Made by a program: the position numbers and the translations under genes
The notes under the pieces: model-generated
What the model saw: the letters and a program-made list of their open reading frames with translations, nothing else
Databases searched by the model: none
What the model was told of the DNA's origin: nothing
Shown: piece after piece, positions 1-64,000 of the stretch
Layout: every line of letters begins with the position of its first letter
Numbering within the stretch: position 1 is the stretch's first letter
Source of the DNA: Vicinamibacterales bacterium
GTDB lineage: Bacteria; Acidobacteriota; Vicinamibacteria; Vicinamibacterales; 2-12-FULL-66-21
Reading direction: 5' to 3'
Assembly: GCA_035699745.1 (NCBI GenBank)
Contig: DASSPH010000055.1
Coordinates: 62,001 to 126,000 of the forward strand
Length of the DNA stretch: 64,000 nt

Positions 1-861
1 AGCAACGGGCAGCCGATCGACCTCGTCATCGCGACCAAGTTTCCGACCTATTTCGCGCGGCATCCGAACAAGGTCGCGTGGCTGATTCACCAGTATCGCG
101 CCGCGTACGAGCTGTGCGGGACCGAGTACAGCGATTTCGGGCACAACGAGCGGGACCTGGGGCTCCGCGACACGCTGATCCGGCTGGATACGGAGATGCT
201 GGGGGAGTGCCGTCGCATCTACGCCAACGCCCGGAACACCGCGAATCGCGTGGCGAAGTACAACGGGCTGGCGGCCGAGGCGCTGTATCATCCGCCGAAG
301 CTGGCGGCCCGGCTGCGCGCCGCGCCGCCGGCGTACGGCGACTTCGTGCTGTCGGTCGGCCGGATCGAGGCAGTGAAGCGCGTCGACCTGCTGGTGTCGG
401 CCATGGCTCGCGTCGATAAGCCGATCAGGCTCGTGGTGGCGGGCGACGGCACGCAGCGCGGCAACGTCGAACGCGCCGCCGCGGAGGCGGGCGTCGCCGA
501 TCGAATCGACTTCCTCGGCTCGGTCGACGACGAGCGGCTGCTGGATCTGTATCGCCGGGCGCTGGCGGTGCTGTATCCGCCGTTCGACGAGGATTTCGGC
601 TACGTCACGCTCGAGGCGTTCCTGTCCCGCAAACCGGTCGTGACCGCCGCCGATTCCGGGGGGCCCAACGAGTTCGTCGTCGACGGCGTGAACGGCTTCG
701 TGCGCCCGCCCGATCCGTCGGCGTTCGCCGACGCCGTCAACGCGCTCGCCGCCGATCGGCGCCGCGCGGCGGCGCTGGGCGACGCCGGCTACGAGCGCGC
801 GCGCACGATCACCTGGGACGGCGTGATTGAGAAGCTGGTGAGGCAAGCGAGCGGCGGATGA
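1..861 (+). CDS. GT4-type glycosyltransferase, 5' end outside window
   Basis: The reading frame is open from base 1, so the N-terminal acceptor domain is cut off and about 286 residues are visible. The C-terminal half is a GT-B donor-binding domain: 'FVLSVGRIEAVKRVDLL' begins the second Rossmann fold, followed by 'LVVAGDGTQRG' and the E-x7-E type element 'PPFDEDFGYVTLEAFLSRKP', then 'GGPNEFVVDGVNGF'. Such enzymes transfer a sugar from a nucleotide donor to a lipid-linked or protein acceptor at the cytosolic membrane face. An internal ATG at 196 is not the true start because conserved GT sequence precedes it. It overlaps the next GT gene by 4 bases (ATGA), so the two are probably co-translated. 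Acceptor and sugar cannot be read from sequence. Confidence 0.85.
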   Translation, partial: SNGQPIDLVIATKFPTYFARHPNKVAWLIHQYRAAYELCGTEYSDFGHNERDLGLRDTLIRLDTEMLGECRRIYANARNTANRVAKYNGLAAEALYHPPKLAARLRAAPPAYGDFVLSVGRIEAVKRVDLLVSAMARVDKPIRLVVAGDGTQRGNVERAAAEAGVADRIDFLGSVDDERLLDLYRRALAVLYPPFDEDFGYVTLEAFLSRKPVVTAADSGGPNEFVVDGVNGFVRPPDPSAFADAVNALAADRRRAAALGDAGYERARTITWDGVIEKLVRQASGG

Positions 862-1868
862 AAAAACTGATCATCCAGATTCCGTGCCTCAATGAGGCGC
901 AGACGCTGCCGGCCACGCTCGCCGACCTGCCGCGGAGCATGGCCGGCGTGGACGTCGTCGAGATCCTGGTGATCGACGACGGCTCGCGCGACGGCACGGC
1001 GGAGGTGGCCCGCGCCTGCGGGGCGCATCACATCGTGCGGCTGCGGCGCAATCAGGGGCTGGCGGCGGCGTTCCGCGCCGGCATCGACGCCGGCCTGAAG
1101 CTCGGCGCCGACTTCATCGTCAACACCGACGCCGACAACCAGTACGCCGGGCACGAGATCCCCAGGCTGCTCGCGCCGCTGCTGCGCGGCGAGGCCGACA
1201 TCTGCATCGGCGATCGCAACATCGCGGAGCTGCGGCACATGTCGTGGCGCAAGCGGCAGCTGCAGGCGCTCGGCAGCTGGGTGGTCCGGCAGGTGTCGAA
1301 CACCTCGGTGCCCGACACCACCAGCGGCTTCCGCGCCTACACGCGCGAAGCCGCGCTGCGCATGACCATCGTCTCCGAGTTCTCGTACACGCTGGAGTCG
1401 ATCATCCAGGCCGGCAAGAAGCGCATGGCCATCGCCCACGTGCCGATCGCGGTCAACCCGCGGACGCGCGAGTCGCGCCTGTTCGACAGCGTCTTCTCCT
1501 ATATCAAGCGGTCCGGCGCCACCATCGTCCGCATCTACGCGATGTACGAGCCGCTGAAGGTCTTCACCTACCTGGGGCTCACGATCTTCGGCGGCGGCGT
1601 GCTGCTCGCGCTGCGCTACGGCTACTACGTGCTGCGAAGCGAAGGCTTCAAGCACACCGGCTCGCTCATCGCCGCGGCGGTGCTGATGATCGTCGGCTTC
1701 ATGGTGCTGGTGATCGGCCTCGTGGCGGATCTGATCTCCGCCAACCGCAAGCTGCTCGAGGATCTGCTCTACCGGGTGCGCGGGCTCGAGCTGCCGCCCG
1801 AGGAGCGCGACCGCGAGGGGCCGACGGTGACGCACGCGTCCGAACGCGTCGACCGGTGGGAACACTAG
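858..1868 (+). CDS. GT2 glycosyltransferase with C-terminal membrane helices
   Basis: 336 residues. The N-terminal GT-A domain has 'IPCLNEAQTLPATL', 'LVIDDGSRDGT' and the DXD-type 'NTDADNQY', typical of DPM1/GtrB-like polyprenyl-phosphate glycosyltransferases. After about residue 230 come two hydrophobic stretches ('FTYLGLTIFGGGVLLAL', 'LIAAAVLMIVGFMVLVIGLV') forming the two-helix anchor of the GtrB/ArnC-like group. The likely role is transfer of a sugar from a nucleotide donor to polyprenyl phosphate, supplying GT-C enzymes such as those encoded at 2726 and 24535. The start overlaps the upstream gene by 4 bases and the next gene begins directly after its stop codon. Confidence 0.85.
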   Translation: MKKLIIQIPCLNEAQTLPATLADLPRSMAGVDVVEILVIDDGSRDGTAEVARACGAHHIVRLRRNQGLAAAFRAGIDAGLKLGADFIVNTDADNQYAGHEIPRLLAPLLRGEADICIGDRNIAELRHMSWRKRQLQALGSWVVRQVSNTSVPDTTSGFRAYTREAALRMTIVSEFSYTLESIIQAGKKRMAIAHVPIAVNPRTRESRLFDSVFSYIKRSGATIVRIYAMYEPLKVFTYLGLTIFGGGVLLALRYGYYVLRSEGFKHTGSLIAAAVLMIVGFMVLVIGLVADLISANRKLLEDLLYRVRGLELPPEERDREGPTVTHASERVDRWEH

Positions 1869-2729
1869 GTGGCGGATCCCTCCGCAGTCTCGGTCGTCAT
1901 CCCCGCGTACAACGAGAGCGCGGCCATCGCCGAGGTGATCGCGGTGCTGCGCGGCGCGGCGCACTGGCGGGAAATCATCGTCGTCGACGACGGCTCGACC
2001 GACGGCACCGGCGAACGCGCCGCCGCCGCCGGCGCCACCGTCGTCCGACATCCGTACAACATCGGCAACGGCGCCGCGGTGAAGAACGGCATCCGCCGCG
2101 CCGGCGGCGACTACATCCTGATCGTGGACGCCGACGGCCAGCATCCCGCCGAAGATGCGCTCCGCCTGGTGGACAAGCTCGGCCCCTACGACCTCGTGGT
2201 CGGCGCGCGCTCGGCGAGAACCCAGGCGACGCACGCCCGGCGCGCCGGCAACGGCCTGCTGAACCGGTTCGCGAGCTACCTCACGGGACGCGACATCCCG
2301 GATCTCACGTCAGGGTTCCGCGCCGCACGCGCATCCGGCCTCCGCGAGTTCCTGCATCTGCTGCCCAACGGCTTCTCGACGCCGACGACGACGACGCTGG
2401 CGTTCATCAAGGGTGGGTACAGCGTGACGTTCGAGCCGATTCACGCGCGGCAGCGGACGGGACAATCGAAGATCAAGCTGGCGCGCGACGGCGCGAAGTT
2501 CCTGATGATCATCTTCAAGATCATCACGATCTTCAGCCCGTTCAGGATCTTCCTGCCGATCAGCGCCGCGGCGCTCGCGCTCGGCGCCGGCTACGGCATG
2601 TGGAACGTGGTGATGCACTCGCGCATTCCCAACGGATCGGTGCTGCTGATTCTGTTCGCGGTCGTCGTGTTCCTCGTCGGGCTGGTGTCGGAGCAGATCT
2701 CCGCGCTGCGGTTCGAAGGACGGCGGTGA
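1869..2729 (+). CDS. GT2 polyprenyl-phosphate glycosyltransferase
   Basis: 286 residues starting at a GTG placed immediately after the stop of the upstream gene. Motifs are 'VVIPAYNESAAIAEVI', 'IVVDDGSTDGTGE' and the DXD-like 'LIVDADGQHP', followed by 'SGFRAARASGLREFL', a signature of dolichyl- or undecaprenyl-phosphate sugar transferases. Two C-terminal hydrophobic segments (about residues 225-245 and 253-275) anchor it. It is a paralogue of the gene just upstream, so this operon has two lipid-phosphate sugar loaders in a row. It overlaps the next gene by 4 bases (GTGA). The sugar is unknown. Confidence 0.85.
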   Translation: MADPSAVSVVIPAYNESAAIAEVIAVLRGAAHWREIIVVDDGSTDGTGERAAAAGATVVRHPYNIGNGAAVKNGIRRAGGDYILIVDADGQHPAEDALRLVDKLGPYDLVVGARSARTQATHARRAGNGLLNRFASYLTGRDIPDLTSGFRAARASGLREFLHLLPNGFSTPTTTTLAFIKGGYSVTFEPIHARQRTGQSKIKLARDGAKFLMIIFKIITIFSPFRIFLPISAAALALGAGYGMWNVVMHSRIPNGSVLLILFAVVVFLVGLVSEQISALRFEGRR

Positions 2730-3988
2730 CGGCGCCGCCGACGCGGCTGCGGCTGCCGGCGTGCCTGGCGCTCGCGCTGGCGCTGCGCCTCGGGTTCGCG
2801 CTGTTCTACTGGGTCGATCAGCCGCTGACCCACGACGAGCGCGAGTATCTGGCGCTCGGCCGCAGCGTGGCGCGCGGCGACGGCTTTCACTACCCCGCCG
2901 ACGAGCCGCGCCCGGGAACCGCGCAGCAGTTCGGGCGCGCTCCGGGATATCCGCTGTTCCTCGCCGCCCTCGGCCTCCGCGAGCCCGCGGACCACGCGCC
3001 GCGGCGCCTGCAGATCGCCCAGGCGCTCGCCGGCACGCTCATCGTCTGGCTGATCGCGTCGATCGCCTCGCGCGCTGCGGGCCCGCGTGCGGGAACGGCG
3101 GCGGCGGCGATCGCGGCGGTGTACCCGCCGCTGGTGTGGACGCCGGCATACGTACTCAGCGAGACGCTGTTCTCGGTGCTGGCGCTCGCCGCGGCGCGGG
3201 CGCTGCAGGAGCGAGGATCGAGGGGCGAGGGGCGAGGATCGGAAACGATTCTGCCGATCCTCGAGCCGCGAACCGCGTTGGCCGGCGTTCTCACCGGCGC
3301 CGCGATTCTGACCCGGCCGGGGCTGATCTTCTTCCTGCCGTTCGCCGCGGTGTGGCTGTGGCGGAGCAGGCGCGCGGCGCATGGGGCGATCTTCGTCCTC
3401 GTCGCCGCGCTCTGCGTCGCTCCGTGGACGATCCGCAATCACCGGGTCTACGGACGCTGGATTGCCGTGGCCTCCGAAGGCGGGGTGACGTTCTGGACCG
3501 GGAACCATCCGCTGGCGGTCGGTGAGGGGGATCTCGCCGCGAACCCGGCGATCAAGCGGGCCGAGCTGGAATTCCGCGGCGCGCATCCGGGATTGACGGC
3601 GGAGGAGCTGGAGCCGCTCTACTATCGCGACGCGTTCGCGTGGATCCGCGCCAACCCGGGCGCCTGGCTCTGGTTGATGGCGCGCAAGGCGTTCTACACG
3701 GTCGTGCCGGCGGGCCCGTCATATGCGGTACACTCGGCGAAGTACGTCGTCGCGTCGGTCGCGGCCTATCTGGCGGTTCTCGCGGCGGCGATCGCCGGCG
3801 CGTGGCGGTGGCGGAAATCGCAGCGGCGCACGGGCCCCGTCGCACTGTGGCTGATGGCGGCGTCGACCGTGGCGGCGGGCCTGATCTTCTTCCCGCAGGA
3901 ACGGTTCCGGATCCCGGTGATCGACCCGGCCTTGATCGTCACCGCCGCCCTGCTGGCGGGCCTTCGCACCCGCGAACGCACGGAGTGA
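2726..3988 (+). CDS. GT39/PMT-like membrane glycosyltransferase
   Basis: 420 residues from a GTG start overlapping the upstream stop. It is a multi-spanning GT-C protein: after the first helix comes the extracytoplasmic acidic motif 'THDEREYLALGRSVARGDG', the position where GT39/ArnT-like enzymes carry their catalytic Asp-Glu. About nine to ten hydrophobic segments follow. Such enzymes use polyprenyl-phosphate sugars on the periplasmic side, which fits two loaders encoded just upstream. A low-complexity insert 'ERGSRGEGRGSETILP' (bases 3209-3263) is encoded by a direct plus inverted DNA repeat and is probably a repeat insertion into a loop. A much longer upstream extension of the same frame is only antiparallel shadow over gene 3. 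Confidence 0.8.
   Translation: MTAPPTRLRLPACLALALALRLGFALFYWVDQPLTHDEREYLALGRSVARGDGFHYPADEPRPGTAQQFGRAPGYPLFLAALGLREPADHAPRRLQIAQALAGTLIVWLIASIASRAAGPRAGTAAAAIAAVYPPLVWTPAYVLSETLFSVLALAAARALQERGSRGEGRGSETILPILEPRTALAGVLTGAAILTRPGLIFFLPFAAVWLWRSRRAAHGAIFVLVAALCVAPWTIRNHRVYGRWIAVASEGGVTFWTGNHPLAVGEGDLAANPAIKRAELEFRGAHPGLTAEELEPLYYRDAFAWIRANPGAWLWLMARKAFYTVVPAGPSYAVHSAKYVVASVAAYLAVLAAAIAGAWRWRKSQRRTGPVALWLMAASTVAAGLIFFPQERFRIPVIDPALIVTAALLAGLRTRERTE
3209..3263. repeat. Short direct and inverted repeat inside the GT39 gene
   Basis: The 10-mer GCGAGGATCG occurs at 3211-3220 and again at 3232-3241, with GAGGGGCGAGGGGCGAG-type sequence between. CGAGGATCGG (3233-3242) is the exact reverse complement of CCGATCCTCG (3254-3263), so the copy can fold into a 10-bp hairpin. 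The frame stays open and codes for a Gly/Arg/Ser/Glu-rich loop unlike the rest of the protein. Confidence 0.75.
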
Positions 3989-4013
3989 GCCCACGCGAGC
4001 CGCCGACCAACTT

Positions 4014-4721
4014 ATGAACGTGTTGATTGTCACTCCGACGTATAACGAGCGCGACAATCTGCCGGTCCTCGCCGAGGGCGTTCTCAAGTACGACGGCACC
4101 CGCATGCTGGTCGTCGATGATGGATCGCCGGACGGCACCGGCGCGGTGGCGGACGCGCTGGCGGCGCGGCATCCCGGGCGCATCGAAGTGATGCATCGCA
4201 CCGGGCCGCGCGGGCTGGGGCGTTCGTACGTCGACGGCCTGCTCCACGCGATCCGCGAAGGGCGTGCCGAGTTCATCTGCCAGATGGATGCCGACCTGTC
4301 GCACAATCCGGACTACCTGCCGGAACTGGTTCGCGCCGCCGGGTCGCAGGACCTGGTGATCGGCTCGCGCTATCTGCGCGGCGTCAGCGTCGTGAACTGG
4401 CCGCTGCATCGGATCTTTCTGAGCGCGTTCGGCAACCGCTACATCCGGCTCATCACCTCGCTGTCGGCCAGCGACTGCACCAGCGGGTACCGCTGCTGGC
4501 GGCGCGAAGCGCTGGCGCGCATGCCGATCGCCGACATGGTCTCGGACGGCTACTCGTTCCTCGTCGAGATGCTCTACGAGGCGCAGCGGCGCGGCCTGCG
4601 GATTGGCGAGGTGCCGATCATCTTCATCGAGCGCCGCGTCGGGCAGTCGAAGCTCTCCGGCAACGTCCTCCTCGAGTCGCTGATCATGCCCTGGCGGCTC
4701 GTGTTCCGCTCACGCTCGTAG
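4014..4721 (+). CDS. Polyprenol-phosphate mannosyltransferase-like GT2
   Basis: 235 residues, the usual length for a DPM1-only enzyme without membrane domains. It opens with 'VLIVTPTYNERDNLPVL', then 'MLVVDDGSPDGTGAVAD', the DXD 'CQMDADLSHNPDYLPEL' and 'LVIGSRYLRGVSV', all hallmarks of dolichol/polyprenol monophosphomannose synthases. It probably makes polyprenyl-P-mannose (or another hexose) for GT-C enzymes of this locus. The C-terminal 'RRVGQSKLSGNV' is also typical of the family. A 25-base gap separates it from the upstream gene and only one base from the GT4 gene downstream. Confidence 0.88.
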   Translation: MNVLIVTPTYNERDNLPVLAEGVLKYDGTRMLVVDDGSPDGTGAVADALAARHPGRIEVMHRTGPRGLGRSYVDGLLHAIREGRAEFICQMDADLSHNPDYLPELVRAAGSQDLVIGSRYLRGVSVVNWPLHRIFLSAFGNRYIRLITSLSASDCTSGYRCWRREALARMPIADMVSDGYSFLVEMLYEAQRRGLRIGEVPIIFIERRVGQSKLSGNVLLESLIMPWRLVFRSRS

Positions 4722-4722
4722 C

Positions 4723-5952
4723 ATGCGCCACGTCGTCGTGATGGTGACGACATCGTATCCGCGGTTCCCCGGCGATTCCGTCGGCACGTTCATGGAGCCG
4801 ATCGCCAGGACGGTGGCGGCGCGCGGCCACGAAGTGCACATCGTCGCGCCGTGGCACCCGCGCATCGTGCGCGGCCGGGTGGAAGACGGCGTGCACTTTC
4901 ATTTCTTCCGGTATGCCCCGGTCGAGTCGCTGAACGTGTTCGGCTACGCCGCCGGACTCCGCGCCGACGTGACGCTCAAGGCGGCGGCATGGCTGGCGGC
5001 GCCGCTGGCGCTCGCGGCGGGATGGTTCAAGGCGATGCGCGTCGCCCGGAAGCGCCGCGCGACGGTGATGCACGGCCACTGGGTCGTGCCGGGCGGCGTG
5101 ATCGCCGCCGCCGCCCGCCCGGCGCTGCCGCTCGTCGTCAGCCTGCACGGGTCGGATGTGTTCGTCGCCGAGCGGACCCCGCCGGCGGGCGCGGCGGCGC
5201 GGCGGGTGTTCGCGCGCGCCGGCTTCGTAACCGCGTGCAGCGAGGACCTGGCGCGGCGCGCGATCGCGCTCGGCGCGCCGGCGGACCGGATCGAGGTCGT
5301 GCCGTACGGGGTGGATACCACGCGCTTCCGGCCGGCGCCGGAACGGCGCGCGGCGTTGCGCTCGCGTCTTGGCATCGGCGACGATCGGCCGCTCGTCGTC
5401 GCCGCCGGACGGCTGGTTCGCAAGAAGGGCTTCGAGTACCTGATCGATTCCATGGCGGCGCTGCGCGCCGTCCACCTCGCGATCGCGGGGGATGGCGATC
5501 TCGCGGCGGAGCTGCATGAGCGCGCCATCCGCGCCGGCGTCGCCGATCGCGTGCACCTGCTCGGCAACCTGCCCCAGGACGAGGTCGGCGCATGGTTCGG
5601 CGCCGCCGACGTCGTCGCGATTCCGTCCGTGCGCGACGACAGCGGCAACGTGGACGGGCTGCCGAACACCGCGCTCGAGGCGCTGGCGTCGGGCACGGCA
5701 GTAGTCGCGACGGCGGCGGGCGGCCTCGGCAGCGTGGTCCTGGACGACAGGACTGGCGCCGTGGTGCCGGAACGTGACTCGGCGGCGCTGGCCCGGACGA
5801 TCACCGCGCTGCTCGGCGATCCGGCGCGCCGCGCCCGGCTCGGCGCGGCCGGCCGCGAGGCGGTCATCGCCCGTTTCGGCTGGCCGGCTGCGGCGGAACG
5901 GTTCGAATTCGCTTACGATCGTGCTCTTGCCTTCAGGTCACTCAGCCGATAA
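4723..5952 (+). CDS. GT4 glycosyltransferase
   Basis: 409 residues, full length for a GT4 enzyme. The N-terminal domain has the acceptor-side pattern 'VTTSYPRFPGDSVGTFM' and the glycine/His motif 'LVVSLHGSDVF'. The C-terminal domain has 'PYGVDTTRFRP', 'LVVAAGRLVRKKGFEYL', 'LAIAGDGDL' and the donor-binding 'GLPNTALEALASGTAVVAT'. These are the landmarks of retaining nucleotide-sugar transferases acting on lipid-linked or LPS acceptors in the cytosol. It lies one base after the DPM-like gene, so it belongs to the same operon. Sugar specificity is not visible. Confidence 0.88.
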   Translation: MRHVVVMVTTSYPRFPGDSVGTFMEPIARTVAARGHEVHIVAPWHPRIVRGRVEDGVHFHFFRYAPVESLNVFGYAAGLRADVTLKAAAWLAAPLALAAGWFKAMRVARKRRATVMHGHWVVPGGVIAAAARPALPLVVSLHGSDVFVAERTPPAGAAARRVFARAGFVTACSEDLARRAIALGAPADRIEVVPYGVDTTRFRPAPERRAALRSRLGIGDDRPLVVAAGRLVRKKGFEYLIDSMAALRAVHLAIAGDGDLAAELHERAIRAGVADRVHLLGNLPQDEVGAWFGAADVVAIPSVRDDSGNVDGLPNTALEALASGTAVVATAAGGLGSVVLDDRTGAVVPERDSAALARTITALLGDPARRARLGAAGREAVIARFGWPAAAERFEFAYDRALAFRSLSR

Positions 5953-5965
5953 CATTTGGCGCCCC

Positions 5966-6730
5966 ATGTCCGCTGAAAGCCCGGTGAAGGGGCTGAGCGT
6001 GTTCTTTCCCGCTTACAACGACAGCGGGACTATCGCGAGCCTCGTCATCACGGCGCTCCGCAGCGCCCGCAAGCTGACGTCCGACTTCGAGGTCATCGTC
6101 GTCAACGACGGCAGCGCCGACAGGACCGCGGAGATTCTCGACGAGCTGGCGCGGACCTACCCCGAGGTGCGCGTCGTCCACCACGAGCGCAATCGCGGCT
6201 ACGGCGGCGCGCTGCGGACCGGTTTCGCGACGGCCACTCGCGAACTGGTCTTCTACACCGACGGCGACGCGCAGTACGATCCGTCCGAGATGGAGCTCCT
6301 GTGGCGGCGGCTGGACGATTCGGTGGACGTCGTCAACGGCTACAAGATCAGCCGTTCGGATCCGATGCACCGCATCGTCATCGGCCGGCTGTATCACCAC
6401 ACCGTGAAGCTGCTGTTCGGGCTCCGCGTCCGCGACGTCGATTGCGACTTTCGCCTGATCCGGCGCTCGGTGTTCGACAAGGTGCGGCTCGAGAAGGACA
6501 GCGGCGTGATCTGCCTCGAGATGATGAAGAAGATCACGGACGCGGGATTCCGCATCGCCGAAGTGCCGGTGCACCACTATCACCGGGCGTACGGGAAGTC
6601 GCAGTTCTTCAACTTCGGCCGGCTGTTCCGCACCGGCGTGGACGTGATGAAACTGTGGGTCTCGCTGGTGATCCGGCGGGAGCATCTCAAGGCGCCGGGC
6701 CGCGTCGTTCATGATTCGAATGTCCGGTAG
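5966..6730 (+). CDS. GT2 glycosyltransferase
   Basis: 254 residues from the ATG at 5966; a longer upstream extension of the frame overlaps the GT4 gene and is not supported. Motifs are 'VFFPAYNDSGTIASLV', 'VIVVNDGSADRTAEIL', 'GYGGALRTGF' and the DXD-like 'YTDGDAQYDPSEM', then 'DVDCDFRLIRRSVF'. This is a dolichyl-phosphate glycosyltransferase-like soluble GT2. Its end overlaps the DegT aminotransferase gene by 20 bases. The pairing suggests it handles the amino sugar made by that enzyme, but this is inference. Confidence 0.85.
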   Translation: MSAESPVKGLSVFFPAYNDSGTIASLVITALRSARKLTSDFEVIVVNDGSADRTAEILDELARTYPEVRVVHHERNRGYGGALRTGFATATRELVFYTDGDAQYDPSEMELLWRRLDDSVDVVNGYKISRSDPMHRIVIGRLYHHTVKLLFGLRVRDVDCDFRLIRRSVFDKVRLEKDSGVICLEMMKKITDAGFRIAEVPVHHYHRAYGKSQFFNFGRLFRTGVDVMKLWVSLVIRREHLKAPGRVVHDSNVR

Positions 6731-7817
6731 CGTCCCGTTCCTGAACCTCACGCCCGGCGAAGACGCGCAAGACATCCGGACCGCCATCGATCGCGTGGTG
6801 TCGCGCGGCTGGTTCGTGCTCGGCCCCGAGCTCGAGGCCTTCGAGGCGGAATTCGCCGCCGCCTGCGGCGCGCCGTACGCCGTCGGCGTGGGCACCGGCA
6901 CCGACGCGCTGATGCTCGCGCTGCGCGTCCACGGCATCGGCCCGGGGGACGAAGTCATCACCTCGCCGCTGTCAGCCGCCTACTCCGCGCTCGCAATCAT
7001 GATGACCGGCGCGCGTCCGGTCTTCGCCGACATCGATCCCGATCGACTGACGATCGATCCGCGCGCCGCGGAGGCGGCCGTCACACCGCGGACGCGCGCG
7101 CTGCTGCCCGTCCATCTCTACGGTCAGCCGGCCGACATGCCGGCGCTGATGCAGGTCGCGGAGCGGCACCGGCTGCTCGTCGTCGAGGACTGCTGCCAGG
7201 CGCACCTCGCGGCGTGCGCGGGGCGTCCGGTGGGTTCGTTCGGCGCCGCCGCGGCATACAGCTTCTATCCGACGAAGAATCTCGGCGCGTTGGGCGACGG
7301 GGGGGCCGTCACCGTCGCCGACGGCCAGATCGCGGCCCGGCTTCGCCGCCTGCGCAACGGCGGACAGACGGATCGTTACCAGCACCTCGAATTCGGCGTG
7401 AACACGCGGCTCGACGAAGTGCAGGCGGCGATCCTGCGGGCCCGCCTGAAATGGCTGCCGCGCTGGACGCAGCAGCGGCGGGCGCTGGCGGCGCGGTATC
7501 GCAGCGCGCTCGAGACGGCGCCGATCGCGGTCCCCGCCGAATACGATCCCGGGCACGTGTATCACCTGTTCCCGGTACTCTGTCGCCGCCGCGACGCGCT
7601 TCAGACACAGCTGAAAGCGCGCGGCATCGAGACGCTGATCCACTATCCGGTGCCGATCCCGCGGCAGCCCGCGCTCCAGTCCGAACGGCCCGCGATGTGT
7701 CCCGTCGCCGACCGCGTCTGCGCCGAAGTGCTGTCGCTCCCGCTCCATCCGGGGCTGACGTCGCAGACGGTCGATGAGGTGGCCGCGGCGGTCCGCGAGT
7801 TCGCTCCCGTGGCGTGA
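6711..7817 (+). CDS. DegT/DnrJ/EryC1/StrS sugar aminotransferase
   Basis: 368 residues. PLP enzyme that aminates a keto-sugar nucleotide, usually with glutamate as amino donor. Seen: 'GVGTGTDALMLAL' (phosphate-binding loop near residue 60), 'VVEDCCQAHLA' (Asp that contacts the pyridine nitrogen) and the Schiff-base lysine K189 in 'SFYPTKNLGALGDGG'. The C-terminal third has 'RLDEVQAAILRARL', conserved in the family. The start may be ATG 6711 or ATG 6720; both lie inside the preceding gene. The product is probably a 3- or 4-amino-deoxy sugar for the surface glycan. It overlaps the next gene by 4 bases. Confidence 0.92.
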   Translation: MIRMSGSVPFLNLTPGEDAQDIRTAIDRVVSRGWFVLGPELEAFEAEFAAACGAPYAVGVGTGTDALMLALRVHGIGPGDEVITSPLSAAYSALAIMMTGARPVFADIDPDRLTIDPRAAEAAVTPRTRALLPVHLYGQPADMPALMQVAERHRLLVVEDCCQAHLAACAGRPVGSFGAAAAYSFYPTKNLGALGDGGAVTVADGQIAARLRRLRNGGQTDRYQHLEFGVNTRLDEVQAAILRARLKWLPRWTQQRRALAARYRSALETAPIAVPAEYDPGHVYHLFPVLCRRRDALQTQLKARGIETLIHYPVPIPRQPALQSERPAMCPVADRVCAEVLSLPLHPGLTSQTVDEVAAAVREFAPVA

Positions 7818-8893
7818 TGCGGGTTCGACGTCTCCTGCTGCTCGCCGCGATCGCAGCGGCGAACTTTGCGGTCTTCGAAGCGGCGCTGCGCACCTGGGGT
7901 CACTCGGAAGCGGCGCCCGCGTTCCAATCGCTGTTCGTGCCCGATCCCGCGATCGGCTACCGGCTGCGGCCCGGCGCCCGCGTGCGCTTCGCGACCGCGG
8001 AATTCGACACCGTGATCGCCATCAACGATCAGGGCGTGCGGGACGACGAGCCGATCGGGCCCAAGCCTCCGAACGAGCGGCGGATCGTCGTGCTCGGCGA
8101 CTCGCTCGTGCTCGCGGTTCAGGTCGACCAGCGGCAGACGTTCTGCGAGCTGCTGGAGCAGCGGCTGAACCGCGGCGGCGGGCCGATTCGATACCGCGTC
8201 ATCAACGCCGGCGTCCAGGGCTACGGCCCGGTAGAGGAACTGCTCTTCTTCCGCCACGTCGCGCGCGCATTCCAGCCGGATCTGGTGATTGCGACGGTCT
8301 TTGTCGGCAACGACGCGGAGGAAGCGGTCGGATCGGCGCCGCGCCTGCGCGACCGCCCGCTCGCCGAAACGATCTCCGAGTCGACGATGACGCGGCTGCG
8401 GCGCGTCGTGCGGCGCAGCATGGTCCTCCAGATCCTGCGGCTCCGCCTCGTCGCCGTCACCTCGCGGTTCTCCGGCCGCGGCGCGCCGCCCGAGCCGCCG
8501 CTGCAGTCCTACGCCGAGCATCCCGCGCCGCGCATCGCCGACGGACTGCGCATCACCCGCGAATGCGTGGATGCGATCGCCGCCGAGGCGCGCGACGCGG
8601 GGGCGCGCACGACGGTCATGCTGATGCCGGCGCGATTCCAGGTGGACGACGCCGATTACGGCCGGCTCAAAGAGGCGGTCGCGGCCGCGGGCGGCCATCT
8701 CGTTCGCGACGCAGCGACCGAGCGGTTCGACGCCGCGCTCGCGCCGCTGCCACGGCTCGACGCGCTGCCGCCGCTTCGCGCCTCCCTGCCCGGGCCGGAC
8801 GTCTTCTTCCAGCAGACGGTTCACCTGACGCCGCGCGGCCACGAGATCGTCGCCGACGCGCTCGAGGCGTTCCTGCGGCGCCAGGGCCTGTGA
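7814..8893 (+). CDS. SGNH/GDSL-type hydrolase, membrane-anchored, likely acetyl-transfer partner
   Basis: 359 residues, starting at GTG 7814 or ATG 7817. An N-terminal hydrophobic segment ('LLLLAAIAAANFAVFEAAL') acts as membrane anchor or signal. SGNH blocks are visible: block I 'VVLGDSLVLAVQVD' (Ser), block II/III around 'NAGVQGYGPVEEL' and 'VFVGNDAEE' (Asn), block V 'HLTPRGHEIVADAL' (His). It sits four bases before an MBOAT gene, like AlgX/AlgJ or PatB with AlgI/PatA in O-acetylation systems. The likely role is transfer of acyl groups to the glycan in the periplasm. Catalytic activity as esterase versus transferase is not decidable from sequence. Confidence 0.82.
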   Translation: MMRVRRLLLLAAIAAANFAVFEAALRTWGHSEAAPAFQSLFVPDPAIGYRLRPGARVRFATAEFDTVIAINDQGVRDDEPIGPKPPNERRIVVLGDSLVLAVQVDQRQTFCELLEQRLNRGGGPIRYRVINAGVQGYGPVEELLFFRHVARAFQPDLVIATVFVGNDAEEAVGSAPRLRDRPLAETISESTMTRLRRVVRRSMVLQILRLRLVAVTSRFSGRGAPPEPPLQSYAEHPAPRIADGLRITRECVDAIAAEARDAGARTTVMLMPARFQVDDADYGRLKEAVAAAGGHLVRDAATERFDAALAPLPRLDALPPLRASLPGPDVFFQQTVHLTPRGHEIVADALEAFLRRQGL

Positions 8894-8897
8894 GGCC

Positions 8898-10325
8898 GTG
8901 GTTTTCAATTCCCTCCAGTTCCTCTGGTTCTTCGTCGTCGTCTACGGGCTCTACCGCGCGGCGGCGGCGCTGCTGCCGCCGCCCGGTGCGCGGCGCGCGC
9001 AGAACTGGCTGCTCCTCGTCGCCAGCTACTACTTCTACGCGGCATGGGACTACCGCTTCCTCGCCCTGCTGGCCGCCTCGACGCTGGTCGACTACACGTG
9101 CGGGCTGCTCATGGGCCGGACGTCGGATCGGGCGCGGCGACGGACGCTGCTGTGGCTGAGCATCGGCTTCAACCTGACGCTGCTCGGCTTCTTCAAGTAC
9201 TTCAATTTCTTCGCCGACAACCTCCACGCGCTGTTCGCCGCACTCGGCTGGCAACTCGACTTCGTGACCGTGCGCATCCTGCTGCCGATCGGGATCTCGT
9301 TCTACACCTTCGTGACGATGAGTTACGTCATCGACGTGTATCGCGGGGAGATCGAGCCGACGCGCAAGCTGGTGGACTTCGCGGTGTTCGTCGCGTACTT
9401 TCCCCACCTCGTCGCCGGCCCGATCCTGCGCGCGACGGCGCTGCTGCCGCAGATCGCCGGGATGCGCCGGATCACGCCGCAGCAGATGCGCGACGGCGCG
9501 TGGCTGTGCGCCTGGGGGTTCTTCCAGAAGATCTTCGTCGCCGACAACCTCGGTCCGCTGGTGTCGAAGGTGTTCGAGTCGGACACGCACCCTGCCGGCG
9601 TCAACGTCCTGCTCGCCACCTACGCGTTCGCATTCCAGATCTACGGCGACTTCGCCGGCTACTCGAACATCGCGCGGGGCACGTCGAAATGGATGGGGAT
9701 CGAGCTGATCGAGAACTTCCGCTTTCCCTACCTGGTGACGACGCCGCAGGCGTTCTGGCGTCACTGGCACATCAGCCTCTCGACCTGGCTGCGTGACTAC
9801 CTCTACATCCCGCTCGGCGGCAGCCGCGGCGGGGCGTGGAAGACGCGTCGCAACCTCTTCGTGACCATGCTGCTCGGCGGGCTGTGGCACGGCGCGGCAT
9901 GGACCTTCGTGCTCTGGGGGGTCTACCAGGGAATCCTGCTGATTCTCTACCGGCCGTTCGAGGCGGCGTTTTCGAAGCTGACCGCGGCCTGGCGCTTCGC
10001 CGCCTGGGCCGTCATGTTCCACCTGACGTGTTACGGCTGGCTCATCTTCCGGTCCACCTCGTTCGGGAAGCTTCGCGAGCTGACGGTCAGCCTGTTCACG
10101 CAGTTCGCGCCCGGGTCGGCCGACATTCCAGGCCTGCTCGTCCCGCTGCTCGTCTACACGGGTCCGCTGCTCATCGTCCATCTCCTCGAGGCGCGGGCAG
10201 ACGATGTCCTCGCCGTGCCGAGACTGCCGATCGGGGTGCGCTATACCATCTATGTAGCGACGCTCTATCTGATCCTGCTGTTCGGCAACTTCGGCGGTTC
10301 GGACTTCATCTACTTCCAGTTCTGA
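8898..10325 (+). CDS. MBOAT family O-acyltransferase (AlgI/PatA-like)
   Basis: 475 residues, starting with GTG, multi-spanning. The MBOAT signature is clear: 'ILLPIGISFYTFVTMSYVID', 'AYFPHLVAGPILR', 'FWRHWHISLSTWLRDYLYIP' and the putative catalytic histidine in 'LGGLWHGAAWTFVLWG'. AlgI-type proteins carry acyl groups (usually acetyl) across the membrane to a periplasmic SGNH partner, which here is encoded directly upstream. Together they predict O-acetylation of the exported polysaccharide or lipid-linked oligosaccharide. The stop codon shares one base with the start of the next gene. Confidence 0.93.
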   Translation: MVFNSLQFLWFFVVVYGLYRAAAALLPPPGARRAQNWLLLVASYYFYAAWDYRFLALLAASTLVDYTCGLLMGRTSDRARRRTLLWLSIGFNLTLLGFFKYFNFFADNLHALFAALGWQLDFVTVRILLPIGISFYTFVTMSYVIDVYRGEIEPTRKLVDFAVFVAYFPHLVAGPILRATALLPQIAGMRRITPQQMRDGAWLCAWGFFQKIFVADNLGPLVSKVFESDTHPAGVNVLLATYAFAFQIYGDFAGYSNIARGTSKWMGIELIENFRFPYLVTTPQAFWRHWHISLSTWLRDYLYIPLGGSRGGAWKTRRNLFVTMLLGGLWHGAAWTFVLWGVYQGILLILYRPFEAAFSKLTAAWRFAAWAVMFHLTCYGWLIFRSTSFGKLRELTVSLFTQFAPGSADIPGLLVPLLVYTGPLLIVHLLEARADDVLAVPRLPIGVRYTIYVATLYLILLFGNFGGSDFIYFQF

Positions 10326-12820
10326 TGGATCTGCTGCTGCTCCTTCTGCGCGTCGCCGGCGTCTGCTGGCTGCCGGGGTGGGCGATCTTCCGGCTGCCGC
10401 TCGCGGATCGCGACCGTCGTGCGGCGCTGCCGGCGGAGGAGCGCGCCTTCTGGGCGATCGTGCTGAGCGCGGCGACCTCCATCGTGGTGGTGCTCGCGCT
10501 GGCGGCGGCCCACCGGTACAGCTTCGAACGGCTGCTCATCGCGGACGGCGTGCTCGTCGTGGCGCTGGCGGCGGCGGCGCGATTCGACGTGCGGCTGGGG
10601 CCGGCGGCGCGCCGCGCCGGGCCCGCGGTGATCGTCCCGATCCTGCTCGCCGTGTTCGCCGCGTGGCGGTTCCTTCCGCCCGCCGAATACATCATCGGCG
10701 GCAAGGACCCGGGCGTGTATGTCAACGAGGGAATCCAGATCGCGCAGCGAGGCGCGCTGGTCGCGGCCGATCCGGTCGTGGCGGCCGTTCCGGGATTTGC
10801 CCGCGATCTGTTCCTGCCGAGCGACCGGCCGGCGGATGAATACCTCGCCCCGCGGTTCATGGGGTTCTACATCCTCGACCCGGATCGCGGCCGCGTGGTC
10901 GCGCAGTTCCCCCACGTGTTCCCGGCGTCGATCGCGATCGGCTACGGGCTGAACGGCCTGACCGGCGCGCGCATGGCGGTCGTGTTCTGGGGCGTGCTCG
11001 GCGTGCTGTCGGTGTATTGCCTCGGCGCGCGGCTGCTCGGCCGTCCTGCCGCGGCGGCGGCAGCGCTGCTCCTGTCGTTGCACGTCATCCAGCTCTGGTT
11101 CGCGCGCTATCCCAACGCCGACATCGTCATGCAGGCGCTGCTGCTGGCGGCGATCCTCGCCAGCGCGCGCGCACACGTGGACGGCGACGCGTTCTTCGCG
11201 CCGGTCGCCGCCGTCCTGCTCGGGCTGCTGCTGTTTCTGAGAGTCGACGCCGTGGTCGCGGCCGCCGCGGTGATCGCCGGCGTGCTGCTCGGCTACGCGG
11301 TCCGTCAGCGGTTCCACTGGCCGTTCTGGCCGCCGCTCGCCGCGGCGGCGGCGCTCGCGTGGTGGTACTACACCGGTCCGATGCGGGCCTACGTGGAAGT
11401 CCCGCTGGCATTCCTGTGGCGCGTCCCGGCGTGGCAGTTCATCGCGCTTGCCGCCCTGGGGATCGTCCTGATCGGTCTGGTCGCCGCCGGACGGCGTTCC
11501 GACGCCGCATCGCGCCGGGTCACCGCGCTGCTGCCGCCGGTGCTGACGGTAATCGTTGTGGCGCTGGCGGCGTACGCGTTCCTGCTGCGGCAGCCCGGAG
11601 GAAAGCTGACCGACTACGACGCCCACGCGCTGCGGACCTTCGCGAACTTCTACTTCACCGTACCGGCGCTGATCGCGGCGCTCGTCGGCTACGCGCTCCT
11701 GGCGCGCTCCATCTTCTGGCGCGACCCCGCGTTCATGCTGACGATCACCGCGTTCTCGCTGTTCTTCTTCTACAAGATTCGCATCGTCCCGGATCATTTC
11801 TGGATGGCGCGGCGGTTCGTTCCCGTCATCCTCCCGGGGGCGCTGCTGCTGGTGGCGGGCGCCGCGCTGACCGGCGTGCGCGGCCGGCTGCTGTTCACGC
11901 GCGCGATCCGCGGACCGATCGGGATCGTGTTCCTGGCGCTGCTGGCGGTTCACTACGCCCGCGCCGCCCGGCCGGTCGTGGAGCACGTGGAGTACGCCGG
12001 CATCGCAGCGCGGCTCGAGGCGCTGGCGGCACGAATCGGAGACGACGACCTCCTGATCGCCGAATCACGCGATGCCGGTTCGGACGTTCACGTGCTGGCG
12101 CTCCCGCTCGCCTACATCTACGGCCGCAACGTGCTGGTGCTGGCGACCCCGGTGCCGGACAAACCCACCTTCGCCGCGTTCCTCGACGCGGCGCGCACGC
12201 GCTACCGGCGCGTGCTGTTCCTCGGCGGCGGCGGCACCGACCTGCTGTCGTCGCGCTGGACGGTCGAGCCGATCGAGAGCGTCCGGTTCCAGGTCCCCGA
12301 ATACGACTCGCCGCGCAACGCCTATCCGCGCTTCAGCAAACAGAAGGAGTTCGACTACAGCGTCTACGTATTCGGCCCGCGGTCGACGGAGCCGCCGCCG
12401 GACACGCTCGACGTCGGCGTCGGCGACGATCTCCACGTGCTCCGCTTTCACGCCAAGGAACAGTCCAACGGCATCACCTATCGCTGGACCCAGGCGCAGT
12501 CGTTCCTCGTGGTCGACCGCGTTCCCCCCGGCGCGAAGACGCTGGTGCTGTCGATGGCCGACGGCGGCCGGCCCGCGGCGGCGCCGGCGGCCGACGTCAC
12601 CGTCCTCATCGGCGGCCGCGCGCTCGGCACGGTTCGCGTGCGCGGCGGCTTCCGCGACTACGAGGTGCCGATTCCGGGTGAGGTCGCGGCAGCGGCGGCC
12701 GCCGGCGGCGAACCGGTGCGCGTGACCATCCGCACGCCGGCGTGGAATCCGCTTCGCACGCTCGGCACGAATGACGACCGCGATCTCGGCGTCATGCTGG
12801 ATCGCGTGGCGGTAAGATGA
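10325..12820 (+). CDS. Large GT-C-like membrane protein with C-terminal beta-sandwich domain
   Basis: 831 residues from the ATG that overlaps the MBOAT stop by one base. There are about twelve hydrophobic segments up to residue 550, with an extracytoplasmic loop 'GGKDPGVYVNEGIQIAQRG' after the early helices, where GT-C enzymes keep their acidic catalytic residue. The last 130 residues are soluble: 'VTVLIGGRALGTVRVRGG' and 'DRDLGVMLDRVAVR' resemble the N-terminal domain of the membrane protein at 31793. I cannot assign a precise function; a glycosyltransferase or ligase acting outside the membrane is the best guess. A frame extension upstream to 9836 is a shadow of the MBOAT gene. Confidence 0.72.
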   Translation: MDLLLLLLRVAGVCWLPGWAIFRLPLADRDRRAALPAEERAFWAIVLSAATSIVVVLALAAAHRYSFERLLIADGVLVVALAAAARFDVRLGPAARRAGPAVIVPILLAVFAAWRFLPPAEYIIGGKDPGVYVNEGIQIAQRGALVAADPVVAAVPGFARDLFLPSDRPADEYLAPRFMGFYILDPDRGRVVAQFPHVFPASIAIGYGLNGLTGARMAVVFWGVLGVLSVYCLGARLLGRPAAAAAALLLSLHVIQLWFARYPNADIVMQALLLAAILASARAHVDGDAFFAPVAAVLLGLLLFLRVDAVVAAAAVIAGVLLGYAVRQRFHWPFWPPLAAAAALAWWYYTGPMRAYVEVPLAFLWRVPAWQFIALAALGIVLIGLVAAGRRSDAASRRVTALLPPVLTVIVVALAAYAFLLRQPGGKLTDYDAHALRTFANFYFTVPALIAALVGYALLARSIFWRDPAFMLTITAFSLFFFYKIRIVPDHFWMARRFVPVILPGALLLVAGAALTGVRGRLLFTRAIRGPIGIVFLALLAVHYARAARPVVEHVEYAGIAARLEALAARIGDDDLLIAESRDAGSDVHVLALPLAYIYGRNVLVLATPVPDKPTFAAFLDAARTRYRRVLFLGGGGTDLLSSRWTVEPIESVRFQVPEYDSPRNAYPRFSKQKEFDYSVYVFGPRSTEPPPDTLDVGVGDDLHVLRFHAKEQSNGITYRWTQAQSFLVVDRVPPGAKTLVLSMADGGRPAAAPAADVTVLIGGRALGTVRVRGGFRDYEVPIPGEVAAAAAAGGEPVRVTIRTPAWNPLRTLGTNDDRDLGVMLDRVAVR

Positions 12821-12833
12821 CCCGCACGCCCGA

Positions 12834-13991
12834 ATGGCCCTGACCATCTACGATCGCCGCGAGCGGGCGCTCGTGACGCTCGCGGATGCGCTGCTCCAGC
12901 CGGCGGCCGTTCGACGCTTCTTCCGGCGCGGGCGGCCCGGGGCTCCCCGCCGCATCCTGTGCCTGCGGATCGAGCGCATCGGCGATCTCCTCATGACCCT
13001 GCCGGCGCTCGCCGAGTTGCGCGCGCTGGCGCCGGACGCGACGATCGATCTCGTGGTCGGCAGCTGGAACCGCGACATCGCGTCGGCAATCCCGGGCGTG
13101 AGCGCCGTCGAAACGCTGGACGCCGCCTGGCTGGCGCGCGGCGCGTCGGGGCGTTCACCGCTTGGGCTCGCCGCCCGCGCGGCGCGCTGGCGATCGCGCA
13201 AGTACGACCTCGCGATCAATTTCGAGCCGGACATCCGATCGAACGTGGCGCTGGCGGCATCCGGCGCCAGGCGGACGGCGGGGTTCCGCAGCGGCGGCGG
13301 CGGCCCGCTGCTCGACGTCGCGCTCGACTACGACCCGAGCCGGCACACCGCGGACAACGCCGTCCGCCTCGTGCGCGCCGCGCTGGGCGGATCTGCCGAA
13401 GCGGCACCGGCGACGCTGCAGATCCCCGATGCATCCCGCGCCGAGGCGGAACGGCTGCTGGCACCGCTCGGCACCCGCCTCAAGGCCGGCATGCATGTCA
13501 GCGGCGGCCGCGACGTGAAACAGTGGCCGGAGGCGCGATTCCGTGAAGTCGCCGAGCACCTGGTCCGCGATCGCTCCGCCGCCGTGGTGCTGACGGGCGC
13601 GCCCGCCGATCGGCCGCAGGTGGACCTCGTGCGCGCCGCCCTGCCGCCGGAACGCACGCTCGATCTCTCCGGCACCGCGAACCTCCTGACCGTCGCCGCC
13701 GTGATCCAGCAGCTCGACCTGTTCGTCACGGGCGATACCGGCCCGATGCACCTCGCGCACGCCGTCGGCACGCCGATCGTGGCGGTGTTCGGCCCGTCCG
13801 ACCCGCGGCGCTACGCGCCGCGCGGGCTGCGCGACGTGGTGGTGCGCATCGATCTGCCGTGCAGTCCGTGCAACCGCATCCGCCTGCCGCCGGCTCGCTG
13901 CACCGGCCACACGCCCGATTGCCTCGCCGGCATCGACGCCGCACAGGTGATCGCCGCGATCGACGACGTGCTCAGGGAGGCGGAGCGATGA
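12834..13991 (+). CDS. GT9 heptosyltransferase-like glycosyltransferase
   Basis: 385 residues. It has the GT9 N-terminal pattern 'RILCLRIERIGDLLMTLPAL' and the C-terminal ADP-sugar site 'DLFVTGDTGPMHLAHAVGTP' followed by 'VAVFGPSDPRRY'. GT9 enzymes include WaaC/WaaF, which add heptose to LPS core using ADP-heptose. A second conserved patch 'HVSGGRDVKQWPEARF' replaces the usual G-x3-K-x-WP element. A cysteine-rich tail ('CSPCNRIRLPPARC', then another Cys) also matches GT9 members. Its presence argues for an LPS-like or core-type oligosaccharide. The end overlaps the next gene by 4 bases. Confidence 0.88.
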   Translation: MALTIYDRRERALVTLADALLQPAAVRRFFRRGRPGAPRRILCLRIERIGDLLMTLPALAELRALAPDATIDLVVGSWNRDIASAIPGVSAVETLDAAWLARGASGRSPLGLAARAARWRSRKYDLAINFEPDIRSNVALAASGARRTAGFRSGGGGPLLDVALDYDPSRHTADNAVRLVRAALGGSAEAAPATLQIPDASRAEAERLLAPLGTRLKAGMHVSGGRDVKQWPEARFREVAEHLVRDRSAAVVLTGAPADRPQVDLVRAALPPERTLDLSGTANLLTVAAVIQQLDLFVTGDTGPMHLAHAVGTPIVAVFGPSDPRRYAPRGLRDVVVRIDLPCSPCNRIRLPPARCTGHTPDCLAGIDAAQVIAAIDDVLREAER

Positions 13992-15775
13992 TCCGCCTCG
14001 ACATCGAGTCCGGCACCGGGCCGCGGCGCATCGATCTGTTCTCGTATCTCGAGCCGGCCGACGAGGAGCGGGCGCAGGAGGACGCCTACGCGTGGATCAA
14101 GGCGGTGCGCCACCTGCGCGTCGACGGGCAGCGCTTCCGCTCGCGGTTCACGCTGCGGGGGGACTCGCTCTGGTGGTTCGCCGAGCTGTACCTCAACAAG
14201 CAGCAGGCGATCCTCACGGTGCTGCGCGCGCTCTCCGCGTTCGCCACCATGGCGGATCGCGAGCGCCCGCTCGCGGTCACGTGCGAGGACCGCGCCTACG
14301 GCGGCGTCATCGCCCAGGCCGCGGCCGCGCGGCGGATCCGGTACGCCGGCGCCGGCTGGCCCAGCGAGACCGGACGGCTGCTGCGCATGGAAGCGCGGGC
14401 GTCCGCGCTCGCGGCGGCGGCGCGGCTGTCGCGCCTGCGGGCCGGCCGCGCGGACGACAGGCAGGTCGCGATCGCGGCATTCGTGCACCGCGCGTTCTGG
14501 CGAAGCGGTGTGGAGGATGGGAGCGCGGAGTCATACATCGGTCCCGTCCTGCGCGAACTGGAAGCGCAGGTCGGACCGCCGGACATCCGCTACGTCGGGG
14601 TGGGTCCGCGGAGCAACTTCCGCGCGCGCCGCTGGTGGGACCCGATCGCCCCCGAGGCGGGCGCGGGCAGCGTCCCCGTCGAACGGTACGCCCCGTGGCC
14701 GGCGCTCGCGGCGGCGCGAGCGCTCTACCGCGAACGCCATGCGATCCGCCGCGCGATGTGGGGCAGCGCCGACCTGCGCGAACACGCCGTCATCCGCGGC
14801 TGCGACTGCTGGCCGCTGGTCAGGCACCAGCTGGCCGGGATCGCCCTGCTGCAGTTCACGTGGTCGGCCCGTGCCATGGACGAGGCCGCGGCCGCGCTCG
14901 ACCGGCTCCGCCCGAAGATCGCCGTCACCTACGCCGAAGCGGGCGGCTGGGGACGCGCGCTGGCGCTCGAGTGCCGCCGCCGCGGCGTTCCGCTCGCCGG
15001 GCTCCAGCATGGATTCATCTACCGCCACTGGCTGAACTACCGCCACGAGCCCGACGAAGCTCAGCCGGATCCGGACAACGCATCCGATCGCGGGTTTCCC
15101 TTCCCGGCGTCGACGCTGCTCTTCGACGAGCGAACGGCCGACCATCTGACGAGCGTTGGACGCTTTCCGCCGTCCGCGCTGCAGGTCACCGGCAGCCCCA
15201 GGCTCGACGAGATGCAGGCGTCCATCCGCGCGCTCGCGCCGGACGCCGTCGACGCGGCCCGGCAGCAGGCGGGCGCTGCCGGCCGCGCGCTCGTGGTCTT
15301 TGCCGCAAAGGAACGCGAAGCGCGCCGCTCGCTGCCGGCGCTGATCGCCGCGGTGCGCGCCATGCCCGACGTGCAGCTCGCGATCAAGCCCCACCCCGCC
15401 GAGACCCCCGAGGTGTATGCCTCAGCGGTCTCGGGCGCCGCCAACGTCTCTGTGCTGCCGGCGTCCGCGGCGCTCGCGCCGCTGCTCGCGGCCGCGCAGG
15501 CGATCGTGACGGTGAACTCGACCGTGGCGATCGACGGATTGACGCTCGGCGTCCCCTCCCTGGTGATCGGTCTGCCGAACAATCTCACCCCGTTCGTCGA
15601 CGCCGGTCTCATGGCCGGCGGGCGCACCGAGGAGGAAATCCGCGACGGGCTCGCGCGCGTCCTGTATGATCAGGAGTTCCGCAGCAGGATTCAGCGCAGC
15701 CGTGGAACGGAAGGCGGCCGGCCGGCCGCCGCGCGGTCCGCCGAGGCCATTCTGCGGATGACGGGAGCCAAGTAG
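13988..15775 (+). CDS. GT-B-fold surface carbohydrate protein (CDP-glycerol transferase/epimerase-like)
   Basis: 595 residues from ATG 13988. No catalytic family is obvious, but the C-terminal half is GT-B-like: 'LAGLQHGFIYRHWLNY', 'QVTGSPRLDEM', 'LAIKPHPAETPEVY' and 'IVTVNSTVAIDGLTLGVPSL' follow the pattern of CDP-glycerol glycerophosphotransferases and UDP-GlcNAc 2-epimerase-like proteins. The N-terminal 350 residues contain an Arg/Ala-rich region without recognisable motifs. It lies between a GT9 and a sugar epimerase gene with no spacing, so it probably assembles part of the same glycan. Substrate unknown. Confidence 0.7.
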   Translation: MIRLDIESGTGPRRIDLFSYLEPADEERAQEDAYAWIKAVRHLRVDGQRFRSRFTLRGDSLWWFAELYLNKQQAILTVLRALSAFATMADRERPLAVTCEDRAYGGVIAQAAAARRIRYAGAGWPSETGRLLRMEARASALAAAARLSRLRAGRADDRQVAIAAFVHRAFWRSGVEDGSAESYIGPVLRELEAQVGPPDIRYVGVGPRSNFRARRWWDPIAPEAGAGSVPVERYAPWPALAAARALYRERHAIRRAMWGSADLREHAVIRGCDCWPLVRHQLAGIALLQFTWSARAMDEAAAALDRLRPKIAVTYAEAGGWGRALALECRRRGVPLAGLQHGFIYRHWLNYRHEPDEAQPDPDNASDRGFPFPASTLLFDERTADHLTSVGRFPPSALQVTGSPRLDEMQASIRALAPDAVDAARQQAGAAGRALVVFAAKEREARRSLPALIAAVRAMPDVQLAIKPHPAETPEVYASAVSGAANVSVLPASAALAPLLAAAQAIVTVNSTVAIDGLTLGVPSLVIGLPNNLTPFVDAGLMAGGRTEEEIRDGLARVLYDQEFRSRIQRSRGTEGGRPAAARSAEAILRMTGAK

Positions 15776-16735
15776 ATGCGTGTGTTGATAACAGGCGGCG
15801 CCGGGTTCGTCGGCTCGCACCTCGCCGAAGCGCTGCTCGATCGCGGCGACGAGGTCTACATACTCGACGACCTCTCGACCGGATCGATCGAGAACATCAC
15901 GCATCTCAAGGCGAACCCGCGCTTCCACTACACCATCGACACCGTGGCGAACGAGCCGGTGCTCGCCGAGTTGATCGATCGCTGCGACACCGTGGTGCAT
16001 CTCGCCGCCGCCGTCGGCGTCAAGCTCATCGTCGAGTCGCCGGTGCGCACGATCGAGACCAACGTTCACGGCACGGAGGTCGTGCTCAAGATCGCCGCGA
16101 AGAAGCGGAAGCTGGTCCTGATCGCGTCGACCTCCGAGGTCTACGGCAAGAGCGCGAAGGTCCCGTTCAGCGAGGACGCCGACCTCGTGCTCGGCCCGAC
16201 CGACAAGCACCGGTGGGCCTACGCGTGCAGCAAGATGATCGACGAGTTCCTGGCGCTCGCATACTGGAAGGAGCGCAAGCTTCCGGTCATCATCGTCCGG
16301 CTGTTCAACACCGTCGGCCCGCGCCAGACCGGTCAGTACGGCATGGTGGTGCCGACGATGGTGAAACAGGCGCTCGCCGGGCGGCCGATCACCGTCTTCG
16401 GCGACGGCACGCAATCGCGCAGCTTCACCTACGTCGGCGACGTCGTGAGGGCTGTGGTAGCCTTGATCAACGAGCCTCGCGCCGTCGGGCAGGTCTTCAA
16501 CATCGGCAACGGCAGGGAGATCTCGATCGCCGACCTGGCCGAACGGATCAAGGCGATGACGAACAGCGCCTCGCCGATCGTCAGGATTCCCTACGATCAG
16601 GCCTATGAAGCCGGCTTCGAGGACATGCCGAGGCGCGTTCCCGACATCTCGAAAATCCGCGCCCTCGTCGGCTACCAGCCGACGGTCGAGCTCGATGAGA
16701 TCCTGACGCGCGTGATCGCGTCGCTCCGTACCTGA
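15776..16735 (+). CDS. NAD-dependent sugar-nucleotide epimerase/dehydratase
   Basis: 319 residues, extended SDR. The NAD site 'ITGGAGFVGSHLAEAL' (G-x2-G-x2-G at residues 7-13) is followed by 'DDLSTGSIENI', the catalytic Ser/Thr near residue 120 ('STSEVYGKS') and the Y149-x3-K153 pair in 'WAYACSKM'. The C-terminal sugar-binding part has 'VVPTMVKQAL' and 'RSFTYVGDVVRA', shared with UDP-glucose 4-epimerases, UDP-glucuronate decarboxylases and GDP-mannose enzymes. It therefore makes or converts an activated sugar for the locus. Exact reaction is undecided. It starts one base after the preceding stop. Confidence 0.88.
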   Translation: MRVLITGGAGFVGSHLAEALLDRGDEVYILDDLSTGSIENITHLKANPRFHYTIDTVANEPVLAELIDRCDTVVHLAAAVGVKLIVESPVRTIETNVHGTEVVLKIAAKKRKLVLIASTSEVYGKSAKVPFSEDADLVLGPTDKHRWAYACSKMIDEFLALAYWKERKLPVIIVRLFNTVGPRQTGQYGMVVPTMVKQALAGRPITVFGDGTQSRSFTYVGDVVRAVVALINEPRAVGQVFNIGNGREISIADLAERIKAMTNSASPIVRIPYDQAYEAGFEDMPRRVPDISKIRALVGYQPTVELDEILTRVIASLRT

Positions 16736-17682
16736 TGAAACTCAAAGCTGCCGCCCGGCGCGCCGCCGAATCGGCGCTCCGCCGCCAGGCGAAGCCGATC
16801 CGCCGCCTGATGCTCGCGACCGGCCGCGATCGATCGCCGGTCCTGCCGGAGATCGTGCAGATCGAGAGCACCAACATCTGCAACGCCAAGTGCGTGTTCT
16901 GCCCGCGCGACGAGATGCACCGGGCGCAGGGGGTGATGAGCCGCGAGCTGTTCCGCAAGGTCGTGGACGAATGCGCCGCGCTCGGCATCACCCACGTCCG
17001 GATGCACAACTACGGCGAGGCCTTCCTCGATCGCCACCTCACCGAGAAAGTCCGCTACGCGAAAGAGAAGGGCATCAAGGAGGTCGGGATGATCAGCAAC
17101 GGATCGCTGATCACCGAGAAGGTCGCGCGGGCGATCATCGAGGCCGGGCTCGACGCCATCAACATCAGCGTCGACGCCGGCGGCAAGGAGGTCTTCGAAC
17201 AGACCCGCATCGGCCTCAACTACGACAAGGTGATCGCCAACATCGAGCGGCTGGTCCGGATCCGCGCCGAGCTGGGACGCGCCCGGCCGAAGCTCATTCT
17301 GTCGTTCGTGCGGCAGAACAATTCCGCCGACGAACAGGCGTTCATCGAGCACTGGCGCGCCATCGCCGACAAGATTCACATCACCGAGCTCCACAACTGG
17401 GCCGGCACGCTGAACCACGACTCGGACGTGAACTATCCCTGCTACCGCCCGTGGCTCACGTTCACCGTGCTGTGGGACGGCCGGGTGTCGCTCTGCTGCG
17501 CGGATTTCGACGGCAAGACCGTGCTCGGCGACCTCAATACCCAGACGATCGAGGAGGTCTGGAACTCGGACGCGTTCCGCGCCGTCCGCCGCGAGCACCT
17601 CGAGAGCGGCGGCCCCGACGTCTGCCGCGCCTGCGACCTCCCGAAGAAGGACTCGCCGCTCTGGATCACGAAGCTCGCCTGA
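16735..17682 (+). CDS. Radical SAM/SPASM protein
   Basis: 315 residues; the start overlaps the epimerase stop (TGATG). The radical SAM cluster cysteines are C49, C53 and C56 in 'STNICNAKCVFCPRDEM'. The barrel continues with 'MISNGSLITEKV' and 'DAINISVDAG'. The C-terminal SPASM-type region has 'LCCADFDGKTVLGDLN', 'IEEVWNSDAFRAVR' and 'DVCRACDLPKK', giving extra cysteines for auxiliary Fe-S binding. SPASM enzymes often mature peptides, but many uncharacterised members lie in polysaccharide loci and may modify sugars. No precursor peptide gene is evident nearby. Function is unassigned. Confidence 0.88.
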   Translation: MKLKAAARRAAESALRRQAKPIRRLMLATGRDRSPVLPEIVQIESTNICNAKCVFCPRDEMHRAQGVMSRELFRKVVDECAALGITHVRMHNYGEAFLDRHLTEKVRYAKEKGIKEVGMISNGSLITEKVARAIIEAGLDAINISVDAGGKEVFEQTRIGLNYDKVIANIERLVRIRAELGRARPKLILSFVRQNNSADEQAFIEHWRAIADKIHITELHNWAGTLNHDSDVNYPCYRPWLTFTVLWDGRVSLCCADFDGKTVLGDLNTQTIEEVWNSDAFRAVRREHLESGGPDVCRACDLPKKDSPLWITKLA

Positions 17683-17760
17683 TCCATAAACTGTTGATAC
17701 GCAAGGGCTAGCAGCTCTGCCTGCGGCTAAATTCGCTGCCCGGTCGTCTCAAAGGAGGCG

Positions 17761-17766
17761 TATACT
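17761..17766 (+). promoter_or_regulatory. Possible -10 box before the STN-domain gene
   Basis: TATACT lies 19 bases before ATG 17786 inside a 103-base gap, the first real break after a run of overlapping genes. A GGAGGA Shine-Dalgarno-like element follows at 17767-17772, somewhat far (13 bases) from the ATG. No convincing -35 is visible. It may mark a new transcription unit. Confidence 0.4.
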
Positions 17767-17785
17767 GGAGGACCGAGCCAACAAC

Positions 17786-18568
17786 ATGAAGAACACGATT
17801 TTGCGCTGCGTTCTGCCGGCGGCCCTGGCCGTTGGCCTCTCCGTGTCCGCATCCGCCCAGCAGGCGCCGCAGCCGGCCTCCCTGGCTCAGGCCGCGCCGC
17901 AGGCGGCCGCGCCCCGCACCGGGCTGACGCTCACGATGCAGAACGGCCGCGTCACGCTCATCGCCGACAACGTCCCGCTGCGGCAAATCCTGCAGGAATG
18001 GGCTCGCGTGGGGCAGACCAACATCGTCAATGCCGACAAGCTCGCCAGCCCGATGATGACGCTGCAGCTCGTGAATGCCCCGGAGCGCGACGTCCTCGAC
18101 ATCCTGCTGCGCTCGGCGGCGGGCTACATCGCCGCGCCCCGCCCCGCCGCGGTCGCCAACGCCGCCCTCTACGACCGCGTCACGATCATGGCAACCAGCC
18201 GTCCGCCGGCGGCGACCGCCACGGTCACCCAGTCGGTGCCGACGTTCCAGCGTCCGCCGCAGCCGCAGCCGGTCGACGACGGCGACGAGCCGATCAACGT
18301 GATGATGGGCCAGCAGCCCCCGCAGAATCCGGTGACGATGCAGTTCCCCGGCATGCCGAATCCGAGCCAGATGCCGGTGACCGCAACGCAGCCCGGCCCG
18401 CTCACGTCGCCGCGTCCGGGCGCGCTGCCGCAGCCGCAGACGCCCACCGGCATGCCGCCCACGCTGCCGCCGGGGATCCAGAATCCGTATCAGCCCGGCG
18501 TAGTCGGCCGTCCGATGCCCGGCGGGCCGGGTGGACCCGGCGGCCCGGGCGGACCAGGCGGTCAATAG
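17786..18568 (+). CDS. Secreted protein with STN (secretin N-terminal) domain and Pro/Gly-rich tail
   Basis: 260 residues. A Sec signal peptide ('ILRCVLPAALAVGLSVSASA', cleavage near residue 24) is followed by an STN-like fold at about residues 50-120: 'GRVTLIADNVPLRQILQEWA' and 'MMTLQLVNAPERDVLDILL'. In secretins, TonB receptors and PilQ this domain sits in the periplasm and contacts partners; here nothing else of a secretin follows. Residues 130-260 are low complexity, rich in Pro, Gln, Met and Gly, ending in GGP repeats. It may be a periplasmic adaptor for glycan export or a pilus/secretin accessory, but that is a guess. Confidence 0.75.
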   Translation: MKNTILRCVLPAALAVGLSVSASAQQAPQPASLAQAAPQAAAPRTGLTLTMQNGRVTLIADNVPLRQILQEWARVGQTNIVNADKLASPMMTLQLVNAPERDVLDILLRSAAGYIAAPRPAAVANAALYDRVTIMATSRPPAATATVTQSVPTFQRPPQPQPVDDGDEPINVMMGQQPPQNPVTMQFPGMPNPSQMPVTATQPGPLTSPRPGALPQPQTPTGMPPTLPPGIQNPYQPGVVGRPMPGGPGGPGGPGGPGGQ

Positions 18569-18583
18569 TAAGATCGCGTACGC

Positions 18584-19291
18584 ATGACGAGCCCCCACAC
18601 GATGCGCCGCGGTGAATACGCGGCGCGCGGGGACTATCACCGTACGCTCGACCCGGCCTGGGAGTACTACCCCACCTACATCGCGAAGATGCGCGCCGTG
18701 CGCCGCTACCTCGACGCGCTGCCGAAAGGCGTGCGCGTCCTCGACGCGGGGTGCGGCGAGGGGGTCCTCGTCGACGAATACGCCGCCGGCCTGGACATCG
18801 TCGGCGTCGACGCGAACTATGCGTCGGAGCGCGTGCGCGAGGGTTCCGTGACCGCGCTGCCGTTTGCGGACGCCAGCTTCGACCGGGCGCTCTGCCTCGA
18901 CGTTCTCGAACACCTCACCTATGAAGAGCAGCCGCGCGCGTTCGCCGAGCTGCATCGGGTCCTGCGCCCCGGCGGCGAGCTGTTCGTGTCGGTCCCCAAC
19001 CTGGCCCACCTGCAGTCGCGGGTGCAGTTCCTCCTTCGCGGGCGGCTGATCCGCACCGCGTCCGAGATCAAGCACCCCGGCGATCGGCCGGTGTTCGAGT
19101 ACTGCCGCATGGGGGCGCGCGCCGGCTTCGTGCTGGCGCGCCGCGAGGGGATCTTCCCGACCGTGCCGGTGGTCACGCATTTCATCAGGCGCCATCCCCA
19201 GGCGCTGGCGCCGCTCCACCGCGCGCTGACGCGGCTGCTGCCCGTTCCCGGCTGGTGTTTTCTCAACCTGCTGACGTTCCGCAGGGTCTGA
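18584..19291 (+). CDS. Class I SAM-dependent methyltransferase
   Basis: 235 residues; ATG 18584, with a second possible start at ATG 18602. Motif I is 'VRVLDAGCGEGVLVDEY', motif II region 'VTALPFADASFDRALCLDVL' and motif post-II 'LHRVLRPGGELFVSVPNL'. This is the Methyltransf_11-type fold, often used on sugars or lipids in cell-surface loci. It sits 16 bases after the STN-domain gene and 8 bases before the flippase gene. Substrate unknown. Confidence 0.88.
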   Translation: MTSPHTMRRGEYAARGDYHRTLDPAWEYYPTYIAKMRAVRRYLDALPKGVRVLDAGCGEGVLVDEYAAGLDIVGVDANYASERVREGSVTALPFADASFDRALCLDVLEHLTYEEQPRAFAELHRVLRPGGELFVSVPNLAHLQSRVQFLLRGRLIRTASEIKHPGDRPVFEYCRMGARAGFVLARREGIFPTVPVVTHFIRRHPQALAPLHRALTRLLPVPGWCFLNLLTFRRV

Positions 19292-19298
19292 CGCGGAC

Positions 19299-20885
19299 TT
19301 GTTCTCGAAGATCCGCGCGCTGTCCCGGGACGTCACGGTGTACGGCCTCGGCGACGTCGCCGTCTCGATCGTCAACTTCTGCCTGCTCGGGCTTTACGTC
19401 AAGTATCTCGACGCCGCCGACTACGGCGTCATCGGCATGCTCGGCAGCGTCGAAGTGGCCGCCAAGATTGCCTTCCGCTTCGGTCTCGACGGCGCGTTCA
19501 TGCGCCTGTTCTATGAAAGCGAACGCCCCGCCGACCGGCAGCGGCTGGCGAGCACGATCTTCTTCTTCCTGCTCGCGCTGAACGGCGCGGTCGTCAGCCT
19601 GCTGCTGCTGGCGGCGCCCGCGCTCGCGTCGGCGCTGCTCGGCGGCGCCGAGCACACGGCGGCGCTGCGGTTGATGCTGCTGAACACCTTCGCGATCGGC
19701 TTCACCTTCATTCCGTTCCACGTGCTGCGCATCGAGCAGCGCACCGTGACGTTCAGCCTGCTGACGCTCGCGCGGGCCGGGCTGACCACCATCGTCCGGC
19801 TCGTGCTGGTCGTCGCGCTCGGGATGGGCGTGACCGGGCTCTATCTCGCCGACGTGCTGGTGACCGTGATCCTGATGGGCGCGCTGGCGCGCTGGTTCGT
19901 GCCGTTGATCCGGCCGGTGTTCTCCCGCGCCGCGCTGCGGGATGCGCTGCGCTTCGGGCTTCCCCGCGTGCCCCATGCAGCCGCGCAGCAGGTGATGGCG
20001 ATCGGCGATCGACTGGTGCTCAAGCTCTTCGTGCCGATCGAGAGCATCGGCATCTACTCGATGGCGGTCAGCTTCGGCCTGGTGCAGAAGCTGTTTCTCA
20101 GCGCATTCGAGTCGGCGTGGGCGCCGTTCTATTACGCGACGGTCCGCGAGGGGGATGCACCGCGAACCTTCCGGACCATTACCACGTACGGCGTCGCGGT
20201 GCTGGCGCTGTTGACCGCGGGATTGTCGGCCGTCGGCAGACACGCCGCGCAGGCGATGACGCACGGCTTCCTGCTCGCGCCCGACGATCCGCGGTGGCGC
20301 GACGTCGAGACGGTCATCACGTGGACGGCGATCGGCGTTTTTCTGCAGGGCTTCTACCTGCTCACCTCGATCGGCCTGAACATCACCAAACGGACGGAGT
20401 ACTACCCCGCCGCCACGCTCAGCGCCGCGGCGGTCAACATCGTGCTGAATTTCGCCCTCATCCCGCGCTTCGGGATCGTCGGCGCGGCATGGGCGAACGG
20501 GGCGGGATACGCCGTCCAGGCCGCCGTCGGCTACGTGTTTTCACAACGCTTCTATCCAATCGAGTACGAGTGGGGGCGCTTGATTCGCGTGTGCGCGGCG
20601 GCCGGAGCGGCGACGCTCGCGGCGCGGCTGCTTCCGGCGATCACGCTGCCGGTCAGCGCGCGCTCGATTCTCGCGCCGGTGCCGGATCTGCTCGCCCGCG
20701 GCGTCACCGTCGTCGTCGTATTCGTGGCGCTGCTGGCGCTCACCGGCTTCTTCCATGCGGCGGAACTCCGGCGCCTCGCGCAGCTGCGGAGCCGCGGCGC
20801 GGGACGACGGCCTCCGCCCGCGCCCCCCGACAGCACGGAAATGGCGGGAGAGATCGTCGCCACCGACATCGGCGTGCCGGACTGA
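19299..20885 (+). CDS. Wzx-like oligosaccharide flippase (MOP superfamily)
   Basis: 528 residues from a TTG start, the usual length for Wzx/MurJ-like flippases. Twelve or more hydrophobic segments are spread over the protein. The N-terminal 'VTVYGLGDVAVSIVNFCLLG' and 'LDAADYGVIGMLGSVE' match the polysaccharide_synt family opening. It would translocate undecaprenyl-linked oligosaccharide from cytosol to periplasm, where the MBOAT and GT-C enzymes of this locus act. The last 50 residues are a cytosolic Arg/Pro-rich tail. A second flippase lies at 34343-35887 on the other strand. Confidence 0.88.
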   Translation: MFSKIRALSRDVTVYGLGDVAVSIVNFCLLGLYVKYLDAADYGVIGMLGSVEVAAKIAFRFGLDGAFMRLFYESERPADRQRLASTIFFFLLALNGAVVSLLLLAAPALASALLGGAEHTAALRLMLLNTFAIGFTFIPFHVLRIEQRTVTFSLLTLARAGLTTIVRLVLVVALGMGVTGLYLADVLVTVILMGALARWFVPLIRPVFSRAALRDALRFGLPRVPHAAAQQVMAIGDRLVLKLFVPIESIGIYSMAVSFGLVQKLFLSAFESAWAPFYYATVREGDAPRTFRTITTYGVAVLALLTAGLSAVGRHAAQAMTHGFLLAPDDPRWRDVETVITWTAIGVFLQGFYLLTSIGLNITKRTEYYPAATLSAAAVNIVLNFALIPRFGIVGAAWANGAGYAVQAAVGYVFSQRFYPIEYEWGRLIRVCAAAGAATLAARLLPAITLPVSARSILAPVPDLLARGVTVVVVFVALLALTGFFHAAELRRLAQLRSRGAGRRPPPAPPDSTEMAGEIVATDIGVPD

Positions 20886-20897
20886 ACGTAAGTGCCG

Positions 20898-20903
20898 TAT
20901 AAT
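20898..20903 (+). promoter_or_regulatory. Probable -10 box before radical SAM gene pair
   Basis: A perfect TATAAT stands in the 50-base gap between the flippase stop (20885) and ATG 20936. The expected start of transcription near 20910 would leave a leader of about 26 bases. No good -35 is seen. It probably drives the two radical SAM genes. Confidence 0.5.
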
Positions 20904-20935
20904 AAGGGGATCCGGGATCGTCCCTCGAACACTTC

Positions 20936-22165
20936 ATGCCACTCCTTCGTAGAGTCCGCGATCGCCTGAAAAGACAGGCGCGTGCGCTGCCCGCGGCCCG
21001 GCACGCGTGGGCGCGCTACCGGCGGCGCAAGTACGACGCGAGAGTCCAGCGCTTCGTCGACGAAGGCACCGGACGCGCGGACCGCCTGCCCATGGGCGCC
21101 GTCTACGAGGCGACCATGCGGTGCAATCTGCACTGCGAGTTCTGCTACGTCGGCGACTTCCTCAACATCGAAGGGGAATGGCGTCAGGAACTGTCGCTGG
21201 AAGCGCTGGCGAAGGCGTTTCCGGATCAGGACGGCCTCCAGATCAACCTGACCGGCGGCGAGATCTTCATGCGCAAGGACATCCTGTCCGTGCTCGATCT
21301 CTTCCGCCGGAAGGGGTACGCCTGCGGCTACCTGACGACGAACGGCACGATCATCAGCGACGAACGCGCGGAGGCGCTCGCCGAGCTCGCGGCGAAAGGC
21401 TTTCTCAAGCACATCAGCGTCTCGGTGGACGGCCCGAAGGATCTGCACGACGCGGCGCGAGGGCTGAAGGGGACCTTCGAGCGGACGACGGAGGGATTGC
21501 GCCGCCTGCAGGAAGCCGCGCGGAGGAAAGGCGCGCCGCTGCGCGTGAGCATCAACACCACGGTCGCGCACGAAAGCCTCGACGCGCTGCACCAGATGGT
21601 CGACGTCGCCGAGGAGCTGGGCGTCAACGCAATCGGCCTCAATCACCTGATGTTCAGCACGCCGGAGGAAGTGGCCGAGACGGTAAGGATCATCGGGGCG
21701 CCCGATCCATCGGTGATCGCCACCTTCGTCACGCCCGACCCCGGCCTCGACGTGGAGCGCGTGCGGTCGCAGGTCACGGCGCTGATCGACAAGTGCCGCG
21801 AGCGCAACATCCTGTTCGACTTCCGCCCCAAGGTCCACGCGCCGCTGATGGACAGCTACTACACGCCGGGCACCAGGCTCGACGGCCGCTGTCTGTATCC
21901 CTTCCTGCACGCGCGCGTGTCGTTCTCGGGCAAGGTCTACTTCTGCCCGTTCATCCGCGTCGAAGTCGGCGACCTGACGACGTCCACGCTCGAGGAGGTG
22001 TGGAACGGCGAGCGCTATGTCGCGATGCGCAAGCAGCTCCTCGAGCACGGCATCTTCCCGGTCTGCCGGCGGTGCTGCAAGGTCGAGCTCTCGCCGGTGC
22101 CGGCGGTGGCGACGGCGGACCTGCCGAAGCGCCGCGCCATCCCGCTCACGGTCGTGCACAATTGA
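20936..22165 (+). CDS. Radical SAM/SPASM protein
   Basis: 409 residues. The cluster motif is C63-x3-C67-x2-C70 in 'EATMRCNLHCEFCYVGDF'; the Tyr after the third Cys is typical of SPASM enzymes. 'LTGGEIFMRKDIL' is the SAM-binding GGE motif. The C-terminal half has 'GRCLYPFLHARVSFSGKVYF' and 'FCPFIRVEVGDL', 'LEEVWNGERY' and 'GIFPVCRRCCKVEL', with Cys positions for auxiliary clusters. A basic N-terminal 50 residues precede the core. It overlaps the next radical SAM gene by one base, so both probably act in one pathway. The substrate is unknown; no RiPP precursor is seen next to it. Confidence 0.88.
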   Translation: MPLLRRVRDRLKRQARALPAARHAWARYRRRKYDARVQRFVDEGTGRADRLPMGAVYEATMRCNLHCEFCYVGDFLNIEGEWRQELSLEALAKAFPDQDGLQINLTGGEIFMRKDILSVLDLFRRKGYACGYLTTNGTIISDERAEALAELAAKGFLKHISVSVDGPKDLHDAARGLKGTFERTTEGLRRLQEAARRKGAPLRVSINTTVAHESLDALHQMVDVAEELGVNAIGLNHLMFSTPEEVAETVRIIGAPDPSVIATFVTPDPGLDVERVRSQVTALIDKCRERNILFDFRPKVHAPLMDSYYTPGTRLDGRCLYPFLHARVSFSGKVYFCPFIRVEVGDLTTSTLEEVWNGERYVAMRKQLLEHGIFPVCRRCCKVELSPVPAVATADLPKRRAIPLTVVHN

Positions 22166-23640
22166 TGCTCGGGGCCCGAACGCTTCTCGTCAACCCGCCC
22201 CTCGTCCACGGCATCGCGTTCACGCGGCAGGGTCGCTGCCAGGAGCGCGAGGAAGTGCTCGGCACGACCAAGCCGCCTTACACGCTCGCCCTGCTCGCGT
22301 CGCTGCTGCGCAACGCCGGCTGTCAGGTCCGCCTCGTCGATCTCACCGCGGAGCGCCGCACCAGCGCGGATCTCGTCGCTCAGCTCGATCGTGAGGGCTT
22401 CAAGCCGACGCTGATTCTGTTCCCCAGCACGACCCCGACGCTCGACGCCGACGTCGTCGCCATGGCCGAGCTGAAAGCGCACTTCGGGGCGCCGATGTTC
22501 TGCTTCGGGCCGCACGCGTCGACGACGCCGGCGGTGTCGATGCAGCGGGCGCCGCAGGTCGACGGGATGTTCGTCGGCGAGCCGGAAGACGCGGCGCTGC
22601 AGCTGGCGCAGCTCGAGTCGCTCGATCGCCTCGACGCCATCCCGAGCCTGACGTGGCGGCGTCCGGGGGACGGCGCCATCGTGCCGCATCGCGCGCAGGG
22701 CGCCTACGCCGGCTTCCTGCAGATGCCGTATCCCTCGTGGGACCTGGTGCCGCTGCGCACCTACAACCTGCCGCTGGTCAACCGGCCGTACGTGCTGGTC
22801 GAGACGAGCCGCGGCTGCCCGTATGCCTGCGACTTCTGCGTCGCGCCGATTCACCAGGGGCACAAGTTCCGCGAGCGCAGCGCCACGTCGCTGGTCGACG
22901 AGATCGAGCGCGGCTACCGCGAGTTCGGCATCGACTTCTTCTACCTGTGGGGCGACACCGTCACGCTCAACGTGAAGTCGTTCTCGGCCTTCTGCGAGGA
23001 GTTGATCGCGCGCAATCTGCCGATCCGCTGGTTCGGCAACGCGCGCGCCGACAACCTGACCGATCCCGCCTTCGTCCACCGGCTGCGCAAGGCCGGCTGC
23101 TGGATGCTGGCGATGGGGATCGAGACCGAGTCCGAGGACATCCGCAAGGACATGGTGAAGCGGCTGGAACGGCAGAAGATCCAGCTCGCCATCGACAACA
23201 TGCGCGACGCGGGGATACGCTCGTTCGCGTTCTTCATCTTCGGCTATCCCGGCGAGTCGCTGGCGACGATCAACCAGACGATCGATTACGCGATTGCGCT
23301 GAACCCCGACTTCGCGAACTTCTATCCCGCGGTCCCGTATCCCGGCACCGAGCTGTACAACAAGGTCAAGCGTGAGGGGACGCTCACCGAGGAAGACTGG
23401 TCGCGGATGGAATACTCGTTCTACCTGCTGCGCGGCAACGGCCTCGACGAGCGTGTCGTGATGGACGCGATCAACCGCGCCAAGCGGCGGTTCTTCATGC
23501 GGCCGCGCTACCTGGCCAACCGGCTGGGCGACATGGTGAAGCTCGCCGCAACCAAGCCGTCGATCTTCGGCCAGATTGCGACGCGGACGATCTTCGGCGC
23601 GCGCATCCCCGACCCGCCGCGCGATCGGGCGATCGGGTGA
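22165..23640 (+). CDS. B12-binding-domain radical SAM protein
   Basis: 491 residues from ATG 22165, overlapping the previous stop (TGATG). Residues 1-150 form a cobalamin-binding-like Rossmann domain ('LLVNPPLVHG', 'LALLASLLRNAGCQVRLVDL', 'DGMFVGEPEDAAL'). The radical SAM motif C218-x3-C222-x2-C225 is in 'VETSRGCPYACDFCVAP', followed by 'GIETESEDIRKDMVKRL' and 'GYPGESLATINQTIDYA'. This architecture is shared by methyltransferases such as those acting on unactivated carbons and by hopanoid-modifying HpnP/HpnR-type enzymes. The C-terminal codons (Arg-Ala-Ile-Gly-stop) are made by a GATCGGGTGA repeat, so the original end may have been altered. Confidence 0.87.
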   Translation: MLGARTLLVNPPLVHGIAFTRQGRCQEREEVLGTTKPPYTLALLASLLRNAGCQVRLVDLTAERRTSADLVAQLDREGFKPTLILFPSTTPTLDADVVAMAELKAHFGAPMFCFGPHASTTPAVSMQRAPQVDGMFVGEPEDAALQLAQLESLDRLDAIPSLTWRRPGDGAIVPHRAQGAYAGFLQMPYPSWDLVPLRTYNLPLVNRPYVLVETSRGCPYACDFCVAPIHQGHKFRERSATSLVDEIERGYREFGIDFFYLWGDTVTLNVKSFSAFCEELIARNLPIRWFGNARADNLTDPAFVHRLRKAGCWMLAMGIETESEDIRKDMVKRLERQKIQLAIDNMRDAGIRSFAFFIFGYPGESLATINQTIDYAIALNPDFANFYPAVPYPGTELYNKVKREGTLTEEDWSRMEYSFYLLRGNGLDERVVMDAINRAKRRFFMRPRYLANRLGDMVKLAATKPSIFGQIATRTIFGARIPDPPRDRAIG

Positions 23641-23737
23641 GGGGGATCGGGTGATCGGGTGATCGGGTGATCGGGCGATCGACGATCGCCAGATCACCCG
23701 ATCGCCCGATCACCCGATCGCCGGATCACCCGATGCG
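23621..23737. repeat. GATCGGGTGATC tandem repeat forming a long hairpin between convergent genes
   Basis: The left arm (23622-23680) is built from 8-mer units GATCGGGT or GATCGGGC; the right arm (from about 23691) is their reverse complement GATCACCC/GATCGCCC, separated by a short centre near 23681-23690. It can fold as a long imperfect stem. The plus-strand radical SAM gene and the minus-strand GT2 gene both stop inside it: each uses the TGA of a CGGGTGA unit. It may act as a bidirectional terminator, though no T-runs follow. Confidence 0.85.
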
Positions 23738-24481
23738 CGGAGCGATGTGATGCCGCGGCCTCGGCAATCGCCGCTGCCGCCGATAGGCGTGCAGATCGCG
23801 AAGCTGCACCAGGTATCCCGCCGCTTCCTTCACGTTCATCTTGCTCTCGCCGACGGTCCGCCCCTTGAACACGTAGGGCACCTCGATCACCAGCGACGGT
23901 TCGCTTCGAATCAGCAGCTCCAGGCAGATCTTGAAACCGCCGGCTGAAATGGTCACCCCGCGGGCCCGATCGCGGCGCATCAGGAAGAACCCCGACGTGG
24001 CGTCGCGCACCGGCGTCAGGCCGCGGGCCAGCAGGCAGGCCGCCTTCGACATGATCACGCGCGACCGCTCCCAGTTGCTGGTGCCGCCGCCGGGAATGTA
24101 GCGGCTGCCGATCACCATGTCGGCGCGCTCCCGCTGCATCACCTCCAGCATGCGCGGCACGAGGTCCGGCGGGTGACTGAGATCCGCGTCGATCACGCCG
24201 ACGATCTCGGCGGAGGCCGCGGCAAAGCCCTCGACCACGGCGGTGCCCAGACCCAGCTTGCCGGCGCGATGGATCACGCGGATCGGATACGAGCGGGCGA
24301 GCTCGTCGGCGACTGCGCCGGTGCCGTCCGGCGAGTTGTCGTCGACGATCACCAGCTCACCCTCGACATGGCCGCGTTGATAGGCGTCGAAGATCGCCCG
24401 GACCAGTTCCGGCAGTCGTTCGCGCTCGTTGTAGGTGGGCACGACGAGGGCGAGAGTGGGGGCTACGGCGGCAACTGGCAA
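23726..24481 (-). CDS. Polyprenol-phosphate mannosyltransferase-like GT2
   Basis: 251 residues. Core motifs are 'LVVPTYNERERLPELV', 'LVIVDDNSPDGTGAVADELA', the DXD 'VIDADLSHPPDLVPRM' and 'MVIGSRYIPGGGTSNWERSR', then 'KGRTVGESKMNVKEAAGYL'. This is the DPM1-like group, a second version of the gene at 4014. It is the only minus-strand gene in the glycan region and faces the upstream radical SAM gene. Its last residues (Arg-Ile-Gly) come from the repeat at 23621-23737. Upstream it diverges from the GT-C gene at 24535 over a 53-base gap. Confidence 0.88.
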   Translation of the reverse strand: MPVAAVAPTLALVVPTYNERERLPELVRAIFDAYQRGHVEGELVIVDDNSPDGTGAVADELARSYPIRVIHRAGKLGLGTAVVEGFAAASAEIVGVIDADLSHPPDLVPRMLEVMQRERADMVIGSRYIPGGGTSNWERSRVIMSKAACLLARGLTPVRDATSGFFLMRRDRARGVTISAGGFKICLELLIRSEPSLVIEVPYVFKGRTVGESKMNVKEAAGYLVQLRDLHAYRRQRRLPRPRHHIAPRIG

Positions 24482-24500
24482 GGGACGCGCTCCGCAGCAC

Positions 24501-24506
24501 TATAAT
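24501..24506 (+). promoter_or_regulatory. Probable -10 box for the second glycan operon
   Basis: A perfect TATAAT lies 28 bases before ATG 24535 in the divergent gap. CTGGCA at 24475-24480 is a weak -35 with a long 20-base spacer. It would start the run of overlapping genes 24535-33688. Confidence 0.5.
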
Positions 24507-24534
24507 TCATGGCGTCCGGCGCTTTCATCTCTGC

Positions 24535-26079
24535 ATGCGTACACGCCTGCTGGCGGCGCTCTTCGCCGCCCTGCTGCTTTTGCGGCTGCCTTCACTGGTA
24601 CAACCCATGGGCGCGGATCAGGGACTCTACGCGTACGTGGGGGACCGCATCCGGCACGGCGAGCTCGCCTACCGCGATGCGTGGGACCAGAAGCCGCCCG
24701 GGATCCACTACGTCTATGCCGCGCTGCGGGCGCTGTCGACGAGCGACGCGGTCGTCCCCGCGGCCGATCTGGCGAGCGCGGCGCTCACCGCGGCGCTGCT
24801 CTGGGTGCTTGGCGCGCGGCTCGGCGGCCCGGCCGCCGGCGCGCTGTCGGCGGTCCTCTTCCTGGCACTGTCCGACCCCTCGTTCGCGCGGTATGGCGGC
24901 GTCAGAATCCGCGCCCAGTGCGAGACCTTCATCGCGCTGGCAGTCACCGGCGCGCTGGTGCTCGTCACCGGCCGCAGAAGCGTGCCGCGCCTGATCGCCG
25001 CCGGCCTCCTGCTGGGGGCGGTGTTCGCGCTCAAGTACAACGCGGGGCTGTTCGCGATCGTCGCGCTCGCGGCCGCGGCCCTCACCATCGGCGTCGGCCT
25101 CCGCGACGCCGCCTGGCTCGCGGTTGGATCGTCGGTCGTCCCCGCCGCGCTGCTGCTGGTCTTCTGGCGCGGCGGCGCCCTGAACGATCTGTACCAGGCG
25201 ACCATCACCTACAACCTGCAGTACTCCGGTGAGACGTATGCCAGCCGCTGGGACATGCTCGGGTATCTGGTGCGATTCCCGTTCGAGCGGGCGCGGCTCG
25301 ACGGGCTGTGGCTCGCCGGAGGACTCGGCTGCGGCGTCCTCCTGGCCGCGGCCCGCGCGAGGCGCGCGGCGTGGGTGCCGATCGTCTGGGTCGCCGCCGC
25401 CTGCCTGTCGATCGCGATCAACGGCAGCCGCAACCTGCCCCAGTATTTCCTGCAGGCCTCGCCGGCGCTGGGGCTCGCCGCCGGAATGGGGGCCGCGATC
25501 GCGTTCAAGCCGTTGGCGCCCGCGCTTCGCGCCGGCGTCGCCGTCCTGCTGGCGATCGCCGTCTGGCGCGCCGGGCCCGATCCGTTTCCCGATCTGGCGC
25601 GGAACGTCTGGCACGACGCCCGGTACATGTTCGGCCGCATCGACCGACGCACCCACCTCGCGCGGTTCGGCGGAACGCGCAGCGGCGAGAAGTTTTCGGC
25701 GCTCGACAACATCGACCTCGGGGCGTATCTCGCGTCCCGCACCGGACCGGACGAGCCGGTGTACGTCTTCGGCTTCTCGCCGGGCGCTTACGCGTATGCG
25801 CAGCGGCGGAGCGCTTCGCGGTTCTTCTGGAGCCGGCCGGTGATCGTGCGATTCAACGCGCAGGATCCGCGCTACGCCGTCGCCGGGCTGGCCGACGAGC
25901 TGCGGAGCCGGCCGCCGGCGTACGTGGTGCTGCAGAAGCGCGACTGGGCTCCGGACGTCCCGGACTCCGCCGGGTTCTTCGTGGCGCAGCCGGCGCTGGT
26001 GGCCTGGCTGCGCGACGAGTACCACCAGGTGCCGGACGCGGTCGAGGGCTTCCTCACGTGGGAGCGCAACGGACGATGA
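24535..26079 (+). CDS. GT39-like membrane glycosyltransferase
   Basis: 514 residues. The N-terminal helix is followed by the extracytoplasmic motif 'MGADQGLYAYVGDRIRHGE' with the acidic residue used by GT-C enzymes, then 'YRDAWDQKPPGIHYVYAALR', a classic GT39/ArnT pattern (D-x-K-P-P). About ten more hydrophobic segments follow, and the C-terminal 130 residues are periplasmic. Such enzymes take sugar from polyprenyl phosphate, which the neighbouring GT2 at 23726 could make. It overlaps the next gene by 4 bases. Confidence 0.82.
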   Translation: MRTRLLAALFAALLLLRLPSLVQPMGADQGLYAYVGDRIRHGELAYRDAWDQKPPGIHYVYAALRALSTSDAVVPAADLASAALTAALLWVLGARLGGPAAGALSAVLFLALSDPSFARYGGVRIRAQCETFIALAVTGALVLVTGRRSVPRLIAAGLLLGAVFALKYNAGLFAIVALAAAALTIGVGLRDAAWLAVGSSVVPAALLLVFWRGGALNDLYQATITYNLQYSGETYASRWDMLGYLVRFPFERARLDGLWLAGGLGCGVLLAAARARRAAWVPIVWVAAACLSIAINGSRNLPQYFLQASPALGLAAGMGAAIAFKPLAPALRAGVAVLLAIAVWRAGPDPFPDLARNVWHDARYMFGRIDRRTHLARFGGTRSGEKFSALDNIDLGAYLASRTGPDEPVYVFGFSPGAYAYAQRRSASRFFWSRPVIVRFNAQDPRYAVAGLADELRSRPPAYVVLQKRDWAPDVPDSAGFFVAQPALVAWLRDEYHQVPDAVEGFLTWERNGR

Positions 26080-27743
26080 CCCAACGCCGGTTCGCTGCGG
26101 CACTCCTCGCCATCGCGCTCCTGGCGCTGACGCTGCGGGTGATCTTCCCCGCCGCCGATCCCCCCTGGCGCCCGACGGTCGGCATCGTCTGGCACGACGA
26201 AGGGGCGTGGACGCACAACGCGCGCAACAAGGCGCTGTTCGGCGCGTGGCGGCTGGACAACTGGAATCCCGTCTACGTCGCGCCGGTGTTCACCGCGCTC
26301 GAGTACGCGGCGTTCGAAACCTTGGGCGTCGGGCTCCGGCAGGCCCGCCTGGTCAGCCAGCTCGCCGGCTTTCTCTCCGTCGTCCTGCTGGCGCTGGGCG
26401 TGTGCCGGATCGCGGGGCGCGTCGCGGGAGTGATCGCCGGCGGCCTGCTCGCCACCAACTACGTGTACGTGATGTACGGCCGCGCCGCGATCATGGAGTC
26501 GCTGATGGCGGCGCTGATCGTGGCGTCGTGGTACTGCTCGACCCGCGCGGAGAAACAGCCGATGTGGGGTGCGCTCGCCGGGGTGTGCGCCACGCTCGCG
26601 TTCTTCACCAAGGCCGCGGCGGCGTTCTATGTCGGGGCGCTGGGATTGGTCGTCGCTGCCCGGATGCTGGATCGTGAGCGGACGTCTGCGTCGTGGACGA
26701 TCGCGGGCCTGGCGGCGTCGTTTGCGGCGGTGGGACTCTTCTTCGTGCTGCCGCACTGGGCGGACTATCAGTTCTACAACTGGCAGATGTCGGTGACGCG
26801 CAAGCCTTCGTACGATCTGGCGTCGCTGGCGATGCGATTCTCGTGGTTTCCGGTGATCCACGACACGTTCAGCCGGATGTGGTTCGCGCTGTGTCTGGGC
26901 CTGTTCGGCGGGTGGGGGATCGCGGTCCGCTGGCGGCAGGCCGGTGACGGCGAGCGCCTGCTGCTGCTGTGGCTCGCCGTGGGCTCGATCGAGCTGCTCG
27001 TGCACGACGTCGGCAACGAGCGCCGCTTCGTGTTCCTGATCCCCGTGCTCGTGGCGCTCGCCGGCATCGTGCTCGCGCGCGGCACGCTGCTGCCGGCCGA
27101 AGCCGCCGACGTGCCGCGCAAGCGGGTCCTGCTCGCCGCGCCGCTGCTGCTCTACAGCGCCTACGTGCTGTTCGGACCGCTGGTGCGGGTGCCGTTCCTC
27201 GAGCAGGTTCGCGCGAACGTGTTCCGGATGCCGGTCCGGCTCGCCGTCGTCTCGGCACTGGTGATGGTCGCGGTGCTGTTGCTGGGGTGGGCGCGCGCCG
27301 CCCGGCTGCTGACGTCGCTGCGATGGCGGCCTGCGTTCGCCGGCGGCTTTCTCGGGCTGGCGATGACCTGGCACCTGGCGCAGTTCGTCGACTACGCGCG
27401 CCACCGCACGTATGAAAACTACGCCGCGTCGATTGCGCTCGGCCGCGTGCTGCCGCCGGGAACGGCCGTGCAGGGGAAGCTCGCCAACGGCCTGGCGCTC
27501 GAGAATCGAATCCGCCCCATCTTCATCGGGCACGAGTTCGGCAACTATGCCGACCGGAAAGACCGCTGGGATGTGCGGTATATTTTGACGTATACCGATC
27601 CGGAAATCGGCTACGAGGGGGACCAGATCCTCGACGTGCTCGCCGCCTATCCGGGATGGCGCATCATCATGACGTTCGACGTCGCGGAAACGCGCTCGGG
27701 CCACGACACGGCCGCGCTGATCGAGAAGCGTGCGCGCGATTGA
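26076..27743 (+). CDS. GT39-like membrane glycosyltransferase
   Basis: 555 residues from ATG 26076; the frame extends upstream but only as shadow of the preceding gene. The loop after the first helix has 'GIVWHDEGAWTHNARNKALF', the Asp-Glu pair expected in GT39 proteins, and helix-rich sequence follows ('VIAGGLLATNYVYVMYGRAA', 'FFTKAAAAFYVGALGLVVAA'). The C-terminal part has a periplasmic segment 'LPPGTAVQGKLANGLAL'. It is a paralogue of the gene just upstream. The end overlaps the methyltransferase gene by 14 bases. Confidence 0.82.
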   Translation: MTQRRFAAALLAIALLALTLRVIFPAADPPWRPTVGIVWHDEGAWTHNARNKALFGAWRLDNWNPVYVAPVFTALEYAAFETLGVGLRQARLVSQLAGFLSVVLLALGVCRIAGRVAGVIAGGLLATNYVYVMYGRAAIMESLMAALIVASWYCSTRAEKQPMWGALAGVCATLAFFTKAAAAFYVGALGLVVAARMLDRERTSASWTIAGLAASFAAVGLFFVLPHWADYQFYNWQMSVTRKPSYDLASLAMRFSWFPVIHDTFSRMWFALCLGLFGGWGIAVRWRQAGDGERLLLLWLAVGSIELLVHDVGNERRFVFLIPVLVALAGIVLARGTLLPAEAADVPRKRVLLAAPLLLYSAYVLFGPLVRVPFLEQVRANVFRMPVRLAVVSALVMVAVLLLGWARAARLLTSLRWRPAFAGGFLGLAMTWHLAQFVDYARHRTYENYAASIALGRVLPPGTAVQGKLANGLALENRIRPIFIGHEFGNYADRKDRWDVRYILTYTDPEIGYEGDQILDVLAAYPGWRIIMTFDVAETRSGHDTAALIEKRARD

Positions 27744-28611
27744 CGAGCGCGCCATCAAGGCGCACGCCGACCAGCGCTTCCGCTCCGAATACGATTACGC
27801 CCTGTTCGAGTATTACCGCAGCGCCAAGGTGATCGCATTCCTCGAGCGCGCCGGCGTCGCGGTCGGCGGCCGCGTGCTCGACGCGGGGTGCGGCGGCGGC
27901 GGCATGCCGCTGTCGCTCGCCGAGGAGGTCCGCGAAGCGGTGGGTATCGATCCAATCGACCGGTTCGGGGACGCCGGCGTCCGGCTGGCGCGGGAACGGG
28001 GCGTGCGGAACGTCCGTTTCGCGCGCGCCGACGGCATGGCGCTGCCGTTCGCCGGCGGGGTCTTCGATCTGGTGCTGTCGCATGCGGTCATCGAACACGT
28101 GGCGGACGCAGGACTGTATCTGCGCGAGTGCGCGCGCGTGCTCGCGGCCGGCGGACGGATGTATCTCTCGACCTCGCCGTATCTGTCGTTCGCCGGCGCG
28201 CACCTCCCGCGGCTGAGGCTCCAGCTTCCGCTGCATCTCCTCGCCGGACGCCGCGTCGCGTTTGCCACCTTCAGCTGGCTCGCCCGTCACGCGCCGTGGA
28301 CGCTGAAGGAGCCGGCGCACGAGAACTCGTTCATCCAGCTCGCGCGCAGGGGACAGACCAAGGAGGACGATCTGCTGGAGAAAGTGACGGTATCGGGACT
28401 GCGCGCGCGGATTGCGTCCGCCGGCCTGGCGATCGTGCGGGAAGAGCTGCACGTGACCGGGACGGTGCGCCGTCTGCCGGCGTTCCTCGCCGACGCCGTC
28501 CGTGAAGACGGCCTCACCCGCGACATCTTCATCTCGAACATGGAATACGTGCTCGCCCACGCGGGCGCCCCTTCGGCTCCCTCCGCTCGCCCGGGGCAGG
28601 CGGGAGCATAG
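27730..28611 (+). CDS. Class I SAM-dependent methyltransferase
   Basis: 293 residues from GTG 27730, which lies inside the end of the GT39 gene. Motif I is 'GGRVLDAGCGGGGMPLSLAE', then 'ADGMALPFAGGVFDLVLSHA' and 'ECARVLAAGGRMYLSTSP'. It belongs to the Methyltransf_11-type group and probably methylates a sugar or lipid of the glycan. The last 15 residues are Pro/Ala/Gly-rich and may be frame run-on into low-complexity sequence. The acetyltransferase-like gene follows after six bases. Confidence 0.86.
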   Translation: MRAIDERAIKAHADQRFRSEYDYALFEYYRSAKVIAFLERAGVAVGGRVLDAGCGGGGMPLSLAEEVREAVGIDPIDRFGDAGVRLARERGVRNVRFARADGMALPFAGGVFDLVLSHAVIEHVADAGLYLRECARVLAAGGRMYLSTSPYLSFAGAHLPRLRLQLPLHLLAGRRVAFATFSWLARHAPWTLKEPAHENSFIQLARRGQTKEDDLLEKVTVSGLRARIASAGLAIVREELHVTGTVRRLPAFLADAVREDGLTRDIFISNMEYVLAHAGAPSAPSARPGQAGA

Positions 28612-28617
28612 CGCCGC

Positions 28618-29667
28618 ATGCCCGTTCCCGACGTCGATCGCTACCGTCCCGACGACCGCCGCTCCGTCGAAGCGCTGTATCGCCGCGTCTTCGGCAACGA
28701 TGCCGCCGAAGCGAGCCGCCTGCGCTGGGAGTGGCAGTACAGGAAGAACCCGAACAATCCCGGCGGGGAACCGGAGATCTGGGTGGCGCGGGAAGGCCCC
28801 GCCATCATCGGTCAGTACGCCACGATGCCGGTGCGCCTGTCGGTCCGCGGGCGCGAGGTCGTCGGATCGTGGGGCATGGACGTGATGGTCGCTCCCGAAC
28901 GGCAGCGCCGCGGCCTGGGCGAAGTGCTGTTCCGGACCTGGGACCGCAACGTCGGCGCCTCGCTCGGCCTCGGTCTCTCGGAGGCCTCGTACCGCCTGTT
29001 CCAGAAACTCAAGTGGCCCGACGTGGGGCCGGTGCCGTGCCTGATCAAGCCGCTGTCCCGCCGCGCGTTCCGTCACCCGCGCTGGCCGGTGCCGCTCAAC
29101 CGCTTCATCTCGTTCCTCACCTGGCCCTTCGTGATGATCGTGGCGCGCTCGCGTCCGCTGAGCGCCGAAGTGCGGGTCATCCACCGCTTCGACGAGAGCT
29201 TCACCGCGTTGTGGGAACGGGTGGCGCCCAAGTTCGACCTCGCCGTCCGCCGCGACGCGGCGTATCTGAACTGGAAGTTCGCCACCGCGCCGCACGTCCG
29301 CTATTCGATTGCCGCGCTCGTCCGCGAGGGCAGCACCGCCGGGTACGCGGTCTACCGGCACCTGCACGAGCCGCGCGGACGGGTGACGCTGCTGGTCGAC
29401 TTTCTCGCCGATCCCGACGACGAGCAGGGGATCGCCACGCTGCTGCACTGGGTCGATCGCGAAGCGCGGCAGGCGGACTCGGACAAGATCCGCACGTTCG
29501 CGATGCACGCCGGCTTTCGCCGGATCCTGCGCAAGTCGGGCTACTTCGTCGTCAAATCGACGATGGAGTTCGTCGTCAAGGTGAACGGCACGGACGTGCC
29601 GCCGGATTTCTACGAGAACACCGACCACTGGCACGTCACGCTCGGCGATTCCGATCAGGACCGGTGA
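28618..29667 (+). CDS. GNAT-fold acyltransferase
   Basis: 349 residues. The acetyl-CoA pyrophosphate-binding motif R/Q-x-x-G-x-G is seen in 'VMVAPERQRRGLGEVLFRTW' at about residue 90. An N-terminal 'PDDRRSVEALYRRVFGNDAA' opens the GNAT fold, and the second half ('AYLNWKFATAPHVRYSIAAL') resembles proteins with two GNAT-like domains found in polysaccharide loci. It could N-acetylate the amino sugar made by the DegT enzyme (6711), but that link is inference. The gene lies six bases after a methyltransferase gene. Confidence 0.82.
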   Translation: MPVPDVDRYRPDDRRSVEALYRRVFGNDAAEASRLRWEWQYRKNPNNPGGEPEIWVAREGPAIIGQYATMPVRLSVRGREVVGSWGMDVMVAPERQRRGLGEVLFRTWDRNVGASLGLGLSEASYRLFQKLKWPDVGPVPCLIKPLSRRAFRHPRWPVPLNRFISFLTWPFVMIVARSRPLSAEVRVIHRFDESFTALWERVAPKFDLAVRRDAAYLNWKFATAPHVRYSIAALVREGSTAGYAVYRHLHEPRGRVTLLVDFLADPDDEQGIATLLHWVDREARQADSDKIRTFAMHAGFRRILRKSGYFVVKSTMEFVVKVNGTDVPPDFYENTDHWHVTLGDSDQDR

Positions 29668-29679
29668 CGCGCTCGACAC

Positions 29680-30666
29680 ATGCATCTACTCGTCGGCATC
29701 GACACCGAAGGCGACAATCAGTGGGACGCGCAGGCGCGGCTGAACCAGCGCTTCGAGAACATCTATGCGCTGCCGGCGCTGCACGCGCTGTTCGCCCGCC
29801 ACGGCGTGCGTCCGACCTACGTGATTACCTATCCGGTGGCCACCGACGCGCGCTCGGCGGAGGTGCTGCGCGAGCTGAAGGGGCGCGGCGACTGCGAGAT
29901 CGGCGCGCATCACCATGCCTGGGAGACGCCGCCGTGCACCGCCGATGACGTCCGGCGGCATGCGTATGCGGCGAGCCTGCCGCTGCCGCAATTCGAGGCG
30001 CAGCTCGCCTCGCTGACGGCCGCCATCGCGGACGCGGTCGGCGCGCGCCCGGTGTCGTACCGTTCGGGCCGCTTCGGGTTCTCCGCCGCTCACGTCGCCG
30101 CGCTCGAGCGGGAGGGCTACCTGATCGAGTCGAGCGTCGCGCCGCTCTTCTACGAGGGGCACAAACGCGGGCCCGATTTCGTCGAGGCGCCGCTGACGCC
30201 GTATTTCCTGGCCTACGACAACGCGACGCGGCCGGGAACGAGCAACCTGCTCGAGGTGCCGGTGTCGGCCGCCTTGAATCGCCGCCTGCCCAGGGCGGTG
30301 CAGTATCTCTACGCCCGCGCGCCGCGGCCGTACACCACCAAGCGCGTGCTGCGCAAGCTGGGCATCGCCCGCGTGCGCTGGCTGCGCCCGTCGTACTCGT
30401 CGCTGGACGACATGAAGGCGCTCGCGCACGACCTCGCCGCCGCGGGCGAGCCGGTCCTGAACCTGCTGTTCCATTCCAGCGAGGCGATCGTCGGCGGCAG
30501 CCCGTACAACCGCACGTCCGCCGAACTCGCCGCCTTCTGCGAACGCCTCGAACGCTTCTTCGCATATGCGACGGCAACGCTGAACGCCCGACCCGCCACT
30601 TTCACCGAGTTCCGCCGCGGCTACGGCGGACCCGCGCACTCCGCACCCGGCACCCGGCAGCCGTGA
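29680..30666 (+). CDS. Polysaccharide deacetylase-like protein
   Basis: 328 residues. The opening 'LVGIDTEGDNQWD' supplies the metal-binding Asp in the place of the NodB TFDDG motif, 'VRPTYVITYPVATD' is the second strand and 'CEIGAHHHAWETPPC' gives the H-x-H metal ligands. The later 'PVSYRSGRFGFSAAHVAAL' matches the arginine/Pro motif 3 of the CE4 fold. It would remove N-acetyl (or other acyl) groups from a glycan. No signal peptide is visible, so it may act on a cytosolic, lipid-linked intermediate. It overlaps the next gene by 4 bases. Confidence 0.8.
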   Translation: MHLLVGIDTEGDNQWDAQARLNQRFENIYALPALHALFARHGVRPTYVITYPVATDARSAEVLRELKGRGDCEIGAHHHAWETPPCTADDVRRHAYAASLPLPQFEAQLASLTAAIADAVGARPVSYRSGRFGFSAAHVAALEREGYLIESSVAPLFYEGHKRGPDFVEAPLTPYFLAYDNATRPGTSNLLEVPVSAALNRRLPRAVQYLYARAPRPYTTKRVLRKLGIARVRWLRPSYSSLDDMKALAHDLAAAGEPVLNLLFHSSEAIVGGSPYNRTSAELAAFCERLERFFAYATATLNARPATFTEFRRGYGGPAHSAPGTRQP

Positions 30667-31796
30667 GAATCCTCCACGTGACGCCGCATCTGCCGCCCGA
30701 CCAGGCCGCGAACGCGCTGCTGCCGCACCACCTGGGAGAGTGGGCGCGCGAGCGCGGCGACAGCGTCCACTTCATCGCGCATCCGCCAGTGGGCGGGCCG
30801 GCGGAGCCGCGTGAGAACGTCACGTGGATTCCCCGCACCAGGCGCTCGCCCGCCCAGCGGTTCTTCCGCCTCGGCTCGATCGCCGGCGCCCTGCGCATCC
30901 GGCGCGAAGCGCGCCCGCTGCTGGCCTCCGCCGACATCGTGCACGTGCACAGCAACGGCCTGCTGCCCGAGCTGTCCGCCCGCCTCGCCCGCACGCTTCG
31001 CAAGCCCGTCGTGCTGACGCTCTACGGGACGGAGATCTGGCACTACCGGCGCAAGGCCGGCGTCGATCTCTTCACCAGCGCGTATCGTCACGCCGACGCG
31101 GTGACGTTCTACAGCCAGCGGCTGCACGAGCGGGCGGGCGAGCTGGGGCTCGATCGTCCCGGCTGTTCCGTCATCTATCCGCCGGTCGCCGCGTCCTTTC
31201 GTTTTCACGACCGCGCGGAGATGCTCGCGGTGCGCCGCGCGCTCGGCCTGGCGTGCTCGAAGGTGCTGGTCAACGTGAAGCGGCTGCATCCGCTGGCCGG
31301 GCAGCGCCATCTGCTGCAGGCCATGCCGGCGATCCTCCGCGCCCACCCGGATACGCACCTGGTCATCTGCGGCACCGGCGCGCTGCTGCCGGAGCTGCAG
31401 GCGCTCGCGCGGTCGCTGGACGTCGAACGCCGCGTCACGTTCGCCGGCCTGGTCGACAACGCCGTGGTCGCACGGTACTGCGCCGCCGCAGACCTCTTCG
31501 TCCTGCCGTCTCTCTTGGAAGCGCTGCCCACCGTGGCGGTCGAAGCCCTCGCGTCCGGCACACCCGTCGTCTCGTCTGACAATCCCGGCGGCGTCGAGCT
31601 GAACCGCGTGTTCGGCGACGACGTGACCGTCGTGCCGCGCGAGCAGCCCGGGCCGCTCGCCGGGGCGATCGCGAGCGCGCTCGACGAGCCGCGCCGCACG
31701 CGCGACGCGACGCGCCTGATCATCGAGCAGCGCTTCCGCGCCGGCGCGGTGGCGCGGCGATACTGGGACGTCTACGCGGGCGTCGTACGGCGATGA
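30663..31796 (+). CDS. GT4 glycosyltransferase
   Basis: 377 residues from GTG 30663. Seen: 'RILHVTPHLPPDQAANALLP' (N-terminal domain), 'VVLTLYGTEIWHY', 'CSVIYPPVAASFRFH', 'VLVNVKRLHPLAGQRHLL', 'LVICGTGALLPEL' and the donor site 'PSLLEALPTVAVEALASGTP'. This is a complete GT4 enzyme. It follows the deacetylase and precedes a GT-C-like protein with overlaps on both sides, so it probably acts within the same assembly line. Confidence 0.88.
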   Translation: MRILHVTPHLPPDQAANALLPHHLGEWARERGDSVHFIAHPPVGGPAEPRENVTWIPRTRRSPAQRFFRLGSIAGALRIRREARPLLASADIVHVHSNGLLPELSARLARTLRKPVVLTLYGTEIWHYRRKAGVDLFTSAYRHADAVTFYSQRLHERAGELGLDRPGCSVIYPPVAASFRFHDRAEMLAVRRALGLACSKVLVNVKRLHPLAGQRHLLQAMPAILRAHPDTHLVICGTGALLPELQALARSLDVERRVTFAGLVDNAVVARYCAAADLFVLPSLLEALPTVAVEALASGTPVVSSDNPGGVELNRVFGDDVTVVPREQPGPLAGAIASALDEPRRTRDATRLIIEQRFRAGAVARRYWDVYAGVVRR

Positions 31797-33688
31797 CCAG
31801 GATCGTCGCCAAGGCCGCCGTCACGGCGCTGATCTCCGGCCTGCTCGGCGCCGCATGGGTCGCGGTGCTCTACGCGTGGCACCCGGCGCTTCGCATCGAG
31901 TTCGATCGCGATCTGCCGCGCAACGTGTCGGGCATCTACGGCCCGGAACGCGACGAGGCGACCCGGCTGACGTTCGCCTGGACCGGCGCTGACGCGGTCG
32001 TTCGGCTGCCCGGCCTCGATCGCACCGGTCCGTGGATCGCCGACGTACGGGTGCGCGGCGCACGCGCCGGGAACAATCCCACGCTCGCCGTTCTCGCCGA
32101 TGGGGTGGTGCTGGCGACGCGCGAGCTCTCGGCTGGCTGGACGGACCTGCGGATTCCGATCCCGCCGCGCCCCGACCGCCGCGGGCTCGTGCTCGGACTG
32201 CGCAGCTCGACGACGATAGTGCCCGGCCCGGCGGATCCGCGCGCGCTCGGGGTGATGCTCGATCGGCTCGTCGTGGCGCCCGAACGCGTCGTGCTGGTGC
32301 CGCGCCCGGCGCTCGAAGCGGCGGCGATCGCCGCTGCCCCGATCGGCGCGGCGCTGGCGGTGCTCGGCGTGACCGCGTCGGCGGCGATTGGCGGCGCCGT
32401 GCTGCTCAGCGCGGGGGGCGCGGCGATCGTCGCGCGCGGCTTCGGTCCGTTCACCGACTTCCCCGACCGAGCGGTCACGCTCGGCTTCGCGATCGGCATC
32501 GCGCTCGGGGCGATCGCGCTCGCGTTCCGGCTGCGCGGGGGCAAGCCGCGCAACACCGCACGGTTCGCGATCGCGTTCTCCGCCGCGGCGCTGTTTCTGA
32601 AGCTGCTGGTCCTGCTCCACCCCGACATGCCGATCGGAGACGCGATGTTCCACGCGCACCGGTTCCAGGGCGTGCTCGCCGGCCAGTGGTACTTCACGTC
32701 GACGGCGCCGGGCGGCTACCTGTTTCCGTATCCTCCCGGCCTCTACGTGTTCTCGGCGGCCTTCGCCGATCTCGTGCGCCGCGGTGCGGGGGACGTGATC
32801 CTGCTGCGCGTTGTCACAACCACCGTCGACGTCGTCTGTGCCGCCTTGCTCTACACCGTCGTCGCCGCGGCATGGCGCGATCGGCTGGCGGCAGCGATCG
32901 GCGTCGCGATGTATCACTTGCTGCCGGCGACATTCGCCGTTCTCACGACCGGCAATCTCACGAACGCCTTCGCCCAGTCGCTGGCGCTGGGCGCGCTGGT
33001 CCTTGCCGGATACGGCGCCGTGCGTCTCGATCGCGTGATGACGGTGCTGCTGTTGACGGTGGTGCTCGCGGCCGCGTATCTGTCGCACACGAGCACCGCC
33101 GCGATCCTCGGCGTGGCCGCGCTTGCGACCGCGGCGCTCATGGCGGTGCGCGGAGGCGCGGCGCTGCGATCCACGGCGATCGCGATCGCGATCGGCGCGG
33201 TCGTCGCGGCGCTGGCGGCGACGGCGATCTATTACGCGCATTTCGCCGACACCTACCGGTCGGAATTCGCCCGCATCGCCCAGGAGACCGCCACGAACGC
33301 GGCGGACGCCGGCGGACGCACCGCCGGCAATCGGCTGGCGGGCGTGCCCTACTCGGTGCGCATTCACTATGGCGTGCCGGCGCTCCTGCTGGCGGCGTTC
33401 GGCGCGCTGCGGCTCTTCCGGCGCGGCGCCGACGCGCTCACGCTCACGCTGGGCGGGTGGGCCGGCGCCTGCGCGATCTTTCTGGCGATCGGCATCCTCA
33501 CACCGGTGGACATGCGCTATTACCTCGCCGCGGCTCCGGTCGTCGCACTCGCCGCCGCATACGGCGCCTCGTCGGCGTGGGGGGAGCGCCCGCCGGCATC
33601 GCGGATGTGGTGGCGCACGGGCGCGGCGGCGCTGCTGGCCGGCACGATCTGGACGGGGTTCGGGCACTGGTGGCAGACGCTCGGATAG
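31793..33688 (+). CDS. GT-C-like membrane protein with N-terminal beta-sandwich domain
   Basis: 631 residues. One N-terminal helix, then a periplasmic beta-rich domain (about 35-170): 'TRLTFAWTGADAVVRLPGLD' and 'DPRALGVMLDRLVVAPE', which resembles the C-terminal domain of the 831-residue protein at 10325. Ten or so hydrophobic segments follow, with loop 'MPIGDAMFHAHRFQGVLAGQ' after an early helix where GT-C enzymes hold their acidic residue. I would call it a putative extracytoplasmic glycosyltransferase or polymerase; no family assignment is certain. It ends the second glycan operon. Confidence 0.7.
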   Translation: MTRIVAKAAVTALISGLLGAAWVAVLYAWHPALRIEFDRDLPRNVSGIYGPERDEATRLTFAWTGADAVVRLPGLDRTGPWIADVRVRGARAGNNPTLAVLADGVVLATRELSAGWTDLRIPIPPRPDRRGLVLGLRSSTTIVPGPADPRALGVMLDRLVVAPERVVLVPRPALEAAAIAAAPIGAALAVLGVTASAAIGGAVLLSAGGAAIVARGFGPFTDFPDRAVTLGFAIGIALGAIALAFRLRGGKPRNTARFAIAFSAAALFLKLLVLLHPDMPIGDAMFHAHRFQGVLAGQWYFTSTAPGGYLFPYPPGLYVFSAAFADLVRRGAGDVILLRVVTTTVDVVCAALLYTVVAAAWRDRLAAAIGVAMYHLLPATFAVLTTGNLTNAFAQSLALGALVLAGYGAVRLDRVMTVLLLTVVLAAAYLSHTSTAAILGVAALATAALMAVRGGAALRSTAIAIAIGAVVAALAATAIYYAHFADTYRSEFARIAQETATNAADAGGRTAGNRLAGVPYSVRIHYGVPALLLAAFGALRLFRRGADALTLTLGGWAGACAIFLAIGILTPVDMRYYLAAAPVVALAAAYGASSAWGERPPASRMWWRTGAAALLAGTIWTGFGHWWQTLG

Positions 33689-33697
33689 GATGGTCCC

Positions 33698-34147
33698 ATG
33701 ACATTGAGCGAGCAGATCTCACGCGACATCACGGAAGCGATGAAGGCCCGCGACGCGGTGAAGCTCTCCGCGCTGCGCATGGTCAAGGCGGCGTTGATGA
33801 ACGGCGAGGTCGCCAAGGGACGGCCCCTGGAGGAGAGCGAGATGCAGCAGGTGCTCGCCTCGCTGCTGAAGCAGCGGCGCGACTCGATCGAGCAGTTCAC
33901 GAAGGGCGGCCGCCAGGACCTGGTCGACAAGGAAACGGCGGAGGTCGGGATCCTGGAGCGCTACGCGCCGCCTGCGGCAAGCGCCGCCGATCTCGAGCAG
34001 GCGGTGGACGCGGCGATCAAGGAAACCGGCGCCGCCGGACCGAAGGACATGGGGCGCGTGATGAAGGCGGTGATGAGTGCGCTCGCCGGCAAATCGGCGG
34101 ACGGCAAGGCCGTCAACGAAATGGTCCGCAAAAAGCTCGGCGGGTGA
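33698..34147 (+). CDS. GatB/YqeY-family protein
   Basis: 149 residues, the usual size. It has the full YqeY pattern: 'ISRDITEAMKARDAVKLSAL', 'LKQRRDSIEQFTKGGRQDLV', 'ETAEVGILERYAPP' and 'MGRVMKAVMSALAGKSADGK'. YqeY shares the tRNA-binding tail domain of GatB but lacks its kinase-like part; its job is poorly known. It is not functionally tied to the glycan genes and may only share their transcript. A strong intrinsic terminator follows at 34223. Confidence 0.93.
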   Translation: MTLSEQISRDITEAMKARDAVKLSALRMVKAALMNGEVAKGRPLEESEMQQVLASLLKQRRDSIEQFTKGGRQDLVDKETAEVGILERYAPPAASAADLEQAVDAAIKETGAAGPKDMGRVMKAVMSALAGKSADGKAVNEMVRKKLGG

Positions 34148-34222
34148 TGCAAACTTTTTCCGCCATGCATCGTCTAATCATTTTGAAAGGCAACGCACAA
34201 GCCTCTCATCCATCCTCCATGG

Positions 34223-34251
34223 GGCCTCCGCTGAAAGGCGGGGGCCTTTTT
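34223..34251 (+). terminator. Intrinsic terminator after yqeY-like gene
   Basis: GGCCTCCGC (34223-34231) pairs with GCGGGGGCC (34238-34246), nine pairs with one G-U, loop TGAAAG, followed directly by TTTTT. It is the clearest rho-independent terminator in the window and ends the long plus-strand run. Confidence 0.88.
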
Positions 34252-34287
34252 ACTTTGCCGGCGGCTTTACATCCTTGACAAACCGTT

Positions 34288-34314
34288 CGGATGCGGGACG
34301 GCTGTGCGCATCCG
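34288..34314. repeat. Perfect 8-bp inverted repeat in the 34148-34342 gap
   Basis: CGGATGCG (34288-34295) and CGCATCCG (34307-34314) are exact reverse complements around an 11-base loop. It lies just beyond the end of the minus-strand flippase gene, so it may be its 3' hairpin, but no T-run follows on that strand. TTGACA stands at 34275-34280 without a matching -10. Confidence 0.5.
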
Positions 34315-34342
34315 CACGCTGCCCGTTCCCGGATAGTGTCCG

Positions 34343-35887
34343 CTATTCCTGCGGCGCGGCGATGCAGCGTCTGAACGCGAATGCCATCGCCGCGACCGGG
34401 GCGGGCAGTCGCGAGCGCAGCCGCTCGAAACGCGGCTCGCCGAGCTGCCAGAGTCCGCCGACCGCCCAGGGAATCGCCGCGGCGGCGAGGACGCCGAACG
34501 TGATCGCGCCGCTCGGAAGCCGCATCGCTTCGAGCAGCAGCCGCACCGGCATCGCGATCGCGCAGACCGCCGCCGCGGTGATCAGGGGGGGCATCTGCAC
34601 GCGCAGGTACGCGAGCCACGACAGCCCGGTCACGCGCAGCGCGAGCTGGCCGAGCGCCACGAACATGAAGATGATCGCGGCGTCGACGCCGGCGGCGACG
34701 CCGGGCAGACCGTATCGCGTACCCGCGACGGCGCCGACCACCACCAGCCCGGCGTACGCGGTCTGCCGCCAGAGCTCCGCGTACACCCGGCCGACGCTTT
34801 GCGCGACGACGGCGCCGAGTTGATACAGCGCTCGCAGATAGCCCGCGAGGCAGAGGATCTGCAGCGGTATCGCGGCATCGACCCACTGCGGCCCGTACAC
34901 GGACCTCAGCAGGTGCGGCGCGGCAATCGCGAGCGCGACCATGCCGGGCGCCGCGAGCATGGCGGTGAGCTGCGTGACCGAGAGATACGCCCGCCCGAGA
35001 CGCGCCGCGTCCGACTGCGCCTGCGCCAGCGCCGGGAAGAGCACGCCCGCGGTCCACACGATCGAGAACCGGTTCGGCGTGTTCACCAGATGGTAGGCGC
35101 GGCTGTAGGTGCCGACGGCGGAGGCGCCGAGCCAGCGCCCCACCACGAAGTTGTCCACCGTCATCGCCGCGTGGTGCACCAGTCCGCTCACCGACGCGCC
35201 GATGCCGAACCGCAGCAGATCGCGGAGCTCGCGCGCCGCGAGCAGCGGCCGGCACGGGTGCGGCGAGACGGAGAAGAACCACACCGACGCGAGCACCGAA
35301 TGGGTCAGCGCGCCGTAGACCAGGCTCCACACGCCGTAGCCGAGAACCGCGAGGATCACGGCGACGACGCCGTAGCCGATCGCGCTGGTGCCCGTCTCGA
35401 TCCAGGCGATGCGGCGGAAGTCCATCCGGCGGCGGAGCAGCGCGCCGGCCACGATCGTCGTGCCGGCGATCGCGAACTCGATCGCCAGCACCCGCAGCAC
35501 CGGCGCGACCTCGGCATCGCGCATCAGCGCCGCGGCGAGCGGAGCGAAGGCGGCGATCAGCGCGGCGCCGGTGATGCCGAGCAGCAGCGAGCAGGTGAAC
35601 GCGACGCGGATGTGCCGTGGCGTGAGATCGGCGCGCTGCACCACGGCGTTGCCGATGCTCAAGTCGCACAGCGGACGCGCCGCGCCGAGCACGACGAACG
35701 CCAGCGCGACGAGGCCGAAGCTTTCCGGCGTCAGCATCCGCGCCAGCACGATGCCGAACGCCATCTGCAGGACGGCGCCCACCGTGCCGGCTGTCAGCAT
35801 CCACTGCGCGCCCACGGCCGCCTGGTCCGTCAGCGTGGGGCCGGCGTCCAGCACCGGGTCGATCGTCAGAGGGCGTTCGGTGGGCAT
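34343..35887 (-). CDS. Wzx-like flippase / O-antigen transporter (MOP superfamily)
   Basis: 514 residues from ATG 35887; a longer frame to 35968 would run across the promoter region of the MFS gene. The opening 'GTVGAVLQMAFGIVLARML' and 'ESFGLVALAFVVLGAARPL' is typical of lipopolysaccharide-biosynthesis flippases (RfbX/WzxC group), with about 12-14 hydrophobic segments. It would flip undecaprenyl-linked glycan units. Having two different flippases near one glycan locus suggests two export substrates. TATGCT at 35917-35922 (minus strand) could be its -10. Confidence 0.87.
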   Translation of the reverse strand: MPTERPLTIDPVLDAGPTLTDQAAVGAQWMLTAGTVGAVLQMAFGIVLARMLTPESFGLVALAFVVLGAARPLCDLSIGNAVVQRADLTPRHIRVAFTCSLLLGITGAALIAAFAPLAAALMRDAEVAPVLRVLAIEFAIAGTTIVAGALLRRRMDFRRIAWIETGTSAIGYGVVAVILAVLGYGVWSLVYGALTHSVLASVWFFSVSPHPCRPLLAARELRDLLRFGIGASVSGLVHHAAMTVDNFVVGRWLGASAVGTYSRAYHLVNTPNRFSIVWTAGVLFPALAQAQSDAARLGRAYLSVTQLTAMLAAPGMVALAIAAPHLLRSVYGPQWVDAAIPLQILCLAGYLRALYQLGAVVAQSVGRVYAELWRQTAYAGLVVVGAVAGTRYGLPGVAAGVDAAIIFMFVALGQLALRVTGLSWLAYLRVQMPPLITAAAVCAIAMPVRLLLEAMRLPSGAITFGVLAAAAIPWAVGGLWQLGEPRFERLRSRLPAPVAAMAFAFRRCIAAPQE

Positions 35888-35957
35888 TTCAGCGCCTGCC
35901 GCGGCACAGCCGGCCCAGCATAGCGCGATTGGCGCCGAGATTTGATACGGTGGACAT

Positions 35958-37097
35958 TTGAAACGCATTCACCCGACCGTGCTGCTGATGGCCAGCGCAC
36001 ATTTCATGGTGGATGGATACGGCAATATCTACGCGCCGCTCCTTCCGCTGCTGATTCCCAAGCTCAATCTGTCGCTCGCCGCGGCCGGCACGCTGACCAT
36101 GCTCTACCAGATGGCGGCGTCGGTGGCGCAGGTCGGATTCGGCCACGTTGCCGATCGCTGGCGCCCCCGCGCGCTGGTGATGATCGGCCCGGTGATCGCC
36201 GTCACCGTTCTGAGCTTCGTCGGCGTCGCGCCCAACGCGCCGGTGCTGGCGGCGCTGCTGATCGTCGGCGGCCTCGGCGGGGCGGCGTTCCATCCGCCCG
36301 CCGCCGCGCTGGCGCACCGGCTCGGCGGCGATCAGCGCGGGCTGGCGATGTCGGTGCACATCACCGGCGGCACGCTCGGCTTCTCGATGGGACCGCTGCT
36401 CTTCGCCCCCGCGGCGCAGCACCTCGGACTGAGCTGGACGCCGCTGCTGGCCATCCCCGGGCTGATCGTCATCGCGTTCTTCCTGACCCGCGTGCCGCCG
36501 ATTCCGCTGCATCATGCGAGTTCCGGCGGGTTCGGCGCGCTGCGCCCGTACGCAAAGCCGCTCGGGCTGCTCTACCTGATCGTTGTCCTGCGCACGCTCG
36601 CCTCCCTGGCCTTCGCGACGTTCGTGCCGGTCATGCTGACCCGGCGCGGGCTCACGCTCTCCGAGGCGGGGGCGATCGTCGCCGCCTATCTGTTCGCGAG
36701 CGGCGCCGGCGGGTTCATCGGCGGGCCGGCGGCCGATCGCTACGGGCCGCGCCGCGTCATCATCTGGTCGCTCGTGCTGGCCACCCCCTTCCTGCTCGCC
36801 GCGCCGCTGCTGTCCGGCTGGCTGTTCATCGTCGTGCTGGCGGCAGGGGGATTTTTCCTGCAGTCGACCCTGCCGGTGAACGTCGTCTTCGGGCAGGCGC
36901 TCGCGCCGGTGAGCGCGGCGACCGTGTCGTCGCTGATGATGGGCTTCGCCTGGGGGATGGGCGGATTCAGCGTGCCGCTGGTCGGCGCGATTGCCGATCG
37001 CTATGGCATCGAACCGACATTACTGGGACTCGCGTTCATTCCGCTGGTGGCGGCGGCGGTCTCGACGCGCCTGCCGGAGCGCGCGCCGCAGGCCTGA
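35958..37097 (+). CDS. MFS transporter, fosmidomycin-resistance (Fsr)-like
   Basis: 379 residues from a TTG start, with 12 predicted helices. The first helix 'LLMASAHFMVDGYGNIYAPL' (H, D and G) and 'GHVADRWRPRALVMIG' (loop 2-3 motif A, G-x3-D-R) match the Fsr-like branch of the major facilitator superfamily; 'GLGGAAFHPPAAALAHRLGG' is a further hallmark of that branch. Family members export small drugs. The substrate here is unknown. It diverges from the flippase gene over a 70-base gap. Confidence 0.87.
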   Translation: MKRIHPTVLLMASAHFMVDGYGNIYAPLLPLLIPKLNLSLAAAGTLTMLYQMAASVAQVGFGHVADRWRPRALVMIGPVIAVTVLSFVGVAPNAPVLAALLIVGGLGGAAFHPPAAALAHRLGGDQRGLAMSVHITGGTLGFSMGPLLFAPAAQHLGLSWTPLLAIPGLIVIAFFLTRVPPIPLHHASSGGFGALRPYAKPLGLLYLIVVLRTLASLAFATFVPVMLTRRGLTLSEAGAIVAAYLFASGAGGFIGGPAADRYGPRRVIIWSLVLATPFLLAAPLLSGWLFIVVLAAGGFFLQSTLPVNVVFGQALAPVSAATVSSLMMGFAWGMGGFSVPLVGAIADRYGIEPTLLGLAFIPLVAAAVSTRLPERAPQA

Positions 37098-37131
37098 GAT
37101 TTGCGTGGTACGATACCCGACGGGTCCTGCC

Positions 37132-37884
37132 ATGCCGCGCCATCCCAGCCTCTCCACCGTCGCGTATTCGTTCGGGCCCGGTCCGATGACGCCGGCCGTC
37201 CGCGCGCTGCTCTACGCGAACATCGCGGTGTACGTGGCGACGCTCATCTTTCCGCGCCTGGTGCTGTGGCTGGGCCTGATCCCCGAACAGGTGGTCGAGC
37301 AGTACTGGCTGTGGCAGCCGGTGACCTACATGTTCCTGCACGCGCGCGCGCCAACGCACATCCTGTTCAACATGCTCGCGCTCTGGATGTTCGGCGTGGA
37401 GCTCGAGCGGCTGTGGAGGACGCGCTTCTTCGTCCGCTATTACGCGGTCACCGGCATCGGCGCCGGCATTCTGTCGATTCTCATCGCGCTGCTGCCGTTC
37501 GCCGCCGCACGGGCGACGTACGACGACGTGATCGTCGGCGCGTCCGGCGCGATCTTCGGTCTGCTGCTCGCCTACGCGCTGTACTTTCCGAACCGCCCGA
37601 TCCTGATGTTCTTCTTCTTCCCGGTGCCGGCGAAGTACTTCGTGATGATCCTCGGCGCCATCAACTTCATCGTCGCGATCGAGGGCAGCGGGGGCGTGGC
37701 CGCGGTGGCGCACCTGGGCGGGATCGCCGTCGGCTACGCGTACCTGCAGAGCGGCCGCGGCGGATTCACCGCGGAAATCAAGTACCGCTATCTGAAGTGG
37801 AGAATGAACCGGATGCGCCGCAAGTTCGACGTCTATTCAGGCGGACGCTCGGACAAATCGCACTGGAACCGCCACGTGCATTGA
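37132..37884 (+). CDS. Rhomboid-family intramembrane serine protease
   Basis: 250 residues from ATG 37132; GTG 37105 is an alternative. The rhomboid dyad is S139 in 'IVGASGAIFGLLLAY' and H194 in 'AAVAHLGGIAVGY', with N80 of 'THILFNMLALWMFG' as the oxyanion residue. The 'WRTRFFVRYYAVTGIGAG' segment between helices is also typical. It cleaves membrane proteins within or near the bilayer; substrates cannot be guessed. The C-terminal 45 residues are a basic cytosolic tail. It converges with the SDR gene with a 16-base gap. Confidence 0.92.
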   Translation: MPRHPSLSTVAYSFGPGPMTPAVRALLYANIAVYVATLIFPRLVLWLGLIPEQVVEQYWLWQPVTYMFLHARAPTHILFNMLALWMFGVELERLWRTRFFVRYYAVTGIGAGILSILIALLPFAAARATYDDVIVGASGAIFGLLLAYALYFPNRPILMFFFFPVPAKYFVMILGAINFIVAIEGSGGVAAVAHLGGIAVGYAYLQSGRGGFTAEIKYRYLKWRMNRMRRKFDVYSGGRSDKSHWNRHVH

Positions 37885-37900
37885 TCCGGGGGGAGCCGCA

Positions 37901-38725
37901 TCAGACCAGTCCCTTCGTCCACCCACCGTCAACGGGAATCGTGACGCCCGTCACGAAGGACGCGGCAGGCGAGGCGAGGAACGCCACCACCGCGGCGAAC
38001 TCCTCGGGAGTTCCCATGCGCCCGAGGGGAATCTGACTGACGACGCGCTCGTCGGCCTGTTCCGCGGTTATCCCGTCCCGTCGAGCGGTCGCCTGCGACA
38101 GCTCGACGACGCGATCGGTGCGGGTGTAGCCGGGGGCCACGCAGTTCACGAGGATGCGGTCCCGGGCAAGTTCTACCGACAGTGTCTTGGCGAGCGACGT
38201 GACCGCCGAGCGGAGCGCGTTGGACAGCACCAGCCCTTCGATCGGCTGCTTGACTGAGATGGACGTGATGTGGATGATGCGTCCGCCGCCGCGCTGGCGC
38301 AGCAGGGGAATCGCCCCGCGGCACAGCCGGACGACGCTCAGGAGCAGCGAGTCGATGGCCTGGATCCATGCCCGCTCGTCGAACGCCATGAACGGCCCGG
38401 ACGGCGGTCCGCCGGTGTTGGTCACGAGCACGTCCAGCCCGCCGAACCGCGCCGTCGTCGCCGCGAAGATCCGCTCCACGTCCGCCGCATTGGAGAGATC
38501 GGCGGGGATCGCGAGGACCTCGGCGCCGGCTGCGGCGAGCGCGCGCTCGGCGTCGGCCAGCGCCTCGCGCCCTCGCGCACAGATGGCCACCTGGAATCCG
38601 TCCCGCGCCAGCGCCGCCGCGGCGGCGCGGCCGAGCCCTTTGCTCGCGGCGCAGACGAGGGCGACCCTGGGTCTGGCCGGCGCCCCCGGCGCCAGGGTCG
38701 GGCCTACGGGTTCACCTTCGCTCAC
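37901..38725 (-). CDS. SDR family protein lacking the Tyr-x3-Lys pair
   Basis: 274 residues. The NAD(P) site 'VALVCAASKGLGRAAAAAL' and 'VLVTNTGGPPSGPF' (in place of NNAG) show an SDR fold, and the C-terminus 'FVTGVTIPVDGGWTKGL' fits 3-oxoacyl-ACP reductase-like members. The stretch after the catalytic Ser ('HITSISVKQPIEGLVLSNAL') has Leu-Ser-Asn where the active-site Tyr and Lys are expected. I recall other SDRs with this 'KQPI...LSN' version, so it is a known divergent subgroup, perhaps with altered chemistry. The first 20 residues come from an inverted DNA repeat (38662-38700). Confidence 0.85.
   Translation of the reverse strand: MSEGEPVGPTLAPGAPARPRVALVCAASKGLGRAAAAALARDGFQVAICARGREALADAERALAAAGAEVLAIPADLSNAADVERIFAATTARFGGLDVLVTNTGGPPSGPFMAFDERAWIQAIDSLLLSVVRLCRGAIPLLRQRGGGRIIHITSISVKQPIEGLVLSNALRSAVTSLAKTLSVELARDRILVNCVAPGYTRTDRVVELSQATARRDGITAEQADERVVSQIPLGRMGTPEEFAAVVAFLASPAASFVTGVTIPVDGGWTKGLV
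38662..38700. repeat. Inverted repeat inside the SDR 5' end
   Basis: CGACCCTGG (38662-38670) and CCAGGGTCG (38692-38700) are exact reverse complements; the GC-rich centre can pair further. It codes for the Pro/Ala-rich residues just before the Rossmann fold, which the protein family does not need. Confidence 0.6.
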
Positions 38726-38737
38726 CGGCGTTGCTGG

Positions 38738-39100
38738 CTACTCTCGGTGGAAGTACGTGTCGGTATGATCGAGCCAGTCCTGGCGGATGGGGGCGAACAG
38801 ATCGAGCTCGAACGTGTCGTCGAGCGCCTCGGCCTGGTGCTCGACCCAGGAGGGAATGTGGAGCACTTCCCCTTCACGGACGGTGATTTCCTCGCCGGCG
38901 ATGAGGAACTTGAGGGCGCCCTGCAGCACGTAGGTCATCTGCTCGCTCTCGTGGTTGTGCATCGGCACGAGCGCGCCCTTCTTGAGATAAATCTGCGCCA
39001 GCATCTCGCGCTCGCCGGTCACGATCTTGCGCGAGATCATCTCGGTCACCTTCTCCAGCGCGAGCTCGTCCCAGCGATACAGGCTGACGGGTGGCGGCAC
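38738..39100 (-). CDS. Small cupin-domain protein
   Basis: 120 residues from GTG 39100. A single cupin barrel: motif 1 '[20 protein letters not shown]' carries the H-x-H and Glu metal ligands and motif 2 '[17 protein letters not shown]' carries the later His. Single-domain cupins of this size bind a metal and small ligands or act as isomerases/dioxygenases; the role here is unknown. The GTG start lies six bases after a TATAAT read on this strand, so the mRNA is probably leaderless. Confidence 0.88.
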
Positions 39101-39106
39101 CGGGGG

Positions 39107-39116
39107 ATTATATAAT
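39107..39116. promoter_or_regulatory. Palindromic bidirectional -10 element between cupin and E1 genes
   Basis: ATTATATAAT is a perfect palindrome holding TATAAT on both strands (plus 39111-39116, minus 39112-39107). Minus: six bases (39106-39101) to the cupin GTG. Plus: seven bases (39117-39123) to ATG 39124 of the E1 gene. Both distances place the transcription start on or beside the start codon. No clear -35 is seen on either side. Confidence 0.65.
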
Positions 39117-39123
39117 GGCGTCG

Positions 39124-41247
<2,124 letters not shown>

Positions 41248-41254
41248 GCGCACC

Positions 41255-42265
41255 ATGCGCGCGCTCGGGATCGTCTCCTGCGTCGTCGCCGCCTCGCTGT
41301 CGCCGCTCCCGCGGCTGCCGGTCGAGGTCCTGCGATCGACCGGCGGACTGCCGGCGCACATCGCCGGCGCCTTTCAGCGCCCCATCGGGTTCCAGCAGGC
41401 GGACAGCGGCCAGTACTTCGTCTTCGACCGGCGGGCGCACGCCGTGTACACGGTCACCGGCGACACCGTCAAGAAAATCATCGAGGTGGGCGCCGAAGCG
41501 GGACGGGTGATCGATCCGAGCGCGTTCGACATCGATCCCGCCGACGGCACGTTCGTGATCGGCGACGCGCCGTTCGACGGGGCCCGCATCCAGACGTTCA
41601 CCGCGAGCGGCGGCCGTCTCGGCGGATTCGCGCTTCCCGGCCGGCAGGTGCCGCGCGTGACGATGGAGTCGTTCGTGCTCGGCGGCATCGGCTCGATCCA
41701 GTTCACCGGCACGACCATCCTCATCAACCAGCCCGAGCAGGGCTCGCTCATGACCGAGCTGACGTTCAACGGCGCGCCGTCGCGCGCCATCGGCGAGCTG
41801 CGCAGCACCGGGCAGGCGGATCCCAACGTCCACCTCGCCCTGAACAGCGGCTTCCCGCTCGTCGATCCGACCGGCGGGTTCTATTTCGTGTTCAGCGCCG
41901 GCGTGCCGGTGTTCCGCAAGTACGACGCGCAGGGCCGCCAGCTTTTCGAGCGGCACGTCGAAGGCCCCGAGATGGACGCGTATCTGCGGACGATGCCGAC
42001 GGCGTGGCCGAAGCGGCAGGTCGAGAAGAACCTGCTGCCCATCGTCCCGGCGGCGATCCGGACCGCGGCCGTCGATCGGACGGGGCGGTTGTGGGTGGCG
42101 CTGACCGCGCCATTCACCTACGTCTACGACCGCTCGGGCGACAAGATCAAGACGGTGCAGTTCAGAGGGGCTGACACGCTGACGCCCAACAGCCTGTTCT
42201 TCACCAGGGACGGCCGCGTGCTGGTCACGCCCGGCTGTTATATCTTCCAGGTGCCGAAGCTGTAG
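41255..42265 (+). CDS. Secreted beta-propeller-like protein
   Basis: 336 residues. A signal peptide-like start ('ALGIVSCVVAASLSPLPRLP') precedes blade-like repeats about 45 residues apart: 'GFQQADSGQYFVFDRRAHAV', 'FDIDPADGTFVIGDAPFDGA', 'LVDPTGGFYFVFSAGVPVFR' and 'AAVDRTGRLWVALTAPFTYV'. They resemble NHL/six-bladed propeller strands. No catalytic residues are recognisable. It follows the E1 gene by seven bases and may be co-transcribed, but no functional link is apparent. Function unassigned. Confidence 0.72.
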   Translation: MRALGIVSCVVAASLSPLPRLPVEVLRSTGGLPAHIAGAFQRPIGFQQADSGQYFVFDRRAHAVYTVTGDTVKKIIEVGAEAGRVIDPSAFDIDPADGTFVIGDAPFDGARIQTFTASGGRLGGFALPGRQVPRVTMESFVLGGIGSIQFTGTTILINQPEQGSLMTELTFNGAPSRAIGELRSTGQADPNVHLALNSGFPLVDPTGGFYFVFSAGVPVFRKYDAQGRQLFERHVEGPEMDAYLRTMPTAWPKRQVEKNLLPIVPAAIRTAAVDRTGRLWVALTAPFTYVYDRSGDKIKTVQFRGADTLTPNSLFFTRDGRVLVTPGCYIFQVPKL

Positions 42266-42292
42266 GCGATCTTCAGGCCGCAGCACAGCGAC

Positions 42293-43249
42293 ATGGCGAA
42301 AAAGAAGCCCGTACGTCGAAAGAAGGTGGCGGCTGGGACGGTCGGTCTCACCGCGCCCGAAACCGCCCGCGTCGCGGACGGGACGCTGGACGCGCTCGCC
42401 GGGCAGGTCGCCGCCGACGGCGGCAGCGTGCTCGGACGCTACAACGAGCCGTTCGGCGGACATCCGCTGCTCCTCGTGGCGCTGCCGATCTCGACGGTGG
42501 AGCCGACGCCCTACCAGCGCGATCCCTCCGACGCCCACGTGAAGCGCCTGATGACCGTGCTCGAGAAGATCGGGCTCTTCCTCGATCCGATCATCGCCAT
42601 CCATCACGAGGACAAGTACTGGACGCCGAACGGCAACCATCGCCTGCAGGCGCTGAGGAAGCTCGGCGGCAAGACCGTGATCGCGCTGCTGGTGCCCGAT
42701 GCCAGCGTCGCGTTCAAGATCCTCGCGCTCAACACGGAGAAGGCGCACAACCTGCGCGAGAAGTCGCTGGAAACCATCCGCATGGCGCGCGCGCTCGCCG
42801 GCGCCAGGACCTCCAAGGGGGAGCAGGAGTCGGCATTCGCCTTCGAATTCGAGCAGCCCGCGTTCCTCACGCTCGGCGCCGCGTACGAGGAGCGCCCGCG
42901 CCTCAGCGGCGGCGCCTACCAGTCGATCCTGCGCCGGGTGGACGAGTTCCTCGACGAACCGATCAGCGACGCGCTGAAGGAGCGCCTGCGCCGCGGCCGC
43001 AAGATCCTGAAGCTGGACGACGCGGTGAGCGCGGCGGTCGAGAAGCTGAAAGCGAAAGGACTGACCAGCCCGTATCTGAAACCGTTCGTCGTCGCGCGGG
43101 TGAACTACACCCGCTTCTCGAAGGCGACGTCGTTCGACTTCGACGAAGCGCTCGACCGGATCATCGCCTCGGCGCAGAAGTTCAACACCGACCGGGTGAG
43201 CCAGCAGGACGTGGCGAAGGTGGGCGGCGGACCGGCCGACGAGGAGTAG
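42293..43249 (+). CDS. ParB N-terminal-domain protein
   Basis: 318 residues. After a Lys/Arg-rich start ('MAKKKPVRRKKVAA') comes a ParB/Srx-type domain at about 60-165: 'TVEPTPYQRDPSDAHVKRLM', 'LFLDPIIAIHHEDKYW' and the nucleotide-binding box 'TPNGNHRLQALRKLGGKTV' in place of G-E-R-R. The remaining 150 residues are helical with no obvious helix-turn-helix. No ParA gene or parS-like palindrome is near, so a chromosome-partition role is doubtful; nuclease or CTP-switch functions exist in the wider family. It converges with gvpK with a 9-base gap. Confidence 0.8.
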   Translation: MAKKKPVRRKKVAAGTVGLTAPETARVADGTLDALAGQVAADGGSVLGRYNEPFGGHPLLLVALPISTVEPTPYQRDPSDAHVKRLMTVLEKIGLFLDPIIAIHHEDKYWTPNGNHRLQALRKLGGKTVIALLVPDASVAFKILALNTEKAHNLREKSLETIRMARALAGARTSKGEQESAFAFEFEQPAFLTLGAAYEERPRLSGGAYQSILRRVDEFLDEPISDALKERLRRGRKILKLDDAVSAAVEKLKAKGLTSPYLKPFVVARVNYTRFSKATSFDFDEALDRIIASAQKFNTDRVSQQDVAKVGGGPADEE

Positions 43250-43258
43250 AACCGGCCG

Positions 43259-43663
43259 CTACATCAACTTCCCGATCGGTCCGAGATCGAGATTCAACTC
43301 GTCCGGCGGAATGTCGAACTGCTTCGCCAGGTCGAGGATCGTGTCCTGCAGCCGCATCAGCGCGAGTCCGACTGCCTCGGTCTCGTCGCCGGTAAGCGTG
43401 CCCGCCTCCATGCGGCGGATTGCCTGGCGCTCCAGCAGCTGGCGGATCAACTCGACCAGGGTCAGTACCAGCTTCAACACCGACTTGCGCACGTCGTCAG
43501 GGTTCGCGTTCCATCGCGGCGGCGCGGCAGCCACGCCCTGGATCTGCTTCCTGATCGCTTCGATCTCGCGCGCCGCCGCGGGTTCGGCGCCCTTCCCCGC
43601 CGCGGGGCGCTTCGCCCGTCCGGCACCTCCTGCCCGTGTGACCCGCCTTGCGCCGCGCGTCAT
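43259..43663 (-). CDS. gvpK: Gas vesicle protein GvpK
   Basis: 134 residues from ATG 43663. The conserved GvpK core runs from about residue 55: 'VRKSVLKLVLTLVELIRQLL', 'RQAIRRMEAGTLTGDETEAV', 'LALMRLQDTILDLAKQF' and the closing 'DELNLDLGPIGKL', which is nearly diagnostic. GvpK is a small accessory protein needed for gas vesicle formation. The first 35 residues are an Arg/Lys/Ala-rich extension. It is the last gene of the operon and overlaps the upstream gvpF/L gene by 4 bases (ATGA). The same frame continues far upstream only as shadow. Confidence 0.93.
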   Translation of the reverse strand: MTRGARRVTRAGGAGRAKRPAAGKGAEPAAAREIEAIRKQIQGVAAAPPRWNANPDDVRKSVLKLVLTLVELIRQLLERQAIRRMEAGTLTGDETEAVGLALMRLQDTILDLAKQFDIPPDELNLDLGPIGKLM

Positions 43664-44328
43664 AGCAGTGCCGCCGCGAAGGCGAAGGGCGGCCACGGCC
43701 CCGTCACCGTCAATCGCGCATCCGCGTCGCTGAGCGCCGCGCCGAGCGCCGCGTAGCGTTTGACGGCGTCGCGCCGCACGAGGTGGTAAAGGGACTCGGG
43801 CGTCGTCGCGGTGGCCGGCTGATAGCGCTCCGCCGCGACGAGCGGCGCCAGCTTGCGGCGCAGCGGCCGCCACGCCGGCGGCGGCGCCGCCCTGGCGGCT
43901 CTCGCGGCGCGGCGCAGGTACTCCGCGCCGGACGGCTCCCCTTCTCTGAGTGAACGGGCCGCGCGCGGAGGCGAGGATTTCGCGTGCGGGGCGGTCCGGC
44001 GCCGCCACGTGAACTGCACTTTCCCGCGGACCGCTGCGAGCGCGTCCGCGATCTCGGCGCCGCGATCCTCGAGCACCTCGTCGATTGCCGCATCGTCCAG
44101 CAGCGTGCCGAAGCGGACCGGCAGGATGGCGGGAACGCGCTCGGCAAGCTGCGCGACGACGTCCTGGTGGCGCTGCAGTGGCGCGAATTCCGCGGGAGGC
44201 ACATCCGCCCGTCGCTCGACCACGGCGAATCCGCCGGGGATCGGGCGCAATCCGAGCGCGCCCGACAACCCCTTGCCTTTCGCGCCGCGCGGCGGCGCAT
44301 CGACCAGCGCGAACACGTACCACGCCAT
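43660..44328 (-). CDS. Gas vesicle protein GvpF/GvpL family (copy 1)
   Basis: 222 residues from ATG 44328. The N-terminal 'WYVFALVDAPPRGAKGKGL' and middle 'HQDVVAQLAERVPAILPVRF' match GvpL/GvpF ('vlPvrFGt' is the family core: here 'ILPVRFGTLLDDAAIDEVL'). The C-terminus 'DARLTVTGPWPPFAF' ends with the family motif TGPWPPY/F. The central part is an Ala/Arg-rich helical region. GvpF/L proteins chaperone or line the growing vesicle. The start overlaps the stop of the gvpJ-like gene (TGATG), so translation is coupled. Confidence 0.9.
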   Translation of the reverse strand: MAWYVFALVDAPPRGAKGKGLSGALGLRPIPGGFAVVERRADVPPAEFAPLQRHQDVVAQLAERVPAILPVRFGTLLDDAAIDEVLEDRGAEIADALAAVRGKVQFTWRRRTAPHAKSSPPRAARSLREGEPSGAEYLRRAARAARAAPPPAWRPLRRKLAPLVAAERYQPATATTPESLYHLVRRDAVKRYAALGAALSDADARLTVTGPWPPFAFAAALL

Positions 44329-44720
44329 CAGGGATGTCTGCGCCGCACCGGCAGGATGCGATCCGCCGCACAGAGCAGCGCCGAGAGGCGGACGTAGACG
44401 AGGTCGACGTTCGCCAGGGCGAGGATGAGATCGGCGTTGAGAACGACCCCCTTGCCGAGCAGGTTGTCGATCAGATCGAGCAGCGTCGACTCCTCGTCCC
44501 CCTCGACGATGCGCGCGGCGCGGCGGCTGGCGGGACTCGCGGACTTCGGCGCTCTGACGGAGAGCTTCGCCGGGGCGACCCGCGCGGCGGGCCTGGGCGA
44601 GTCGGGACGCGGCGGCGGCGGTTCCGCCGGCACCGTCGAGAGACGCGGGCTGGCGACGGCGGTGGACGCCTTGCGCGCCGGCTTGAGAGGAGCGGCCCTG
44701 CCGGCCCGTGCCCGTTTCAC
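44328..44720 (-). CDS. GvpA/GvpJ-family gas vesicle protein with long basic N-terminal tail
   Basis: 130 residues from GTG 44720. Residues 78-125 are the GvpA/J core: 'STLLDLIDNLLGKGVVLNAD' and 'LALANVDLVYVRLSALL', closest in feel to GvpJ/GvpS minor proteins ('D-L-V-Y-V'). The first 75 residues are an unusual Pro/Ala/Lys/Arg-rich, probably disordered tail. In related clusters such minor shell proteins cap or nucleate vesicles. It overlaps both neighbours (GTGA upstream, TGATG downstream). Confidence 0.88.
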   Translation of the reverse strand: MKRARAGRAAPLKPARKASTAVASPRLSTVPAEPPPPRPDSPRPAARVAPAKLSVRAPKSASPASRRAARIVEGDEESTLLDLIDNLLGKGVVLNADLILALANVDLVYVRLSALLCAADRILPVRRRHP

Positions 44721-45493
44721 GCGGGATCACCGACGAAGTTGTAGGCGGGCCACGGCCCGGTGAGCGCGAGATCGGCCGCGGCACGGTCGCAGGCAGACGC
44801 CTGGCGGCGTGCTTCGGCTTTGAACCTGGCGCGTGCTGAGAGCGGCACGAGGAACGCGGCCTCGAGCACCGGCGGGTTGGTCCCAGGCTCGGGCCGGCGA
44901 TCGCGGGCCGTCGCCTCGCGCGCGTGTCTGGCGAGAGCGTGGAACGCCGCTTCCGCGGCCGCGCTCGCCGCCGTTCTCGCGCTGGCGGCCGCATCGCGGG
45001 CCGCCTTGCGCGATGCGAGGAACGCCGCACCCGTCATCGGCGCCGGGCGCGGACTCTCCTCCGCGGACGGCGCGACGGGGCGCCGCGTCACGCGGATGCC
45101 CCACTCCTCGGCGCCGGCGATCCGCTTCATCACCCGCTCGATGGAGGCGCGCCGGGCCGCCACGTCCGCAATTGCCTTGTCGACGGACGAGAACAGCGTG
45201 AACAGCTTCGCCGGAATGACCGCGGAGCCCTTCGGGCGCGAGAAGAACTCGACTACGGCTTCGTGTCCGACCGCGGCGGTCGCGACCCAGTCCAGATCCT
45301 GAAGCCGAGGCTCGAGCCTGCCCGGACCGTACTGCGCCAGCGGTACGTCGGCGGCGATCAGCCAAAGCCCCTTGCCGGCCTCGTGCGCCTCCGGCCGCGA
45401 GGCGCCGCCGAGCCCGTGCGGCGCGCGCGCGGCCGCCGGGCGCCGCGCGCTCTTGACCACGCAGTAGAGATAGGTCGCGGAGTCCTTGGCCAT
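44717..45493 (-). CDS. Gas vesicle protein GvpF/GvpL family (copy 2)
   Basis: 258 residues from ATG 45493. Seen: 'ATYLYCVVKSARRPAAARAP' opening, 'HEAVVEFFSRPKGSAVIPAK' with 'LFTLFSSVDKAIADV' (the position of the 'PxxFGT' core, here diverged to PAKLFTLF), and the end 'LALTGPWPAYNFV', the GvpF/L signature. The middle has a long Ala-rich helical stretch. It is the most diverged of the three copies in this operon. Its start overlaps the stop of the ATPase gene (TGATG), which suggests stoichiometric coupling. Confidence 0.9.
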   Translation of the reverse strand: MAKDSATYLYCVVKSARRPAAARAPHGLGGASRPEAHEAGKGLWLIAADVPLAQYGPGRLEPRLQDLDWVATAAVGHEAVVEFFSRPKGSAVIPAKLFTLFSSVDKAIADVAARRASIERVMKRIAGAEEWGIRVTRRPVAPSAEESPRPAPMTGAAFLASRKAARDAAASARTAASAAAEAAFHALARHAREATARDRRPEPGTNPPVLEAAFLVPLSARARFKAEARRQASACDRAAADLALTGPWPAYNFVGDPA

Positions 45494-47502
45494 CAGGTGA
45501 GCCGCCACGCGGTCCGCCACGCCGACAGCGCGGCGGCGCCGTGCGGCGGCGGGATCTCGGCCGGCGTCTCGATGATAGCGTAACCATCGGCGGCGACCGC
45601 GGCGCGCAGCCGGGCGATGGCCCGCCTCTGTTCGGCGAGGGCGGCGCGGCACAGGCCGCACTCGCCCCGGCCGACCGCGTTGACGACGACCCCGCCCACA
45701 TGAACCCCGATCGGGCGGAGCGCCGCGATCAGCTCCATGGATTCGGCAATCGGGACGGCAGCGGCGCGCGTCACCACGATGAACCGCGACTGAGCGGGAT
45801 CCGCAAGAACGCTCTGCAGGCCGCGCAGCCGTTTCGAGAGCTGCACCAGCAGCGATGCAAGCGTGCCGGCGCCGACGATTTCGCGGTACTTGAGCAGAAT
45901 CGCCATGAGCGCGAGCGCCCAGTCGCGAAGTACCGCCGGCGTGTGCAGCAGCCGCAGCGCGTGGCCGGTCGGCGCCGTGTCGGCAATGACGACGTCGTAG
46001 CGGCTCTGCGGTCCGATCGCCGACTCCGCCACCTCCGCGACCGCCATCACCTCGTCGATGCCCGGCGGCGCGAGATCGATGAGGTCGCGGAACGCGGCCC
46101 GGTCGCCCGACGCGGTGCGCGCGATCCGCGCGAACGCTTCGTCGACCGCGGCGATGTATCTGTCTCGGAAACGCGCCATCTCCGCGGCGGCGTCGATCTC
46201 GCGCACCAGCAGGGCCGGCGGACCGCCGGGAACGGGACGCGGCACGTTGTCGAAGCGCGCGCCGAAGACGTCGCCGAGCGAGTGGGCCGGATCGGTCGAC
46301 AGCAGCAGCACCCGCGCGGTCCGCGCGAGATCGAGCGCGGCCGCTGCAGCGCACGTCGATTTGCCCACGCCCCCTTTGCCGCCGAACAGGATCAGCTTCC
46401 GGTTCACGCCGGAAGCCGCCTGCTGGCGCGGCTGGCGAGACCGGCTGGCTCGGGAGTTCAGACGGTGTCCGGCTTCAGCGGGACCATCGAGGGGCGCCAT
46501 CCTCACCCGGCGCTCCAGGCGACGCGGGGTCGCGGCGGCGCGCCACGGCGCGAGGTCCTTGAACGCCGCCCGCAGCGCCGCAACGCCGCGCGGCTCGTGG
46601 CGGCGCTCGGGAAAGGCCAGGAGCTCGCGTCCGCCGAACCGTCGCGCTGCCGGCGCGAGTGCCCGCGACTCGAAGGCTTGCCGGGCGGTGCACCAGGTGC
46701 ACGGCCCCTCCGGCTCGGGCGTCATCCGGTTGACGATCACGCGCGACACCGTGATGCCGCTCCGCTCCAGCGCGGCCAACGCGTCGGCGGTCTCTTCCAG
46801 CGCCATCGGCTCCGGCAGGGTGATCCAGGTCAGCCGGGTGCGCTGCCTGTCGCGCAGCAGACGCGACAGCGCCGTGCCTTCCGCGTCGAGCTCCTGGATC
46901 ATCGCGTCTGCGGCGTCGGCGCGGTAGCCGCCGCGCAGGGCGCTGACGACCGCGCGGTGATGGGCCTGGAGCGAATCGAGCAGGATCGCGACGCGCCCGA
47001 GCAGCGCCGGCGCCGCGAGCAGCCGCAGGGTATGGCCGGTCGGCGCGGTATCGACGACGACCGTGTCGAACGCTCCGCCGTGCTCCTCCGCCCCCGCGAG
47101 CCGCACGACCTCCATCAGGCCGATCACTTCGTCGATCCCGGGCAGCGACAGCTTCAGCAGCCGGGACACGTCCTCATCGTCCAGATACGTGCCGCGAACC
47201 GCGATCGCCGCCAGCAGCCCGCGGCGGCGCGCCAGCCAGCGATCGAACGCACGGCGCGCATCCACGTTCGCCGCATACAACTGCCGCGCGCCCGGTACGG
47301 CCGACGGTTCGGCGGCGACGGAGGCGTTCAGGACGTCGGACAGCGAGGAGGCAGGATCGGTGGTGACGAGAAGCGTGGGGCCCCGCGACGCGGCGTCGAT
47401 CGCAGCCATGGCGGCGTGCGTGGTCTTGCCGACCCCACCCTTGCCGCCGACGAACTCGAACGACCGTACTGCCGTCCGTGTTGCGTCGTCCGTCTTGGTC
47501 AG
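45493..47502 (-). CDS. Tandem Get3/ArsA-type ATPase in the gas vesicle operon
   Basis: About 669 residues if translation starts at CTG 47502. Two Get3/ArsA units are fused: P-loop 1 'VGGKGGVGKTTHAA' (residues 18-31), switch 'VVDTAPTGHTLRLL' (about 150), C268-x2-C271 in 'EGPCTWCTARQ'; P-loop 2 'FGGKGGVGKSTCAA' (about 373), 'IADTAPTGHALRLL' (about 508), C615-x2-C618 in 'GECGLCRAALAEQ'. CxxC pairs bind zinc in the Get3 dimer; ArsA of arsenic pumps differs. The first ATG (47409) lies after P-loop 1 and no ATG, GTG or TTG in frame precedes it; CTG 47502 overlaps the gvpG stop. A linker repeat lies at 46461-46492. A role in delivering hydrophobic vesicle proteins is inference. Confidence 0.85.
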   Translation of the reverse strand: MTKTDDATRTAVRSFEFVGGKGGVGKTTHAAMAAIDAASRGPTLLVTTDPASSLSDVLNASVAAEPSAVPGARQLYAANVDARRAFDRWLARRRGLLAAIAVRGTYLDDEDVSRLLKLSLPGIDEVIGLMEVVRLAGAEEHGGAFDTVVVDTAPTGHTLRLLAAPALLGRVAILLDSLQAHHRAVVSALRGGYRADAADAMIQELDAEGTALSRLLRDRQRTRLTWITLPEPMALEETADALAALERSGITVSRVIVNRMTPEPEGPCTWCTARQAFESRALAPAARRFGGRELLAFPERRHEPRGVAALRAAFKDLAPWRAAATPRRLERRVRMAPLDGPAEAGHRLNSRASRSRQPRQQAASGVNRKLILFGGKGGVGKSTCAAAAALDLARTARVLLLSTDPAHSLGDVFGARFDNVPRPVPGGPPALLVREIDAAAEMARFRDRYIAAVDEAFARIARTASGDRAAFRDLIDLAPPGIDEVMAVAEVAESAIGPQSRYDVVIADTAPTGHALRLLHTPAVLRDWALALMAILLKYREIVGAGTLASLLVQLSKRLRGLQSVLADPAQSRFIVVTRAAAVPIAESMELIAALRPIGVHVGGVVVNAVGRGECGLCRAALAEQRRAIARLRAAVAADGYAIIETPAEIPPPHGAAALSAWRTAWRLT
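46461..46492. repeat. Repeat-like insert in the ATPase linker
   Basis: Between the two ATPase halves the minus strand codes for Leu-Asp-Gly-Pro-Ala-Glu-Ala-Gly-His. From memory, the same peptide and DNA (GTCCGGCTTCAGCGGGACC-type) recurs at many gene ends in Acidobacteriota-like genomes. No second copy is seen in this window, so the call rests on recall. Confidence 0.4.
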
Positions 47503-47798
47503 TGTTCGTCGCCTTCGAACGTGGCTTCGATCCCGGTGACCTTCATGTCCTTCGGCGAAATCGCGGCCGGCTCGCCGCCGCGCCGGCGCTCCTTGATCTC
47601 GCGGATGCGGGCCAGGATCTCGGTCTCGAGCTCGTCGAACTCGTCCTGCGACAGCTCGCCGAGCTCGAGCCGCATCTGGGCGTCCAGCAGCCGCTCGCGC
47701 AGCACGCCGTCGTCGTTCAGCTCGCTCTCGACCGCCGCCGCCAGCTTGTCGAGGACGAACCGCACGCCCGAGATGATCAGGGAGTCGATGATCAGCAC
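47499..47798 (-). CDS. gvpG: Gas vesicle protein GvpG
   Basis: 99 residues from GTG 47798. The GvpG pattern is plain: 'LIISGVRFVLDKLAAAVESE' (amphipathic start), 'LNDDGVLRERLLDAQMRLEL', 'GELSQDEFDELETEILARIR' and 'EIKERRRG'. GvpG is a small, charged, helical accessory protein required for vesicle assembly and usually lies next to gvpF. Here it directly follows a gvpF/L gene (TAGTG overlap). The last 25 residues are a short extension. The stop overlaps the probable CTG start of the ATPase gene. Confidence 0.92.
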   Translation of the reverse strand: MLIIDSLIISGVRFVLDKLAAAVESELNDDGVLRERLLDAQMRLELGELSQDEFDELETEILARIREIKERRRGGEPAAISPKDMKVTGIEATFEGDEH

Positions 47799-48727
47799 TA
47801 ATGCGCGCGTTCGAGCTTCAGCCGGATGTTGACGAAGTTGTACGGCGGCCAGGGTCCGGTGTACTTGAAGGTCAGCTTCTCGTATTGCTGGCCGATTTCC
47901 TTGACCCGCGAGTCGAACGCCTGCTCCATCTCCCGCGAGACGAGGAACGCGGCGTTCATGATCATGCGGTCGCCGATCGGCTTGTTCGATCGCGAGGCGA
48001 CCGAGACGTCGCGCAGCGAGTTGAAGATCTCGGCGACGTAGCGCTCGGTGCGCGACTGCAGCGCCGCGTCGATCAGCCGCCCGTACTGCATGCGGGCGAA
48101 ATAGGTCGAGCCCTTCTGCGAGGAGATCTCGCTCTTCAGCCGGCGGATGTCCTCGTCCTCGTCCTCGATCTCGCGGATGATCTGGTCGCGATCCCAGAGC
48201 ACTTTGAGGCCGAACTCGAACTTCTCCTGCATCTTGTTCAGCACGTCGCTGAACGCGTCGTAGGCGGAGCGCAGCAGCTCCATGATGTCGTCCTCCGTCT
48301 TGAAGACGGTGCCGAACGACATCGGGATGACGGTGTGCTTCTGCATGACCGTCTCGTTGACCCGCTGGTGCGCCAGCACGTTCTCGCGGGTCGGATCCTG
48401 GACGACGATCGGCGTGCTCGAGACGACGGCGCAGATGTCGCGATAGTGAATGGTGTGAACTTCGGCGGGCTCGGGGCCGAGGCCGAGCGGACCGAAGCTG
48501 AGCGGCGTCTCCGAGCGGATGACGCAGTAGACGTATTTGCCTTCGCTGCCGTCCTCGCGCTTGGGGGACGGCACTCTCACCCGTTCCAGCTTGCCGCGCG
48601 CCGCCTGCTGCCGCGCGGCGGCCGTCTCCGCCTTGCGGCCGGCTGCCGCCTTGGCCGGCGGGGTCCCTTTTCGGGCGCCTTTCGCCGCGGCCTTCCGGGC
48701 CGGCTTCTTCGCTGCAGTCTTCGCCAT
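47798..48727 (-). CDS. Gas vesicle protein GvpF/GvpL family (copy 3) with histone-like N-terminal tail
   Basis: 309 residues from ATG 48727. Residues 1-60 are Lys/Ala/Arg-rich ('AKTAAKKPARKAAAKGARKG'), like H1 or HU tails. The core follows: 'GKYVYCVIRSETPLSFGPLG', 'HTIHYRDICAVVSSTPIV', 'HQRVNETVMQKHTVIPMSFG' (the family core with FGT), a coiled-coil 'REIEDEDEDIRRLKSEI' and the ending 'LTFKYTGPWPPYNFVNI'. This is the most canonical GvpF/L of the three. It lies 21 bases after the response regulator gene. Confidence 0.93.
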   Translation of the reverse strand: MAKTAAKKPARKAAAKGARKGTPPAKAAAGRKAETAAARQQAARGKLERVRVPSPKREDGSEGKYVYCVIRSETPLSFGPLGLGPEPAEVHTIHYRDICAVVSSTPIVVQDPTRENVLAHQRVNETVMQKHTVIPMSFGTVFKTEDDIMELLRSAYDAFSDVLNKMQEKFEFGLKVLWDRDQIIREIEDEDEDIRRLKSEISSQKGSTYFARMQYGRLIDAALQSRTERYVAEIFNSLRDVSVASRSNKPIGDRMIMNAAFLVSREMEQAFDSRVKEIGQQYEKLTFKYTGPWPPYNFVNIRLKLERAH

Positions 48728-48747
48728 AGGTCCGCTCTGTCTGTGCT

Positions 48748-49206
48748 TCAAGTCCGCTTCCGGATGGTCTTCGCCCGTGCCGGATCGCCCGTATTGTCCG
48801 CCTTCCCGCGGTGATCTTCCAGCAGCCGCCGGATCTCGGCGACCAGCGCGTCGGGCAGGCATGGCTTGGTCACGAACGCGTCGCAGCCGGCGTCGCGCGC
48901 CCCCTCGGCGTGGCCGGCCAGCGCATGCCCGGTGAGGGCGACGATCGGGATGTGCCGCGTGCGATCGTCGTTCTTCAGCCGCCGTGTCGCCTCCCATCCG
49001 TCCATGCGCGGCAGCGCGAGATCCATCAGGACGATGTCCGGCAGGAGTTCGTGGGTCTTCTCGATCGCCTCGATGCCGTTGCCGGCTTCCGCCACCGCGA
49101 AGCCGGAGAACTGCAGGTAGGCGGCGTACATCTCACGCGCGTCCTGGTAGTCCTCCACGACCAGCACCAGCGGTTGGGAACGCGTCCGCGCCGACGTCGG
49201 GCTCAT
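48748..49206 (-). CDS. Single-domain response regulator (gas vesicle operon)
   Basis: 152 residues: one receiver domain and a short basic tail. The acidic pair is in '[15 protein letters not shown]', the phospho-acceptor is D62 in '[20 protein letters not shown]', T92 is in '[15 protein letters not shown]' and K114 in '[13 protein letters not shown]'. No DNA-binding output follows, so it acts by protein contact, like CheY or Spo0F, or feeds a phosphorelay. Its start overlaps the stop of the histidine kinase gene by 4 bases, so they form a cognate pair. It is placed between gvpA and gvpF/L. Confidence 0.93.
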
Positions 49207-51332
49207 CTCCGCCGCCCTTTCGCCGGCAGCCGCAGCGTGAACGTCGATCCTTTGCCGGCGGTGCTCTCGAGGTCGATCGATCCTCCCAGGATGTTGGCGA
49301 GGCGCCGGCAGATCGACAGGCCGAGGCCGGTGCCGCCATAGCCCCGCGCCGGCGACGTGTCCAGCTGGCGGAAGTCCTCGAACACCTTCGCTTGATCCTC
49401 CGGCGGGATCCCGACGCCGGTGTCGCGCACCGCGATGGCGACCTGCTTCGCGCGTCCGTCATACGACGCGGTCATCGTCACCGACCCGGCGGGCGTGAAC
49501 TTGAGGGCGTTGCTCAACAGGTTGAGGACGATCTGCTTGACCTTCTGCCGGTCGGAGCGCAGCGTCGGCACCGCGCCGCGCACCCTGGTCGTGACCGTCA
49601 GATTCGACCGCTTGATGATCGGCTCGAGCTCCGCCTGCACCTCCTCGAACAGCTCCTTGATGCCGAACGAGGTCGCGTTCAGCGGCATCCGTCCCGCTTC
49701 GATGCGGGTGATGTCGAGAATGTCGTTGATCAGCGCGAGCAGGTGCCGCGAGTTCGAGTCGATGCGCGTCAGGCTCTTGCGCTGCGGCTCGGTGACCTGG
49801 CCGGTCACGTTGTTCAGCAGCATGTGCGTGTAGCCGAGGATCGCGTTCAGCGGCGTGCGGAACTCGTGCGACATGTTGGCGAGGAACTGCGACTTCAGCG
49901 CCGAGGCCTGCTCCAGCTCGATGTGCTGCCGCCGCAGCAGCTCGTTCTGTTCGGCGAGCTCCGCGGTCGCCTCCTGGACCTTGCGTTCGAGCTCCACCGA
50001 CGCCTGCTTCAACTGTTCGTAGAGGCGCGCCTTCTCGATCGCTTCCGTCAGATCGTGCAGGATGGTGACGACCCACATCAACTCGCCCTGCTCCGACAGG
50101 ATCGTCCCCGCGACCGCCTCCACCGGCAGCGGCCGGCCGGTCAGCGGATCGCCGAGCTGAATCTCGCCGCGGTAGCGCTGCTCGCCGGATCGGGTGAGCA
50201 CGTTCGACACGAACGACGTCAGGTTGGCGCCGTTGGCGCGCACGCGCCGCAGCGTCCCTTCGTCGTCCACCCCCGGGGCGTTGAACAGCCGCTCCGCCGG
50301 CGTGTTCATCAGCACGATGTCCCCCTCCTGGTCGGTGACCAGGATGGGATCGGCGACCGAGTCGATGATCAGATCGAGCCGGTGGCGCTCGTCGCGCACT
50401 TCCGCCTGGGCGATCCGCAGCGTGCGGTAGCTCTCCTCGATCTCCTCCTTGGCGCGCGCCAGGTCGGTGACGTTGCGGAGAATCGAGACCACGTAGGTGC
50501 CCTGCCGCTCGTCCTTCGCGCGCGAGCTGAGAAGCTCGAACAGGAGGTCGGACCCCTCCAGCGGATCGACCAGCAGCAGCTCGCGGCGCGACAGCGCGGT
50601 CATGCCGACGGCGCTGGTCGACAGCGCCGCCGAGAAGAGCATGTTGTTGAGCGCCGCGGCGCGGCGCCAGCCTTCGCTGGCTTCCTCGGGAGCGGCGAAC
50701 AGCTTTTCCGCGTGGCTGTTCGCGATGATCAACTTTCCTTCGGTATCGGTCAGCAGGATCGGGTCGGTGACGGCGTTGATGATGCTGTAGAGCAGCATCC
50801 GCTCCTGGCCGAACCGGGTCTCGGCCAGCATCTGGCGGCCGAGCAGGCGCGACACCTGCTTGCCCAGCGTGCGCGCGAGCCATAGCGTCTCGGAATCGAT
50901 GTGGGGTCCGGGGCCGGCGACCAGCAGCAGGCCATGGACCGGCTCGTGCGGCTCGGCGCGGAGCGGGATGGCGTGAAAGCCGCGCGATTCGAGCGGGACC
51001 CGGAAGTGCGCCGGCACCGCATCGAAATACACCGGCGTCGCCTCGGCGAGCGTCTGGATGAGGGGATGGCCGGTGTCTTCCCGATTCAGCGCGAAGTCCA
51101 TGATGGCGCCGCTCGAGATGCCGTGCTCGGCGACCAGCAGCATGGCGCTCGACACCCCCTCGGCGACGAGGACGGCGGCTTCCGTGACGGGGGCGTGGGC
51201 GGCGAGCCAGTCGACGGCGCGCCGCGCCGATTCCTGGACGTCGATGCTCGTCAGCAGAAACTCGACCAAGGCGAGCTTCGCGTCCGACTCCACGGCTTGA
51301 ACCGGCGCCACCGGAACGGCGACGCGTGCCAC
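49203..51332 (-). CDS. Soluble GAF-PAS-PAS sensor histidine kinase
   Basis: 709 residues from GTG 51332. No transmembrane segment or signal peptide is seen. A GAF-like domain (about 20-165) is followed by PAS 1 ('[20 protein letters not shown]', about 185) and PAS 2 ('[20 protein letters not shown]', about 330), a coiled coil ('[20 protein letters not shown]') and the kinase core: H489 in '[16 protein letters not shown]', N box '[13 protein letters not shown]', G1 '[12 protein letters not shown]' and G2 '[15 protein letters not shown]'. It would sense a cytosolic signal and phosphorylate the adjacent regulator. It starts seven bases after the gvpA stop, so it shares the vesicle transcript. 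Confidence 0.93.
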
Positions 51333-51338
51333 CGTGGC

Positions 51339-51665
51339 TTAGCCCTCGTCTGAGGCGCGGCGGCGCTTCGGCCGCGCGACCTTGGATGCGGCCAGTTCGG
51401 CGCGGAGCGCGGCGTTCTCGGCGACGACGTCCTGGTGCGACGGCAGTTCCGCCGCCGGCCGCGAGACCGGCGCGACCTGGCCGACCGCCTCGGAGTACTT
51501 CAAGTAGGTATCGATCGACGCCACGACCACGCGGGCCTCGACGGTGATCAGATCGATGCCCACCAGCGACACGCGCACCCACGCATCGATGACGATGCCC
51601 TTGTCGAGCACGCGATCGAGGACGTCGATGAGACTGGTGCCGCCTGCAGCGCGTTCAACTGCCAT
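51339..51665 (-). CDS. gvpA: Gas vesicle shell protein GvpA with C-terminal extension
   Basis: 108 residues from ATG 51665, longer than the usual 70-75. Residues 10-60 are the nearly invariant GvpA core: '[20 protein letters not shown]', '[20 protein letters not shown]' and '[11 protein letters not shown]'. This is the main subunit that polymerises into the gas-permeable shell. Residues 75-95 ('[18 protein letters not shown]') look like a short coiled coil and the tail '[14 protein letters not shown]' is basic. An AGGAG Shine-Dalgarno element at 51672-51676, six bases before ATG, is the strongest in the operon and fits high expression. Confidence 0.96.
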
Positions 51666-51692
51666 GCTGTACTCCTGCCTCCCAGAATCGAA

Positions 51693-52040
51693 TCAGCGGC
51701 GCCGCCGCCCCGCGGCGCGCGGCTTGCCGTTGGTCGCAAGTGTGAGCGCCGCGACGCGCTCCTGCAGTTGGCGGACCTCCGCGCGAAGATCCGCATGCTC
51801 GCCGGCCAGGTCACGCACCGCGCCCGGCGACAGATCACGATCGTAGCGCCACCAATCCAGCCCGATTTCCTGCGCCTTGTCGAGGGAGCAGACGAGGAGC
51901 CGGATGCGGATGGTGAGCAGCTCGACTTCGGCGAGCGAGACCTTGATGTCGCCGGCGATGACCAGGCCCTTGTCGAGCACCCGATCGAGCACATCTACGA
52001 GTCCGGTGGCGCGATGGGACCCTGGGAGCTCGAGAGCCAT
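51693..52040 (-). CDS. gvpJ: GvpJ/GvpS-like minor gas vesicle shell protein
   Basis: 115 residues from ATG 52040; the frame continues to 52079 but that start would lie upstream of the promoter. The GvpA-family core is at 13-60: '[20 protein letters not shown]', 'KVSLAEVELLTIRIRLLVCS', then 'LDKAQEIGLDWW', which marks the J/S type rather than A. Residues 78-100 ('EHADLRAEVRQLQERVAALT') form a likely coiled coil, and the end is 'GKPRAAGRRRR'. The same layout as GvpA suggests both carry outward tails. It is the first gene of the operon. Confidence 0.9.
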   Translation of the reverse strand: MALELPGSHRATGLVDVLDRVLDKGLVIAGDIKVSLAEVELLTIRIRLLVCSLDKAQEIGLDWWRYDRDLSPGAVRDLAGEHADLRAEVRQLQERVAALTLATNGKPRAAGRRRR

Positions 52041-52049
52041 GAATCTCGG

Positions 52050-52079
52050 ACTATATCCCGACGCTCGACGCGGAAGCAA
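52050..52079 (-). promoter_or_regulatory. Promoter of the gas vesicle operon
   Basis: Read on the minus strand: TTGCTT (52079-52074), 18-base spacer, TATAGT (52055-52050). Transcription would start near 52043, about three bases before ATG 52040, so the first gene is nearly leaderless. It lies in the 45-base gap after the acyl-CoA ligase gene. Confidence 0.6.
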
Positions 52080-52085
52080 CGCGCG

Positions 52086-53657
52086 TCACCGGTTCTGCTC
52101 GCCGCGCAGTTCACGTTTCAGCACCTTTCCGGTGGCGCCAACCGGCAGCGACTCACGAACTTCGACGGATCTGGGGTATTTGAACGAAGCCATCTGCTCG
52201 CGGCTCCACGCGACCAGCTCATCCGCGGTAACGGTCGAGCCAGGTTTCAGCACCACGAACGCCTTCACTTCCTCCCCCAGCCGCGCATCCGGCACCCCGA
52301 TCACCGCGGCGAGCGACACCGCCGGATGCGTCATCAGCACCTCCTCGATCTCCCGCGGATACACGTTGAACCCGCCGCGCAGGATCATGTCCTTCTTGCG
52401 ATCGACGATCGCCAGATACCCGTCGGCGTCGAACTGTCCGATGTCGCCGGTGCGGAACCAGCCGCCGCGCATCGCCTCCGCCGTCGCTTCCGGCCGGTCG
52501 TAGTACCCCTTCATCACGTTCGGCCCGCGCACCACCACCTCGCCGCGCTCGCCGACCGCCACCGGCGTGTCGTGCTCGTCGACACAGCGGATCTCGACGC
52601 CGAAGATCGGCAGGCCGACGGTGCCGGGGCGCGAGGGGCGCTGCAGCTGATTGAAGGCGGCGACCGGCGCCGTCTCCGAGAGACCGTAGCCTTCCAGGAT
52701 GCGGGCGTTGAACGTGCGTTCGAACTCGTACAGCACTTCGACCGGCATGGGCGCGCCGCCCGACGCGCACACGCGCAGCGACGCCGCCGCCCGGCTGACG
52801 TCCGCGCCGGTGCCGCGCGCGTGCTGCAGCAGCGTCCAGTACATCGTCGGCACCCCGACCCACAGGCCGATCTGCTCGCGCGTGAACGCGTCGAGCACCG
52901 CCGCGGGGTCGAATCGCGGCATCAGCACGAGGCGGAAGCCGCCGTAGAAACCGGCGTTCATCTGCGCCGTCTGCGCGGTGGAGTGGAAGAGCGGCAGCGT
53001 GACGAGCGTGACGTGCTGGTCGGCGCCGTTGTCGAACGCGGGCTTGAACATGTCATGGCAGGTCACCGCGTTGGTGACCATGTTGCCGTGCGTCAGCTCG
53101 GCGCCCTTCGCGCTTCCCGTCGTCCCGGAGGTGTAGAGGATGACGGCGGTGTCCCCCGCCTCGCGGCGGACGGCCTCGAACGACGCGGCGTCGCGCATCA
53201 TCGCCGGCAGCGTCAGATCGCCGTCGCGCGCCGGCGCCGCCGGATCCGCCGGCATCACGATGAACAGCGGGCAGCCCGACTGCGCACAGGCCGCCCTGGC
53301 CATCGCGGCAATCGGCAGCTCCGCGGTCCCTTCGAACGCGATGCACGCCTTGGCGTGGCTGTCGCGCAGGTGATACGCGATCTCGCGCGGCTTCAGCAGT
53401 ACGTTCAGCGGCACGACGACGGCGCCGGCTTTGAGAATTCCGAAGTAGGCGATCGGGAACCACGGCAGGTTCGGGCAGGACAGCGCGACGTGATCGCCGG
53501 CGCGAATGCCCAGCGCATGGAGGCCGGCGGCGACCCGGTCCGCGGTGGCGTTCAGCTGCGCGTAGGTGAGCTGCTGCGCACCGAACGACACCGCGACGCG
53601 ATCGGGCGTCAGCCGCGCGGGATGCTCGAGGACGGAGGAAAGATTGAGGCTCGCCAC
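52086..53657 (-). CDS. Acyl-CoA synthetase (AMP-forming), long-chain type
   Basis: 523 residues from GTG 53657. The P-loop-like A3 motif is 'VILYTSGTTGSAKGAELTHG', A5 is 'EGYGLSETAPVAAFNQL', A7 'GWFRTGDIGQFDADGYLAI', A8 'RKKDMILRGGFNVYPREIEE' and the catalytic Lys region at the end 'LPVGATGKVLKRELRG'. It activates a fatty acid as AMP ester, then thioester with CoA. A frame extension upstream overlaps gnd and is rejected. It stands between gnd and the gas vesicle promoter; five bases separate it from gnd. Confidence 0.92.
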   Translation of the reverse strand: MASLNLSSVLEHPARLTPDRVAVSFGAQQLTYAQLNATADRVAAGLHALGIRAGDHVALSCPNLPWFPIAYFGILKAGAVVVPLNVLLKPREIAYHLRDSHAKACIAFEGTAELPIAAMARAACAQSGCPLFIVMPADPAAPARDGDLTLPAMMRDAASFEAVRREAGDTAVILYTSGTTGSAKGAELTHGNMVTNAVTCHDMFKPAFDNGADQHVTLVTLPLFHSTAQTAQMNAGFYGGFRLVLMPRFDPAAVLDAFTREQIGLWVGVPTMYWTLLQHARGTGADVSRAAASLRVCASGGAPMPVEVLYEFERTFNARILEGYGLSETAPVAAFNQLQRPSRPGTVGLPIFGVEIRCVDEHDTPVAVGERGEVVVRGPNVMKGYYDRPEATAEAMRGGWFRTGDIGQFDADGYLAIVDRKKDMILRGGFNVYPREIEEVLMTHPAVSLAAVIGVPDARLGEEVKAFVVLKPGSTVTADELVAWSREQMASFKYPRSVEVRESLPVGATGKVLKRELRGEQNR

Positions 53658-53661
53658 GCGG

Positions 53662-55077
53662 CTATTTCGGCTCCCAGTCAGAGTGCACGAACCCCGGCCG
53701 CTCGACCCGCTCGTACTTGTGCGCGCCGAACGCATCGCGCTGCGCCTGCGTGAGATTCTGCGGCAGGCGGGCGGTGCGGTAACTGTCGAAATACGCCAGG
53801 CTCGCGCCGATCGCAGGCACCGGGATGCCCGCGGCCGCCGCGGCGGCGGCGACGCGGCGCCAGCCGGGCGCGGCACGCTGCAGTTCGGCGGCGATCGCCG
53901 GGTCGACCAGCAGGTTCGCGAGCGAGGGATTGGCGGTGAACGCCGCCCGCACCGGATCGAGCAGCCGCGCGCGGATGATGCAGCCGCCCTTCCAGATTCG
54001 CGCCATCTCGGCAAGGTTCACGTTCCAGCCGTACTGCGCCGAACCGGCGGCGATGAGCGCCATGCCCTGCGCGTAGCTGCAGACGCGCGCGCCGTGCAGC
54101 GCGCTCCGCAGATCGTCGATCCACGTGCGGCGCTCGGCCGCGGCGAACGACGCTCGGGCGTCGGTCTCGGCGTAGCCTCTCGCCGCGGCGACCCGCTGCG
54201 TCTTCAGGCTCGACAACACGCGAGCGTCGAGCGCGGCGGCAATCGTCGGAATCGCGACCGCCAGATCGAGCGCGATCGCCGCGGTCCACTTTCCGGTGCC
54301 CTTCTGTCCCGCCTTGTCCTCGACGACGTCGACCAGCGGCCGGCCGGTGTCGGCATCGACGACGCGGCAGACCTGCGCGGTCAGCTCCACGAGAAACGAT
54401 TCGAGCGGACCGCGGTTCCATTCCGCGAACACCTCGCCGGCCTCCGGCGTGCTCAGCCCGAGACCGCGGTGCAGCACGTCGTAGATCTCGGCGATGATCT
54501 GCATGTCGCCGTACTCGATGCCGTTGTGCACCATCTTGACGAAGTGCCCGGCGCCGTCCGGCCCGACGTGGGTCACGCACGGACCGGCGTCGGTCTTTGC
54601 CGCGATCGCTTCGAGCACGTCCTTGATCCGCGACCACGCGGCGCCGGATCCGCCCGGCATGATCGAGGGGCCGAAGCGCGCCCCTTCCTCGCCGCCCGAC
54701 ACGCCGCAGCCGACGAAGTCGAGGCGCTTCTCACGAAGCGCGGCCTCGCGCCGCCGCGTGTCCTCGAAGTGGGAGTTGCCGCCGTCCACCAGGATGTCGC
54801 CGGTGTCGACGAGCGGCGCCAGTCTGCCGATCATCTCGTCGACCGGTTTTCCCGCCGGCACCATCATCATGATGCGGCGCGGCCGCTCGAGCGCGGCGAC
54901 GAACTCTTCCAGAGTGCGCGCGCCGGTGAAGCGCCTGCCGGTGTGCTCGCGCACGAACGCCTCCATCCAGTCGGTCTCCAGGTTCCAGACGACGGTGGGG
55001 AATCCATGCTCCTCGACGTTCAGCGCCAGATTGCGCCCCATCGTCCCGAGCCCGATCATGCCGAACGTTCCGCTCAT
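53662..55077 (-). CDS. gnd: 6-phosphogluconate dehydrogenase (decarboxylating)
   Basis: 471 residues, the long homodimeric form. The NADP site is 'FGMIGLGTMGRNLALNVEEH', the substrate signature 'GVSGGEEGARFGPSIMPGG', the catalytic Lys region 'GHFVKMVHNGIEYGDMQII' and the C-terminal 'KGTGKWTAAIALDLAVAIPT'. It oxidises 6-phosphogluconate to ribulose 5-phosphate and CO2 with NADPH. It is the third gene of zwf-opcA-gnd and overlaps opcA by 4 bases. Confidence 0.97.
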   Translation of the reverse strand: MSGTFGMIGLGTMGRNLALNVEEHGFPTVVWNLETDWMEAFVREHTGRRFTGARTLEEFVAALERPRRIMMMVPAGKPVDEMIGRLAPLVDTGDILVDGGNSHFEDTRRREAALREKRLDFVGCGVSGGEEGARFGPSIMPGGSGAAWSRIKDVLEAIAAKTDAGPCVTHVGPDGAGHFVKMVHNGIEYGDMQIIAEIYDVLHRGLGLSTPEAGEVFAEWNRGPLESFLVELTAQVCRVVDADTGRPLVDVVEDKAGQKGTGKWTAAIALDLAVAIPTIAAALDARVLSSLKTQRVAAARGYAETDARASFAAAERRTWIDDLRSALHGARVCSYAQGMALIAAGSAQYGWNVNLAEMARIWKGGCIIRARLLDPVRAAFTANPSLANLLVDPAIAAELQRAAPGWRRVAAAAAAAGIPVPAIGASLAYFDSYRTARLPQNLTQAQRDAFGAHKYERVERPGFVHSDWEPK

Positions 55078-56006
55078 CCTTCCAGCTCCAGTGCGGACGC
55101 GAGCGCCCGCTCGAACGCGAGGTCGCGCGTGCGCACCCCCAGCTCCTCGCCGATCAACGCGGCCAGCGTGGCGTCACCCACCGGCACGATCCGCGCCGAC
55201 TCCTCGAAGCCGTCCACCGCGGCGGTGAGGCACTCGCTGGTCTTGCCCGCCGCGGTGATGGCGACGCCGGTCCCCTCGAGCCGGACGTAGCGCAGCGGCG
55301 TCCGCGCGCCGTTGGCCGGCGCGGGTGCGATGTCGATCGCGACCGACGGCGTCCACTTCAGGCAGGCGCGCAGCCAGCCGGCGTAGAGCCGCGCGGCGTG
55401 CGGGTCGGCCGCCTCGATGGTGAGGCGGCGGAACCCGCCCAGACCGGCGCGGACCGGCGGCAGATCGAAGAGATGCGCGACCGCCGACCGCCAGCGCGTC
55501 AGGCGGGTCCACCGCAGGTCGGTGAGCGCGGTCCGCTCGAACAGGTGCTGCGCCTTCCGCCAGCCTTCGACCGGATCCTCCGCGTCGAGGATCATCCGGT
55601 CCGCCAGGCCGGCCAGATCGTGCAGCTTGTCCACCGATCCGCCGCGCCACCACACGACCGCGGGAAGGCTCGACAGCCGCAGCGCGGCCACGGCGTTGTT
55701 GAGGAATCGCGGGGCGAGCCCGGCGATGGCAATCGCGCTCTCCGTGACGCGCGCCGTCGGCGCGGTGTGCTCCCCTTCCGAGATGAGAATCGTTCGCACG
55801 CCGCCGGACTCGCCCAGCCGCTCCAGCGCTTCGGCGGCGGCCGCCAGCCGCGCGAGGTCGCCGATGACGATCACGGTCGCGGTCAGGGCCCGCGCCGGCG
55901 CTCCTTTCCGGTCGCGGCCGTCGCGCACCAGGCGCGCCAGCGTGACTTCGATGTCGGCGAACGGCACGTCGCGGCCTGCCGGGAGCAGGCGATCGGCTGC
56001 GGCCAT
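55074..56006 (-). CDS. opcA: OpcA-like glucose-6-phosphate dehydrogenase assembly protein
   Basis: 310 residues from ATG 56006. 'LRLSSLPAVVWWRGGSVDKL' is the family hallmark (P-x-x-x-W-W-x-G), followed by 'LFDLPPVRAGLGGFRRLTIE' and 'WLRACLKWTP'. OpcA activates or assembles G6PDH in cyanobacteria and actinobacteria. The start overlaps the zwf stop (TGATG) and the end overlaps gnd, so the three are translated together. No enzyme activity of its own is expected. Confidence 0.9.
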   Translation of the reverse strand: MAAADRLLPAGRDVPFADIEVTLARLVRDGRDRKGAPARALTATVIVIGDLARLAAAAEALERLGESGGVRTILISEGEHTAPTARVTESAIAIAGLAPRFLNNAVAALRLSSLPAVVWWRGGSVDKLHDLAGLADRMILDAEDPVEGWRKAQHLFERTALTDLRWTRLTRWRSAVAHLFDLPPVRAGLGGFRRLTIEAADPHAARLYAGWLRACLKWTPSVAIDIAPAPANGARTPLRYVRLEGTGVAITAAGKTSECLTAAVDGFEESARIVPVGDATLAALIGEELGVRTRDLAFERALASALELEG

Positions 56007-57538
56007 CAGAGCGTCCTCCAGCGCCGTCCGTCCGCCGCGATCAGCGCGGTGGCCTCCGCGGGCCCCCACTCGCCGGCTTCGTAGAGCGGCACGTCGCGGG
56101 CCGCGGACGCCGCCCACGCCTCGTGGATGGGGGTGATCAGCGCCCACGACGTCTCCACGAAGTCATGGCGCGCGAACAGCGTGGCGTCGCCGAGCATCGC
56201 GTCGAGCAGCAGTGTTTCGTAGGCTTCGGGGACGGCGACCCCGAAGGCGCTGCCGTAGCGGAAGTTCATCATCACCGGCGCGAGCTGCAGCCGGCTGCCT
56301 GGCAGCTTGGCCTCGAACCGGACCGAAATCCCCTCGTCCGGCTGCACGTTGACGATCAGCAGGTTGGACGCAATCGCCGTCGGACTGACCTTCTTGAAGA
56401 TGTGGAGCGGCGGGCGCCGGAACTGGATGGCGATTTCCGTGGTCCGCTTCGGCAGGCGCTTCCCTGTTCTCACGTAGAACGGCACACCGGCCCATCGCCA
56501 GCTGTCGAGGTGAACCCTGAGCGCGACGTACGTCTCGGTGGTGGAGCCCTGTGCGACCCCTTCTTCCTCGCGATAGCCCGGCACTTCGGCGCCGTTCACC
56601 CAGCCGGCGTCGTATTGCGCCCGCACGACGCCGTCGGCGCGAGCGTCGCCGCCGACGACGGGCTGCATCGACGCGAGGACGTCGAGCTTGCGGTCGCGGA
56701 CGTTCTCGGCCGAGAAGGCGATCGGCGGCTCCATCGCGATCAAGGCGAGCACCTGCATCAGGTGGTTCTGCACCATGTCGCGCAGCGCGCCCGCGCCTTC
56801 GTAATAGTTCGCGCGCCGTTCGACGCCGACCGTCTCGGCCGCCGTGATCTGCACGTGATCGATGTAGCGCCGGTTCCACACCGGTTCGAACATGCCGTTG
56901 GCGAACCTGAACACCAGCAGGTTCTGGACGGTTTCCTTCCCGAGGTAATGATCGATGCGGAAGATCTGCGATTCGTCGAGATGCGAGTGCAGTAGATCGT
57001 TGAGCGCGCGCGCGCTCGCGAGGTCGGTGCCGAAGGGCTTTTCGACGATGACGCGCCGGTAGCCTCCGTCGCTGCGCGTCAGTCCCGCGGCGCCGAGCCG
57101 CTCGACCACCGTCCCGTATACCGTCGGCGGGATGGCCAGGTAGAACAGCACCCCCTGCGGCGCGCCGCGCTCGGCCAGACAGGCCCGCAGCGCCTCGTAC
57201 AGCTTCGGGTCGTCCATCTCTCCCTGCACGTACGCCATCTCGCGCGCCAGCGCGGACGACACCTGATCCGGGGCGCTCAACCCGGCGAACTCCTTCAGGC
57301 TGTCGTGGAGCTGCTGACGGAACTCGTCGTCCGACATCGGCGACCGCGCCACGCCGACAACGGAGAACCGCGCCGGCAGCCGCTGCCCGCGCGAGAGATG
57401 GTAGAGCGCCGGCAGCAGCTTGCGCCGCGTCAGATCGCCGGACGCGCCGAAGATGACGAGGGCGGTCGGCTCGGGAGTCGGCTCGATGCGTAAACCGTCG
57501 AGCAACGGGTTGAGCCCGTCGCCCGCTGGGACTGGCAT
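56006..57538 (-). CDS. zwf: Glucose-6-phosphate 1-dehydrogenase
   Basis: 510 residues. The coenzyme site is 'ALVIFGASGDLTRRKLLPAL' and the active-site motif is 'FRIDHYLGKETVQNLLVFRF' with the catalytic His/Lys. 'RVIVEKPFGTDLASARALND' is also conserved. It oxidises glucose 6-phosphate with NADP, the entry to the pentose phosphate pathway. ATG 57538 falls where a transcript from the -10 box at 57545 would begin, so the mRNA is predicted leaderless; no Shine-Dalgarno sequence precedes it. Confidence 0.97.
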   Translation of the reverse strand: MPVPAGDGLNPLLDGLRIEPTPEPTALVIFGASGDLTRRKLLPALYHLSRGQRLPARFSVVGVARSPMSDDEFRQQLHDSLKEFAGLSAPDQVSSALAREMAYVQGEMDDPKLYEALRACLAERGAPQGVLFYLAIPPTVYGTVVERLGAAGLTRSDGGYRRVIVEKPFGTDLASARALNDLLHSHLDESQIFRIDHYLGKETVQNLLVFRFANGMFEPVWNRRYIDHVQITAAETVGVERRANYYEGAGALRDMVQNHLMQVLALIAMEPPIAFSAENVRDRKLDVLASMQPVVGGDARADGVVRAQYDAGWVNGAEVPGYREEEGVAQGSTTETYVALRVHLDSWRWAGVPFYVRTGKRLPKRTTEIAIQFRRPPLHIFKKVSPTAIASNLLIVNVQPDEGISVRFEAKLPGSRLQLAPVMMNFRYGSAFGVAVPEAYETLLLDAMLGDATLFARHDFVETSWALITPIHEAWAASAARDVPLYEAGEWGPAEATALIAADGRRWRTL

Positions 57539-57544
57539 CGCAGG

Positions 57545-57550
57545 ACTATA
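57545..57550 (-). promoter_or_regulatory. -10 box for leaderless zwf-opcA-gnd mRNA
   Basis: TATAGT on the minus strand (57550-57545) is followed by six bases and the zwf ATG at 57538. The normal -10 to +1 distance puts the transcript start on the A of the ATG. No clear -35. The hexamer is the same as at the gas vesicle promoter. Confidence 0.55.
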
Positions 57551-57602
57551 TCAACACGCGGCACGCGGCCGGCTGAGCGCTGGGAGCTGCCGGCTGCCCG
57601 CC

Positions 57603-58787
57603 TCACGGATTCTCAGTCAGGAACTTCACCGCCTTCGGCGTTGCGAGCAACCGCAGATGCTGGCGGGCGCGTGTGCGCAGGCGCTGATCGCGCTCGCTGG
57701 TCGCAATCCGGATCAGCTCGTCGTCGTCCTTGGCGTTGAACAGCCCCGTCAGCACCGCCAGCCGCGACGCTTGCGGCAGCTGCGCGTAGAGGGAGCGGAG
57801 CTGGACCCGGGCGCCGGTGCGGCCGAGCGTCACGATTGCCGTGTCGCGGAGCGAGGCGTCGGATTCACTGCGCACGATGTTGACCAGCGCGGTCGTGAAC
57901 ACCGGCTCCTGCACGCGGCCCATCTCGCGGATCGCGGCGAGGCGGACGACCGGCGCGCCGCGGCGCGCCGCTTCGACCAGCGTATTGCGCGCGTCGCTGC
58001 GCGGCGACTGCGCGAGCACGATCACGGCGCGGCGCGCGTCGTTCGGGTTCTTGTTGTCGAGCGCGATCTCGCGCAGCAGCGGGATCACGCGATCGCTGTG
58101 CGAATCGAGCAGGCTCACCAGCGCCTGCATGCGCACGTCCGAGTCCCACTCGTAGGGCTGCGGCGGCAGGAATCCCTCGAACGGCGCCGGCGGCGCGCCG
58201 GGGCGCCCCGGACGGGGCGGCGGAGGCGTCGCCGCCGGAAACGGCGCCGGCGCGGGCGGCACGGCCGGCGTGACGGCTGCCGGCGCGTCGGGGGGGGGCG
58301 CCGGCTGCGGCGGCAGGACCGCCGTGGGCGCTGCGGCGCGCGGCGGAGGCATCGCCGCGCGCGGCGCGGGCGGCGCCGGTCTGGCCGCCGGCACGGGCAC
58401 CGCGGGCGGCGGAGCTGCGGGCGGCGCCGCGAGCACCCACAGGACATCGTCGCGGCGGAGCCGCTGCGCGATCTCGACGCGCAGGGAGCGCGCCGGGCGC
58501 ACCCACCGGCTCTTCAGGAACTGCCGCTCGAGCCGCGCGATCGTCTGCAGCGCTTCGGCCTGCTCGCCGATCTGCGACTGGCTGTGCGCCAGCCAGAACA
58601 ATGCTTCGTCACGGTTCGCATCCCTCGGATCGTCGGCGACGATGCGCAGCTCGGCGATCGCGCGGTTCCACTGCTCGTCGGCGATGTAATCCTTGGCGAG
58701 CGCGAGACGGCGCGAATCGGGCGCGGGCGCCGCGTGGACCGCGGCCGCGAACAGCACCACTGCCAGTGTCGAAGCAACCTTCTTCAT
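57603..58787 (-). CDS. Secreted HEAT-repeat protein with Pro/Ala-rich linker
   Basis: 394 residues from ATG 58787. Signal peptide 'VASTLAVVLFAAAVHA'; a TPR-like N-terminal region (25-110: 'ALFWLAHSQSQIGEQAEALQ'), a Pro/Ala-rich linker (about 125-215), then HEAT-type helices ('RRAVIVLAQSPRSDARNTLV', 'RDTAIVTLGRTGARVQLRSL'). It would be a periplasmic scaffold. It lies eight bases downstream of the anti-sigma gene, so it is likely part of that operon and may be regulated or sensed by it. Frame extension into the sigma/anti-sigma genes is shadow. Confidence 0.8.
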   Translation of the reverse strand: MKKVASTLAVVLFAAAVHAAPAPDSRRLALAKDYIADEQWNRAIAELRIVADDPRDANRDEALFWLAHSQSQIGEQAEALQTIARLERQFLKSRWVRPARSLRVEIAQRLRRDDVLWVLAAPPAAPPPAVPVPAARPAPPAPRAAMPPPRAAAPTAVLPPQPAPPPDAPAAVTPAVPPAPAPFPAATPPPPRPGRPGAPPAPFEGFLPPQPYEWDSDVRMQALVSLLDSHSDRVIPLLREIALDNKNPNDARRAVIVLAQSPRSDARNTLVEAARRGAPVVRLAAIREMGRVQEPVFTTALVNIVRSESDASLRDTAIVTLGRTGARVQLRSLYAQLPQASRLAVLTGLFNAKDDDELIRIATSERDQRLRTRARQHLRLLATPKAVKFLTENP

Positions 58788-58795
58788 GACCAACC

Positions 58796-59590
58796 TCAGA
58801 GTCCCGCCGATCCGTTCGCCACCACCTGCATCTTCATCACCAGATCGCGCTTGGCGATCAGCCGCTGCAGGCGCTCGAGCGCCTGCCGATCGCTGCTGTC
58901 GCTGAGCGACGCTTCCAGCAGCACCGTTTCCAGGTCGCGCATGACGCGCGCGACGTCGGCAACGCCGCGATCCTGCGCCGCCATCCGGTACAGCCGCGTA
59001 TCGGCGAGCAGCGAGCCGGCCAGACGGCGCTCGTACTGCCAGTCGTCGGCGCTCGTGCGCTCCGGATCCCTGGCCGACAGTCCGAGGACGACGAGCTTGG
59101 ACCGCTCGAGGTGCTCGACGCTGCCTTCGCGCAGCGATTGCGTCAGCGCGGCGTTCAGCGGCGCGGGCGCGGGGGCCGGCGTCCCCGTCGGCGTGTTCGC
59201 CACCTGCCGGGGCACCGCCACGGCGCCCCGGAAGCGCGCGGCAGCGACGATGCCGATGGCGACGAGCGCCAGCATGGCCGCGAGCGCCGCGAGCTGCCGC
59301 ACCGACCAGCGTCCCTGCCGGAATTCGAGGATCGCTGCGGGCGCCCGCGGCTGCCGCGGGCGCGCCGGCGGCACGGCAGCGTCGAGACGGCGCATGAATC
59401 CCGACCAGTCGCCCGCCGGCGGAGCATCGACCACGGGACGCGCGGCGAGCGCCTCGCGAATCGCGTTCAGGTCGTCGAGACGCTGCCGGCAGACTTCGCA
59501 TCCGCGCACGTGATGGGCCGCCCGCGCGCGCTCGGACGGCTTCAACTCGTCGTAGAAGTAGAGGACGACATCGAAATCGCACGCGCTCAT
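58796..59590 (-). CDS. Anti-sigma factor with zinc-finger (ZAS) domain
   Basis: 264 residues. The ZAS motif H27-x3-C31-x2-C34 is in 'AAHHVRGCEVCRQRLDDL'. A single membrane helix follows at about 98-119 ('LAALAAMLALVAIGIVAAA'), then a periplasmic part of 140 residues with helical, Arg/Asp-rich sequence. It would hold the co-encoded ECF sigma factor at the membrane until a signal arrives. The start overlaps the sigma gene by 4 bases, as is normal for such pairs. Confidence 0.9.
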   Translation of the reverse strand: MSACDFDVVLYFYDELKPSERARAAHHVRGCEVCRQRLDDLNAIREALAARPVVDAPPAGDWSGFMRRLDAAVPPARPRQPRAPAAILEFRQGRWSVRQLAALAAMLALVAIGIVAAARFRGAVAVPRQVANTPTGTPAPAPAPLNAALTQSLREGSVEHLERSKLVVLGLSARDPERTSADDWQYERRLAGSLLADTRLYRMAAQDRGVADVARVMRDLETVLLEASLSDSSDRQALERLQRLIAKRDLVMKMQVVANGSAGL

Positions 59591-60180
59591 GCGCCTTCCC
59601 CTGCCGTGACCCTGGCGCCGGCGAGCGCCGCGCGCAGGCGGTGCACCGCCGCGTGCAGCTGCCGCTTGACCGTGCCCTCCGCCAGGCCCAGCGCGGCCGC
59701 AATCTCGGACAGTTTCAATCCTTCATGATGCCGCATCGTGAAGACCAGCCGCTGCCCCGGCGGGAGCCGGGCGATTTCCGCTTCGAGCACTGCGCCAAGC
59801 TGGCCGCCGTAGGCCTGTTCCTCCGGGCCGGGGCCATCTTCCGGCGTATTCATCATCTTCAGCTCCGCATCGTCCGTGAACGGCGCCCAGCCCGCGGGGG
59901 CGTGGCGGCGCTTGTGGTCGATGCACGCATTCATCACGATCCGGTAGAGCCACGAGGTCAGCTGCGCGTCGTAGCGGAACCGGTCCAGCGAACGATAGAC
60001 CTTGATGAACACGTCCTGCGCGATGTCTTCGGCATCGTGATGGTTGCCGGCGAACTGATAGGCGAGGCGATACACCATCGCCCGGTGCCGCTCCACGAGC
60101 GCATGGAAGGCCGCGCTGTCGCCAGCCGCCGCGCGGGCCACCAGATCCGAATCCGCCGTCGCACGGAGGCCGCCGTTCAC
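59587..60180 (-). CDS. ECF-family RNA polymerase sigma factor
   Basis: 197 residues from GTG 60180; the frame runs further but no other good start is seen. Region 2 is 'HDAEDIAQDVFIKVYRSLDR' with 'LTSWLYRIVMNACIDHKRR', region 4 is 'GLKLSEIAAALGLAEGTVKR' with 'LHAAVHRLRAAL'. It belongs to the RpoE-like ECF group and is paired with the anti-sigma factor downstream. It probably drives its own operon including the HEAT-repeat protein. It diverges from typA over an 87-base gap. Confidence 0.93.
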   Translation of the reverse strand: MNGGLRATADSDLVARAAAGDSAAFHALVERHRAMVYRLAYQFAGNHHDAEDIAQDVFIKVYRSLDRFRYDAQLTSWLYRIVMNACIDHKRRHAPAGWAPFTDDAELKMMNTPEDGPGPEEQAYGGQLGAVLEAEIARLPPGQRLVFTMRHHEGLKLSEIAAALGLAEGTVKRQLHAAVHRLRAALAGARVTAGEGA

Positions 60181-60255
60181 TGTCAGGAATATGACGTAGA
60201 GAGAGGCCCGACGGTTGATCGGGACCGGATCGGGGGTCGGGCGACCGGCAACCGG

Positions 60256-60261
60256 TATACT
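60256..60261 (+). promoter_or_regulatory. -10 box for leaderless typA mRNA
   Basis: TATACT is followed by six bases (GATTAG) and ATG 60268, placing the transcript start on the ATG. No Shine-Dalgarno element lies before the start and no good -35 is visible in the GC-rich upstream sequence. Confidence 0.55.
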
Positions 60262-60267
60262 GATTAG

Positions 60268-62118
60268 ATGCACCTGGCCCGTTCCAGCTCGTCTGAGGTC
60301 GCCAATCCGCTCCGGCGGAACGTGGCCATCATCGCCCACGTCGACCATGGCAAGACCACGCTGGTGGACGGGCTCCTGCGCCAGAGCGGCACGTTCCGCA
60401 GCAACGAGCGGGTCGCCGAGCGCGCCATGGACAACATCGACCTCGAGCGCGAGCGCGGGATCACGATTCTGGCGAAGAACACCGCCGTCCATTACGACAA
60501 CACCCTGATCAACATCGTCGACACGCCCGGACACGCCGACTTCGGCGGCGAGGTCGAACGGACGCTGTCGATGGTCGACGCGGTGATGCTGCTGGTGGAC
60601 GCGTCCGAGGGGCCGCTGCCGCAGACCCGCTTCGTGCTGCGCAAGGCGCTGGAGCGCCGGCTGCCGCCGCTGGTCGTGATCAACAAGATCGACCGTCCGG
60701 ATGCGCGCGTGCAGGAGGTGCTGAACGAGATCTACGACCTCTTCATCGACCTCGACGCGACCGAGGACCAGATCGATTTCCCCGTAATCTACGCGAGCGC
60801 CAAGGCGGGCACCGCGTCGATGTCGATGGACACACCGGGCGAAGATCTGCGCCCGCTGTTCGACGCGATCATCAAGCACGTGCCGCCGCCGCGCGGGCGC
60901 GCCGACGCGCCGCTGCAGATCCTGGTGGCGAACCTCGATTCGAGCGATTACCTGGGGCGCATCGCCGTCGGCCGGATCTTCAACGGCACGGTCCGCATCG
61001 GCGACCCCGTGTCGGTGTGCCGGCTCGATGGCTCGTTCCACGACACGAAGGTCACCAAGCTGTTCGCGTTCGACGGGTTGAAGCGCGTCGACATCGACCA
61101 GGCCGCCGCCGGCGACATCGTCTGCCTCGCCGGCATAGACGACATCACCATCGGCGAGACGATCGCCGACGTCGAGCACCGCAAGGCGATGCCGGTGATT
61201 GCCGTCGACGAGCCGACGGTGTCGATGATCTTCGGCGTCAACACCTCGCCGATGTCCGGCCGCGACGGGCAGTTCGTCACCTCCCGCCAGATCAAGGACC
61301 GCCTCGACAAGGAGCTGCTCGGCAACGTGTCGATCCGCGTCGAGCCGACCGACAGCCCCGAGCAGATGAAAGTGCTCGGCCGCGGCGAGCTGCAATTGTC
61401 CATTCTCATCGAGATGATGCGGCGCGAAGGCTTCGAGATGCAGGTCTCGCGCCCCGACATCGTCACCAAGTCGGTGGGCGGCAAGCTGATGGAGCCGGTC
61501 GAGGATCTGGTGATCGACGTGGCCGAGGACTTTCAGGGCGTGGTCATCGCGCAGGTCGGCACGCGGCGAGGGACCATGACGAAGATGGTGAACCACGGGA
61601 GCGGCCGCGTCCGCCTCGAGTTCCGCATTCCCGCCCGCGGCCTGATCGGCTTCCGCTCCCAGTTCCTGACCGAGACCAAGGGAACCGGCATCATGAACCA
61701 CCTGTTCGCCGGCTGGGAGCCCTGGCACGGCGCGATTCCCGCGCGCGCGACCGGCGCGCTGGTCGCGGATCGCGCCGGCGCCGCAACCGCCTACGCGATC
61801 TGGAACCTGCAGGAGCGCGGCGAGATGTTCGTCGAGCCGGGCGAGAAGGTCTACGAGGGGATGATCGTCGGCGAGAACGCGCGCGCCGCCGACATGGACG
61901 TCAACATCACGAAGGAAAAGAAACAGACGAACATGCGCGCGTCGACGGCGGACGAGGCGGTCCGTCTGATTCCGGCGCGGAAGATGGGGCTCGAGCAGGC
62001 GATCGAATTCATCAACGACGACGAGCTGGTGGAGATCACGCCCAGGAACATCCGCCTGCGCAAGCGCGTGCTCGCCGCGAACCAGCGTCCAAGACGCAGC
62101 GCGGACGCCGCCGAATAA
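60268..62118 (+). CDS. typA: Ribosome-binding GTPase TypA/BipA
   Basis: 616 residues, full length. G1 '[20 protein letters not shown]', switch II '[19 protein letters not shown]', G4 '[12 protein letters not shown]', G5 'VIYASAKAG'. EF-G-like domains II, III and V follow and the TypA-specific C-terminal domain is seen in '[20 protein letters not shown]' and '[20 protein letters not shown]'. TypA is a ribosome-associated GTPase involved in 50S assembly and stress adaptation. Predicted leaderless start at ATG 60268. Confidence 0.97.
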
Positions 62119-62195
62119 CCGGAGCCGCCGCCGGCGGCTTCAATGCCCGCGCGGGTCCAGCTCAGCCTTCGCCCGGCGCCAGCTCGGCACGCCGT

Positions 62196-63050
62196 ATGCT
62201 ACGCCCGACGCGCATGGCGCTGTCGCAAATCGTCCGGCCGATCATGAGGATCTGGACGTCCGAGTCCTCCCCCGTCGCGCTCCGCACCAAGCAACTGATC
62301 GCCTCGGTCGTCCCCGAGCCCGTGCTGCTTCAGCTCAAGAAGCGCTATTACATCAAGCTGTTGCGGAACGATTCGGACGAGCGCATGGAAGTCGACGCGC
62401 GCGCGCTGCCGCTCCTGGTGAAGCCGGGCGACTTCGTCCTGGATGTCGGCGCGTTCGTGGGGTTCTACACGCAGCGGCTGTCGCGCCTCGTCGGCCCCGC
62501 CGGCGCGGTCTGGAGCTTCGAGCCGATGCCCCAGACGCATCAGATCCTGCAGGCGGCGGTCAAAGAACTCGCGCTCGGCAACGTCCGGCTGTTTCCGTAT
62601 GCGATGAGCGACCGCTCGGGGGCAGCGACGATGGAGATCCCGCGATACAGCGGCGGCGGTGAGTCGTTCTGGGACGCCAAGATCGTGGAGGGCGCGGCGG
62701 CACGATCGTTCCGGCACTTCCAGATCACCACCAGGACGCTCGATTCGCTTCTCGCGGGCACCGACCGGCCGGTCACGTTCGTGAAGATCGACGCGGAGTA
62801 CCACGAGCTGCAGGTGATGCGCGGCGCCGTCGAATCATTCCGCCGGTGGCATCCCGTGATCCAGGTCGAGACGCTGGAGCCCTTCGACGATCCGGGGACC
62901 GATTTCCGCGCCATGCTGGACCTGCTCGGCGGCCTGGGTTACAGGCCTTACCGTTTCGATGGAACGGCGTTCCACGAACGGCACCCCGGCGAGCGGGATC
63001 AGAACCTGTTCTTCATGACCGACGCGCAGGCCGCCTCCCGGCGCCGCTAG
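62196..63050 (+). CDS. FkbM-family methyltransferase
   Basis: 284 residues from ATG 62196 (ATG 62214 is an alternative). SAM site 'DFVLDVGAFVGFYTQRLSRL', then 'WSFEPMPQTHQIL', 'VRLFPYAMSDRSGAATMEIP' and the family motif 'VTFVKIDAEYHELQVMRGAV'. FkbM-type enzymes methylate hydroxyls of sugars or natural products. The frame runs far upstream over typA as shadow. The end overlaps the convergent YbaK gene by 4 bases. Confidence 0.88.
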   Translation: MLRPTRMALSQIVRPIMRIWTSESSPVALRTKQLIASVVPEPVLLQLKKRYYIKLLRNDSDERMEVDARALPLLVKPGDFVLDVGAFVGFYTQRLSRLVGPAGAVWSFEPMPQTHQILQAAVKELALGNVRLFPYAMSDRSGAATMEIPRYSGGGESFWDAKIVEGAAARSFRHFQITTRTLDSLLAGTDRPVTFVKIDAEYHELQVMRGAVESFRRWHPVIQVETLEPFDDPGTDFRAMLDLLGGLGYRPYRFDGTAFHERHPGERDQNLFFMTDAQAASRRR

Positions 63051-63544
63051 CCGTCGCGCAGCGACACCACGCTGACTCTGTTGCTGCGCGTCGCGAGGAA
63101 CTTCTCCAGATCCGCCCACGACACCACGACGCTGGCCGTGTTGATGTTGGGATGGAAGATGAGGCGCGGCGCGTCCTTCAAGTCCCGGTCGACGAGGACG
63201 CGGACCGACCCGTCGGTGTCGTTCAGCAGGCCGAACGGCGACACCGATCCGGGCGTCAGCCCCAGCTCCGCCATCAGGCGGTCGGGCGATCCGAAGCTCA
63301 GGCGATCGTCATTGACGAGCTTCACCAGATCCTTCAGGTCCGCGCGCTTCGAAATCTCCAGCACGACCAGGTAGTGCCGATCCCCTTTCTTGTTCCTCAG
63401 GAAGAGGTTCTTGCACTGCATCCCCGGAATCGGGTCCCAGAACCGCGAGGCGTCCTCAGCGTTGAACACGGCCGGGTGCTCGTAGCGCTCGTAGCGGATG
63501 CCGAGCGCCTCGAGGGCGGCGTAGACGGCGGGCGCGGGATCCAT
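63047..63544 (-). CDS. YbaK/ProX-type prolyl-tRNA deacylase
   Basis: 165 residues. 'YEHPAVFNAEDASRFWDPIP' and 'CKNLFLRNKKGDRHYLVVLE' are characteristic of the free-standing ProX/PrdX group that hydrolyses Ala-tRNA(Pro), and 'LTPGSVSPFGLLNDTDGSVR' is the conserved GxVSPFGL region. It corrects mischarged tRNA in the cytosol. It converges with the FkbM gene and diverges from the HD gene over a 28-base gap. Confidence 0.92.
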   Translation of the reverse strand: MDPAPAVYAALEALGIRYERYEHPAVFNAEDASRFWDPIPGMQCKNLFLRNKKGDRHYLVVLEISKRADLKDLVKLVNDDRLSFGSPDRLMAELGLTPGSVSPFGLLNDTDGSVRVLVDRDLKDAPRLIFHPNINTASVVVSWADLEKFLATRSNRVSVVSLRDG

Positions 63545-63572
63545 GCCTTATTCTGATCGACAATAGGCGCGC

Positions 63573-64000
63573 ATGCCTACCCTGACGTCCCGGCTCGACG
63601 CCGCGTTTGCCTACGCGCACGAAGCGCACGGGGCACAGCTGCGCAAGGGAACGAACGTCCCGTACCTCGGCCATTTGATGGGCGTCGCGTCCATCGTGAT
63701 CGACGACGGCGGCGGGGAGGACGAGGCGATCGCCGCGCTGCTGCACGACGCGGCCGAAGACAGCGGCGGCCGCGCCCGGCTCGACGACATCCGCAGCCGG
63801 TTCGGCGACGCGGTCGCCAGAATCGTGGAGGACTGCACGGACGCGTGGACCGAACCCAAGGCGCCGTGGCTCGAACGCAAGCGCCAGTACGCCGAGCACG
63901 CGCGGACGCTCGCGCCGGCGAGCCTTCGCGTCTCGGCGGCGGACAAGGTCCACAACGCATACGCGATCCTGCGGGACCTCCGGAACACGGGGGACGGCGT
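63573..64000 (+). CDS. HD-domain (p)ppGpp hydrolase-like protein, 3' end outside window
   Basis: 142 residues are visible from ATG 63573 before the window ends. The sequence 'DAAFAYAHEAHGAQLRKGTN' and 'VPYLGHLMGVASIVIDDGG' with H34, and 'EAIAALLHDAAEDSGG' with H58-D59, match the HD hydrolase domain of RelA/SpoT and MESH1 proteins. 'SAADKVHNAYAILRDLR' supplies the later Asp. It may be a small alarmone hydrolase of MESH1 type or the start of a longer enzyme; the missing end decides. Confidence 0.85.
   Translation, partial: MPTLTSRLDAAFAYAHEAHGAQLRKGTNVPYLGHLMGVASIVIDDGGGEDEAIAALLHDAAEDSGGRARLDDIRSRFGDAVARIVEDCTDAWTEPKAPWLERKRQYAEHARTLAPASLRVSAADKVHNAYAILRDLRNTGDG

Follow-up and report, generated by a model that had tools for sequence, protein, structure and literature searches.

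A GvpN-less gas-vesicle operon carrying a histidine kinase, a receiver-only regulator and a Get3-like ATPase in a Vicinamibacterales bacterium

The window (the whole analysed stretch of 64,000 nucleotides of contig DASSPH010000055.1, assembly GCA_035699745.1) contains eleven minus-strand genes at positions 43259-52040, arranged in the order gvpJ1-gvpA-HK-RR-gvpF1-gvpG-Get3/ArsA-gvpF2-gvpJ2-gvpF3-gvpK. Pfam matches, coordinates and junctions confirm the preliminary description in placing all of them in one packed gas-vesicle operon; as read from coordinates and sequence, neighbouring genes share 1-4 nt at seven of the ten junctions and are separated by 27, 6 and 20 nt at the remaining three. 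The features are as follows:

51693..52040, minus strand: gvpJ1, GvpA/J-domain protein, 115 aa from ATG (PF00741, 62.2 bits with the longer form scored, cut-off 25)
51339..51665, minus strand: gvpA, main shell protein, 108 aa (PF00741, 61.4 bits)
51342..51479, minus strand: C-terminal tail of GvpA past the core of ~62 residues, with a [10 protein letters not shown] stretch and a basic end (ENxxL motif)
49203..51332, minus strand: histidine kinase, 709 aa (Pfam HisKA, HATPase_c and PAS)
48748..49206, minus strand: response regulator, receiver only, 152 aa (PF00072, 88.1 bits)
47798..48727, minus strand: gvpF1, GvpF/L (PF06386, 257.5 bits, cut-off 23.6)
47499..47798, minus strand: gvpG, opening with a GTG that overlaps the stop of gvpF1 (PF05120, 57.8 bits)
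45493..47502, minus strand: ATPase of the double Get3/ArsA type, about 669 aa (PF02374 in two stretches, 302.9 bits)
44717..45493, minus strand: gvpF2, GvpF/L (PF06386, 119.8 bits, cut-off 23.6)
44328..44720, minus strand: gvpJ2, paralogue in which a long N-terminal extension precedes the GvpA domain (PF00741, 44.4 bits, residues 79-117)
43660..44328, minus strand: gvpF3, GvpF/L (PF06386, 80.1 bits, cut-off 23.6)
43259..43663, minus strand: gvpK (PF05121, 106.3 bits)

All three PF00741 matches and all three PF06386 matches exceed the respective cut-offs, and the domain searches also recovered the embedded two-component pair and the double ATPase that had been noticed earlier. The start of the response regulator gene overlaps the stop of the kinase gene. 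The gvpJ1 gene, which heads the operon in relatives too, has an alternative TTG start at 52079 that would give a protein of 128 aa, and alignment rows indicate a coiled-coil-like C-terminal tail for its product. GvpF1 is 59-77% identical to its counterparts in seven relatives. Promoter and terminator scans gave no signal above chance, and the RNA 3' of gvpK folded no better than shuffled sequences.

The core of GvpA is canonical; searches indicated similarity to the solved shell protein 8gbs (E 1.6e-24, residues 1-70) and to 7r1c (E 2.8e-21), and the protein scores 113.1 bits on NF006874 (cut-off 100). The absence of gvpN noted earlier extends to the whole genome, where the best TIGR02640 match scored 25.5 bits (cut-off 266.8) and none was found at E<=1e-20. 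Likewise, no gvpC is recognisable, the genome containing no PF01304 match at E<=1, a result that is not final, since the low conservation of GvpC could hide a member from such a search. A missing gvpN is no argument against gas vesicles, because gvpN mutants of Serratia are reported in the accessible text to form small bicone vesicles still (PMC4982088). The same text lists eight individually essential Serratia gvp genes, A1, A2, A3, F1, F2, F3, G and K (PMC4982088); the operon matches this set in kind and number, with three genes each of the A and F types plus G and K, which by analogy makes the formation of real vesicles likely. Of 37 genomes of Acidobacteriota that carry a gene of the GvpA family, 18 have the kinase, 11 have GvpN and none has both (hypergeometric 8.8e-5, a descriptive value from genome counts uncorrected for relatedness).

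Serratia sp. ATCC 39006 similarly encodes three GvpA-type proteins, three GvpF, GvpG and GvpK along with in-cluster regulators, but possesses its own GvpN, GvpV and GvpC and, in a second operon, the transcriptional regulators GvrA-C, according to the text available (PMC4982088). The operon described here, in contrast, is single, lacks GvpN and a recognisable GvpC, and encodes a kinase, a receiver-only regulator and a Get3-like ATPase. The gvp cluster of Streptomyces coelicolor is not known to contain a kinase or an ATPase. That cluster also lacks gvpN and belongs to a soil organism, whereas its GvpA is described, in the accessible part of the source, as strongly divergent from those of vesicle-formers, unlike the canonical GvpA found here (PMC4982088). 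Two-domain ArsA homologues in gvp operons were described in 2010, including an acidobacterial operon with ArsA, two L/F genes and J, K and M genes and without gvpN; the accessible text names no histidine kinase, and its Bacteroidetes/Chlorobi clusters carry gvpN (PMC2963123). The earlier view that the kinase-regulator-ATPase set was unreported therefore stands only for the kinase-regulator pair, of which no description in gvp clusters was found in openly licensed papers; the link of the ATPase to gvp genes had been published (PMC2963123, in the part available).

By sequence and predicted fold, the ATPase is Get3-like and not of the arsenite type. Its start is placed near 47502, at a CTG that overlaps the stop of gvpG, since initiation at 47409, the first ATG/GTG/TTG, would cut off the first P-loop. 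The protein scores 348.1 bits on TIGR00345 (cut-off 135) and contains a P-loop and a CxxC motif in both halves; the first CxxC cysteine is present in 28 of 34 alignment rows in both halves, the second in 27 and 26, and this pair presumably represents the Get3 zinc-site motif. The predicted structure (pLDDT 84.5, pTM 0.84) resembles 3zq6 (Z 30.2, 2.7 A over 276 residues) and 9nbw (Z 30.1 over 532 residues). The fold and the CxxC motif of each half are shared with the Get3/TRC40 chaperones of tail-anchored proteins, but the two halves are fused, as in ArsA. A role in an arsenite pump was rejected, the TIGR04291 score being 193.9 bits against a cut-off of 650 and the cysteines being limited to those of CxxC and C384. 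The idea that the ATPase strictly stands in for GvpN was weakened as well: two genomes, G293 and G317, have neither the ATPase (E<=1e-10) nor GvpN (E<=1e-20), while GvpN and an ArsA-type gene coexist in two other genomes of the phylum (G073 and G121), a combination also reported for other phyla in the accessible text of the 2010 study (PMC2963123). The ATPase is missing in 10 of 56 relatives that hold gvpG and a later gvpF/J.

The kinase consists of a GAF-like part, a PAS domain with a long conserved helix insert, a second PAS domain, HisKA and HATPase, and its model has a mean pLDDT of 78.8. The fold matches listed for this model were mainly to the kinase part, so the N-terminus is assigned to GAF from the succession of helices and strands in the prediction, together with a Pfam GAF match in the relative L061. 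Mean identity among relatives is 0.74 for the first PAS, 0.68 for the second, 0.67 for the catalytic domain and 0.47 for the GAF-like part; both PAS domains thus equal the catalytic domain in conservation, and the GAF-like part falls below it. The highest 19-residue hydropathy is 1.67, close to the value of 1.6 at which a membrane helix is commonly suspected, but the segment coincides with strands predicted in the GAF-like part, and the kinase is probably cytosolic. H489, E490 and T493 are invariant in the alignment. Response_reg is the sole domain of the regulator, which has no DNA-binding output domain, and the same is true of the receivers at this place in the operons of aligned relatives; in an alignment of 40 sequences, D19, D62, T92 and K114 of the receiver are conserved in at least 90%. 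HisKA and HATPase with catalytic residues and an adjacent receiver gene are thus the components of a two-component system, and the signalling residues of both proteins are intact in sequence. We take the receiver to be comparable to the DivK single-domain response regulators; like DivK/CheY-like proteins it comprises a receiver only, with the phosphorylation residues intact, and it differs from them in being encoded between a shell gene and gvpF1.

The relatives surveyed comprised 80 named loci kept of 180 confirmed, partly from the same assemblies as the phylum genomes, so the two surveys are not independent. The families to which the A-type, F-type, G and K genes belong recur in relatives from five phyla, and gvpA, the kinase and gvpF1 occur together in 50 of the 80. 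A search of flanking regions, as proposed earlier, found the order A-HK-RR-F in 33 of these 50, which excludes a chance arrangement, and a rotated order in 16; the set is not confined to this genome and proves to be a conserved cluster class in five phyla. Where at least 2.2 kb follow gvpA (56 relatives; two of the 58 gvpA loci had less and were left out), the kinase adjoins gvpA in 49, and the seven misses all fall within one clade, which indicates that the pair is dispensable in some such clusters. The sensor profile of the kinase gave eight matches in 396 phylum genomes: six adjoin gvpA, one lies in a gvp cluster without gvpA and one beside a lone GvpL/F. Matches occurred in 7 of 23 genomes with PF00741 vs 1 of 373 without it (Fisher 6.6e-9). 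In 100 relatives there were 17 matches, 16 of them sharing a contig with a PF00741 gene, and the remaining one is read as sitting in a decayed gvp locus. In these surveys the sensor is nearly confined to gvp loci. At the sequence level the kinase-receiver pair is shown to be co-inherited with the assembly gene gvpF1, the kinase-sensor and GvpF1 trees giving a Mantel r of 0.948 (53 rows, 0 of 2000 permutations). The suggestion that kinase and receiver are a chance insertion without a tie to vesicles, which could be entertained as two-component genes are common, is already contradicted by the conserved order, the near-confinement and the congruent trees, and is scarcely credible. The cluster is best read, from these comparisons, as a conserved GvpN-less class, without recognisable GvpC, that is inherited with its own two-component pair.

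Among the 53 kinase-sensor loci, L088, L127 and L109 lack gvpA, the stretch of L109 having its edge within the kinase; L124, whose title gives no phylum, is counted with Acidobacteriota, and the tree places it among Gemmatimonadota. Three loci keep the kinase beside GvpF/L without gvpA: G257 (GvpL/F-HK-RR), G293/L088 (HK-RR-F-G-F-J-F-K) and L127 (gvpF1-HK), so the job of the pair may exceed vesicle assembly. It can be proposed, with roughly even chances of being right, that in this GvpN-less class assembly is governed by the cytosolic kinase and the receiver-only regulator through direct contact between proteins, GvpF/L being the probable partner. GvpA would form the shell on a nucleus of GvpJ1/J2, F1-F3, G and K, and the Get3-like ATPase may shield or deliver hydrophobic GvpA-type subunits. 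The kinase would read a cytosolic signal via its GAF-like and two PAS domains and set the phosphorylation state of the receiver, which, having no DNA-binding part, would act by protein contact, permitting or stopping vesicle assembly. Gene order and the three gvpA-less loci point to a GvpF/L protein as the most likely partner.

Receiver-only regulators can also feed relays with a transcriptional endpoint, and the pair might instead drive transcription of the operon via an outside DNA-binding partner, assembly itself being uncontrolled; this we regard as possible though somewhat unlikely. The known gas-vesicle regulators GvrA, B and C of Serratia act on transcription, as stated in the accessible text (PMC4982088). 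A search for recurrent neighbours, made on stop-to-stop frames with shadow frames included, found mostly lineage synteny plus one cluster of NtrC-like genes, a member of which lies no more than 10 kb from gvpF1 in 12 of 80 loci; the member in L080 has receiver, sigma-54 and Fis domains. In L061, of the gp4/Pyrinomonadaceae type, a REC-HK-REC hybrid follows the kinase. However, the domain search found no DNA-binding gene in the operon, and no NtrC-type GvrA regulator lies in 43259-52040; the receivers at this place lack an output domain, the pair is located inside the operon, flanked by the shell gene on one side and gvpF1 on the other, and three loci retain the kinase next to GvpF/L despite having no gvpA.

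It is unlikely that the cluster is cryptic or its assembly not gas-filled, as is suspected for Streptomyces coelicolor. Flotation would be without obvious use in the habitats named in the titles of many relatives (soil or depth in cm in 24 of 80, groundwater in three), no vesicle report for the class was found in openly licensed papers, and the G293 cluster lacks a recognisable gvpA. Against this stand the canonical GvpA core, the open A-type, F-type, G and K genes of families recurring across five phyla, and the retention of a GvpA-family gene in 10 of 12 genomes of the host family. A role of the vesicle apart from flotation, as suggested in the preliminary description, is conceivable.

GvpA carries a coiled-coil-like tail that appears to track the kinase: among loci with room after gvpA, ENxxL is present in 42 of 49 kinase-bearing vs 0 of 7 kinase-less ones, an association that follows clades, with figures uncorrected for descent. 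Docking of the kinase or receiver on cytosolic-face tails of GvpA (and GvpJ1), so that vesicle assembly or collapse is sensed, would fit these counts, but is quite improbable given that the kinase persists in the three loci without gvpA, that coiled-coil-like GvpJ1 tails are present also in the alignment rows of kinase-less loci, and that ENxxL is absent in four of five Acidobacteriota-labelled loci of the gp4/Pyrinomonadaceae type, which have the kinase but no such receiver; the tails may instead stiffen the shell in place of GvpC. That the shell is a signalling surface, its GvpA tails displaying kinase or receiver towards the cytosol, and that vesicle growth, or collapse under turgor or pressure, alters kinase output, making the gas-filled organelle a mechanosensor of soil bacteria, would be very improbable.

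Gas vesicles are usually seen as flotation devices of water microbes under transcriptional control. In this class, vesicle genes are accompanied by a kinase family across five phyla, in many genomes from soil, and this distribution suggests an undescribed mode of gas-vesicle control. It thereby becomes testable why gas vesicles are retained in soil bacteria and whether phosphorylation switches their assembly, and the eleven-gene operon without GvpN or recognisable GvpC might serve as a compact acoustic reporter under signal control.

The gas vesicle operon of the preliminary description is borne out by gene positions and order: eleven genes, including those for a histidine kinase (HK), a receiver-only response regulator (RR) and a Get3/ArsA ATPase, are packed in one operon of the window:

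43259-52040, minus strand: in 5' to 3' order, gvpJ1, gvpA, HK, RR, gvpF1, gvpG, two-headed Get3/ArsA ATPase, gvpF2, gvpJ2, gvpF3, gvpK

According to the coordinates, seven of the ten gene junctions are overlaps of 1-4 nt, and the remaining gaps are 27, 6 and 20 nt. The GvpA is canonical (8gbs, E 1.6e-24; 7r1c, E 2.8e-21). As for gvpN and gvpC, described earlier as absent from the cluster, a search of the whole host genome (110 contigs, 6.3 Mb, 100% complete) found nothing near the GvpN family cut-off and no recognisable GvpC repeat. A convergent 318-aa gene (42293-43249), with no Pfam match at E<=0.01, ends 9 bp from the gvpK stop.

The cluster class is widespread. Searches with a GvpF1 alignment among named genome contigs gave 180 confirmed relatives, and the titles of the best 80 kept comprise Acidobacteria, Myxococcota or Deltaproteobacteria, Rokubacteria, Planctomycetota and Gemmatimonadota, with a depth in cm or soil named in 24/80 and groundwater in 3/80. 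The sensor part of HK (HK sensor) was found in 53 of these best 80 loci, 50 of which also contain gvpA and gvpF1; the order A-HK-RR-F recurs in 33 of these 50 informative loci, and the others are A-HK-F (1) or rotated, F...A-HK (16). Of the 56 loci whose sequence continues for 2.2 kb or more past gvpA, 49 have HK next to gvpA; the seven HK-less loci all belong to one clade, with gp7 and Thermoanaerobaculia titles among it. Two GvpN queries (>=25 bits) had no match in the best 80 loci. In L061 (12900-14597), a REC-HK-REC hybrid takes the place of the lone receiver after the kinase. NtrC-like regulator genes lie 5-9 kb before gvpF1 in eight loci of Myxococcota, Planctomycetota and Rokubacteria (L080, L086, L087, L094, L101, L093, L095 and L098); the L080 gene, the one whose domains were read, contains receiver, sigma-54 and Fis domains, and sigma-54 control is possible at such loci.

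Genome surveys clearly indicate that the kinase is tied to gas vesicle loci. PF00741, the GvpA/J-domain family, has a match in 23 of 396 Acidobacteriota genomes and in 10/12 genomes of the host's family, the two without it being 57% and 87% complete. Judged by its closest named relatives, the host probably belongs to subgroup 6 of the Acidobacteriota. Profile A5, built from both PAS domains of HK, matches eight of the 396 genomes, 7/23 with a PF00741 match vs 1/373 without (Fisher 6.6e-9), and six of the eight matches adjoin gvpA. Among 100 relatives of the host there are 17 HK matches, 15 of them no more than about 1 kb away from a PF00741 gene; that of genome G293 shares a contig with gvpJ2, and that of G433 (L180 4433-6862) lies in a locus with no intact gvp gene; there, the frame just upstream resembles a GvpA tail, the kinase is shortened, a receiver is present and no further gvp gene was found in the 15 kb read. 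Judging from these remnants, L180 is apparently a decayed gas vesicle cluster. The HK-sensor tree agrees with the GvpF1 tree (53 rows, Mantel r 0.948, 0 of 2000 permutations). Across both surveys, 37 genomes have a PF00741 match, of which 18 have HK, 11 GvpN and none both, a descriptive count, since related genomes were counted separately. A gas-vesicle-type receiver (155 bits) stands beside a GvpF2-like frame matching in two pieces in G362 (L167 5605-6939), a genome without a PF00741 match.

In the 709-aa kinase, residues H489, E490, T493, N604, D637 and G641 do not vary across 36 sequences, in which mean column identity is 0.47 for the GAF-like part, 0.74 and 0.68 for the PAS domains, 0.82 for HisKA and 0.67 for the catalytic domain, and reaches 0.81 in a helix insert of PAS1 (219-242). 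The model (mean pLDDT 78.8, pTM 0.34) predicts a GAF-like N-terminus, two PAS domains linked by long helices and a kinase core. HK is taken as cytosolic, because its most hydrophobic 19 residues (1.67, borderline) cover predicted strands. RR consists of a receiver domain only, with D19, D62, T92 and K114 conserved; having no DNA-binding part, it would be predicted to work through contact or within a relay.

The ATPase passes the TRC40/GET3/ArsA family cut-off (348.1 vs 135) and misses that of arsenical pumps (193.9 vs 650). Its model (pLDDT 84.5, pTM 0.84) resembles Get3 (3zq6, Z 30.2, 2.7 A, 276 residues) and, over both halves, ArsA (9nbw, Z 30.1, 3.7 A, 532 residues). Both P-loops are intact, a Get3-like CxxC pair occurs in each half, and C384 is the sole additional cysteine. 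The start near 47502 was assigned to CTG, because the first ATG, GTG or TTG would remove the first P-loop; this apparent CTG overlaps the gvpG stop (47499-47502), and 13 of 39 relatives with a readable site likewise have no ATG, GTG or TTG in the 90 nt before the first P-loop. The protein may chaperone hydrophobic GvpA-type subunits. Among 56 loci with gvpG and, further on, gvpF/J, 46 have the ATPase; some relatives lack it, and two of these lack GvpN as well, so it is not indispensable to every such cluster.

In the window, the tail of GvpA extends about 46 residues beyond the core; a coiled-coil-type ENxxL stretch is found in the tail in 42/49 HK-bearing loci vs 0/7 HK-less ones. Among the nine GvpN-bearing genomes in the set of 396, eight have as their best GvpA match a frame of 70-78 aa, which leaves no room for a tail of this kind. 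The GvpJ1 tail is also coiled-coil-like, and the same is seen in the HK-less loci displayed. A separate GvpA-like gene of 105 aa is located in G399 (L183, about 10000), on a contig other than that of the main cluster. Possible roles of the GvpA tail are stiffening of the shell as a substitute for GvpC, binding of GvpJ1 and docking of the kinase, but three HK loci without gvpA speak against docking as the sole role of HK. In G293 (L088 6057-13700), the order is HK-RR-F-G-F-J-F-K, without gvpA and gvpJ1, in whose place a DUF892 gene lies upstream of HK, and gvpJ2 is the sole PF00741 match. In G257 (L158 7452-11348), HK is flanked by a divergent GvpL/F (60.6 bits) on one side and by a receiver-only regulator on the other, and a PF00741 match is absent. 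In L127 (9962-12957), a second locus of a Gemmatimonadota genome with a full cluster at L134, gvpF1 precedes HK, and 20.8 kb yielded no other gvp family save weak GvpF1-like pieces. GvpF/L would be the likeliest contact of the HK-RR pair, since these three loci keep HK and GvpF/L without gvpA and since gvpF1 comes after RR in 33 loci.

GvpL/F seems to be used without vesicles as well: 66 of the 396 Acidobacteriota genomes have a GvpL/F match, 44 of these have no PF00741 match, and 41 of the 44 belong to a single family of genomes, f19, mostly with one GvpL/F of about 160-194 bits, for example:

L161 5774-6523: GvpL/F of family f19
L162 6075-6842: GvpL/F of family f19

In the preliminary description, no other cluster with the kinase-regulator-ATPase set was known, which stands in part. 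ArsA-type ATPases within gvp operons were reported in 2010, one of them acidobacterial and listed without gvpN (PMC2963123); for the HK-RR pair inside gvp operons of these phyla, no report was found in the openly licensed literature, and a subscription paper is possible. The Serratia sp. ATCC 39006 cluster encodes its own regulators, acting on transcription (PMC4982088), and CckA/ChpT/CtrA control the gas vesicle genes of Cereibacter sphaeroides (PMC11999139). The preliminary observation is confirmed, and its interpretation partly supported.

The strong part is comparative: a dedicated kinase family in five phyla with zero GvpN overlap in the genomes compared. The gene set of the operon (three A-type, three F-type, G and K) is the same as that of the eight gvp genes which are individually required for vesicles in Serratia sp. 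ATCC 39006, whose gvpN and gvpV mutants still make small bicones (PMC4982088); the operon is therefore expected to make real gas vesicles, perhaps small. As to the mechanism of control, we infer that HK and RR would switch the assembly of these vesicles.
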